Shown one piece after another: positions 1-40,580 of a stretch of 40,580 nt of DNA. Location of the stretch: NCBI GenBank assembly GCA_028713285.1, contig JAQTOP010000024.1, forward strand, positions 1-40,580, given 5' to 3'. Every line of letters starts with the position of its first letter. Positions within the stretch are counted from its first letter, which is position 1. The translations under genes were made by a program, and so were the position numbers. Below the pieces are notes generated by a model, which did not search any database, was not told the DNA's origin, and saw only the letters and a program-made list of their open reading frames with translations. Source of the DNA: Terrimicrobiaceae bacterium (lineage in GTDB: Bacteria; Verrucomicrobiota; Verrucomicrobiia; Chthoniobacterales; JAATET01).

Positions 1-120
1 GAGCGTCGTTGTGCCATCGCCGATTCGTTCCACAAGAATGTTTCCTGCTGTAAAGTCATTCGCGTAGGAGCTGCCGCCGAGAGCGGTCGTGATAGCAATG
101 GCTAAGACAAATTTTTTCAT
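1..120 (-). CDS. Secreted protein, N-terminal fragment (autotransporter/PEP-CTERM-like)
   Basis: The complement of 1-120 opens with ATG at 120 and reads 40 codons without a stop to the window edge. The first 20 or so residues (MKKFVLAIAITTALGGSSYA) form a textbook Sec signal peptide with a probable cleavage after SYA. The mature start, NDFTAGNILVERIGDGTTTL, resembles the beginning of large secreted repeat or autotransporter-like proteins common in Verrucomicrobiota and Planctomycetota, which often open with a 'GNIVVxRVGDG' phrase. The rest lies outside the window, so size, C-terminal anchor and function cannot be judged. The reading frame and signal peptide are seen directly; the family assignment is from memory of similar N-termini. 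Confidence 0.6.
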   Translation of the reverse strand, partial: MKKFVLAIAITTALGGSSYANDFTAGNILVERIGDGTTTL

Positions 121-602
121 TTGGTTCGTCAATTTTCCCCGCGTTAAACGACTCACCTCATCAAGATTTCCCCCCCGAAGAAGCGGCCCGCTGCGGATGG
201 CAGGCTCTTTTTGGACAGTGCATGAGCAGCTACGGGGCCAACAACGGGAGAAAGGTGACAATTTTGTTGCGCAAAGCTGAAATTCCGAGTGCGTGGAATT
301 TCGGAGGCTTGCCGGGCCATTGGGCCGAGAAGTCGCTACGGGTGAGTGAGTTGGAAGCGGGCGCAGGTCGATTTCACGAGGGAAAGACGATGGAAAACGT
401 AGCCTGAAGTTCCAGATTTGTTGCATCGTGATGCCGACGCCCATGCCGACGAATCGAGGCAGGCGTCCCGCCAGCGGTCGATTTTTTATGCGGCGCACGA
501 TTGCGGTATCGAGTGGCCCTGTTTTTCCTGGCAGCGATCCCGCATTGGCACGCACCGTGCTTTTTGGCCTGCTGCAATTCAAACGCAACCAGGGGAGGGA
601 AA
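121..602. other. Intergenic region, 482 bp
   Basis: I see no convincing gene here. Short open frames exist on both strands but none has a ribosome binding site with a protein-like composition. The stretch must hold the promoter of the minus-strand secreted protein that starts at 120 and that of the plus-strand gene starting at 603. Its one clear structural element is the inverted repeat at 279-302, just after an 8-bp palindrome TTGCGCAA at 267-274. Confidence 0.5.
279..302. repeat. Perfect 8-bp inverted repeat, 8-nt spacer
   Basis: GAAATTCC (279-286) is repeated in inverse as GGAATTTC (295-302) around an 8-nt spacer. It sits between two divergent genes, roughly 160 bp from one start and 300 bp from the other. 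It has no T-run, so it looks more like an operator dyad than a terminator. The repeat is seen directly; any function is inference. Confidence 0.4.
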
Positions 603-800
603 ATGAAAAATACGGGAAAGGTGTTGTGGGTGCAGATTCCAGGGGCGGTGCTGTTCTGCCTGGGGGCGCGGGCGGCGGATGTTTATCCTGCGGCGGTCGC
701 CGGTGCGCAGGCGTCGGGGAACTCGCTCGAGATCGCGAGTGTTCTTGCGGGATTGATCTGTCTGATGGTGATGTGGCGAAGCCGCAATCCGGGGCGCTGA
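603..800 (+). CDS. Small exported/membrane protein, 65 aa
   Basis: The ATG at 603 is preceded by a strong purine-rich ribosome binding site (GGGGAGGGAAA, ending directly before the start), which makes this short frame credible. The protein has a hydrophobic N-terminal signal ending near ARAAD, a short Ala-rich linker, and a second hydrophobic segment (LEIASVLAGLICLMVMW) followed by a basic tail (RSRNPGR). Two membrane-like segments with a basic end resemble a minimal sorting-signal protein of the PEP-CTERM kind, but the diagnostic proline motif is absent. It lies 138 bp before a MORN-repeat protein and leads an exopolysaccharide-type gene group. I do not recognise a named family. Confidence 0.6.
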   Translation: MKNTGKVLWVQIPGAVLFCLGARAADVYPAAVAGAQASGNSLEIASVLAGLICLMVMWRSRNPGR

Positions 801-937
801 TCGCCGGAGCGCGCGGGAGATTGGAAAACTCGCGCGATCCCCGTGCGGAGGGATGTTTGTCGTTGACTGGCGCAGCCGCCGGTCCTAGTCGATGGGCTGC
901 CGTTGCGCGGTGCGCGCAAGCCGGCATCCGACTCCGC

Positions 938-1606
938 ATGAAATCCCAGTTCGTCATTCCCGCCCTGGCCTTCGCGGCGCTGCTCTTTCTTCGTGACGCG
1001 GCAGCCGAGACGGCGAGCCCGGCGGTTCCCACGGCGACGCCCCAGGCGACGGCTTCGCCCGCCCCGAGCCCGGTCGCCAGTCCGTCGGCGGTCAGCCCCG
1101 GCCCGACCGCGACGCCCGCAGCGGCAGCCACACCCGCAGCGGCAGGGGAGACGAAGAAACCGATCGCGCTGTATTCGCTCGACTACGACGAGAAGAACGA
1201 CGTCTTTCTCGTGCCGGGGACGACGGAGCCCTACACCGGCCCGGTCTTTTCCCTTTACGACAACGGCAAGCGCGAACTGGACGGCAGCCTGTCGAAGGGG
1301 TCGCGCGACGGATGGTGGACGGAATACTACGAGAGCGGCCAGAAGACGTCGGAGGGTGCCTACAAGAACGACGCGGAGGATGGCTTCTGGATTTACTGGT
1401 ATGAGAACGGCCAGGTGCAGTCCTACGGGGTCTATGCGACCGGCTCGACGGTCGGGCGCTGGAGTTCCTTCTTCGAGAGCGGCAAGGTCGATTCGCAGGG
1501 GACTTACCGCGATGGCGTGATGGATGGCCCGTGGATTTTTCACGACAAGGAAACGGGGGAGGCGCGAACGATCGAGTTCGACAAGGGAGTTCAGCTCAAG
1601 AAGTAG
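938..1606 (+). CDS. Secreted MORN-repeat (YwqK-like) protein
   Basis: The 222-residue protein starts at ATG 938; the frame is open further upstream, but that part reads as non-coding. A signal peptide (MKSQFVIPALAFAALLFL, cleavage near DAAAE) is followed by a low-complexity Ala/Pro/Thr/Ser linker over about residues 25-68. The C-terminal two thirds hold MORN_2-type repeats: units of the form 'YYESGQ..SEGAY.. DGxW', 'WYENGQ..SYGVY', 'FFESGK..SQGTYRDGVMDGPW'. Such repeats form short beta-hairpins and usually mediate protein or surface contacts; no enzyme activity is expected. The gene ends 9 bp before the beta-barrel gene, so the two are probably co-transcribed. The YwqK 'antitoxin' label sometimes given to this family is not supported here, since no toxin is adjacent. 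Confidence 0.75.
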   Translation: MKSQFVIPALAFAALLFLRDAAAETASPAVPTATPQATASPAPSPVASPSAVSPGPTATPAAAATPAAAGETKKPIALYSLDYDEKNDVFLVPGTTEPYTGPVFSLYDNGKRELDGSLSKGSRDGWWTEYYESGQKTSEGAYKNDAEDGFWIYWYENGQVQSYGVYATGSTVGRWSSFFESGKVDSQGTYRDGVMDGPWIFHDKETGEARTIEFDKGVQLKK

Positions 1607-1615
1607 CGTAAATTT

Positions 1616-3088
1616 GTGCAACAGCCGCACGCCGCGAGCATTCGTCCCGTGCCCTGCCCCATTTTTCCAAAATTCGCAAAATGGCTCGCGGTCGCGCTGG
1701 CGATCTCCTTCGCCTTGACTCCGCCTGGGCGCGGGCAGACCGCCGATCCGAGTCCGCAGGAACCCGATTGGTCGGGTCCCCCCCTGCCGGCGCCGGAGGC
1801 CGCACCCGGATCCACGGCCCAGCCGCAGCGGGGTCCGTTTGACAACCCGGGCGTCCCCGCGCGGCGGCTCCCACCCGCGCCGATCGACCCGATGGCCACC
1901 GACTTCGCCGTCGGCGTGCCGGCCAGCGAGGGCTGGCATTTACCGGATCTCTCCGGAGCCGATTCGTGGTTCCAGATGGAGGGCCTGCGCCTGCGGATCG
2001 GAGTGGTGCAAATCCGCTTCGATCTCGATCTGAATTTCGGCTACAACGACAACATCTTCAATTTCAACACGCCCCGCATCGGCGACTACATCACGACGAT
2101 TTCGCCCACGATCGAAGTGGGCATTGGCAATTATCCGCGCCCGCGCGCCTTGCTGCCGCTCGACGAGCAGCAGAACTACTTTTCCTTGCGCTACACGCCC
2201 TCGTTTCAATACTACGCGATCAACACGACCCAGAACACGGTGAACGAAGCGCTTGGGCTGCAGGGCCGCTACACCTTCTCCCGCCTCGAGACGGACGTGG
2301 CATTCAGCTATGCGAAGAATTCCGACCCGACGGCGGCGGACCTCGGGCGGCAGGAGTATCGCACTTACAACCTGAGCCTCACTGCCGCCTACGCGCTGAC
2401 GACGAAGACATTCTTCCAGCTCGGCTTGACGGGCCTGCACCAGGACTACACGCAGCAGTTCAACGCCGATTACACCACGGTGAGCGTCTCGCCGGCGCTC
2501 GGCTACCAGGTCGGGCCCAAGCTGCAACTGACGCTCGGCCCGGTGGTGGGCATCACCTACGTCGAGGGCGGGGGCGAGCAGCCATTCCAGGGCGTGCAGC
2601 TCGGGTTCACCTTCACCTCGCTGCGCAAGCTCACGTTCAAGGGCTCCATCGGCGCGCAGGCCACGCAGTTCCGCGGTTCCAACCCATCCGGCAATTCCGA
2701 CTTCATCAGCCCCACTTTTTCGTTCGGCGGGATCTACGACCTGAGCCAGACCGGCCAGTTGACGCTCGATGTTGCCACCGGCGTATCGAACTCCGGCACC
2801 GCCAGCGGCCAGGCGTATCAAAACACCACGGCGACGCTGGGCTACCAGCAGCGGTTCTGGAGCCGCATCCAGTTGGGCGTGACCGGATCTTATCAATCGC
2901 TCAACTACCAGGGCGCCGGGTCGCACACGGACAAGTATCTCTATTTCACCCTGCGGCTCGGCTACCTTTTCTGGCAGGATCGATGCAGCACCTACGTGCA
3001 ATACACCCGCTCCCAGCGATTTTCGGAAATCAGCGCGTTTCAGTTCGATTCCAATGTCCTGAGCGCCGGAATCAGTGTGGAATTCTAG
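1616..3088 (+). CDS. Outer-membrane beta-barrel protein, exopolysaccharide-type
   Basis: This 490-residue protein starts at a GTG (1616); a second GTG at 1649 is equally possible, since both give a signal peptide (KWLAVALAISFAL). A Pro-rich stretch follows, then from about residue 130 alternating polar/aromatic beta-strands rich in Tyr, Phe, Gln and Thr run to the end. The chain closes with 'LSAGISVEF', a terminal Phe typical of BAM-assembled barrels. The opening 'FDLDLNFGYNDNIF' is characteristic of the BBP2/'outer membrane beta-barrel' proteins found in bacterial exopolysaccharide loci. It lies 39 bp upstream of the polyprenyl-phosphate sugar transferase, which supports a role in polysaccharide secretion across the outer membrane. 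The barrel is well supported; the exact role is inferred. Confidence 0.75.
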   Translation: MQQPHAASIRPVPCPIFPKFAKWLAVALAISFALTPPGRGQTADPSPQEPDWSGPPLPAPEAAPGSTAQPQRGPFDNPGVPARRLPPAPIDPMATDFAVGVPASEGWHLPDLSGADSWFQMEGLRLRIGVVQIRFDLDLNFGYNDNIFNFNTPRIGDYITTISPTIEVGIGNYPRPRALLPLDEQQNYFSLRYTPSFQYYAINTTQNTVNEALGLQGRYTFSRLETDVAFSYAKNSDPTAADLGRQEYRTYNLSLTAAYALTTKTFFQLGLTGLHQDYTQQFNADYTTVSVSPALGYQVGPKLQLTLGPVVGITYVEGGGEQPFQGVQLGFTFTSLRKLTFKGSIGAQATQFRGSNPSGNSDFISPTFSFGGIYDLSQTGQLTLDVATGVSNSGTASGQAYQNTTATLGYQQRFWSRIQLGVTGSYQSLNYQGAGSHTDKYLYFTLRLGYLFWQDRCSTYVQYTRSQRFSEISAFQFDSNVLSAGISVEF

Positions 3089-3127
3089 CGGTCCCGGCCA
3101 GCCGATGTCTCACCCGTCACTCCAGTC

Positions 3128-4531
3128 ATGATCAGCCGGCGCGCGCAAGGATTGGAAAATTTCATCGCGTTCGCGAAGTGCCTCGCCCTCACGCTCACCT
3201 TCTGGGCCGTGCTCGGGGTGCTCTTGATGCGGAGCGCGGACAGCGATAACTACCCGATCGACCGTTATGTGCTCTACAACTTCGTCGCGGTGACGGGGCT
3301 GCTGTTTGCCTGCTTCCGGGAGGAGGTGCAGGGCATCGCATTTTTTCAAAACGACTTCCTGCGGGCGATCCGCGTCGCATTTCGCGAACTCGCCTACGTT
3401 TTCGGCGCGCTGGGAGTGAACCTCGTGCTGACGAAGGACGTGGGCGTCTCGCGCCTCTTCCTGATCATTTTCGGAACGTCGCTTTTCGGGGTGCTGCTTC
3501 TGCTGCAGCGCTGGCTGCCGTATTTCGCCGCGCGCTGGTTTTACGAAGGCGCCCAGCGGCACAATACGCTGCTCGTCGGCCCGGCGAAGCGCGCCCGGCA
3601 GCTCGCGGGCTGGCTGGCAGCCGTATCGCGGTATGGCATTCACGCCTCCGGCCTGCTGACCGAGGCGACCGGTCACGAGCGGATCAATACGCTGCCGATC
3701 CTCGGCACGCCGGAAGACCTGCCCACGATCCTTGCGTCCCATCGCATCCAGTCGGTCATTCTCCTCGATACCCCGTCGATCGAGCGCATGCGCCAGTTCA
3801 TGGAATGGACCGAGGCGCATGGCGTGCGGCTGGTCACCCTCAACACGCTTGCCGAGGATCTCGAGCGGCCGCTCCAGTATTACCGCCACCTCGGCGTGGA
3901 CTTCATCACTTTCCGGGAGGAGCCGCTGCAGGATCCCGGCAGCCGGGTGTTCAAGCGAACCTTCGACCTTGTGCTGGCGGCCTTTGCGGTGGCGTTCGTC
4001 CTCCCTCCGCTCGCGCTCCTCGTGTGGCTCGCCCAGCGAAAGCAGGCGCCGGGGCCGATATTCTACCGGCAGGAACGCGCCGGCATGCAGAACGAATCCT
4101 TTCAGATTTTCAAATTCCGCACGATGCGCATCGACAACCCCGATGCCACCGTCCAGGCGACGGCCGATGACGACCGGATCTATCCGTTCGGGCGTTTTCT
4201 GCGGCGGACGAGTCTGGACGAAATCCCGCAATTTCTAAACGTCCTGCTGGGGGACATGAGCGTGGTCGGCCCGAGACCGCACATGCTCGCCCACAATACG
4301 CAGTTCGCCAAGGCGCTCGGCAGCTACCACATCCGCACCTTCGTCCGGCCGGGCGTCACCGGGCTGGCGCAGATTCGCGGCTACCGGGGCGAGGCCCGCT
4401 CGGCGAGCGACATCCAGCAGCGCGTGCAATGCGACCTGGAATACATCGAGCGCTGGTCGCTGGGCCTCGATGCCCAGATCGTCCTGCGCACCGCCGCACA
4501 GGTGATCCGTCCGCCAAAGACCGCGTATTAG
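3128..4531 (+). CDS. Polyprenyl-phosphate sugar phosphotransferase (WcaJ-like)
   Basis: This enzyme starts polysaccharide repeat units by moving a sugar-1-phosphate onto undecaprenyl phosphate at the inner membrane. The 467-residue protein has the usual layout: four membrane segments within about residues 15-135, a nucleotide-sugar-binding-like central domain, one more membrane segment near residues 280-300, and the catalytic bacterial sugar transferase domain to the end. Family motifs are clear: KRTFDLVLA, the FYRQERAG and FKFRTM pair, [20 protein letters not shown], and [16 protein letters not shown]. Length matches the family. No polymerase, flippase or Wzc gene is visible nearby, so the rest of the pathway is elsewhere or upstream. 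The stop codon overlaps that of the convergent glycosidase gene. Confidence 0.92.
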
Positions 4532-6549
4532 CGGGCGGAAGGATCGATGGCCGGCGCAAGGGCATCGAGGCTGAGCGTAAGTTCCGCCGGTTGCAGCACG
4601 GGATAAAAGCGGAGCTGAATTTCGCGGATGGCCTCCGGTCGAAAGACGGGCTGCCCGGTGCATCGTCCCCACGCGTAGATGTGGAAATCCCCGTAAGCCA
4701 GAAGCACCTCCCGCGGGTCGTCGCGAATCGGATTGCGGCCCAGATTCTCGGCCACGGAAAATCGCTGGCCGCGATCATCGACGAGATCGACCCGCACGCC
4801 CGCCTGCGGCGCTTCCGGGAAGCGCAGACGCAGAAAGCCCTGCGGCGCCGGCGGCAGGCCGTTGATCTTCGTCACGGCCATCGGCGGCAATCGCGGATCG
4901 CCCGTGTGCTCATGGATGCGAAACAGGGTGGGAGCGCCCAGGGCGCCCGCCGTGCCGTCCGGCGCCCCGGCGAGCTCCACGCCGTTCAGCCCCAACCAGG
5001 GTCCGCCGGCTTGACTCGAGGCAATGGGTTCGGGCTCCCAGATCCATGTGAAGCCTCCGGCCTGCGGTCGCGACGCCACCACGTCGAAGCGCCGGGGGAG
5101 AATCGTTTCCTCGGGCCGGGTCTCCACCCACACGACGGCTCGCGATTCCGGGCGGCCGGCCGAAGAAAAGCGAAACCGAAGCGGTTCGCGGCGATAACCG
5201 GATCCGGCGGCGCGAATCTCCAATGGAATGCGCACCGCGCCGAATGGAGGCACGGTGACGCTCCGTCCGGTCCATGCAGGCCCGCCGGAGGCGATGGCGA
5301 CGCCGTCGGAATGTTCGATTTCGAGCGCTCCCGTGGCGGGCGCGCCGGAGAAATTATAGACGGCCAGCTCCGATTTGATCGACCGGCGCTCGTCCGCCGT
5401 CCCGCGGAACCAATAGCTCCCGCCCACCTTGCTCGGGATGCAGGTGCGGTTGTCGGGGATCCATTGCAGGACGATGCGGGCGGGATTTCGCGGAGGGGAA
5501 AATCTCAGCCGGACCGGGAGGGCATACTCCCTGGTGAATCGGGCGTAGGCCTCCCAGGCCGGATAGGGCTCGGCGGGCCCGCGCAGGAATGCGAACCATT
5601 CCTCCTTCGGCCAGGTCAGGACGAAAGGCATGAACACAGCCACCCGCTCGTCGATGGCGGCGCGTGCGGTCTCCAGGACGAACTGTCGCTGAATCTCCCG
5701 GCCCCGCGCCTCCGCCACCTCATCCATGGGCACGGCATTGATTCCGCACTCGGTGATCCAGATCGGAAGCGTGCGATCCCACGTCCATTGCGCCGCGAAT
5801 GCCCGTTGCGCCCGGATCGCTCCGCGCAAATCCCGGGCGTGCCCGTAGAAGTGCATATTCAGCCCGTCGGTGTAATCGAACAGGCCATTCTCCGCCGCAC
5901 GGGCCAGCCACGGGCCGGGAAAATTCCCGAGCGCGCTCATGAGCACGCCCTCCGTTGCAGGCTTCCCCGCTTTCAATCCAGCGCGCGCGCAGGCCGCGCC
6001 ATCCTTGAGCCCGAGGTAGGCCGCCTTGCAATACGCCGCGAGGCGATCCGGCAGGTCGCTGCAATACAGGGTGTCCGGCTCGTTCGGGAGTTCCCACACG
6101 GACACGATCCCCGCCAGCCGCCGGCTCAAGGCGTAGGAGGACCAATAAACGCCGATGAGATCTTCCGGCAGCGCGTTCCAGCCTTGCTCCGGCTTCGGTC
6201 CGCTCGGAAGTTCCGCAATCGCAACGATTTTGTGGCCCGCTGCGGCCAGCGTGCGGTAGGCGGCGATGGGTCCCTCGGTCCAGCTTCGCGGGTCATCCAT
6301 GCGGGGATTTCGCTCTCGCAAATAGGTGAGGTGTGCCGATTCCAACGTGCGAATCCATGCAGGCAGCAGGTCAGTCGGCGCGAATACCGACAGGCAGGCA
6401 TCGATTCCCCATCCCGCGGAGTGCGCACTTGCGGAGGTGGGTCCGCTGGCTGGTTTCGCCGAGATCCCGAGATCCATCGCAAGGAACGCAAGACCGGCAA
6501 GCAGGCAGAGAGCGAGTATCGCGACCCCGGTAAGCACCCGTGAAAACAC
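4528..6549 (-). CDS. Clan GH-A glycosidase-like membrane/secreted protein
   Basis: The 673-residue protein begins with GTG at 6549. Residues 5-28 form a signal peptide or N-terminal anchor. The first half looks like a clan GH-A TIM barrel: 'VWELPNEPD' around residues 151-159 supplies the Asn-Glu pair (acid/base Glu157), and 'IWITECGIN' around 263-271 supplies a Glu (267) at the expected nucleophile place; 'NMHFYGHA' (231-238) matches the His/Tyr strand between them. The second half is beta-rich and probably contains carbohydrate-binding or Ig-like domains. GH39 or GH5-like glycosidases are the nearest relatives I can name, but the substrate is unknown. Its position tail-to-tail with a polysaccharide gene group suggests action on surface or environmental polysaccharide. 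Confidence 0.7.
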   Translation of the reverse strand: MFSRVLTGVAILALCLLAGLAFLAMDLGISAKPASGPTSASAHSAGWGIDACLSVFAPTDLLPAWIRTLESAHLTYLRERNPRMDDPRSWTEGPIAAYRTLAAAGHKIVAIAELPSGPKPEQGWNALPEDLIGVYWSSYALSRRLAGIVSVWELPNEPDTLYCSDLPDRLAAYCKAAYLGLKDGAACARAGLKAGKPATEGVLMSALGNFPGPWLARAAENGLFDYTDGLNMHFYGHARDLRGAIRAQRAFAAQWTWDRTLPIWITECGINAVPMDEVAEARGREIQRQFVLETARAAIDERVAVFMPFVLTWPKEEWFAFLRGPAEPYPAWEAYARFTREYALPVRLRFSPPRNPARIVLQWIPDNRTCIPSKVGGSYWFRGTADERRSIKSELAVYNFSGAPATGALEIEHSDGVAIASGGPAWTGRSVTVPPFGAVRIPLEIRAAGSGYRREPLRFRFSSAGRPESRAVVWVETRPEETILPRRFDVVASRPQAGGFTWIWEPEPIASSQAGGPWLGLNGVELAGAPDGTAGALGAPTLFRIHEHTGDPRLPPMAVTKINGLPPAPQGFLRLRFPEAPQAGVRVDLVDDRGQRFSVAENLGRNPIRDDPREVLLAYGDFHIYAWGRCTGQPVFRPEAIREIQLRFYPVLQPAELTLSLDALAPAIDPSAR

Positions 6550-6654
6550 CGGTTCATCAACGCAAAAAAAGGCAGAAGATCAACTCCCGCGTCCGCGAGG
6601 GTCGCCGGGATGCGGGCGGCGTTCCAAATAGCCGCCTGGCGAGTGGCCGATCAC

Positions 6655-6679
6655 GCCGGGCAGGAATGCCCCTGCCGGC
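6655..6679 (-). other. Hairpin downstream of the AraC gene
   Basis: The sequence forms a 9-bp stem (GCCGG/CCGGC plus CAGG/CCTG, with one bulged G) closed by a 6-nt loop. It lies 19 bp past the AraC stop, where a terminator would be expected, but no T-run follows on the minus strand. It could slow readthrough into the glycosidase gene. The structure is seen; the function is a guess. Confidence 0.3.
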
Positions 6680-6697
6680 CTGATGAAATGACGGTGG

Positions 6698-7519
6698 TCA
6701 GGCGCCGCGATAACGGCCGGGCGATGTGCTCGCGAAATTCCGAAAGACCGCAGAGAAATAATACACGTCCCGGAATCCGCACATCGCCGCAATCTCCTTG
6801 AGCGAAAGGCGCGAGTGAAGCAAAAGGGTTTTCGCGCGGGCGATTCGGATTTCGTTCAGGTAGCGCACGAGGCTCTTGTTTCTCTGCGCCTGGAAAAGAT
6901 GGCGCAGATGATCGTGGCTGATCCCGACGTGATCGGCCACCTGGCGCATCGTCTGGATCTCCGAAAAGTGGTCGCGGATATATTGCTCCGCTTTCAGAAT
7001 GTAACCGTCCGACGGATTTCGCCCGTCGTCATTGCGCTGGTTGCAGCTCCGATGCCCGAGCGCGAGGAGCGTGGAAGTCGCCCGCAGGTTGAAGATGGCC
7101 TGTTCCGTGGCGCCGATCCCGACGTGGCCCCGCGATAACAGGCGGATGTCCTCGATCAGGGCGGGATCGTCAACGGCGGGGATCAAGAGACATCTCCCGG
7201 TCACGCGGCGTGAGCGGGCTGGGATGGCGAGCTGGACGCACAGATCCTCTCCCTGCCGATCCATGACCTGGTCATGCACTTCCTGCGGCGCATAAACCAC
7301 GGCGCTGCCCTCTTCGAAGGAGAGGGTTCGACCGCCTTCCAGCCGGGTAATTCCGCTGCCAACCGGGTGATAGACGATCTCAATCGCCCGATGGGAATGC
7401 ATCGGGCAGCACACTCCGCGCGGCACGACCTGGCGCATGCCGTGAACGAAGGTCAACGGCGGCGATTTCACCTGCCGGATCAGAAACTGGGACCAGGACA
7501 CTGGAGTCGGAATCGCCAT
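6698..7519 (-). CDS. AraC-family transcriptional regulator
   Basis: This 273-residue protein has an N-terminal cupin-like sensor domain (about residues 25-105, with 'PMHSHRAIEIVYH' and 'VVYAPQEVHDQ' giving the His-rich core) and a C-terminal pair of helix-turn-helix motifs (about residues 175-273: 'TMRQVADHVGISHDHLRHLF' and 'SLKEIAAMCGFRDVYYFSAVFR'). The ending 'FASTSPGRYR' is the classic AraC signature. The start is ATG 7519. It is divergent from a dehydrogenase and a hydroxypyruvate-isomerase-like gene, so it most likely senses a sugar or sugar-acid ligand and activates them. An inverted repeat in the shared promoter is a candidate binding site. Confidence 0.92.
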   Translation of the reverse strand: MAIPTPVSWSQFLIRQVKSPPLTFVHGMRQVVPRGVCCPMHSHRAIEIVYHPVGSGITRLEGGRTLSFEEGSAVVYAPQEVHDQVMDRQGEDLCVQLAIPARSRRVTGRCLLIPAVDDPALIEDIRLLSRGHVGIGATEQAIFNLRATSTLLALGHRSCNQRNDDGRNPSDGYILKAEQYIRDHFSEIQTMRQVADHVGISHDHLRHLFQAQRNKSLVRYLNEIRIARAKTLLLHSRLSLKEIAAMCGFRDVYYFSAVFRNFASTSPGRYRGA

Positions 7520-7558
7520 TATTTGTAAAGCATACTGGGATTGGAAAGTCTTTAGGCG

Positions 7559-7599
7559 CTGAATAAGCCAAAAACCATAAAGAATGACCGTTTATTCAG
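7559..7599. promoter_or_regulatory. Inverted repeat in the divergent AraC/dehydrogenase promoter
   Basis: CTGAATAA (7559-7566) and TTATTCAG (7592-7599) form a perfect 8-bp inverted repeat with 25 bp between the arms. The block is AT-rich against a GC-rich background and lies between the divergent regulator (start 7519) and dehydrogenase (start 7636). Centres of the arms are 33 bp apart, about three helical turns, which places both on the same DNA face. This fits a dimeric AraC-type activator. Sequence is seen; regulator binding is inferred. Confidence 0.45.
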
Positions 7600-7635
7600 G
7601 TGGAACGATCCGGCGCGATCCGGTTGATTGTTTTC

Positions 7636-8658
7636 ATGTCCGTTCCCGCCATCCCCAATGCCCGGCGAATCGTTTTCCCGGGAAAGCAAGAAGTCGTCAT
7701 CGAGCCCTTCGATCCCGGAATCCCGGGGCCGGGCGAGGTGCGGGTGCGCACCCATCTTTCGCTGATGAGCACGGGCACGGAGAACATCGTGTTCAACCGG
7801 CATTTCGATCCCGGCACCCATTGGGACAATTGGGTCAAATACCCGTTCCACCCCGGTTACACTTCGGTCGGCGTGGTGGATGCGGTCGGCGAAGGCGCGG
7901 AACCGCTGCGGGTGGGGGACCGGGTCGCCTTTCGGATTGGCCATCGGTCCCACGAGGTGATTGGGGCGGATGCCTGCTTTCCCATCCCGGAAAGCCTTCC
8001 CTTCGAGCAGGCGCTTTGGTTTTCGCTCGCCAAGATTGCCTTCCATGGAGCGCGGGCCGCCGACTACCGGCTGGGCGACAGCGCGATGATCATCGGCGCC
8101 GGCCCCATCGGACAGATGTCGTTGCGTTGGGCGAGGGCCGCCGGAGTGGAGAGCATCCTCGCGGTGGATGCGGCCTCCCATCGCATGCCGCTGGCTCGGG
8201 CGGGAGGCGCCACGGCCGCCATCGCGGCTCCCATCGAACAGGCGCGGGAGGCCATTTTGCAGGCGGGAGGCGGCAGGCTTCCCCGTGTGGTGATCGACTC
8301 CACTGGCAATGCAGCGGTCTTTTCCGCCGCGCTGGGGCTCGCGGCGGACCGGGGAACGGTCGTGATTTTGGGAGACACCGGCCAGCCGGCCCGGCAGGCG
8401 CTGACTTCCGACGTGATTATGCGCGGGTTGACGATCATCGGCGCGCACGACGGGCATACCACGCAGGAATGGAGTCAGGCGACGATCACGCGGCTCTTCT
8501 TCAGCCTCGCGGCGAGCGGTCGTTTTCCGCTGGAGGGCCTCAATTCGCACGTCTTCAAGCCGGAGCAATGCGCCGAGGCGTATGCGACCGCGAATCGGGA
8601 TCGCGCGGTGACGATGGGAATCGTCTTTGATTGGACGGAAGACGGAGGGGTGAAATGA
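7636..8658 (+). CDS. MDR-superfamily dehydrogenase lacking the usual zinc Cys
   Basis: The protein belongs to the medium-chain dehydrogenase/reductase superfamily: an N-terminal GroES-like fold (residues about 1-130) and a Rossmann domain with 'IIGAGPIGQMSLRWARAAG' for NAD(P) binding. I place the start at ATG 7636 (340 aa); a GTG at 7600 in the same frame would add 12 residues. Where zinc alcohol dehydrogenases carry a catalytic Cys (CGTD-like), this one reads 'MSTGTE', and the four-Cys structural lobe is missing, so zinc dependence is doubtful. This resembles the BchC-like/'zinc-binding dehydrogenase' branch. Its stop overlaps the next start (ATGA), so it is translationally coupled to the isomerase-like gene, and a role in sugar or polyol oxidation is likely. 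Confidence 0.8.
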   Translation: MSVPAIPNARRIVFPGKQEVVIEPFDPGIPGPGEVRVRTHLSLMSTGTENIVFNRHFDPGTHWDNWVKYPFHPGYTSVGVVDAVGEGAEPLRVGDRVAFRIGHRSHEVIGADACFPIPESLPFEQALWFSLAKIAFHGARAADYRLGDSAMIIGAGPIGQMSLRWARAAGVESILAVDAASHRMPLARAGGATAAIAAPIEQAREAILQAGGGRLPRVVIDSTGNAAVFSAALGLAADRGTVVILGDTGQPARQALTSDVIMRGLTIIGAHDGHTTQEWSQATITRLFFSLAASGRFPLEGLNSHVFKPEQCAEAYATANRDRAVTMGIVFDWTEDGGVK

Positions 8659-9437
8659 GCGCGCTTCGGCAATCCTTCTCCTGGTGGTGTTTTGCGAACC
8701 GCGGAGTCGAACCCGGGGAGCTGCTTTCGGGCGCAAGGAAGATCGGCTATCAAGGCGTCGATTTGATCGACGAAGCGCTCTGGCCAGCTGCGAAGGCGAA
8801 TGGGCTCGCGATTTCCGCGACCGGGGGTCACGGCACGATCGAATCCGGCCTGAATCGCCGGGAGAATGCCGCCCGGATCGAGCAGGAACTCCGCGCCAAT
8901 ATCGCAAAGGCGCGCGAGTGGGAGATTCCCATTCTGATTTGTTTCTCCGGAAATCGAGCAGGCCTGGATGATGAAGCGGGACTGGAGTCGTGCGCGGAAA
9001 CGCTCCGGCGTCTCGCACCCGTCGCGGCCGACGCGGGCGTGGTGCTTGCCATGGAACTGCTCAACAGCAAGGTGGATCACGCGGACTATCAATGCGACGG
9101 CGCCGCGTGGGGCATCGAGCTGTGCCGGCGGGTGGATTCGCCCGCGTTCAAGCTGCTCTACGACATTTATCACATGCAGGTCATGGAGGGGGACATCATC
9201 CGCACCATCCAATGCAGCCATTCGTTCTTTGCCCACTATCACACCGCGGGCAATCCCGGGCGCGGGCAGCCGGACCACAGCCAGGAACTCCACTATCCCG
9301 CCATTTATCGCGCGATTGCGGCGACGGGCTATGGCGGGTTCCTCTCACACGAGTTCCTGCCGGCGGGAAATCCGGTCGATGCCTTGGAGCGGGCCTTCAA
9401 CGATTGCGAACAGGCGCTTTCCAGCGTCTCCGGCTGA
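8655..9437 (+). CDS. Hydroxypyruvate isomerase-like TIM-barrel enzyme
   Basis: The 260-residue protein starts at ATG 8655, overlapping the previous stop, with GGAGGGG (8644-8650) as ribosome binding site. It is a sugar phosphate isomerase/epimerase (xylose-isomerase-like TIM barrel). Metal-binding and catalytic positions expected in the Hyi family are visible: Glu134 in 'AMELLN', Asp170 and His173 in 'LYDIYHMQ', His196 in 'HYHTAGNPGR', and Glu233 in 'LSHEF'. 'HTAGNPGR' in particular is a hydroxypyruvate isomerase hallmark. It would interconvert hydroxypyruvate and tartronate semialdehyde or a related keto-sugar acid. It is probably under control of the divergent AraC gene. Substrate is not certain. 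Confidence 0.85.
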   Translation: MSALRQSFSWWCFANRGVEPGELLSGARKIGYQGVDLIDEALWPAAKANGLAISATGGHGTIESGLNRRENAARIEQELRANIAKAREWEIPILICFSGNRAGLDDEAGLESCAETLRRLAPVAADAGVVLAMELLNSKVDHADYQCDGAAWGIELCRRVDSPAFKLLYDIYHMQVMEGDIIRTIQCSHSFFAHYHTAGNPGRGQPDHSQELHYPAIYRAIAATGYGGFLSHEFLPAGNPVDALERAFNDCEQALSSVSG

Positions 9438-9441
9438 GCGT

Positions 9442-11094
9442 TTACGAGGCCTGCGCCCCGGCGGGAAAGGGAAGCGGGGAAATCTCGATGCCGGGATTTT
9501 TGTCCTCGAAATAGCCGAGCGACCAATGGCTGGCGAGGAGCGCGACCGCGGAGCCGTCGGCATCCTTCGCCTCCACGGCGCCGCTGGGCATCGTGAGACC
9601 GGAGATTTCCGCTGCCCCATCGCGGGAACGAATCCAGCGAACGACCGTCCAGGGAGCGGACTCGATGCGGCATTCCGCGCCGTATTCGGACTCGAGCCGG
9701 TATTTGAGCACCTCGAACTGCAGCGGGCCGACGGCGCCGAGCAGCGGCGTGCGCACGAGCGCGCCTTTCAACTCGAAGGCCTGGGCCACCCCCTCGCGCA
9801 GGAGCTGGTCGAGGCCCTCGCGGAACCGCTTGATCGTCGCGCTGCTCGAGCTGTGGATTTGTGCGAAGCACTCCGGCGCGAAACGGGGGATCTCATCGAA
9901 CCGCACCGCCGGATCCTCCGCCAGCGTATCCCCGACCTGGAAATCCTGGTTCCCGACGATGCCGACGACGTCGCCCGCCCACGCGCTATCGACCGTCTCG
10001 CGCTCCTGCGCGAAGAGCCGCTGGGAGTTTGACAATCGCACGGGCTTCCCGGTGCGCGGGTGCTGCACCGTCATGTCGCGCCGAAACTCTCCGGACACGA
10101 TGCGGATGAACGCCACCCGGTCGCGGTGCCTCGGATTCATGTTCGCCTGAATCTTGAAAACGAAGCCCGAGAACGACGGGCCGTCCGGCGGCACGGGGCC
10201 GCGTTGACTTTCCCTTGGCGCCGGAGCCGGCGCGATGGCGAGAAATCGGTCGAGCAGGAGTTGCACGCCGAAGTTGTTCATCGCGCTGCCGAAAAAGACG
10301 GGGGTGAGCCGGCCGGCGCGAATTTCCTCCCGGTCGAACTCCGCGCCCGCTCCATCGAGGAGATCGATCTCATCCCGAAATTGCGCATACGCGCCGGGCG
10401 GCATGGCGCCTCGCACGAGCGGATCGTCCACGCCGCCGACCTGCTCGGGCGCGCGGTAGGCGCCGTGGGGCGTCCTTTCAAAAAGATGCACCTCGCGGGT
10501 CTGGCGGTCGTAGATGCCCTGAAAATCGTTTCCATTCCCAAGCGGCCAATTCATGGGCAGCGCGTGGATGCCGAGGACGTTTTCGAGTTCGTCGAGGAGG
10601 TCGAGCGGCGGTTTCGCCGGCCGGTCGAGCTTGTTCATGAAAGTAAAAATCGGCACGCCCCGCCGCCGGCACACCTCGAAGAGCTTGCGAGTCTGCGCTT
10701 CGATGCCCTTTGCCGCGTCCACGACCATCACCGCGGCATCCACGGCCGTTAGCACGCGGTAGGTATCCTCCGAGAAATCCTTGTGGCCCGGCGTATCCAG
10801 GAGGTTCACGACGCAGTCGCGGTAGTCGAATTGCAGCACGGTGGAGGAAACGGAAATGCCGCGCTGCTTTTCGAGTTCCATCCAGTCGCTGGTGGTCGCC
10901 CGCTGGTTCTTCCGCGCGGTCACGCTGCCGGCGAGTTGCAGCGCGCCGCCGTAGAGCAGGAATTTTTCCGTGAGCGTCGTCTTGCCGGCGTCGGGGTGCG
11001 AGATGATGGCAAACGTGCGCCGCCTCGCGATCTCGCGCTCGGCGGTCCGGTCCGCATTCGCGGCCGCGTCGGGTGAGTTTTCCAGAACAGTCAT
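9442..11094 (-). CDS. prfC: Peptide chain release factor 3
   Basis: RF3 is a translational GTPase that removes RF1/RF2 from the ribosome after termination. The 550-residue protein has all GTPase motifs: P-loop 'SHPDAGKTT' (residues 32-40), switch region 'KQRGISVSSTV', 'DTPGHKDFSEDTYR', and 'NKLDR' near residue 154. The long RF3-type insert and C-terminal domains follow, and length matches the family (about 530). It starts at ATG 11094. The stop of the upstream methyltransferase-like gene overlaps this start as ATGA, so the two are coupled. It ends 4 bp from the convergent isomerase-like gene. Confidence 0.95.
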   Translation of the reverse strand: MTVLENSPDAAANADRTAEREIARRRTFAIISHPDAGKTTLTEKFLLYGGALQLAGSVTARKNQRATTSDWMELEKQRGISVSSTVLQFDYRDCVVNLLDTPGHKDFSEDTYRVLTAVDAAVMVVDAAKGIEAQTRKLFEVCRRRGVPIFTFMNKLDRPAKPPLDLLDELENVLGIHALPMNWPLGNGNDFQGIYDRQTREVHLFERTPHGAYRAPEQVGGVDDPLVRGAMPPGAYAQFRDEIDLLDGAGAEFDREEIRAGRLTPVFFGSAMNNFGVQLLLDRFLAIAPAPAPRESQRGPVPPDGPSFSGFVFKIQANMNPRHRDRVAFIRIVSGEFRRDMTVQHPRTGKPVRLSNSQRLFAQERETVDSAWAGDVVGIVGNQDFQVGDTLAEDPAVRFDEIPRFAPECFAQIHSSSSATIKRFREGLDQLLREGVAQAFELKGALVRTPLLGAVGPLQFEVLKYRLESEYGAECRIESAPWTVVRWIRSRDGAAEISGLTMPSGAVEAKDADGSAVALLASHWSLGYFEDKNPGIEISPLPFPAGAQAS

Positions 11095-11840
11095 GGGTGG
11101 AACGGCGAGCCGTCCTTTTTCGGCAATCGTCCTACATAGACCGTGCTCGCGGATTCACAACCCTGAAGCGGATTTGGGAAGGAGACGACGCGGGCCTTCG
11201 GCTCGGTGAAAACGGCGGCGAGGTGTTTCAGAAATTCATCGTCCGGGGGATCGTCGGACCAGAGCGCGAAGCTTCCTCCCGGTCGCAGATGTTCCGCGAG
11301 GCGGCGCAGGCCGCCGGGTTCGTAAAAGGCTCCGTGCCGGGCGTGCAGCAGGTTGCGCGGCGAGTGGTCGATGTCCAGGAGCACCGCATCGAATCGACGG
11401 CCCGGCTGCCCGGGACCGAAGCCCGTCGAGGGGTCGTCCGCCAGGGCGAAGAAATCGCCGTTCACGAAGCGGCAACGCGGATCGGAGGTGAGCTGCGCGC
11501 CCAGGGGAAGCAGCCCGCGAACATGCCAGTCGATCACTGCGTCCATGGTTTCGATCACGGCCAGCGAGCGCACGGCTGGGTTTTCCAGCGTCGCGCAGGC
11601 CGTGCAGCCAAGGCCCAGGCCGCCGACCACGACATCCAGTTCCGCGGACGCCAGCCCGGCCAGGCCCAGTTCGGCCAGTGCAATTTCCACCCGGGTGAAC
11701 AGGCTCGACATGAGGAAGGCGTCGCCGAGTTTGATCTCGAAGACGTCGATGTCGCCGAGGGAGGGAATGCGTCTGCGGCGCAGGCTCAGGTCGCCGAGCC
11801 GCGTGGGACGGTGATCCAACTCTTCGAACTGAATGCTCAT
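11091..11840 (-). CDS. Spermidine synthase-like SAM-binding protein
   Basis: The 249-residue protein has a class I methyltransferase/spermidine synthase fold. Visible are the glycine-rich loop 'VVVGGLGLGCTACA', an acidic residue at the end of strand 2 ('AVIETMDAVIDWH'), the 'CRFVNGDFF' strand, and 'FDAVLLDIDHSP' near strand 4. Such proteins use S-adenosylmethionine or its decarboxylated form; the acceptor cannot be told from sequence. It starts at ATG 11840, and its stop overlaps the start of prfC, so it heads a two-gene operon. A link to translation termination is possible from this coupling but unproven. Confidence 0.75.
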   Translation of the reverse strand: MSIQFEELDHRPTRLGDLSLRRRRIPSLGDIDVFEIKLGDAFLMSSLFTRVEIALAELGLAGLASAELDVVVGGLGLGCTACATLENPAVRSLAVIETMDAVIDWHVRGLLPLGAQLTSDPRCRFVNGDFFALADDPSTGFGPGQPGRRFDAVLLDIDHSPRNLLHARHGAFYEPGGLRRLAEHLRPGGSFALWSDDPPDDEFLKHLAAVFTEPKARVVSFPNPLQGCESASTVYVGRLPKKDGSPFHP

Positions 11841-11945
11841 CCGGTGGACGATGGGAGGAACCGGGTCGCGACGCCAGTCGTGTCTTTCCCCATCTGTTTC
11901 GCCCAGCGCGATGAATAGGCTCGCGAGTTCTTCGTCCTAAGTCAT

Positions 11946-12248
11946 ATGACGCTGCGCTTCTCTCGCTTTCCACTTGTTCTTTGTGCGGGCATTGCGCTGT
12001 TTGCCACGGGATGCGCCGTCTATCCCGACGGCAGCGCGGTTGTCCTTCCGCCAATCCCCATTCCCGTGGTCGTGGCGCCCGCATACGTTTATACGGGAGG
12101 CTATCGGACCTATTACCGTCCCTACTATGGCTACCGGTCCTACGGCTATCGGCCATACTGGGGTGGCTACCGCGGCGGATATTACCATCGCGGATATGCG
12201 GGCGGGTATTATTATGGACGCGGCTACGGCGGCCGCTACTGGCGATAA
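11946..12248 (+). CDS. Gly/Tyr/Arg-rich lipoprotein
   Basis: The 100-residue protein has a lipoprotein signal peptide with lipobox 'FATGC' (Cys23). The mature part opens with a Pro/Val segment ('VLPPIPIPVVVAP') and then consists almost only of Tyr, Gly and Arg in short repeats such as YRPYYGYR and YYHRGYAGGYYYGRGYGG. It should be an outer-membrane or periplasmic lipoprotein with a disordered, very basic and aromatic tail. Similar small proteins are widespread in environmental bacteria without known function. It is convergent with the tiny membrane protein at 12261-12407. Confidence 0.7.
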   Translation: MTLRFSRFPLVLCAGIALFATGCAVYPDGSAVVLPPIPIPVVVAPAYVYTGGYRTYYRPYYGYRSYGYRPYWGGYRGGYYHRGYAGGYYYGRGYGGRYWR

Positions 12249-12260
12249 GTTGCGCCGGTT

Positions 12261-12407
12261 CTAAGGCACGCGGCGGCCAGTCAGCAGTTGGAAGATTAGC
12301 ACGACCAACGCGATGACCAGCAGGACGTGAATGAGGCCGCCGGCAAGGTGGAAGCTGAAGCCGAGCGCCCAGAGGATGAGGAGAAGGACGAGGATGGACC
12401 AGAGCAT
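12261..12407 (-). CDS. Lmo0937-like (DUF5670) tiny membrane protein, 48 aa
   Basis: Reading the complement from ATG 12407 to TAG 12261 gives a 48-residue protein. It has two hydrophobic helices around 'FSFHLAGGLIHVLL' and ends with the basic tail TGRRVP. The pattern 'MLWSILVLLLILWALG ... GGLIHVLLVIALVVLI.. GRR' closely matches the DUF5670/Lmo0937 family of small inner-membrane proteins. Their role is unknown; they are often associated with stress responses. The match in length and motif order makes this a real gene despite its size. It is divergent from the decayed efflux gene. Confidence 0.8.
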   Translation of the reverse strand: MLWSILVLLLILWALGFSFHLAGGLIHVLLVIALVVLIFQLLTGRRVP

Positions 12408-12523
12408 GATTGCGAAGGATGAACTGCTTTGGGATCGCCTCCCGCCCGTGCGCTGCGTGGGTATTGTTTCAATTTCATTTTCCGGCTGACGGCTTGTCGT
12501 TTACGAAACGGATGCGCGCGGCT

Positions 12524-13704
12524 ATGGAACGCACATCCGATTCGCGATCCGATCGAGCCGGCGCATGGCAAAACAACAACTTCTTCATCTACGGAGCGAT
12601 CATCGTCGGAGCGCTCGCCATCGCGCTGGATTTCGCGTCGGTCGATCTCGCGCTGCCGGCAATCGAGGACCGGTTCGCGCTCGATCTCGACAGCGTGCAG
12701 TGGGTGATCAACGGCTACGTGCTCGCGTTCTCCGTGCTGCTGGTCGCGGGCGGGCGGATGGCCGATGCCTACGGGCGCCGGCGGATCTTCCTGATCGGCA
12801 TGGCTTGCGCGGCCGTGGGCGATGCGAATCGCGGATTCGCACTGGGCTTGATCTTTGGCACCTGCTCGCTGGGCAACGCCGCGGGGACCGGTCGTCGGAG
12901 GAGCGCTCACCCAACGGCTCTCCTAGCGCTGGGTGCTGTGGGTCAGCGTGCCGATGGCGCTCTTTTCCATGCTGATCGCGATCTGGAAAGTTCCGCGGGT
13001 CGCGTGGCCGGCGAGCGCCCGCGCAACGACAATCCCGGCATGGTCGCGCTCGTTGGCGGTCTCGTCGCGTTGATGCTGGTCGTCTATCAAGCGCAGGCGT
13101 GGAGCTGGATGAGTCCGAAGACTCTCGGCCTTTCGACGATGGCGATCGCCCTGCCGGGCATGTTCCCGCTCATCGAGCGGCGGTCCGCCGCGGCGCTCAT
13201 TCCGCCGGACCTGATGCGGAATCGCGAGATCCTGACGCTTTGCCTCTGCGCGCTCGTGATCTGCCAGCTTTTTTTTTGTCGTGCTCCTCTACTTCACGCA
13301 ATACGCGATGAAGTTCCTCGGCGACGATCCGATGTGGGCCGGCGCGCGCGTGTGCAGTTCATGCTGAGCTACGGCGTCGTCTCGTATTTCGGCGATCCGC
13401 TCATCGCGTGGCTCGGCACCCGGCGCCTGCTCGTCGTCGGGATGGCCTGCGCCATCGCGGCGTCCATCCTGCTCGGTATCTACGGTCCCGGCGCGGAGTG
13501 GTTGGTTTTCAACGGCTCGCTGGTGCTGCTCGGGGTCGGCGTCGGCGCGGTGATTCCGACGGTGAGTTCGCGGGGATTCTGGGTGAAGCTTATCGCGGAG
13601 GATTGCAGGTCGTGCTGTGGATCAGCGCCGCGCTGGTGGCGCTCACGTTGGGGCTCGTTCTGCGCTGCGTGCCCGGGCGTCGCAACGGAGGTCCGGCGGA
13701 CTGA
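12524..13704 (+). pseudogene. Decayed DHA2-type MFS efflux pump
   Basis: The remnant starts as a normal DHA2 (EmrB/QacA-type) transporter at ATG 12524: 'ALDFASVDLALPAIEDRF', 'VQWVINGYVL', and the loop motif 'GGRMADAYGRRRIF'. The family sequence then breaks up. After about 12810 the conserved 'QGxGGA' region is missing. At 12905-13000 the family reading (RWVLWVSVPMALF, after an in-frame stop) appears in another frame. At the T-run 13270-13277 the frame shifts, with 'VVLLYFTQYAMKFLGDDP' continuing in the next frame. A final shift near 13605 leads to 'VVLWISAALVALTLGLVL'. Internal deletions also shorten it well below the usual 450-500 residues. No single frame can give a working pump. Confidence 0.85.
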
Positions 13705-13726
13705 TTGCGGGGTCGCAGCATCGAAA

Positions 13727-14059
13727 TCAGTGCGGCGCGGATTTGGAAAATAAAGTGAGCACCATGACGCCGGCGAGGATGAGTCCGATGCCAAGGAGCG
13801 CCGGAGTGTCGAGCGGCTGCCGATAGATGAGCCATCCGACGAGCGTGAGCAACACCATGCCGCCGCCGCACCAGATTGCATAAGCGATGCCGAGGTCGAT
13901 GGTGCGGAAGGCCTGCGCAAGGGCGTAAAACGTGCAGATGTAGCCGAACACGACGATCACGGACGGAAGGAGCTTCGTAAAGCCCGTGGACGCCTTGAGA
14001 GCCGATGTCGCGATCACTTCCGCGAAAATGGCGACGGTGAGATAGAGCCAGGGCATCAT
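13727..14059 (-). CDS. SMR-family multidrug efflux protein (EmrE-like)
   Basis: This 110-residue protein has the exact length of EmrE and four membrane helices. The essential proton/substrate-binding Glu14 is present in 'AIFAEVIATS', followed by 'FYALAQAF', 'GIAYAIWCGGGMVLL' and a C-terminal 'LILAGVMVLTLFSKSAPH', all close to EmrE rather than to the guanidinium exporters (Gdx/SugE). It should exchange protons for hydrophobic cations at the inner membrane as an antiparallel dimer. The start ATG at 14059 directly abuts the stop of the N-acetyltransferase gene, so it is the last gene of the minus-strand operon beginning with DUF2905. Confidence 0.9.
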   Translation of the reverse strand: MMPWLYLTVAIFAEVIATSALKASTGFTKLLPSVIVVFGYICTFYALAQAFRTIDLGIAYAIWCGGGMVLLTLVGWLIYRQPLDTPALLGIGLILAGVMVLTLFSKSAPH

Positions 14060-14887
14060 TCAGGGCTGGCGCGCATTCGGCGGGAGAGGCTTCGGATCGC
14101 GCAGCTCATGATCGTCGGGCAGCGCGATGCCGAGCGAATTTGTCAGGATGCCGCGAAGCTGCGCGGAGGTCTTCACGGGCTCGGTGCCTGTGACTCCGGA
14201 CAGCGCGCGGATCTTGAGCACGTCGCCGAAAAGGATGCGCCGCTCGGTGGGCAGCGTGCGCACGCAGAGCGGGACCTGGGTGAATATCGACTCGGGCGCG
14301 CGGCAGATGAAATAGTTCAACGCGTGGAAATCGGAGGGAAGAAACGGATCACGTGAAAAGGCGTAGAGCGTCCGCCAGCCGGCCGGCAGCCGATGTTCTA
14401 GCCGGAATCCGAACTTCGCATCCTCGGCGAGCCGGAAGCAATCGAGCCCCTGGTCGAACTCGCGATCCATCTCGAATGGGATCGCCTCGATCAAGCCGTT
14501 GCCGCCGAAGCCGACGTCGGCGAGCCACGCGGCGCCTTCGAAATCGACGAGCGTGATCTGGTGCGAACGCGGGCCGTAGCGGCCCTCGCTGATGCATACG
14601 CGCGCGCAGAGCGACCGGGTGCGGAAGCCGATGGATTCGAGCGCGAGCAGGAAAAGACCGTTCTGCTCGAAGCAATAACCGCCGCGGCGGCGGCGGATGA
14701 GCTTGTCCGTGAGGTCGGCGGGATCGAGGGAAATCGGTCGGCCGGTGAGCGGGTCGATATTCTCGAACGGGATCGCATGGATGTGGTGTCGGTGCAGCGC
14801 GGCCAGCGTCGCCGGCTCCGGATCGAGCGGACCGGACCAGTCGATGCGCGCGAGGTAGGCGTCGAGTGGAAAAGGATCAGTCGGCAT
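14060..14887 (-). CDS. nat: Arylamine N-acetyltransferase
   Basis: NAT enzymes transfer acetyl from acetyl-CoA to arylamines, hydrazines and similar compounds. The 275-residue length fits the family. The catalytic triad is visible: Cys72 in 'RRGGYCFEQN', His109 in 'RSHQITLV', and Asp124 in 'LADVGFGG', at the canonical spacing. The start is taken as ATG 14887, since the frame is also open from a TTG 9 bp earlier. It overlaps the end of the upstream glycosyltransferase by 11 bp and abuts the downstream SMR pump, so the three are almost certainly translated together. Small-molecule modification is the common theme. Confidence 0.93.
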   Translation of the reverse strand: MPTDPFPLDAYLARIDWSGPLDPEPATLAALHRHHIHAIPFENIDPLTGRPISLDPADLTDKLIRRRRGGYCFEQNGLFLLALESIGFRTRSLCARVCISEGRYGPRSHQITLVDFEGAAWLADVGFGGNGLIEAIPFEMDREFDQGLDCFRLAEDAKFGFRLEHRLPAGWRTLYAFSRDPFLPSDFHALNYFICRAPESIFTQVPLCVRTLPTERRILFGDVLKIRALSGVTGTEPVKTSAQLRGILTNSLGIALPDDHELRDPKPLPPNARQP

Positions 14888-16151
14888 GGACGGCAATCGG
14901 GATCTCGAGGTGCGGCGCGAGGGCCTCCAACAGGCGTTCCGCCGGATTTTCTGCGCGGATGCGCCCGGCGACGAGCGCGCAACGGCTTAGCAGCGCTGCA
15001 TCGTCAATCAGCGCCGCGAGCGCCCCGGCGAGATTTTCCGCGGTGAACTCGCGAGGCCAGAGCCATTCGCCGACGCCGAGGCGTCGCACACGGGCGGCAT
15101 TGTCGGGCTGGTCGTGAGACATCGGCATGACGAGCTGGGGGATACCCGAGGCCAGCGCCTGCGAGGTCGTGCCAATGCCGCCGTGATGCACGATCGCGGC
15201 GCACCGCGGCAGCACGCGGCTGAACGGAACGTAGGCCACGTGGAAAACTTCCGGCGGCAGATCGGCCGGCAATTGATCGGGAAACTTCGTCGCGAAGACT
15301 GCCCGGCGATTGGCGGCGCGGCTCGCCGCCAGAGCAGTGCGAAAGAACTCCGCGCCCCGGGCCATTGCGGTGCCGGGCGTGAAGAGCACGGGCGGAGCGC
15401 CCGCGGCGAGGAAGGCCTCCAGCCCGGGCGCGAGCGCGATCTGATCCGCCAGATCATAAAGCGGGAAACCGGTGCAGGCGGCGCGCGAGGGCCAGTCGGG
15501 CTGCGACGCGGCGAACCACTGCGGCCACAGGCACACGCCGCCGTCGGGCGATTGCCACCAGTCGCGGAAGGCATTGCGCGGCGGGCGCACCCCCGCAGTG
15601 CGGCAGGCCCGGCGCACGCCCGGCCCGACTGCGGAGTCGATCCGGGCATGCATAATACCGAAAAACACCCGCTTGAGCGGCGTGGGCAATTTTTGCAGCC
15701 ATTCGAATCCCTGCCCGAGCAGCGGCGTGTCTCCCACGCTCAGGAGCACGCAGGGCTGCAAATTCACGGATACGAGCGGAAAGCCCAGTTTTTTTCGCGC
15801 CAGCATGGCGCCGAACGCCGTCGCCGGAGCGAGGATCAGGGGCGCGCCGCCCGCCTCGACTTCGCGCATCACCGCGGCGGAATAGCGCGCCGTCACCTCG
15901 CCGGCGTAGCGCAGCACGATGCGCGGCCCTTTCGTCGGATGCCACACGTCGGGGTGATCGAGCAGTGCGTGGTATTCCGCCTCGTCTCCGAAGGGCAGGT
16001 GACGCAGGCCGAGCGCGCGAATCGTTTCGCCGAAAACGGGATTCGCCATCACGGTTACCTCGTGTCCGCGCGCGCGCAGCAGACGCCCGATCCAGAGGAA
16101 CGGATTCACATCGCCCGAACTCCCGATGGGCAGGAGGAGCACGCGCTTCAT
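14877..16151 (-). CDS. UGT-type (GT1) glycosyltransferase
   Basis: The 424-residue protein, started at ATG 16151 (MKRVLLLPIGSSGDVNPFLWIGRLL), belongs to the GT-B UGT/MGT superfamily that glycosylates small lipophilic acceptors such as sterols, hopanoids, macrolides or rhamnolipid precursors. The N-terminal 'GSSGDVNP' loop and the C-terminal donor-binding block 'IVHHGGIGTTSQALASGIPQLVMPMSHDQPDNAARV' region (around residues 340-375) are both intact. The frame is open upstream of 16151, but that part does not resemble the family. The gene lies 29 bp after the DUF2905 gene and overlaps nat. Acceptor unknown. Confidence 0.88.
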   Translation of the reverse strand: MKRVLLLPIGSSGDVNPFLWIGRLLRARGHEVTVMANPVFGETIRALGLRHLPFGDEAEYHALLDHPDVWHPTKGPRIVLRYAGEVTARYSAAVMREVEAGGAPLILAPATAFGAMLARKKLGFPLVSVNLQPCVLLSVGDTPLLGQGFEWLQKLPTPLKRVFFGIMHARIDSAVGPGVRRACRTAGVRPPRNAFRDWWQSPDGGVCLWPQWFAASQPDWPSRAACTGFPLYDLADQIALAPGLEAFLAAGAPPVLFTPGTAMARGAEFFRTALAASRAANRRAVFATKFPDQLPADLPPEVFHVAYVPFSRVLPRCAAIVHHGGIGTTSQALASGIPQLVMPMSHDQPDNAARVRRLGVGEWLWPREFTAENLAGALAALIDDAALLSRCALVAGRIRAENPAERLLEALAPHLEIPIAVHAD

Positions 16152-16180
16152 GGGATCGGGAAAGCGGCCGGCGACGGCGG

Positions 16181-16381
16181 CTAGCGGCGGAAGAGGTTCA
16201 GCAGAATCGTGAGCACGATGCTGACCACGATGCACGTGGCGATGGGAAAGCCGAAGGAAAAATTCCCGCGCTGGATCGCGATATCGCCGGGCAGTCGAAA
16301 GCCGCGGCCGAGCCAAAGCAGCGCGCCGATGGCCGCCAGCGCGAGGCCGGCGATGACGAGCATTTTGCCGAGATCCTGCAT
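16181..16381 (-). CDS. DUF2905 small membrane protein, 66 aa
   Basis: Starting at ATG 16381, this 66-residue protein matches the DUF2905 pattern: 'MQDLGKMLVIAGLALAAIGALLWL', then 'GRGFRLPGDIAIQRGNFSFGFPIATCIVVSIVLTILLNLF'. The phrase LPGDI.. with a second membrane helix and a terminal basic pair is diagnostic for the family. Function is unknown; it sits in the inner membrane with two helices. It appears to be the first gene of the minus-strand run with the glycosyltransferase, nat and SMR pump, and is divergent from the glutamate-receptor-like gene. Confidence 0.88.
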   Translation of the reverse strand: MQDLGKMLVIAGLALAAIGALLWLGRGFRLPGDIAIQRGNFSFGFPIATCIVVSIVLTILLNLFRR

Positions 16382-16474
16382 CGGCGAAGTCACGCGCAGC
16401 GGCGCGGCGGCGTCAAGCTCCGGCCGTGCTTCGCGCTTTTCTTGCGCGGCAGGTCCGATGATGATCCGCGGTCG

Positions 16475-17554
16475 ATGAATCGCACGTGGGCCTGTCTGTT
16501 TCTTTCGCTCTTCGCATCCCATGCATGGTCGCAGCCGGCCGCGGGCAGCGCGACGTCTCCGCTGCGCGTGGCGATCGCGGGATCGCCGCCGTTCGTCACG
16601 CGAACGCCGGCAGGCGAGCCGGCTGGATTTGCCATGGACCTCTGGACGAGCATCGCCGCCGGGAATGGCTGGAATTGCACGTATCGCCTGTTTGACGCAA
16701 CGGATGCCGCGCTCGACGCGATCGCGCGGGGCGAATGTGATCTGCTGGTCGGGAACACGAGCATTACGAGCGAGCGGGAAAGGCGGGTGGAGTTTACGCA
16801 GCCCTATTACCGCGCGGGATTGCAGATCATGGTGAGCGAATGGCGCGGGCATCTCGCGCAGTTTTTCGAGAGGCTGTTCGAGCCGCAGCATGTCGAGGTG
16901 CTGAGCTGCGTGCTGCTCGGGGTGATCATCGCGACGGTCGCGATCGCGGGGTTCGAGCGGCGGCATAATCCCGATTTCCCGAAGACGCGGGGGGCCGGCC
17001 TGGCGGAGTCGTTCTATTACGTGATGGGGCTGGTGCTCGGGAAGTCGTCCTACAAGGGTTTCCCCGGGGTGCTCGGCCGGCTCGTGCTCGTGGGCTGGAT
17101 GGTTGCAAGCCTGTTCGTCGTGGTTTACGTCCAGAGCGTGTTCACCTCGTCGATGACGGCGGACCTTCTCCAGGGGCACATCCATGGTCCGCAGGATCTG
17201 GCGAACAAGATCGTCGGCGTCGTCGATGGCACGGAAAGCGAAAGCTACGCGCGCGAGCGCAATCTCGACTACGCCGCTTATGCGAACCTCGACGCAGCGG
17301 TGGCTGCGCTCGTGAAGGGCACGATCCAATGCCTCATCGGCGACGCGCCGGTGCTGCAATACTACGATTACACGCATCCGCGCGTTCCGATTCATGAAGT
17401 GGGTCCGGTCTTTCAACCGGTGAACTACGGCTTCGCCGTGCCGATGAGCAGCCCGTTGCGCGAACCGATCAACCTGACTTTGCTGCACCTCTCGGAAGTC
17501 GGCGACCTGGAGCTGCTGGGCAGGAAATATTTTGGCGAATCGTATCAGAAATAG
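16475..17554 (+). CDS. Ionotropic glutamate receptor-like channel (GluR0-type)
   Basis: The 359-residue protein has the domain order of prokaryotic ionotropic glutamate receptors. A signal peptide (cleavage near SHAWSQ) is followed by ligand-binding lobe 1 ('LRVAIAGSPPFV', 'GFAMDLW', 'GECDLLVGNTSITSERERRVEFTQPYY'). Then come a membrane helix near residues 133-152, a re-entrant pore-like segment ('ESFYYVMGLVLGKSSYKGFP'), a second membrane helix ('LVLVGWMVASLFVVVYVQSVFTSSMTADLL') and lobe 2. This insertion of a pore inside a type-3 solute-binding domain is the defining feature. The K+ filter TVGYGD of GluR0 is absent. It probably gates ion flow in response to an amino acid. No transporter genes adjoin it. 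Confidence 0.85.
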   Translation: MNRTWACLFLSLFASHAWSQPAAGSATSPLRVAIAGSPPFVTRTPAGEPAGFAMDLWTSIAAGNGWNCTYRLFDATDAALDAIARGECDLLVGNTSITSERERRVEFTQPYYRAGLQIMVSEWRGHLAQFFERLFEPQHVEVLSCVLLGVIIATVAIAGFERRHNPDFPKTRGAGLAESFYYVMGLVLGKSSYKGFPGVLGRLVLVGWMVASLFVVVYVQSVFTSSMTADLLQGHIHGPQDLANKIVGVVDGTESESYARERNLDYAAYANLDAAVAALVKGTIQCLIGDAPVLQYYDYTHPRVPIHEVGPVFQPVNYGFAVPMSSPLREPINLTLLHLSEVGDLELLGRKYFGESYQK

Positions 17555-17767
17555 GCATGGCACTCGCGCTTGTTCTCAACGGCGAGCACCTTCTGCGGCG
17601 GGCAATGGTTATCCGGCTCCGGGAACAATACCGGCCGCATTTGCCGCTTCCGATGCTCGAGGGCGACGGATGATCTGAATCGGATGCAGTGGCTCGAGTC
17701 TCACGCCATGCGAAGCTAACAGCCCATGGTCGCTTTTCGAATCCTGCTGGTTTTCCGAACGCGGGAT

Positions 17768-20974
<3,207 letters not shown>

Positions 20975-21102
20975 GGCAGGCGGAGCGTCGCGGAGCCTAC
21001 GAAATGCGTGCGGGGAGGCGCAAGGGCGCGCGTTTCCCGAAACGGCCCGGCGCGCGCGATCCTGCTTGTCACCACGGCGGGATTGCCCCTTCGTGCAACG
21101 CG

Positions 21103-21927
21103 ATGATTCCGGCACGGAGAGGAAAATGGCTGGCGCTGGCCGCATGGGGCGCTGGGATGTGGACGGTCGCGACCGCCGCGCAGTGGGAACAGCCGTCGGG
21201 GAAATGGGAGAAGCTGGCGGATTGTCGATACGTTCCAAACGCCGCCGACGATGGCGACAGCTTCTACGTCCGCCATGGCGGCGACACGTTTCTTTTTCGC
21301 CTCTATGCCGTGGATACGCCGGAGACGATGATGACGTATGCCGACCGCGTGGAGGCGCAGGCGCGCCATTTCGGCATCACCCCGGCGCAGGCGATCAAAG
21401 CGGGGCTGGAGGCGGAACGATTCACGCGCCGCCTGCTGCTCGGGAGTTCGTTTACCGTCGAGACCTGCTGGCAGGATGCAAAGGGCAACAGCCCCGTGCC
21501 CCGCTACTACGCCGTGATCACGGCGAATGGCAAGGACCTGGCCGGAGAGCTCGCCGCCGCCGGACTGGCGCGCGTTTTCGGCTTCACGCCGCCGCTCCCG
21601 GGATTTTCGTTGCCGAAGCTGGAGGTCCTTGAACGGCTCGCGCGGCTGGGGCATTTGGGAGCCTACGCCTTTGCCAAAGGCACGCCATCCTCGCAGCCAC
21701 CTTCGACGGCGTCGAACCCATCCGCCGCGCCGGCGGGCGGGAAGATCGACGTGAACACCGCGACCGAGGCGCAGCTCGTCGCCGTGCCCGGCATCGGTCC
21801 GCACTACGCCCGGGAGCTCATTGCCGGCCGGCCCTACGAGAATCTCGATGCGATTATTCGGGTGAAAGGCATCGGCCCGAAGACGCTGGCGAAGCTCGCG
21901 CCGTATCTCTCCGTGGCGGGCGATTGA
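21103..21927 (+). CDS. Secreted SNase-like nuclease fused to ComEA helix-hairpin-helix
   Basis: The 274-residue protein begins at ATG 21103 with a signal peptide ([13 protein letters not shown], cleavage near ATAAQ). Residues about 35-200 resemble a staphylococcal-nuclease domain: 'DDGDSFYV' and '[10 protein letters not shown]' carry the Asp, Arg and Glu positions of the active site. After a Ser/Pro/Ala linker, residues about 215-274 form a ComEA-type double helix-hairpin-helix DNA-binding domain ('[22 protein letters not shown]' ... '[12 protein letters not shown]'). The combination suggests a periplasmic or secreted DNA-processing enzyme, perhaps for nutrient use or DNA uptake. It is convergent with the GpgS-like gene. 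Confidence 0.85.
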
Positions 21928-21935
21928 CGCCGCGC

Positions 21936-23147
21936 CTATTGGTTGTCCAGCAGCACGGCCTCGTGCAGGGTTCCGAAGAATCCGGGCAGGGCGGAATCGA
22001 CGCGATTCCAGTTTGGAATCAACGGGTCGCCGAGCGGATCCTTCACGTATTCCTCGGCGGCGGCGCGGATTCCGCGCACGAAGGTCGAGACGGCGCGCTC
22101 CTCCTCGTGGCGGTCGTAGGAGAGGCCGTTGAGTTCCGCGTCGGCGCCGTAGAAGCGCATCGTGTCCTCGGCCTTGCGCGAGTAGGCGCTCAGCAGCGTG
22201 TCGAAGAGGCCGCGATCGAGCTTGATGCCGTGGCCCGCGAGCGTGCGGAAGACGCATTTCACGATATCGACGGCCATCTTGTTCAGGCCCTTCGTGGCGT
22301 CTCGCATTGAGAGTTCCTGGTGCTTGTGGTCGTAGCGATCCGCGACGTCCACCTGGCAGATGCTCTTCGACGATGACACTCGGAAGACCTCCGCGAGCAT
22401 GCCGACTTCGATGCCCCAATCCGACGGCATGCGGATCCGCCGGAGAATGTCGAGGTCCATGCACATCTCGCCGGCGAGCGGATAGCGGAAGGTATCGAGA
22501 TAAACGATGAACGGATGCACGCCGAGGATGGTTTCGAGCGAGCGAATGAGCGGCGTGACCAGCAGGCGCATCACGCGCCCGTTCAATCGGTCGGAAAAAC
22601 GCGCGCTGTAGCCCTTGGCAAAATCGAAACCCAAGCTCGGATGCGCGACGGGGTAGCACAGCCGCGCCAGCATTTCGCGGCTGTAGGTGAGAATGTCGCA
22701 ATCGTGCACGGCGACCATCCGGGACTGCTCGCTCGCGAGGACGTAACCGAAACACCACCACAGGTTCCGTCCCTTGCCAGGCGGGCCGGGATCGAGATCC
22801 GCGGCCTCGAGCTGCTGCGCGAGGCGGCGCATGCGCGGGCCGTCGTTCCAAAGCAGAGCGGGCTTTTGCGGGAGCTGGGCGAACGTCTGCCGCGCCTTGT
22901 CCCACAGGGCGCGGCCCGTCGCGCCGTCGATCCCGACGATGATTTGCTTGAGGTAGTCCACCTCGCTCAGCGCGCGCAGGATCCCCCGCAGCGCGGGCGT
23001 GCCAAGCTCTTTCACGTGGCAGGGAAGAACGAGAGCGATGGGTGTCTCGCTGGAAAACTCGAGCAGCTCGCGCTCGAGCCGCTCGAGGTCCGGCGTGCCC
23101 AGCATGTGCAGCGTCGCGATCGAGCCGGTCTGGAAAAAATCCGCCAT
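21936..23147 (-). CDS. GpgS-like glycosyltransferase (glucosyl-3-phosphoglycerate synthase type)
   Basis: The protein (403 aa from ATG 23147, MADFFQTGSIATLHML) carries a GT-A fold: 'PIALVLPCHVKEL', 'YLKQIIVGIDGA', the metal-binding motif 'VAVHDCDILTY' (DxD-like Asp-Cys-Asp), and 'SDWGIEVGMLAEV' further on. The opening 'DFFQTG.I.TLH' and these motifs fit the GT81/GpgS-type synthases that make glucosyl-3-phosphoglycerate from a nucleotide glucose and 3-phosphoglycerate. A TTG at 23255 in the same frame would add 36 residues; AGGGAG about 13 bp before 23147 favours the shorter form. A HAD phosphatase and a GH13 phosphorylase nearby support a glucosylglycerate pathway. Confidence 0.75.
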   Translation of the reverse strand: MADFFQTGSIATLHMLGTPDLERLERELLEFSSETPIALVLPCHVKELGTPALRGILRALSEVDYLKQIIVGIDGATGRALWDKARQTFAQLPQKPALLWNDGPRMRRLAQQLEAADLDPGPPGKGRNLWWCFGYVLASEQSRMVAVHDCDILTYSREMLARLCYPVAHPSLGFDFAKGYSARFSDRLNGRVMRLLVTPLIRSLETILGVHPFIVYLDTFRYPLAGEMCMDLDILRRIRMPSDWGIEVGMLAEVFRVSSSKSICQVDVADRYDHKHQELSMRDATKGLNKMAVDIVKCVFRTLAGHGIKLDRGLFDTLLSAYSRKAEDTMRFYGADAELNGLSYDRHEEERAVSTFVRGIRAAAEEYVKDPLGDPLIPNWNRVDSALPGFFGTLHEAVLLDNQ

Positions 23148-23263
23148 GAGATCGCGAATCTCCCTTGCGAACGGGAATTGGGCAACCCAAGAAAGGATGG
23201 CGCTTGGGCGATCAGGCGATTCCCCGACACCGCTCGTCCCGATTACCTTGTTCAATCGTTCCC

Positions 23264-24775
23264 GTGATCCCGCGTCTCGCCGTCATCCATTATCACCTGC
23301 GCCCCGGCGGGGTGCGGCGCGTCATCGAGCTGGCGCTTCCCGCGATTGCGAACTTGCTGGGAGTGCGGCGCATCACTCTCGCGACGGGCGAAGCGGCGGA
23401 GGCTGGCTGGATCGAACTTCTGCGCGCGGCGCTGCCCGGCGTCGAATTGCGCGAGCGGGTCGAGCCGGGCTTTTGCTACGCGTCGGAACAGCGTGCCGTG
23501 CCGAAACGATTGCCGGCGGCGGTGGATGCGCTGCTCGCTGATGCGGATGCCGTCTGGCTGCACAATCCCGCGCTCGCGCGAAATCTTCCATTGGTCGAAG
23601 CTGTCGCCGCGGCCGTGCGGGCGCGCGACATCCCGATGGTTTTCCATCATCACGACTTTTGGTTCGAAAACCGCTGGGCCCGGCATGCGGGGTTCCGCGC
23701 GCACGGCTACCATTCGCTCGATGCCGTGGCGCGCGCGATTTTCCCGGCGGACGCCGTGCATGTTTCCATCAACCGCTTCGATCACCGCGTGCTTCGCCGG
23801 GCATTTGGCCGCCAGGCGGTCTGGATGCCAAACCCCGCCGGCCGCCGGGCGCCGCCCGCGCAGGCGAAGATTCGCGCGGCGAAGCGCTGGCTGCGCGAGC
23901 AGCTTGGCGGCGACGCGCCGGTATGGATCGTTCCCACGCGCCTGCTTCGCCGAAAGAACCTTGCCGAGGCCGTGCTGATCACGCGCTGGCTGCGCCCGGA
24001 TGCCTGGACGATCACCACCGCGGCGGTCAGTTCCCCGGGAGAGCACACCTACGCCAGGCGACTGGACGAAGCCGCACGGCGTCACGGCTGGCGCGTGCGT
24101 TTTGCCATTCGATCCGGAAATGGCTCGGACGCGCCGGAGGTGGCTTCGCTGGTCGCGGCTTCCGAGGTGATGCTGCTGACCTCGGTGCAGGAGGGGTTCG
24201 GTCTTCCGTATCTCGAATCGGTCGAAGCTGGCAAACCGCTCATTGCCCGCGCGCTGCCGAACGTGCTTCCCGATCTGCGGCGCTTCGGGTTCCGGCTGCC
24301 GCAGCTTTACGACGAGGTCTGGATCGATCCCGCCTGCTTTGACGCTCTCGCGGAGCGCCGGCGGCAACTCGCAATCTGGCGCAGGTGGCGGGACGTCCTG
24401 CCGGCGGCGGCCGGCAGGATCGCCGAGCGATCGGCATTTCTCGCCGCCCGTCTGGACGAACCGGTCGCATTCAGCCGCCTGACTCTCTCCGCGCAGCTCG
24501 AAATTCTGGCGATGCCACCCGGCGAGTCCTGGGCGGCTTGCGCGCGGCTCAATCCGCGCATGGCAGGGTGGCGGCGTGGCGCGCTTCGAGCCGCTCCGTG
24601 GCCGGAGTCGGCCGACGCGCAGATCGGTCCGGAGGCGTATGCGCGCCGCTTCGCGCGGGCGCTCGGCGTGGCGCGAGTCGGTGTTGCCTCGGAGTCGGCC
24701 GCGGCCGCCCAGCGGGAGTTTATCTCCCAGCGGCTGGGATCCGGGTTTATGTTTCCGATCTTGATGGAGGAATGA
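23264..24775 (+). CDS. Glycosyltransferase, GT4-like
   Basis: Starting at GTG 23264 (VIPRLAVIHYHLRPGGVRRVIE), this 503-residue protein has a GT-B layout: an N-terminal acceptor half with 'HYHLRPGG' and 'VFHHHDFWFENRWARHAG', and a donor half with 'WIVPTRLLRRKNLAEAVLI' and the E-x7-E block 'QEGFGLPYLESVEAGKPLI'. Its C-terminal 150 residues are Ala/Arg-rich and less conserved. The divergent start lies 116 bp from that of the GpgS-like gene, and its stop overlaps the HAD start (TGATG). These neighbours suggest a part in glucosylglycerate-type sugar chemistry. Substrate unknown. Confidence 0.75.
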   Translation: MIPRLAVIHYHLRPGGVRRVIELALPAIANLLGVRRITLATGEAAEAGWIELLRAALPGVELRERVEPGFCYASEQRAVPKRLPAAVDALLADADAVWLHNPALARNLPLVEAVAAAVRARDIPMVFHHHDFWFENRWARHAGFRAHGYHSLDAVARAIFPADAVHVSINRFDHRVLRRAFGRQAVWMPNPAGRRAPPAQAKIRAAKRWLREQLGGDAPVWIVPTRLLRRKNLAEAVLITRWLRPDAWTITTAAVSSPGEHTYARRLDEAARRHGWRVRFAIRSGNGSDAPEVASLVAASEVMLLTSVQEGFGLPYLESVEAGKPLIARALPNVLPDLRRFGFRLPQLYDEVWIDPACFDALAERRRQLAIWRRWRDVLPAAAGRIAERSAFLAARLDEPVAFSRLTLSAQLEILAMPPGESWAACARLNPRMAGWRRGALRAAPWPESADAQIGPEAYARRFARALGVARVGVASESAAAAQREFISQRLGSGFMFPILMEE

Positions 24776-25485
24776 TGGACGGAATTCGCGCGGTCATTTG
24801 CGATGTCTATCGCACTCTGCTCGAGGTGCTGCCGGCGCCTGTGGATGCGGGCGAGCGCTGGCGCGAGCTGTGGACGCGACACTTCGCGGGGGACGACATT
24901 CCTGCCCTGGCTGAAATCTCGAACCGCTGCCGCGCCCTCGTGGCGGAGGATCACACCGCATTGCAAGCCCTCGGCCTGCGGTTTCCCGAGATTTTCTGGA
25001 GCGATGTGATGTGCCGCGCGATTCCCAATTTGCAGTCCCTCGAAAATCCGACCCGCGACGATTTTATCTTCGAGCACGCGCAATTGCTGCGCGGCGTGCG
25101 CTTGATGCCGGGCGCGGCCGCCTTCCTGCGGACGTGCGTCGAAAGCGGCCTGCCACTGGGCATCGCGTCGAATGCCCAGCGCTATACCCTGCGGGAATGC
25201 GGCCAGACCCTGGCGACCGCGGGATTGTCCCTCGCAATTTTCGATTCCGATCTCACGCTTTGGTCCTGGCAGCTTGGATTCAGCAAGCCCGATCCGCATC
25301 TCTTCCGCATTCTCACGGCCCGCCTGGTGCATCGAGGCATCGTGCCGGATGGGATTCTCATGATTGGGGACCGGCGGGACAACGATATCGAACCCGCGCG
25401 AGCCTGCGGCTGGCGGGCCGCGCAGATCGACCGCGGCGAGGAGAGCTGGCGGGAAATTGCGACTCGCTTATTCGGACAGCCATAG
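24775..25485 (+). CDS. HAD-superfamily phosphatase-like hydrolase
   Basis: The 236-residue protein starts at ATG 24775 after a GGAGG site; ATG 24772 is an alternative. HAD motif I is 'CDVYRTLLE' (Asp10, with Tyr12 where phosphatases usually carry the second Asp), motif II 'IASNAQ', motif III 'FSKPDPHLF', motif IV 'IGDRRDNDI'. The D-x-Y pattern is shared with haloacid dehalogenases and several phosphatases. Coupled to a glycosyltransferase and near the GpgS-like synthase, it is a good candidate for the phosphatase that releases glucosylglycerate, but the Tyr12 variant is a reason for caution. Its end overlaps the convergent GH13 gene by 18 bp. Confidence 0.82.
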   Translation: MDGIRAVICDVYRTLLEVLPAPVDAGERWRELWTRHFAGDDIPALAEISNRCRALVAEDHTALQALGLRFPEIFWSDVMCRAIPNLQSLENPTRDDFIFEHAQLLRGVRLMPGAAAFLRTCVESGLPLGIASNAQRYTLRECGQTLATAGLSLAIFDSDLTLWSWQLGFSKPDPHLFRILTARLVHRGIVPDGILMIGDRRDNDIEPARACGWRAAQIDRGEESWREIATRLFGQP

Positions 25486-27147
25486 CGTGCCGTAGGGAGG
25501 CAATTCGCTCTCCGGCGCATCGCCGTGAATCGCGCGCCAGTGGACAAACTTCCCGAGCGCATCGAGCCGCTGAGTGGTGTTCGTCACATTGACGACGCAG
25601 AGCGCGCGGCGTGCGCTGCCCCGCAAAATGGCCACGAGTGCCGGGGGCGTGTCCGGGATGACCTGCGGCGCAAACGGATCGAAGGCCGGATGCGACGCCC
25701 TGGCGCGAAGCATCGCGGAGATGCCGGCGAAGACCCTCGATCGAAGGCCGTCTGGCGAATCGAGCTCCGCCGCCAGCGCCTCCACGTGGAGCTTTTGGCG
25801 GTTGATTCGTCTCGGCATCCCGCTTGATTCCGCGGCCGCACGATTTCCGCGCGAGCCGAAAAGGGAATGGAAATAGATGCCGGGCACCCCGCGGAGGGCG
25901 AGCATGATCGCATGCGCCGCAAGGAAGCGCGCCACCTGGACGGATTCGGGCTCGCCGGCCAGCGGATTCGAAAGGGCGTCGAAATAATTTACGTTCAATT
26001 CGTAGGGTGCCCGCGAGCCGTCCGGCTGGTGCTTCCAGGAAACGAAGCCATTGTGTGCCAGGGCCGTCTCGACGAGCGCGTCGAGTTGCTCCTGCGCCAG
26101 CAGGCCGCGCGCGGGATTGAGTCCGATGCCGTCGTGCGAGGCGAGGAAGTTGAAAAACGTCGTGCGGTCCCCCGGTGTCGCGAGCGTGCGCGCCCAGCGG
26201 CACAGCGCGGTCGTGTCTCCGGTGCGCAGCGTGTGGAAGACGAGCGGCGGCAGCGCGAAATTATAGACCATCTGCGCCTCGTTCGTTCCGTCGCCGAAAT
26301 AGGAGACATTGTCCTGGTGAGGGACATTGGTTTCCGTGATGAGCTGCACAGCGGGAGCGGCTTCGTCGAGCACGGCTCGCATGAGCCGGATCACAGCATG
26401 CGTCTGGGGCAGATGGATGCTGGCGGTTCCGGCCTCCTTCCAAAGAAACGCGATCGCGTCCAGGCGTATGTAGCGCGCGCCACGATCGACATAAAATAAC
26501 AGCGCTTCGAGCGTGCGCAGCAGCATGCGCGGGTCGGCGAAATTGATGTCCGCCTGATCCGCGCTGAACGTCGTCCAGACCCGCTTCGCCCCCGCCGCCG
26601 TCGCAAACTCCGTGAGCAGCGGCAGCGCGCGCGGCCGGACGACGGCCGTGAGATCAGGATCGCCTTCGACCGTCGTGAACGCCGTCTCCCAGCCCGGCTT
26701 CTGGGCGAGGAAATTCTGAAACCATACGCCCCGGACCGAGGCGTGATTGAAGACCGCATCGAACATCAAATCGAAGCGCCTCCCGAGCGCCGCGACGTCC
26801 TCCCACGTTCCCAGCGCCGGATCGACCGTGAAGTAATCCATCACCGAAAATCCGTCGTCCGACGAACTCGGATAGAAGGGGAGGATATGCACCGCGCTGA
26901 CTGCTCCCGCGACCTTTCCCGCGAGAAACGTTACAAGCGTTCTCAAGGGGGGCTCGCCTTTCGCGAGCACCTGATCGCCATAGGTGATGAGGATCGCGTC
27001 CCGCTCGCCGGGCCTCGCATTCGCCGGCCAGCGGGGAACAATCCCCCGTCGCGCGGCGGCGACCAAGGCGCCGACAGCCGCCGCCGCATCGGAGCCTCGC
27101 GGTTCGCCGTAAAGAAATGCGAGGAGCTCGCGGATGCGGGCGTTCAC
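25468..27147 (-). CDS. GH13_18-type phosphorylase (glucosylglycerate/sucrose phosphorylase-like)
   Basis: The 559-residue protein starts at GTG 27147. It is a GH13 enzyme of the sucrose-phosphorylase branch: 'VHILPFYPSSSDDGFSVMDY', 'FDLMFDAVFNHAS', catalytic nucleophile Asp230 in 'YIRLDAIAFLWKE', acid/base Glu272 in 'LITETNVPHQDNVSYF', and transition-state Asp in 'FLASHDGIGLNP'. 'SSSDDGFSV.DY' and 'ETNVPH.DN.SYFG' are typical for this branch, whose members phosphorolyse sucrose, glucosylglycerate or related glucosides to glucose-1-phosphate. Given the GpgS-like and HAD neighbours, glucosylglycerate is the most likely substrate. This closes a make-and-recycle loop. Confidence 0.85.
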   Translation of the reverse strand: MNARIRELLAFLYGEPRGSDAAAAVGALVAAARRGIVPRWPANARPGERDAILITYGDQVLAKGEPPLRTLVTFLAGKVAGAVSAVHILPFYPSSSDDGFSVMDYFTVDPALGTWEDVAALGRRFDLMFDAVFNHASVRGVWFQNFLAQKPGWETAFTTVEGDPDLTAVVRPRALPLLTEFATAAGAKRVWTTFSADQADINFADPRMLLRTLEALLFYVDRGARYIRLDAIAFLWKEAGTASIHLPQTHAVIRLMRAVLDEAAPAVQLITETNVPHQDNVSYFGDGTNEAQMVYNFALPPLVFHTLRTGDTTALCRWARTLATPGDRTTFFNFLASHDGIGLNPARGLLAQEQLDALVETALAHNGFVSWKHQPDGSRAPYELNVNYFDALSNPLAGEPESVQVARFLAAHAIMLALRGVPGIYFHSLFGSRGNRAAAESSGMPRRINRQKLHVEALAAELDSPDGLRSRVFAGISAMLRARASHPAFDPFAPQVIPDTPPALVAILRGSARRALCVVNVTNTTQRLDALGKFVHWRAIHGDAPESELPPYGTLWLSE

Positions 27148-27354
27148 ACCTCAATCCCTAGCATGGAAGATCCTCGCCCGCCAGGCACCCAAAAAATTTC
27201 CCGGGAATACAACACGGGAGCGGGCGCTCATACGAATACATTGTTGAACAGAGGATCATCCCCTGCACAACCAATCTCGACTTCCGTTCGATGCGGCTGC
27301 CTGCCGCGGCGGCGGAGGTCAGAAACCAGAAAACCACACAACAAACGCAAACCA
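27148..27354 (+). promoter_or_regulatory. Upstream region of the bufferin-like operon
   Basis: This 207-bp gap separates the divergent GH13 phosphorylase from the precursor gene and must contain the promoter of the precursor-led operon. It is more A-rich than its surroundings in the last 50 bp before the start (GAAACCAGAAAACCACACAA), giving an unstructured leader without a clear Shine-Dalgarno. A 10-bp palindrome TTCCCGGGAA lies at 27198-27207. I cannot identify -35/-10 boxes with confidence, and no sigma factor gene adjoins. Confidence 0.35.
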
Positions 27355-27624
27355 ATGAACAACTCAACGAAAGCAATGATCGTCGGAGCGGCAGTCGCCG
27401 GCCTCCTCAGTGGATCGGCCGCGATGGCCGCCAATAGCTCGGCTCCGCTCGGCGCGAAAGCCGGTGTCGCCATGAAGACGCTCGCCGACAAGGGCACGCA
27501 TTCCTGCAAGGGCCAGAATGGCTGTAAAGGCGAGGGCGGATGCAAGTCGGGCAACAACGGTTGCAAGGGAAAGAACGACTGCAAGGGCAAGGGCGGCTGC
27601 GCCACCGACGGCAGCCACAACTAA
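27355..27624 (+). CDS. Bufferin-like RiPP precursor, six Cys in CKG repeats
   Basis: The 89-residue protein starts at ATG 27355. Residues 1-26 are a Sec signal peptide (MIVGAAVAGLLSGSAAMA, cleavage near AMAA). A short spacer follows, then a core with Cys at 51, 57, 63, 70, 76 and 82, spaced 6-6-7-6-6. Each Cys but the last is followed by Lys and Gly/Ser: CKGQNGC, CKGEGGC, CKSGNNGC, CKGKNDC, CKGKGGC. This is the precursor pattern of BufA-type bufferins, which keep a cleavable signal peptide instead of a classic leader, are modified on Cys by a DUF692/MNIO enzyme and bind copper in the periplasm. The DUF692, DUF2063 and DoxX genes directly downstream support this strongly. The number of modified Cys and the metal cannot be read from sequence. 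Confidence 0.85.
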   Translation: MNNSTKAMIVGAAVAGLLSGSAAMAANSSAPLGAKAGVAMKTLADKGTHSCKGQNGCKGEGGCKSGNNGCKGKNDCKGKGGCATDGSHN

Positions 27625-27638
27625 TCGACTCAACCCAG

Positions 27639-27704
27639 CCGGCGCGCCGCGAATTGCGCCGCCGGAGTTCACGGAGAGTCCCGGGAGTCCGCTCCCGGGC
27701 TCTC
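27639..27704 (+). terminator. Two tandem hairpins between precursor and enzyme genes
   Basis: The first stem pairs CCGGCG (27639-27644) with CGCCGG (27660-27665). The second is stronger: GAGAG-T-CCCGGGAG (27674-27687) pairs with CTCCCGGG-CTCTC (27692-27704) around a 4-nt loop, 13 bp with one bulged T. No T-run follows, so this is not a full intrinsic terminator. Between an abundant precursor and its modifying enzymes such a structure usually acts as partial terminator or as an mRNA 3'-end stabiliser, giving more precursor than enzyme. Structure seen; role inferred. Confidence 0.55.
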
Positions 27705-27728
27705 TCGGAGACGCGTTCGATCCGTCCC

Positions 27729-28577
27729 ATGCCTGCAAATCCTTTCAACGGCCATACCGATTACGGCATCGGCATCGGCCTGCGCGTGCCGCATTACCGG
27801 CACATCCTTGCGGAGAAGCCGACGGTCGATTGGTTCGAGATTATCTCGGAAAACTTCATGGTCGATGGCGGGCGTCCGCTTGAGGTGCTCGACCGTATTC
27901 TTGAGCAATACCGCGTCGTTCAACACGGCGTCGCGATGTATTTCGGCAGCGCCGACAAGCTCGATTGCGAGCACATGCGCCGCATCAAGCGCCTCGTCAA
28001 GCGGACGAACACCCCGTGGCTATCCGACCACCTCTGCTGGGGCAGCGTGGATGGCCGCTTCACCCACGACCTGCTGCCGATGCCCTACACCTTTGCCGCA
28101 GCGAAACATACGGCACAGAAAATCCGCGCCGCCCGCGATATCCTCGAAGTCCCCATTTGCGTGGAGAACGTGAGCAGCTACGCGGAATATCACGTCTCGG
28201 AAATGACCGAGTGGGAATTCCTCACCGAAGTTGTCGAGCGCGCCGACTGCGGCATCCTGCTCGACGTAAACAACATCTTCGTCTCCTCGCAGAATCACAA
28301 CTTCGACCCACTCGACTACGTGAATCACATCCCGCATCATCGCGTCGGGCAGATTCATATCGCCGGCCACTCGAAGTTCGAGCGATACATCCTCGACACC
28401 CACGATCATCCCGTGCTCGACCCGGTGTGGAAGCTCTACGAGCACGCGATCCGCCTCACCGGAAATACAGCGACCCTCCTGGAATGGGACGACCGCATCC
28501 CGACATTCGATGAGGTCCATGGCGAAGCGCTCAAGGCCAACGAATTCATCGAGCGGGTCGAATCCTGCGCCGCGTAG
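27729..28577 (+). CDS. bufB: DUF692/MNIO multinuclear iron oxidase
   Basis: This 282-residue TIM-barrel enzyme is of the DUF692 family (MbnB/BufB type), whose members use two or three iron atoms and oxygen to rebuild cysteines into oxazolone-thioamide or thiooxazole groups. The ligand-bearing motifs are present: 'WFEIISENF' (Glu37, Glu41), 'VVQHGVAMYFG' (His66), 'WLSDHLCW' (His101), 'CVENVSSY' (Glu146, Asn147), 'LLDVNNIFVS' (Asp179, Asn181), 'QIHIAGHS' (His210, His214), 'DTHDHPV' (Asp223, His225) and 'LEWDDRIP' (Glu252). Start ATG 27729 follows the hairpin by 24 bp. With 1 bp to bufC, co-translation is likely. Substrate: the six-Cys precursor just upstream. Confidence 0.93.
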   Translation: MPANPFNGHTDYGIGIGLRVPHYRHILAEKPTVDWFEIISENFMVDGGRPLEVLDRILEQYRVVQHGVAMYFGSADKLDCEHMRRIKRLVKRTNTPWLSDHLCWGSVDGRFTHDLLPMPYTFAAAKHTAQKIRAARDILEVPICVENVSSYAEYHVSEMTEWEFLTEVVERADCGILLDVNNIFVSSQNHNFDPLDYVNHIPHHRVGQIHIAGHSKFERYILDTHDHPVLDPVWKLYEHAIRLTGNTATLLEWDDRIPTFDEVHGEALKANEFIERVESCAA

Positions 28578-28578
28578 C

Positions 28579-29490
28579 ATGGAATCCGTCCGCGAATTGA
28601 AGGAGCTCCAGCGCCTCATGGCGTCGATGCTGTTTCGTCCGCTCGACGCGAAGTGGCGCATGCAAAGAACGACCGCTGCCGGCGCGCGCACGGCGGATGC
28701 GGCGGCGGGATTCATCAAACCCAACGACCGGCTCACCTCCTTCGAGCGGCTCGAGATTTACAACCGGCAGTATTGGTTTCGGGTACTCGATTGCCTCTAC
28801 GACGACTACCCCGGCCTGCGCGCAATCCTTGGCGAGCGGAAGTTCATGCGGCTCTGTCGCGCCTACCTGGTGAAATACCCCTCCGCCTCCTTCACATTGC
28901 GCGACCTCGGCAGCCGGCTCGAAAAGTTCCTGCGCGACGAGCCGGATTGGGCTGCGCCGCGCGCCGCGATGGCGCTCGACATGGCGCGCTTCGAGTGGGC
29001 GCAGATCGTCGCGTTCGATGGGCCGTCGAAACCGGCGATCACGATGGACGACGTGCTCGACACGCCGCCGGAGAAATTGCGGCTGGGCGTCCAGCCCTGC
29101 ATCACGCTGCTGGCGCTCGACCACGAGGTCGATCACTTCCTTCAAGCCGTTCGCAAGCGGGACGGCGACGTGCTGCGCGGCGAGGCGAGCAACGCCATCG
29201 ACCACGCGCCGAAATCCGCCGGGAAAAAATCGCGCCTGCGCCCGCCGCGAATTGCGAAGGTCTTTCTCGCAGTCCACCGTTGCGAGAACGAACTCTATTA
29301 CAAGCGGCTCGATCCCGTGGCCTTCCAGTTGCTTGCCGGCCTGCGGGACGGTCTCACGCTCGACACGGCCTGCGCTTTGGCGCTCGGGGGGAATCCCGAT
29401 CCCGCGCTCGCGGGCGAGCTTCGATCCTGGTTCTCCGAATGGTCCGAACTCGGCTGGTTCTGCAAATTCTCCAAACTACAAAGTCCATGA
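28579..29490 (+). CDS. bufC: DUF2063 partner protein of the MNIO enzyme
   Basis: The 303-residue protein has the DUF2063 N-terminal domain (about residues 5-110): 'ELKELQRLMASMLFRPL', 'RLTSFERLEIYNRQYWFRVLDCLYDDYPGLRAILG', 'FMRLCRAYLVKYPSASFTLRDLGSRLEKFL'. Proteins of this kind are the regular partner of DUF692 enzymes (BufC, HvfC) and are thought to bind and present the precursor, as MbnC does. A C-terminal domain (to residue 303) with 'HRCENELYYKRLDPVAFQLLAGL' completes it, matching full-length homologs. It starts 1 bp after bufB and overlaps doxX by 4 bp. Confidence 0.9.
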   Translation: MESVRELKELQRLMASMLFRPLDAKWRMQRTTAAGARTADAAAGFIKPNDRLTSFERLEIYNRQYWFRVLDCLYDDYPGLRAILGERKFMRLCRAYLVKYPSASFTLRDLGSRLEKFLRDEPDWAAPRAAMALDMARFEWAQIVAFDGPSKPAITMDDVLDTPPEKLRLGVQPCITLLALDHEVDHFLQAVRKRDGDVLRGEASNAIDHAPKSAGKKSRLRPPRIAKVFLAVHRCENELYYKRLDPVAFQLLAGLRDGLTLDTACALALGGNPDPALAGELRSWFSEWSELGWFCKFSKLQSP

Positions 29491-29987
29491 ATTCACCCGA
29501 CGCCTCCAACGATTCCCCGCTCCCCGTCCGAACGTATCTACAGTTCGCGCAAGCCGCCTCCTGGCTGCAGTCGCCGCTCCTGCTCGCCGTCCGGCTCTAC
29601 TGGGGCTGGCAATTTTTCCTCACCGGCAAGGGCAAGTTCGAGCACCTCGACAAAGTCACCCAGTTCTTCACCTCTCTTGGCATTCCGATGCCGCATCTCA
29701 ACGCGATCATGGCGGCATCCACCGAGTGCTTCGGCGGCCTGCTGCTCCTGCTCGGCCTCGGCTCCCGGCTGATCTCGATTCCGCTGACCGTCGTGATGAT
29801 CGTCGCCTACCTCACGGCCGATCTTGAGGCCGTCCAGACGATCTTTTCAAAGCCGGAAAACTTCCTCACCGCCGCTCCGTTTCAATTTCTCTTCGCGGTC
29901 GTGCTGGTGCTCGCCTTCGGCCCCGGCGCCTTCTCGATCGACGCATTGATCGCGCGGAAGCTCGGCATCCGCAGGCCGGGCGCTTAA
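29487..29987 (+). CDS. DoxX-family membrane protein
   Basis: The 166-residue protein starts at ATG 29487, overlapping the bufC stop (ATGA). It has four hydrophobic helices; 'LLLAVRLYWGWQFFLTGKGKFEHLDKVTQFFTSLGIPMPHLNAIMAASTECFGGLLLLLGLGSRL' region (residues 31-95) is the DoxX core with its WQFFxTGxxK and E-x2-GGxxLxxG signatures. DoxX proteins are a constant fourth member of BufA/BufB/BufC operons and probably serve an electron-transfer or membrane redox role linked to maturation. It ends 25 bp before the DNA methyltransferase. Confidence 0.9.
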   Translation: MNSPDASNDSPLPVRTYLQFAQAASWLQSPLLLAVRLYWGWQFFLTGKGKFEHLDKVTQFFTSLGIPMPHLNAIMAASTECFGGLLLLLGLGSRLISIPLTVVMIVAYLTADLEAVQTIFSKPENFLTAAPFQFLFAVVLVLAFGPGAFSIDALIARKLGIRRPGA

Positions 29988-30012
29988 AAGGGCGCTGCGC
30001 GATCAAGTGACA

Positions 30013-30867
30013 ATGAAGGATGCTTCTCCGGATAACGTGAGCGGGCCTGGATGGATTGGCATTGGCCAGGGCAGGATCATTTGCGCCGATGCCCTCGAGG
30101 GCCTCAATGAAGTCGCGGATGGGTCGGTCCAGTTGATCATAGCGGATCCGCCATACTTCCAGGTCCTCGTCGAACATGGATGGGACAACTCCTGGAACGG
30201 TCCGGAGGAATATCTCGCATGGACCATCGAATGGGTTCGGGCGTGCAGGCGGGTTCTAAGAGGCGACGGCCTGCTGTATGTTTTTGGCCAGCTCGGAAAG
30301 AGGGAGCACGTGTGGCTGCATACGTGTTCGCTGCTGGCGAAAGAGATGCAGTTTCACGACATGATCATTTGGGATCGCGCGGTCGGCTATAACGAACGAT
30401 CCGATTCATTCACACCGCAGTATGAAATGATCCTGGCCCTGCGCCACGCGGCGAATGCCGCTCCTTACTTCGACAAGGACGCGGTGCGGCTGCCATACGA
30501 AGAGGATAGAATTCAGTCCTATCTGAGGGACAAGCGCTACAAGGACAAGGCGGCCAGAGAGACGCATCTGCGAAAAGGGAAATATGCCACCAACATCCTC
30601 CGCGTGCCGTCCTTGAAGGGTTCCTCGAAGGAAAAGATCGGTCACCCTTCGCAAAAGCCGATCGGACTGATTCATCAACTGGTCCGTTCCAGCAGCCGCC
30701 CTGGTGATACGGTGCTGGATCCTTTCCTGGGCAGCGGAACGACGGCCGCGTCCTGCGAGTCCTTGATGCGAAAATGGATCGGAATCGAGTCGAACAAAGC
30801 CTATTTTGAAATGGCGCGCAGGCGGATCGAAGACACTCTTTCACGCCCCGAGCCCGCCCTCGATTGA
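30013..30867 (+). CDS. Orphan beta-class DNA methyltransferase (N6A/N4C)
   Basis: The 284-residue protein (ATG 30013) is an amino-methylating DNA methyltransferase of the beta group: catalytic motif IV 'IADPPYFQ' (Asp45-Tyr48) comes first, the target recognition part follows in the middle, then 'GHPSQKPIGLIHQLV' (motif X-like) and the SAM-binding motif I 'VLDPFLGSGTTAASC' near residues 235-249. No restriction endonuclease adjoins, so it may act in regulation or protection. Base use (more AT-rich, e.g. 'gaagatagaattcagtcc') differs a little from neighbours, hinting at acquisition. DPPY is compatible with N6-adenine or N4-cytosine methylation; target sequence unknown. Confidence 0.9.
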   Translation: MKDASPDNVSGPGWIGIGQGRIICADALEGLNEVADGSVQLIIADPPYFQVLVEHGWDNSWNGPEEYLAWTIEWVRACRRVLRGDGLLYVFGQLGKREHVWLHTCSLLAKEMQFHDMIIWDRAVGYNERSDSFTPQYEMILALRHAANAAPYFDKDAVRLPYEEDRIQSYLRDKRYKDKAARETHLRKGKYATNILRVPSLKGSSKEKIGHPSQKPIGLIHQLVRSSSRPGDTVLDPFLGSGTTAASCESLMRKWIGIESNKAYFEMARRRIEDTLSRPEPALD

Positions 30868-30951
30868 CGGAGCGTGCGGACGAGGCTGCCGGATTGGTTT
30901 TTCCACCGCCGCGATTGAATTGGCTGCGGTTTTGACGCAGCATCGCAGCCC

Positions 30952-32238
30952 GTGAGTCTCACCGTTTCCCTCACACGCGTTCCCCGGCGCATCGGCTTCA
31001 TCTCGACTCGATTCCACGGCACCGACGGCGTCACGCTCGAGGCCGCGAAATGGGCGCACATCTTCGAGGCGGAGGGAGCTGCGTGTTACTGGATGGCGGG
31101 CCAGCTCGACAAACCCGCGGCGGTGAGCCACCTCGAGCCGCTCGCGTTTTTCAATCATCCCGAGATTCTCGACGTGCAACGGCGCCTCTTCGCCGTGACG
31201 ACGCGGTCCAGGGCCCTCACCGATCAGGTCCATGCGATCAAGGAGCGGCTCAAAAGTGCGATCTACGCCTTCATCGAGCGTTTCGAACTCGAACTGCTCA
31301 TCCCGCAAAACATTCTCGCGATTCCGATGCACATCCCGCTGGGTCTTGCGATGACAGAGGTGATCGCCGAGACGGGCATCGCGACCGTCGCGCACCATCA
31401 CGATTTCACGTGGGAACGCGAGCGGTTTACGGTCACTGCCGGCGCGGACTACCTCGCGGCCGCCTTTCCGCCCACGCTGCCGAGTCTCGAGCACGTCGTC
31501 ATCAATTCGATGCAGCAAAAGGAACTCGCCCGCCGCTACGGCCAGGCATCGAGCGTGATTCCGAACGTAATCGATTTCGAGACGCCTCCGCCCGGCATCG
31601 ACGACTACACGCGCGATTTCCGGAGCGAAATCGGCCTCGCCGCGGAGGACATTCTCGTGCTCCAGCCGACGCGGCTCGTCGCGCGCAAGGGCATCGAGCA
31701 TTCCATCGAGCTGCTGAGGCGTTTGAAGGATCCCCGTTGCAAGCTCGTCTTCTCGCATCCGCCCGGCGACGAAGGCGACGCCTATTTCGATCTGCTGCGC
31801 GAGCGCATCGCGGATGCAGGCATCGAGGCGGTTATGATTTGGGATCGCGTGGGCGAGGCGCGCGGCGTGAACGACCTAGGCAAAAAAATCTACACGCTCA
31901 ACGACATCTATCCGCACGCCGACCTCGTGACCTACCCGAGCCATTACGAGGGCTTTGGCAACGCGTTTCTCGAGGCGATCTATTTCGGCAGGCCCGTCGT
32001 CGTGAACGCCTACGCCGTGTATGCCCGCGACATCGATCCATTGGGCTTCCGCTGCATCGAGATGTCGCAGCTTGTGACGAACGAGGTCGTTGAACAAACG
32101 CGCGCGATTCTGGCGGATGCGGAACTGCGCGAGGAATGGGCGGTGACCAATTTCCGGCTCGGCCTGAAGTTCTTTTCCTACTCCGTCGCCCGCCGGAAGC
32201 TCGCGGGGCGGCTTGCCAGCTTGTTCGGCGAAGGCTAG
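30952..32238 (+). CDS. Glycosyltransferase resembling mannosylglucosyl-3-phosphoglycerate synthase
   Basis: The 428-residue GT-B protein starts at GTG 30952. Its N-terminus 'IGFISTRFHGTDGVTLEAAKWAHI' and the blocks 'LLIPQNILAIPMHIPLGLAM', 'TVAHHHDFTWERERF' and 'SSVIPNVIDFE' are unlike ordinary GT4 enzymes and recall MggA-type synthases, which add mannose to glucosyl-3-phosphoglycerate. The donor half has 'LQPTRLVARKGIEHSIELL' and the E-x7-E block 'HYEGFGNAFLEAIYFGRPVV'. If right, it would extend the product of the GpgS-like enzyme encoded 7.7 kb away. That link is inference from remembered family features; a general GT4 role remains possible. Confidence 0.75.
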   Translation: MSLTVSLTRVPRRIGFISTRFHGTDGVTLEAAKWAHIFEAEGAACYWMAGQLDKPAAVSHLEPLAFFNHPEILDVQRRLFAVTTRSRALTDQVHAIKERLKSAIYAFIERFELELLIPQNILAIPMHIPLGLAMTEVIAETGIATVAHHHDFTWERERFTVTAGADYLAAAFPPTLPSLEHVVINSMQQKELARRYGQASSVIPNVIDFETPPPGIDDYTRDFRSEIGLAAEDILVLQPTRLVARKGIEHSIELLRRLKDPRCKLVFSHPPGDEGDAYFDLLRERIADAGIEAVMIWDRVGEARGVNDLGKKIYTLNDIYPHADLVTYPSHYEGFGNAFLEAIYFGRPVVVNAYAVYARDIDPLGFRCIEMSQLVTNEVVEQTRAILADAELREEWAVTNFRLGLKFFSYSVARRKLAGRLASLFGEG

Positions 32239-32336
32239 GCCGCTGACGCGATGTGGGAAATCGCTCGCCGGCTCGCATCGGTCGCGTCGGATTTCGATTG
32301 AGATCGGCTTCGCGGGCCGGTATGCGAGTGGGCTGA

Positions 32337-33008
32337 ATGAACCTCGGTAAGTCTTCCCTGCTCTGCATCATCGCCATCGTCCTTGCCGGTTGCCAGGGCC
32401 AGATCTTCCCGACACTGACGCCCGAGGAACGGGCGGTCCTCGACTTCAACATCAACGGCGTGAAGATCGGTGGTCGTCCAGGCCAGCTCGCGGTCTTCCC
32501 GCAGGTCCGGCACATCCCGATCAAGCTGGGCGGCTGCGAAGTTTACGAGGTGTATAACGCGACGCCGAACATCTCCGAGATCAAGGCGTGGTATTTCAAC
32601 GACAAGCTCGTGCGGATCGAGCTGCGCTATTTCAACGGCCCTGGCACGACCACATTGGCCCGCTCGGGCGGCTGGGACGGCCTGCGCGATTACCTCATGC
32701 ATAAATTCGGCCCGCCGTCGCGCTTTGGTGCGGACGTTCCCATCGTGGCGACGAAAGGGAGTTGGAAGGTGGAATATGCGAAATTCAACGGCGAATGGAT
32801 TTTCTCCCGCATCAAGCGGCAAATCAATTACAGCGCGATGGCTGACGCGCGAGGCGGCATCGGCGTGATCACCGTGATGGATACGACGCCCATTGTGACG
32901 CCGAAACCGGTTGTCGCGCCCACGCCGGCCAGGGCTGCCCGCGTGAGCCCGACACCGAGCCGCGTGCCGGAGGAAGTCGTCACCCGCGCTCCGAATCCGG
33001 GATTCTAG
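32337..33008 (+). CDS. Lipoprotein of unknown function
   Basis: The 223-residue protein has a lipobox 'VLAGC' (Cys19) after a short signal. The middle part (about residues 35-165) looks like a compact alpha/beta domain: 'NGVKIGGRPGQLAVFPQ', 'CEVYEVYNATPNISEIKAWYFNDKLVRIELRYF', 'YLMHKFGPPSRF', 'WKVEYAKFNGEWIFSRI'. A Thr/Pro/Val/Ala-rich tail ends the chain. The 'GxxPxxLxxxFP ... W.F.ddkLv.i.l.Y' form resembles small periplasmic domains that test for folding or binding, but I cannot name a family. It lies between two glycosyltransferases, with gaps of 98 and 58 bp. Confidence 0.65.
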   Translation: MNLGKSSLLCIIAIVLAGCQGQIFPTLTPEERAVLDFNINGVKIGGRPGQLAVFPQVRHIPIKLGGCEVYEVYNATPNISEIKAWYFNDKLVRIELRYFNGPGTTTLARSGGWDGLRDYLMHKFGPPSRFGADVPIVATKGSWKVEYAKFNGEWIFSRIKRQINYSAMADARGGIGVITVMDTTPIVTPKPVVAPTPARAARVSPTPSRVPEEVVTRAPNPGF

Positions 33009-33066
33009 CGGAAGCACGAATCCTCCGGGTCGCAAACGGCCGCGGCCTTGTGGTAAAGCGCAGGGC

Positions 33067-34194
33067 GTGATTCGCGTTCTTCACGTCATCGACAGCCTCG
33101 ACCTGGGCGGCGCGCAGACCGCGCTGCTGAATCTCGTGACCCATGCGGATGGCTCGCGCTTCCATCACGAAGTCGCCGCGATGCATGGGGAGGGGATGTT
33201 TGGCGCGGCCTTTCGCGCGATTGGGGTTCCCGTCCACTCGCTGTCCGCCCGCCGATGGCCGCCGGCGTATTTGAGGAATCTTCCGCTCCTGCTGCGACGC
33301 GGCGGCTTCGACATCGTCCACTGCCACCTCTTCGCGTCGAACTGGCTCGCCAAACCGCTGGCGGCCGCCTGCGGTGCGCGCTGCATTTACCATCACGACC
33401 AATGCAACGACGCGTTCCGCGCAGACTCGCCGCTCGCGGTGCTCGTGGACGCGCTCACGAATCGGCTCTCCACGCGCATCCTGGCGGTGTCGCATTCGGT
33501 TGAGGCATTCAATCTGCGCGTCGAGGCGATGCCGCCGGAACGCGTCACCTATTTTCCGAACAGCGTCGATCTTTCGCAATTCCGCCCCGCCGCCGCGAGC
33601 GAGCGCACCGCGGCCCGCGCCGCATTCGATCTGCCCGCGGACGCTTTGATTATCGGCGGAGTCGGGCGGCTGACCCCGCAGAAAAATTTCGGCCTGCTCA
33701 TCGAGGCGGCGGCGCCATTGCTCGCCGAGCGCGCCGATGTGGTCGTCGCCCTCTTCGGCTCCGGGCCCGAGGAGGCCGCATTGCGCGCGGCGGCGAAGGG
33801 GAAGCCGGTGCGCATTTTGGGCACGGTCGCCGACCGCGCGGCGATCTATCGCGCGCTGGATGTGCTGGTGCTGCCCTCTCGCTTCGAGGGCCTCCCCATG
33901 ACGCTCCTCGAGGCCATGGCCTCGGGTGTGCCGGTGCTCGCCTCGGGCGTCGATGGCGTGCGGGAGATCGCAACGCCCGGCGAACACGCGCTGCTCGCTC
34001 CGTCGGGCAACGCCGCGGCGTTTCGCGCCGCCCTGCGCGAGCTTTGCGCCGGGCCGGCTTTGCGCGAGCGCCTCGCCGCCGCCGCGCTCGCGCTCGTGCG
34101 GGAGCGGTTCGACGCCCGCGCGCTCGCCGTCGAATTGGAGGCATGGTATCTTCACGACCTAACCCGCCTCGGATCGCGTGCGACCGCCGCTTGA
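33067..34194 (+). CDS. GT4-family glycosyltransferase
   Basis: The 375-residue protein begins with GTG 33067 (IRVLHVIDSLDLGGAQTALLNL), the standard GT4 opening with a glycine-rich acceptor loop. 'DIVHCHLFASNWLAKPLA' follows. The donor half shows 'GGVGRLTPQKNFGLLIEAA', 'LFGSGPEE', 'ALDVLVLPSRFEGLPMTLLEAMASGVPVLAS' (the E-x7-E motif) and 'GVREIA'. It transfers a sugar from a nucleotide sugar at the inner face of the membrane, probably for cell-surface glycans. It overlaps the next lipoprotein gene by 17 bp. Sugar and acceptor unknown. Confidence 0.9.
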   Translation: MIRVLHVIDSLDLGGAQTALLNLVTHADGSRFHHEVAAMHGEGMFGAAFRAIGVPVHSLSARRWPPAYLRNLPLLLRRGGFDIVHCHLFASNWLAKPLAAACGARCIYHHDQCNDAFRADSPLAVLVDALTNRLSTRILAVSHSVEAFNLRVEAMPPERVTYFPNSVDLSQFRPAAASERTAARAAFDLPADALIIGGVGRLTPQKNFGLLIEAAAPLLAERADVVVALFGSGPEEAALRAAAKGKPVRILGTVADRAAIYRALDVLVLPSRFEGLPMTLLEAMASGVPVLASGVDGVREIATPGEHALLAPSGNAAAFRAALRELCAGPALRERLAAAALALVRERFDARALAVELEAWYLHDLTRLGSRATAA

Positions 34195-34609
34195 GAGTTT
34201 TCGGCGGTGGGTGATGGCGGCGTGCGCCGCCGCACTGCTCGCGGGCTGCGCCAGCGAGACCTTCGCGCCCGACGCCGCGCCGGAGTTCGTTGTGATTCAC
34301 AACCAGACGCCGTTTTATCATCTGGGTCCGCAGCAGACGGGACCGCCCGACGCGCGGCTCGCGAAGGATGACCGGCTCCGCATGCTTCGCAGTGAGTTCG
34401 GCTACAGCCTGATGCTGCTGCCGGATGGCCGGACCGGCTACGTGGCGAACGAAGACCTCGACTCCGCGCCGCCGCTGCCGATCGAGAAACGCGGCGGGCT
34501 GGCGGACGAAGCGCCGCTGCCGAAACCGGATCTGGCGGCGACCCCGGCGGACGCGCCCATCGTCGGCGCGGACTCCCCGCACCATGCCAAAAAGCCGGTC
34601 AAGCCGTGA
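34178..34609 (+). CDS. Small lipoprotein with SH3-like segment
   Basis: Starting at GTG 34178 (MRPPLESFRRWVMAACAAALLAGC; ATG 34214 is an alternative), the 143-residue protein has a lipobox 'LLAGC' (Cys24). The segment from about residue 38 to 92 ('PEFVVIHNQTPFYHLGPQQ', 'DDRLRMLRSEFGYSLMLLPDGRTGYVANEDL') resembles a bacterial SH3 domain ('..vkv..G..v.V......gw..v.l.dGr.GwV...dl'). The remainder is Pro/Ala-rich. SH3-like lipoproteins often bind cell wall peptides. It ends convergent with the TPR gene, overlapping by 11 bp. Confidence 0.65.
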   Translation: MRPPLESFRRWVMAACAAALLAGCASETFAPDAAPEFVVIHNQTPFYHLGPQQTGPPDARLAKDDRLRMLRSEFGYSLMLLPDGRTGYVANEDLDSAPPLPIEKRGGLADEAPLPKPDLAATPADAPIVGADSPHHAKKPVKP

Positions 34610-35861
34610 GCTGTTCGTCGCCCGCGACGAGTTCCTGCCAGAGCCGCTTGTAGTCGGGTTCGTAGCGCTGGTCCTGGAAGTCGAACATGTGCAGGCGCAG
34701 CCGCACGATTTCCTCGACGCGCGGGGAAATATCCTCGACCGCCTCGCGCAGCAGGCGAAATGCCGCCGGCACGCGATCCCACAGCACGGCGTAGGATTCG
34801 ATGAACTCGCGCGCGTATCCGATCTCGGCGCGATCGCTCGGCTGCCAGATCGCATGTTCCGGCGGCGGCGGAGATTCCAGCAGGAGCGGAGCGATGTAGA
34901 TGTTCTTCAAAATCGCCGAGCGATAGCGGGCCGTGCTCTCGGCGTCGCGTCCGAAATACGCGTGCAACAGCGCCCAGCCGAAGAGGAACGACGGCTCGGC
35001 GTAGTCGCGCGGATATGCGCGCTCGTAGGCGTCGAAGGATGCCTGCGCGGCGTCGAACTCATCCGCGAGCATGTGCACCATCGGCACCAGGAAACGCGCA
35101 CCCTGGTGGTCGAGCGGATTGATCTCCAGCAGATCGGCGAGCGTCTCGGCCGCGCCCGAGTAGCGCTGCTGATGCCAGAGCGTCATCGCGCGACCGTAGA
35201 TCGCGCGCAGGTAGGGACGCGTCCCGCTTTCGGACCACCACCGCGGCGTCCGTCCGCTCCAGTGCGGGTATTCGCGGTCGATCACCTCGTCGTAGGCGCG
35301 CAACGAGGCCGTCCAGTCGCCCGCGCGAAACTCCGCATCCGCCAGCTCGATGCGGGCGCGGGAGCAATCGGCGTCGTGGTCGATGGCCTTCTTCAACAGG
35401 GCGATCTTTTTCGTTTCCGACCGCACGCGCAGCGCGGTGTTCAACAATCCGGCCGCCACATCGCCGGACGTCGCCGCGTTCGCTTCGCCATGGCCCTCGG
35501 CATATTTCGCGGTGAGCACCTGGAAGTCCTTGCCCTCGCCCCGGGTGAATCGCGTGAATTGGATGTTGAGCCGGTAGTCCTCCGCAAAGGCCTGCCACGC
35601 CTCGTGATCCCACTCCTCGCTCTCGGCGATCAACAGGCGGTCGGGCGCTCCGACGCGGTCGATGAGCGCGCCGAGAAAATCCTCCACCTGTTCCTGGTCG
35701 AGCTCCTCGAGCATCTCGGGCGCGGCCACGGGCACGCCTCGCGAGTCGGTGACGATCATCAGCGTGGGCAGAATGAAGTCCTCTCCCGACGGAAGCGGAT
35801 CTTCGAGATCGATCCAGAAAAGCGTCCAGGAGGTCTTGGCGGATTTGAGCGGCTGGATCAT
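34599..35861 (-). CDS. TPR-containing protein
   Basis: The 420-residue protein starts at ATG 35861, overlapping the stop of the exonuclease gene (ATGA); ATG 35888 in the same frame is less likely. The N-terminal part ('SWTLFWIDLEDPLPSGEDFILPTLMIVTDSRGVPVAAPEMLEELD') looks like a DUF6930-type domain. From about residue 150 tetratricopeptide-like helices appear: 'ALLKKAIDHDADCSRARIELADAEFRAGDWTASLRAYDEVI', 'YGRAMTLWHQQRYSGAAETLADLLEINPLDHQGARFLV', 'SFLFGWALLHAYFGRDAESTARYRSAI'. It is probably a cytoplasmic scaffold. Coupling to the nuclease is the only functional hint. Confidence 0.75.
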   Translation of the reverse strand: MIQPLKSAKTSWTLFWIDLEDPLPSGEDFILPTLMIVTDSRGVPVAAPEMLEELDQEQVEDFLGALIDRVGAPDRLLIAESEEWDHEAWQAFAEDYRLNIQFTRFTRGEGKDFQVLTAKYAEGHGEANAATSGDVAAGLLNTALRVRSETKKIALLKKAIDHDADCSRARIELADAEFRAGDWTASLRAYDEVIDREYPHWSGRTPRWWSESGTRPYLRAIYGRAMTLWHQQRYSGAAETLADLLEINPLDHQGARFLVPMVHMLADEFDAAQASFDAYERAYPRDYAEPSFLFGWALLHAYFGRDAESTARYRSAILKNIYIAPLLLESPPPPEHAIWQPSDRAEIGYAREFIESYAVLWDRVPAAFRLLREAVEDISPRVEEIVRLRLHMFDFQDQRYEPDYKRLWQELVAGDEQLTA

Positions 35862-36421
35862 GCGGCGAGGGCGGTGGCCTTTCCCCATGGCACGGCAAGG
35901 CGCTGCCGGCGGGCGAAGCGGTCCAGATAGAACAGCTCGCCGGACTGCACGCCGTGCTCATGCACCATGCGGGTAACCTTCACATCGAAGCAGCAATACT
36001 CGGCGACCTCCATGATTTTTCCCTCCCGCCACCAGCGGATGGCGTCCAGACCCTCGGCGGTCTTTCCAATGCCGAGCGTGCCCTGCGCCAGCGATTCGAG
36101 CGCGAGCCGGTGGCCGATGGCCGCCTCGACATCGACCATGAGATCGAGCGCGGGCACGAACTCGGGCAGGTCGAGCGACGTGTAGCCCATGAGGACGTGG
36201 AAATCGAAATTGATGACATTGTAACCGACGACGAGGTCCGCGCGGCGGAGCTGCTTGATGAGTTCGTCCACGCGGCTCTCGGAGTAGATGCGGTATTCGC
36301 CGGTGGCCGTGCTGAACGTCACGCCGACGGACATGCCCATGCGGTCCTTGTTGCTCCAGCCGCCGACGTCGTTGGCGGTGCGCTGCGTTTCCAGGTCGAA
36401 ATAGACAATGTCTTCGGGCAC
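35858..36421 (-). CDS. RNase H-fold 3'-5' exonuclease, PolB-like
   Basis: The protein (187 aa from GTG 36421; the frame is also open from a TTG at 36457) shows the DEDD exonuclease motifs: 'VYFDLETQ' (Asp9, Glu11), 'VVGYNVINFDFHVL' (Asp in motif II), and 'YCCFDVKVTRMVH' (YxxxD in motif III). This matches the family annotated as predicted 3'-5' exonucleases related to the exonuclease domain of PolB. 'SANDVGGW'-like text ('TANDVGGWSNKDRMGMSVGVT') is typical of it. It would trim single-stranded DNA or RNA ends. The stop overlaps the start of the TPR gene. Confidence 0.82.
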   Translation of the reverse strand: MPEDIVYFDLETQRTANDVGGWSNKDRMGMSVGVTFSTATGEYRIYSESRVDELIKQLRRADLVVGYNVINFDFHVLMGYTSLDLPEFVPALDLMVDVEAAIGHRLALESLAQGTLGIGKTAEGLDAIRWWREGKIMEVAEYCCFDVKVTRMVHEHGVQSGELFYLDRFARRQRLAVPWGKATALAA

Positions 36422-36714
36422 TCCTGGAAGAATTGCGGAATCGCGCAAGGCGCGCAATCGCGGTTTGCGATTCGATGGATCCGTCGATTGTTCCGTCGTG
36501 CAAAAGGTGCGCGTCCGGCGTCGTGCCAGAACGCTGACCGGTTTGAACAGAACGCCGAAAAACCGGAGATTTCATCGCCAAAGGTCGCCCCTCCGGCTAT
36601 GAGCGAAGGCTTCGCATGGGTCGCGTTTCTCTCTTCGCACTTTTCTTCCCGGAGGTTGGCTGGATGCAGGTTTCAATCGGGGGACCGAAATAGCATCAGG
36701 ATTCAGGAGCGCCG

Positions 36715-39700
36715 ATGAGTCAATCCATTCACACGATCCTTGCTCAGTTCCGCGAGGAGGCTAGGTCCAATCGAGATTTGGGAGACCGTTTTGAGCGCTT
36801 GATCTGCCGATACCTCGAACTCGACCCGCTATACGCGGAACGGTTCTCGCGCGTCTGGATGTGGAATGAATTCCCGCGGAAAGGCAACGTCGGCGACGTG
36901 GGCATCGACATCGTTGCGGAAGAGCGCGCAACGGGCGAGTTTTGCGCCATTCAGTGCAAGTTCTATCTCCCGGATCACACGCTCTCGAAGGCGGACTTGG
37001 ATTCCTTCTTCACCGCTTCGGGAAAGACGCTTTTCACCTCATGCATCATCGTTTCCACGACAGACAAGTGGGGGCCGAATGCCCAGCACGCACTGGCTCA
37101 TCAATCGAAGCCCGTCCTGCGCCTCCGTGTGCAAGACCTCGACGAAAGCCCGGTTGATTGGTCGAAGTTCGATCTCAAGCGGCCGCAAGACCTCGGCCTC
37201 CGCGAACGCAAGAAACCGCGGCCTCATCAGGAAGAGGCGATCAAGGACGTAACGAACGGCCTCGCCCTTGCCGACCGAGGTAAGCTCATCATGGCCTGCG
37301 GCACGGGGAAGACGTTCATCTCACTCTGCATCGCGGAGAAACTCGCACCCAAGGGCCACATTCTTTTCCTCGTCCCATCGCTCTCCCTGCTTTCACAGAG
37401 CTTGCGCGAGTGGACTGCGGAATCCACGCGGCCGCTCCACAGCCTCGCCGTCTGCTCCGACGCGAACATCGGCAAGAAACACACGAAGACCGATGACGAC
37501 AGTGCGGACATCACGACGATAGACCTCGCTTTTCCCGCCACGACCTCCGCACAGCAGATCGTGAAGCAGTATCGCGCAGTACTGGGTGCGGCGGAGAAAG
37601 CGAAGAAGCCCGCGCAGATGACCGTGGTCTTCTCCACCTACCAGTCCATCGCGGCGGTATCCGAGGCGCAGAAGGCCGGGCTGCCGGATTTCGATCTCAT
37701 TATCTGCGACGAGGCGCACCGCACTACGGGTGTCACCATCAGCGGGGAGGACGAGAGCCATTTCGTGAAGGTCCACGACGCCGATTTCCTCCGGGGACAG
37801 AAGCGCCTCTACATGACGGCCACGCCGCGCATCTACAGCGACGACACCAAGGTTAAGGCCAGGGATGCCAATGCGGAACTGTGCTCCATGGACGACACCG
37901 CCATCTTCGGCGAACAGCTCCATCGCCTCGGCTTTGGCGAGGCCGTGGGCAGGGATCTGCTTTCCGATTACAAGGTGCTCGTCCTCGCCGTGGATGAAAA
38001 ATACGTTTCAAAGACCTTCCAGCGACAAATCGCGGACGCGAACAACGAACTGAACCTCGAAGACGCCGCCAAGATCACCGGCTGCTGGAACGGCCTCGCC
38101 AAGCACCTCGACAAAGCCGCCGCCTCCGAAGTTGACTTGCACGGCGACACCGCGCACATGCGTCGCGCCGTCGCCTTCTCGCGTTCCATCAAGGACTCGA
38201 AAGCCTTCGCGCAGCAGTTTGGCCAGATTATCGAGGCCTATCGCGAGACGCATCCCGACGAGGAGAACCTCCTCCATTGCGAGCTGGATCATGTGGACGG
38301 GACCTTCGGCGCGCTGGCCCGCAATGCCCGGCTCGACTGGCTCAAGGCGAATGCGCCGTCCGACACCTGCCGCATTCTCTCGAATGCCCGCTGCCTTTCG
38401 GAAGGCGTGGACGTTCCCGCGCTCGACGCCGTGCTCTTCCTGAATCCGCGCAATTCCGTCATTGATGTCGTCCAGTCCGTAGGCCGCGTCATGCGCAAGG
38501 CGGAGGGGAAGAAATACGGTTACATCCTCCTGCCCGTCGGCATCCCGGCGGATGTCACGCCCGAGGAGGCGCTCAAGGACAACGACAAATACAAGGTCGT
38601 CTGGCAGGTGCTCCAGGCCCTCCGCGCGCACGACGACCGCTTCAATGCCACCGTCAACCAGATCGAGCTGAACAAAAAGCGGCCCGACAACATTCAGGTC
38701 ATCGGCATCGGCGGCCAGGAACCCGGCGACAAGAACGACGGCGACAGTTCGCCCAAGGTGCAGGAACTCCAGGGCACCTTCCTCTTCCCGCATTTGGAGG
38801 AATGGAAGGACGCCATCTACGCCCGCATCGTTCTGAAATGCGGCGAGCGCGGCTATTGGGAAAGCTGGGCGAAGGACGTGGCCGTCATCGCCGAGCGCCA
38901 CACCACCCGCATCCGCGCCTTGCTGGAGAGCGGCGAGCCCCGGCACAAGCAAGCCTTCGCCGACTTCCTCGCCGGCCTTCGACAGAATCTCAACCCGTCA
39001 ATCAGCGAGGACGACGCCATCGAGATGCTCTCCCAGCATCTCATCACCCGCCCGGTCTTCGACGCTCTTTTTGCGAACTACGAATTTACGAAGCACAACC
39101 CCGTCTCCATCGCCATGCAGGCGATGCTCGATACCCTCGAGGATCAGGCGCTGGAAAAGGAGGCCGCCTCGCTGGAGAAATTCTACGCCAGCGTCCGCGA
39201 CCGCGCCTCCGGCATCGACAACGCCGAGGGCCGCCAGCGCGTTGTCATCGAGCTTTACGACAAATTCTTTCGCACCGCCTTCCCGAAGGTCGCCGAGCGC
39301 CTCGGCATCGTCTATACGCCGGTCGAGGTCGTGGACTTCATCATCCACAGCGTGAGCGACGCCCTCCAGAGCGAGTTCGGTTCCGCGTTCGGGGACCGGG
39401 ATGTCCACATCATCGACCCCTTCACCGGCACCGGCACCTTCATCGTCCGCCTGCTGCAAAGCGGCCTCATCCCCGCCGCCGACCTCCTGCGCAAATACCA
39501 GCACGAGCTGCACGCCAACGAAATCATCCTCCTCGCCTACTACATCGCCGCCATCAATATCGAGGAGACCTTCCATGGCCTCGAGCGTGGGGCGAAGTAT
39601 TCCGGCAGGAAGTCCGCCGATGCCGCCAAGGCGGACCGCTACATCCCCTTCGAGGGCATCGTCCTCACCGACACCTTCCAGCTCTCGGAGACGAAGGGCG

Positions 39701-40458
39701 AGATGGAGGAAAAGATGTTCCCCGAGAACAACCGCCGCGCGAAGCGCCAGAAGCAAAGCCCCATCCGCGTCGTCATCGGGAATCCGCCGTATTCCGTGGG
39801 GCAAGGTGACGCCAATAAGAACAACCAGAACCTCAAGTATCCGCTACTTGACGAACGCATTCGCTCCACTTACGCCGAGCGTTCGACCGCGACCCTAAAG
39901 AATAGCCTCTACGATAGCTACGTCCGTGCGCTGCGTTGGGCCAGCGACCGGATCGCGGAAAAGGGCATCGTCGCCTTTGTCAGCAACGGCTCATTCATAG
40001 ATAGCAATTCAATGGATGGGCTTCGCGCGAGCTTGGCAAATGAATTCACCAGCATTTATGTATTCAATCTTCGTGGTAACATTCGGACATTCAATAGAGC
40101 GGAGGGACAAAACATTTTCGGTCAAAACAGCATGGCGCTTATCGCCATTTCTCTCTTAATAAAGAATCCTGAAAAGAAAGAAGGCTGCCAAATCTACTAC
40201 CATGATATTGGTGATTACCTAAGCCGCGAACAAAAGATAGCCATCATTACCCAATTTCAAAGCATCAGCGGCCTCGATCGGGAAAAGAAATGGCAACTAC
40301 TCAAGCCAAATGCCAGCTACGACTGGATAAACCAGCGAGACGAGGCATTTGATACATTCATTTCGCTTGGAGTCAAAAAAGATGACAGCGCAAAGACCAT
40401 CTTTGAAAGCTACTCACATGGCTTAAAGACGAACCGAGACTTTTGGTGTTTCAACTAG
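36715..40458 (+). CDS. Type ISP restriction-modification enzyme, 3'-truncated by an IS
   Basis: This single chain carries all activities of Type ISP (LlaGI-like) systems. Residues 1-100 form an Mrr-like nuclease (Asp65 in 'VGIDIV', Gln80-Cys-Lys82 in 'AIQCKFY'). A superfamily 2 helicase follows (Walker A 'ACGTGKTF' near 192-199, 'CDEAHRTTG' near 331-339, 'SVGRVMRKAEGKKYGYI'). Then comes a gamma-class N6-adenine methyltransferase ('IDPFTGTGTFIV' near 900-911, 'VIGNPPYSVG' near 1020-1029). Start ATG 36715 follows AGGAG. The chain stops after 1247 residues, while relatives run to about 1550-1600 with a C-terminal target recognition domain. The stop codon TAG lies at the junction with IS5-like sequence, so the recognition domain is lost. 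The last 500 bp are also more AT-rich. Confidence 0.9.
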   Translation: MSQSIHTILAQFREEARSNRDLGDRFERLICRYLELDPLYAERFSRVWMWNEFPRKGNVGDVGIDIVAEERATGEFCAIQCKFYLPDHTLSKADLDSFFTASGKTLFTSCIIVSTTDKWGPNAQHALAHQSKPVLRLRVQDLDESPVDWSKFDLKRPQDLGLRERKKPRPHQEEAIKDVTNGLALADRGKLIMACGTGKTFISLCIAEKLAPKGHILFLVPSLSLLSQSLREWTAESTRPLHSLAVCSDANIGKKHTKTDDDSADITTIDLAFPATTSAQQIVKQYRAVLGAAEKAKKPAQMTVVFSTYQSIAAVSEAQKAGLPDFDLIICDEAHRTTGVTISGEDESHFVKVHDADFLRGQKRLYMTATPRIYSDDTKVKARDANAELCSMDDTAIFGEQLHRLGFGEAVGRDLLSDYKVLVLAVDEKYVSKTFQRQIADANNELNLEDAAKITGCWNGLAKHLDKAAASEVDLHGDTAHMRRAVAFSRSIKDSKAFAQQFGQIIEAYRETHPDEENLLHCELDHVDGTFGALARNARLDWLKANAPSDTCRILSNARCLSEGVDVPALDAVLFLNPRNSVIDVVQSVGRVMRKAEGKKYGYILLPVGIPADVTPEEALKDNDKYKVVWQVLQALRAHDDRFNATVNQIELNKKRPDNIQVIGIGGQEPGDKNDGDSSPKVQELQGTFLFPHLEEWKDAIYARIVLKCGERGYWESWAKDVAVIAERHTTRIRALLESGEPRHKQAFADFLAGLRQNLNPSISEDDAIEMLSQHLITRPVFDALFANYEFTKHNPVSIAMQAMLDTLEDQALEKEAASLEKFYASVRDRASGIDNAEGRQRVVIELYDKFFRTAFPKVAERLGIVYTPVEVVDFIIHSVSDALQSEFGSAFGDRDVHIIDPFTGTGTFIVRLLQSGLIPAADLLRKYQHELHANEIILLAYYIAAINIEETFHGLERGAKYSGRKSADAAKADRYIPFEGIVLTDTFQLSETKGEMEEKMFPENNRRAKRQKQSPIRVVIGNPPYSVGQGDANKNNQNLKYPLLDERIRSTYAERSTATLKNSLYDSYVRALRWASDRIAEKGIVAFVSNGSFIDSNSMDGLRASLANEFTSIYVFNLRGNIRTFNRAEGQNIFGQNSMALIAISLLIKNPEKKEGCQIYYHDIGDYLSREQKIAIITQFQSISGLDREKKWQLLKPNASYDWINQRDEAFDTFISLGVKKDDSAKTIFESYSHGLKTNRDFWCFN

Positions 40459-40580
40459 AAGCTATCCCAAAACCCCTTTGAGAAGGAGAAGAGCGCAGGC
40501 GAGATGAAGGAAACCTTGGAAGGCGGGAAGGGACTTTTCCCAGCGGATACAGAGGCGGCGGTAGTTCTGAAGCCAGGCGA
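40455..40580 (-). mobile_element. IS5-family insertion sequence, one end only
   Basis: The element enters within CTAG at 40455-40458 and runs off the window. CTA (TNA) or CTAG (YTAR) would both be normal IS5-family target duplications. The terminal sequence GAAGCTATCCCAAAACC is of the kind found at the ends of the IS427-like group. Just inside it, on the minus strand, lies the 3' end of a transposase gene. The other end and the second target copy are outside the window. Confidence 0.75.
40462..40580 (-). CDS. IS5-family transposase, C-terminal fragment
   Basis: The complement of 40462-40578 encodes 38 residues ending at TAG 40462. It reads 'AWLQNYRRLCIRWEKSLPAF', then continues with a hydrophobic 'QGFLHLACALLLLKGVLG'. 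The phrase 'NYRRL.IRWE......F.GFLHLACALL' is the universal C-terminus of IS5/IS427-type DDE transposases, including the final Glu (in RWEK) of the catalytic triad. The upstream part is outside the window, so I cannot say whether the gene is intact. Confidence 0.88.
   Translation of the reverse strand, partial: AWLQNYRRLCIRWEKSLPAFQGFLHLACALLLLKGVLG

Follow-up and report, generated by a model that had tools for sequence, protein, structure and literature searches.

The question raised by positions 27355 to 29987 of the window (the whole 40,580-nt stretch of Terrimicrobiaceae DNA that was analysed) is whether the four genes found there encode a known type of bufferin system or a separate one, and what their product would do. 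Bufferins are among the commonest RiPPs. The published work consulted on them centres on Pseudomonadota, while the subgroup described here belongs to Verrucomicrobiota and Acidobacteriota. The locus is read here, with a rough probability of 0.78, as a Buf2-like bufferin (captophorin) operon whose product is an exported thiooxazole peptide sequestering copper. Bufferins as a kind are already known, and the enzymes and layout of the operon are of the ordinary bufferin type; what differs, and by sequence comparison appears new, is the cysteine layout of the precursor, which falls below the cut-off of the standard family model. The assembly (3.5 Mb, 157 contigs) contained one MNIO gene in the whole genome. 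The features of the locus are as follows.

27355..27624, + strand: bufA, precursor of 89 aa with six Cys at spacing 5-5-6-5-5
27355..27429, + strand: predicted Sec signal peptide of 25 aa, the probable leader, with an AMA cleavage motif assigned by eye
27505..27600, + strand: Cys-Lys repeat core, C51 to C82 of bufA
27672..27708, + strand: stem-loop in the bufA-bufB gap, -27.7 kcal/mol (best 40 nt)
27729..28577, + strand: bufB, MNIO (formerly DUF692) bufferin maturase of 282 aa (NF050167, PF05114)
28579..29490, + strand: bufC, DUF2063 (PME-type 1) partner of 303 aa (PF09836, structure model)
29487..29987, + strand: doxX, DoxX/HvfX-like membrane protein of 166 aa (PF07681)

The first-pass annotation had described four co-directional genes with 1-nt or overlapping junctions after the precursor, and the coordinates agree exactly: bufB and bufC are separated by 1 nt, doxX begins 4 nt before the end of bufC (ATGA overlap), and the 104-nt bufA-bufB gap is the sole wide junction in the operon. 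Its view of the genes as a complete bufA-bufB-bufC-doxX set is borne out by the Pfam and NCBIfam domain matches and by the recurrence of the set in related loci, the six cysteines were counted in the 89-aa BufA, and the iron-binding motifs ascribed to the DUF692 protein are present as conserved MNIO residues aligning with 3BWW. The bufferin-type identity follows from the score of BufB above the maturase cut-off, the known MNIO-partner fold of BufC, and the recurring gene set.

BufB scored 342 bits with the bufferin maturase model NF050167 (cut-off 310) and matched PF05114 (MbnB_TglH_ChrH) with an E value of 8.5e-105. Among 81 BufBs, residues H66, D100/H101, E146/N147, D179, N181/N182, H210, D223, H225, E252, and D254 were invariant or nearly so; they are candidate metal-site and catalytic residues, and the majority of them pair with an identical residue in 3BWW. 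The residues D242, H244, and N175 of HvfB are needed for activity (PMC13419390). By our own reading of the DTH motif, D223 and H225 of BufB would correspond to D242 and H244, and one of N181/N182 is probably equivalent to N175. The catalytic Asp is followed by another Asp (EWDD) in the window BufB and, overall, in 73 of the 81 BufBs, as reported for Cys-Lys enzymes (PMC13097082); in the window BufB, Val takes the place of the second Arg found in Lys-Cys enzymes. An assignment to the EGKCG type was rejected on the score of BufB with the HvfB model (249 against a cut-off of 360), the CKG motif, and the presence of Asp instead of Phe.

BufC matched PF09836 (DUF2063) with an E value of 1.6e-14 (54 bits, cut-off 27) and scored below the cut-off of the HvfC model (41 bits, cut-off 142). 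Its structure model, built from 38 sequences, had a mean pLDDT of 92, and the best solved matches to the modelled fold were NGO1945 (3dee), which is the reference PME-type 1 partner, and TglHI entries. These relatives come from fold comparison only; when BufC was compared with PDB sequences by profile, no DUF2063/RRE relative was returned. The DoxX protein matched PF07681 (E 4.6e-20) and was just under the cut-off of the HvfX model (77.6 bits, cut-off 80).

Eighty related loci, some of them cut by contig ends, were collected with BufB. Inspection of these DUF692 neighbourhoods, which the first-pass annotation had suggested, placed a precursor upstream in 78/80 and BufC downstream in 78/80, with DoxX in 55/80; such recurrence shows that the operon is not a chance arrangement. 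Nearly all of the loci belong to Verrucomicrobiota and Acidobacteriota, and one is labelled Phycisphaerales. A 41-BufB tree placed the 28 of the subgroup in one group (support 100/99, stem of 1.5 changes per column), some clustering being expected because these 28 were chosen by similarity to the window BufB. Verrucomicrobiota and Acidobacteriota are intermixed within this clade, many inner branches of which are weak, hinting at possible transfer between the two phyla.

Searched against BufA families, as proposed earlier, the 89-aa precursor matched the NCBI BufA2 model (NF050166) with an E value of 4e-11; its 43 bits were, however, below the cut-off of 60. Five related precursors scored 36-50 bits and five canonical Buf2 precursors 92-106 bits with the same model, and the nine BufA2 matches across 289 genomes of the phylum were all below the cut-off, which misses the subgroup. 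The canonical Buf2 spacing, 5-5-6-5-12, was found in 8/8 Pseudomonadota precursors taken from plasmid records. The window spacing of 5-5-6-5-5 was shared exactly by 54 of the 78 aligned precursors, the others mostly having extra Cys or having lost Cys, and a distal last Cys occurred in none of the 78. Each of C51, C57, C76, and C82 is retained in 77-78 rows of this alignment; for C63 and C70 the figure is 73-74. The predicted Sec signal peptide of BufA, read by eye from the sequence, is conserved across the alignment with the motif AAxxGLxxG (A12, A13, G16, L17, and G20 kept in 70-77 rows), which fits the second role as a recognition leader reported for HvfA (PMC13419390) and, in preliminary form, for Buf1 (PMC12452194). 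A tblastn search for the precursor in plasmids gave nothing.

Several other precursor forms were observed upstream of MNIO genes: with at least nine CKGKDGC-type repeats (L096, L071, and L078), reduced to three to five Cys (L101, L106, L107, and L110, all Acidobacteriota), and, at L053, as a tandem pair of precursor genes ahead of a single MNIO gene. The operon type was also present at L088, labelled Akkermansia muciniphila, with a precursor bearing a possible lipobox (TTGC); this MAG label may be wrong. Chthoniobacter flavus (L117) is a cultivated relative that has the window's version of the operon.

The Pfam search gave no match to DUF2282 (PF10048) in the window precursor, on which ground a Buf1 assignment was rejected; the distinction from the DUF2282 type drawn in the first-pass annotation holds. 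Its proposal of a separate precursor class stands in part: the precursor is not undescribed and belongs with Buf2, but it represents a divergent subgroup that scores below the cut-off and has its sixth Cys shifted. This recognisable, unnamed Buf2-like subgroup may be listed in the supplementary tables of PMC12452194 or PMC13097082. The remark that the product chemistry is not settled accords with PMC12452194, where the identity of the Buf2 modifications is left open; the mass loss per Cys and the 305-nm band of Buf2 match those of Buf1 (PMC12452194).

The BufA2 and BufB models were unmatched in three genus-mates, one of whose genomes is only 84% complete. Counterparts of the glycosyltransferase gene at 30952, just downstream of the operon, were present in 3/3 genus-mates (54-58% identical), as were whole or partial counterparts of the gene at 19787, while the operon genes and the adjoining hydrolase genes had no match in the compared stretches. 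Since the genus-mates lack BufA2 and BufB matches yet have the glycosyltransferase counterpart, the segment holding the operon seems to be a variable one. Neither a metal regulator nor a metal transporter was recognised adjoining the operon, a sigma-70 promoter scan of 27100-30100 found nothing, and scanning the window for Rfam families and tRNAs gave no hits. About 20-25 nt past doxX, on the same strand, starts a gene for an N6/N4 DNA methylase (30007-30867), which may share the operon transcript; this gene was placed outside the operon because it is absent from the core set of PMC12452194. The 1247-aa protein encoded at 36715-40458, with Mrr-type nuclease, helicase, and type ISP coupler domains, is probably a single-chain restriction-modification enzyme.

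The survey of stem-loops covered the bufA-bufB gaps of loci L038-L117 and L128-L137. At 72 loci, including the window, the gap hairpin had a median of -24.8 kcal/mol (best 40 nt), and 68/72 gaps had one of -20 kcal/mol or lower. This level was reached by 2/72 and 0/72 equal-length stretches inside bufB, 11/71 stretches upstream of bufA, and 7/49 other co-directional gaps of the same loci; the Mann-Whitney p of 4e-17 between bufA-bufB and other gaps is a guide only, as related loci are not independent. The hairpin was stronger than all 20 dinucleotide shuffles in 65/72 cases. The stem sequence was unconserved (58 distinct 5' arms among 60, with a weak stem picked by the script in some loci), and paired stem changes were seen, e.g., GTATCGCGGC/GCCGCGATAC in L073 versus GTATCGCCGC/GCGGCGATAC in L104. 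A T-rich tail followed the hairpin in 25/72 loci and was lacking in the window copy. A hairpin was found in 7/7 Pseudomonadota Buf2 gaps measured (-18 to -33 kcal/mol), and three Buf1 operons examined had A-B gaps of -1 to 10 nt without a stem-loop. The main texts of PMC12452194 and PMC12538549 contain no mention of a stem-loop. Its recurrence suggests a shared way to make the precursor in excess of the enzyme, and we infer that it probably favours precursor over enzyme expression.

According to the Buf2-like reading, BufA would be made with a Sec signal peptide doubling as the leader for BufBC, BufC (DUF2063 and an RRE-like domain) would present BufA to BufB, and BufB, with a mixed-valent iron centre and O2, would turn several of the Cys in the Cys-Lys motifs into 5-thiooxazoles. 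After modification, the peptide would be exported by Sec, trimmed, and sequester excess copper in the periplasm, with DoxX helping from the membrane and the stem-loop after bufA probably holding precursor transcripts above enzyme transcripts in abundance. The thiooxazole chemistry and the copper role are likely by homology to characterised relatives: 5-thiooxazole is installed by characterised PME1-dependent MNIOs (PMC13097082), and those bufferins and captophorins that have been characterised function under excess copper (PMC13097082 and PMC12452194). Copper is the best guess for the metal. Several points speak against the Buf2-like explanation: the precursor misses the BufA2 cut-off and differs in its last-Cys spacing, no copper regulator or transporter was recognised beside the operon, and three genus-mates lack the operon.

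In Buf1, a disulfide joins the outer Cys, whereas the central ones carry the modifications (PMC12452194), and canonical Buf2, by analogy, may leave the first (CYG) and last Cys unmodified; in the window BufA, the first Cys motif is CKG and the last Cys lies inside the repeat. A tentative alternative is that the subgroup constitutes a separate class, which, having a repeat-only core, would have no Cys for a Buf1-like terminal disulfide, carry modifications on most or all Cys, and bind copper differently, and that a conserved RNA stem-loop would set the precursor-to-enzyme ratio in operons of the Buf2 type and not in those of Buf1. It is unlikely that the same chemistry mainly serves another soft metal (Ag, Au, or Hg) or oxidative or sulfur stress: the first name given to bufferin-type operons was gold-induced genes, fusions of MerC with a bufferin are known, and the presence of DoxX suggests other stresses (PMC12452194), but copper excess is the setting in which the characterised peptides act. 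Regular Cys spacing and the existence of precursor genes that have no MNIO gene beside them (PMC12452194) would suit an unmodified, metallothionein-like BufA, with BufBC targeting something else; the tight precursor-MNIO linkage (78/80 loci) and the match between the Cys-Lys specificity residue of BufB and the precursor make this highly improbable. Least probable is a methanobactin-like copper acquisition system, which has the enzyme superfamily in common, and an MbnABC assignment was rejected, as the MbnB model gave 40 bits against a cut-off of 325, MbnC was unmatched, the partner being DUF2063, the window precursor carries a predicted signal peptide, and no uptake or export gene was recognised adjoining the operon.

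Among known systems, oxazolin, fontiphorin, and gonophorin (EGKCG, Lys-Cys captophorins) share with the window an MNIO, a PME1 partner, DoxX/HvfX, Cys repeats, and a signal peptide (predicted in the window BufA), and differ in the motif (EGKCG versus CKG) and the specificity site (Phe versus Asp). Buf1 (DUF2282) of Caulobacter is similar in its MNIO, DUF2063 partner, and signal peptide (predicted here), whereas its precursor is of the DUF2282 type and, in the operons examined, the A-B gap was nearly absent and held no stem-loop. The closest system is Buf2 (Buf_6/12Cys; NF050166 BufA2; Cys-Lys captophorins; PMC12452194 and PMC13097082), which has the same A-B-C-DoxX order, a signal peptide like the one predicted here, six Cys with the first five equally spaced, CKG motifs, Asp at the specificity site, and a stem-loop in the A-B gap. 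The window precursor differs from it in the spacing of the last Cys (5 versus 12) and in the motif of the first (CKG versus CYG/CFG), and its very regular Cys-Lys repeat offers a simple substrate for locating the Cys modified by the MNIO.
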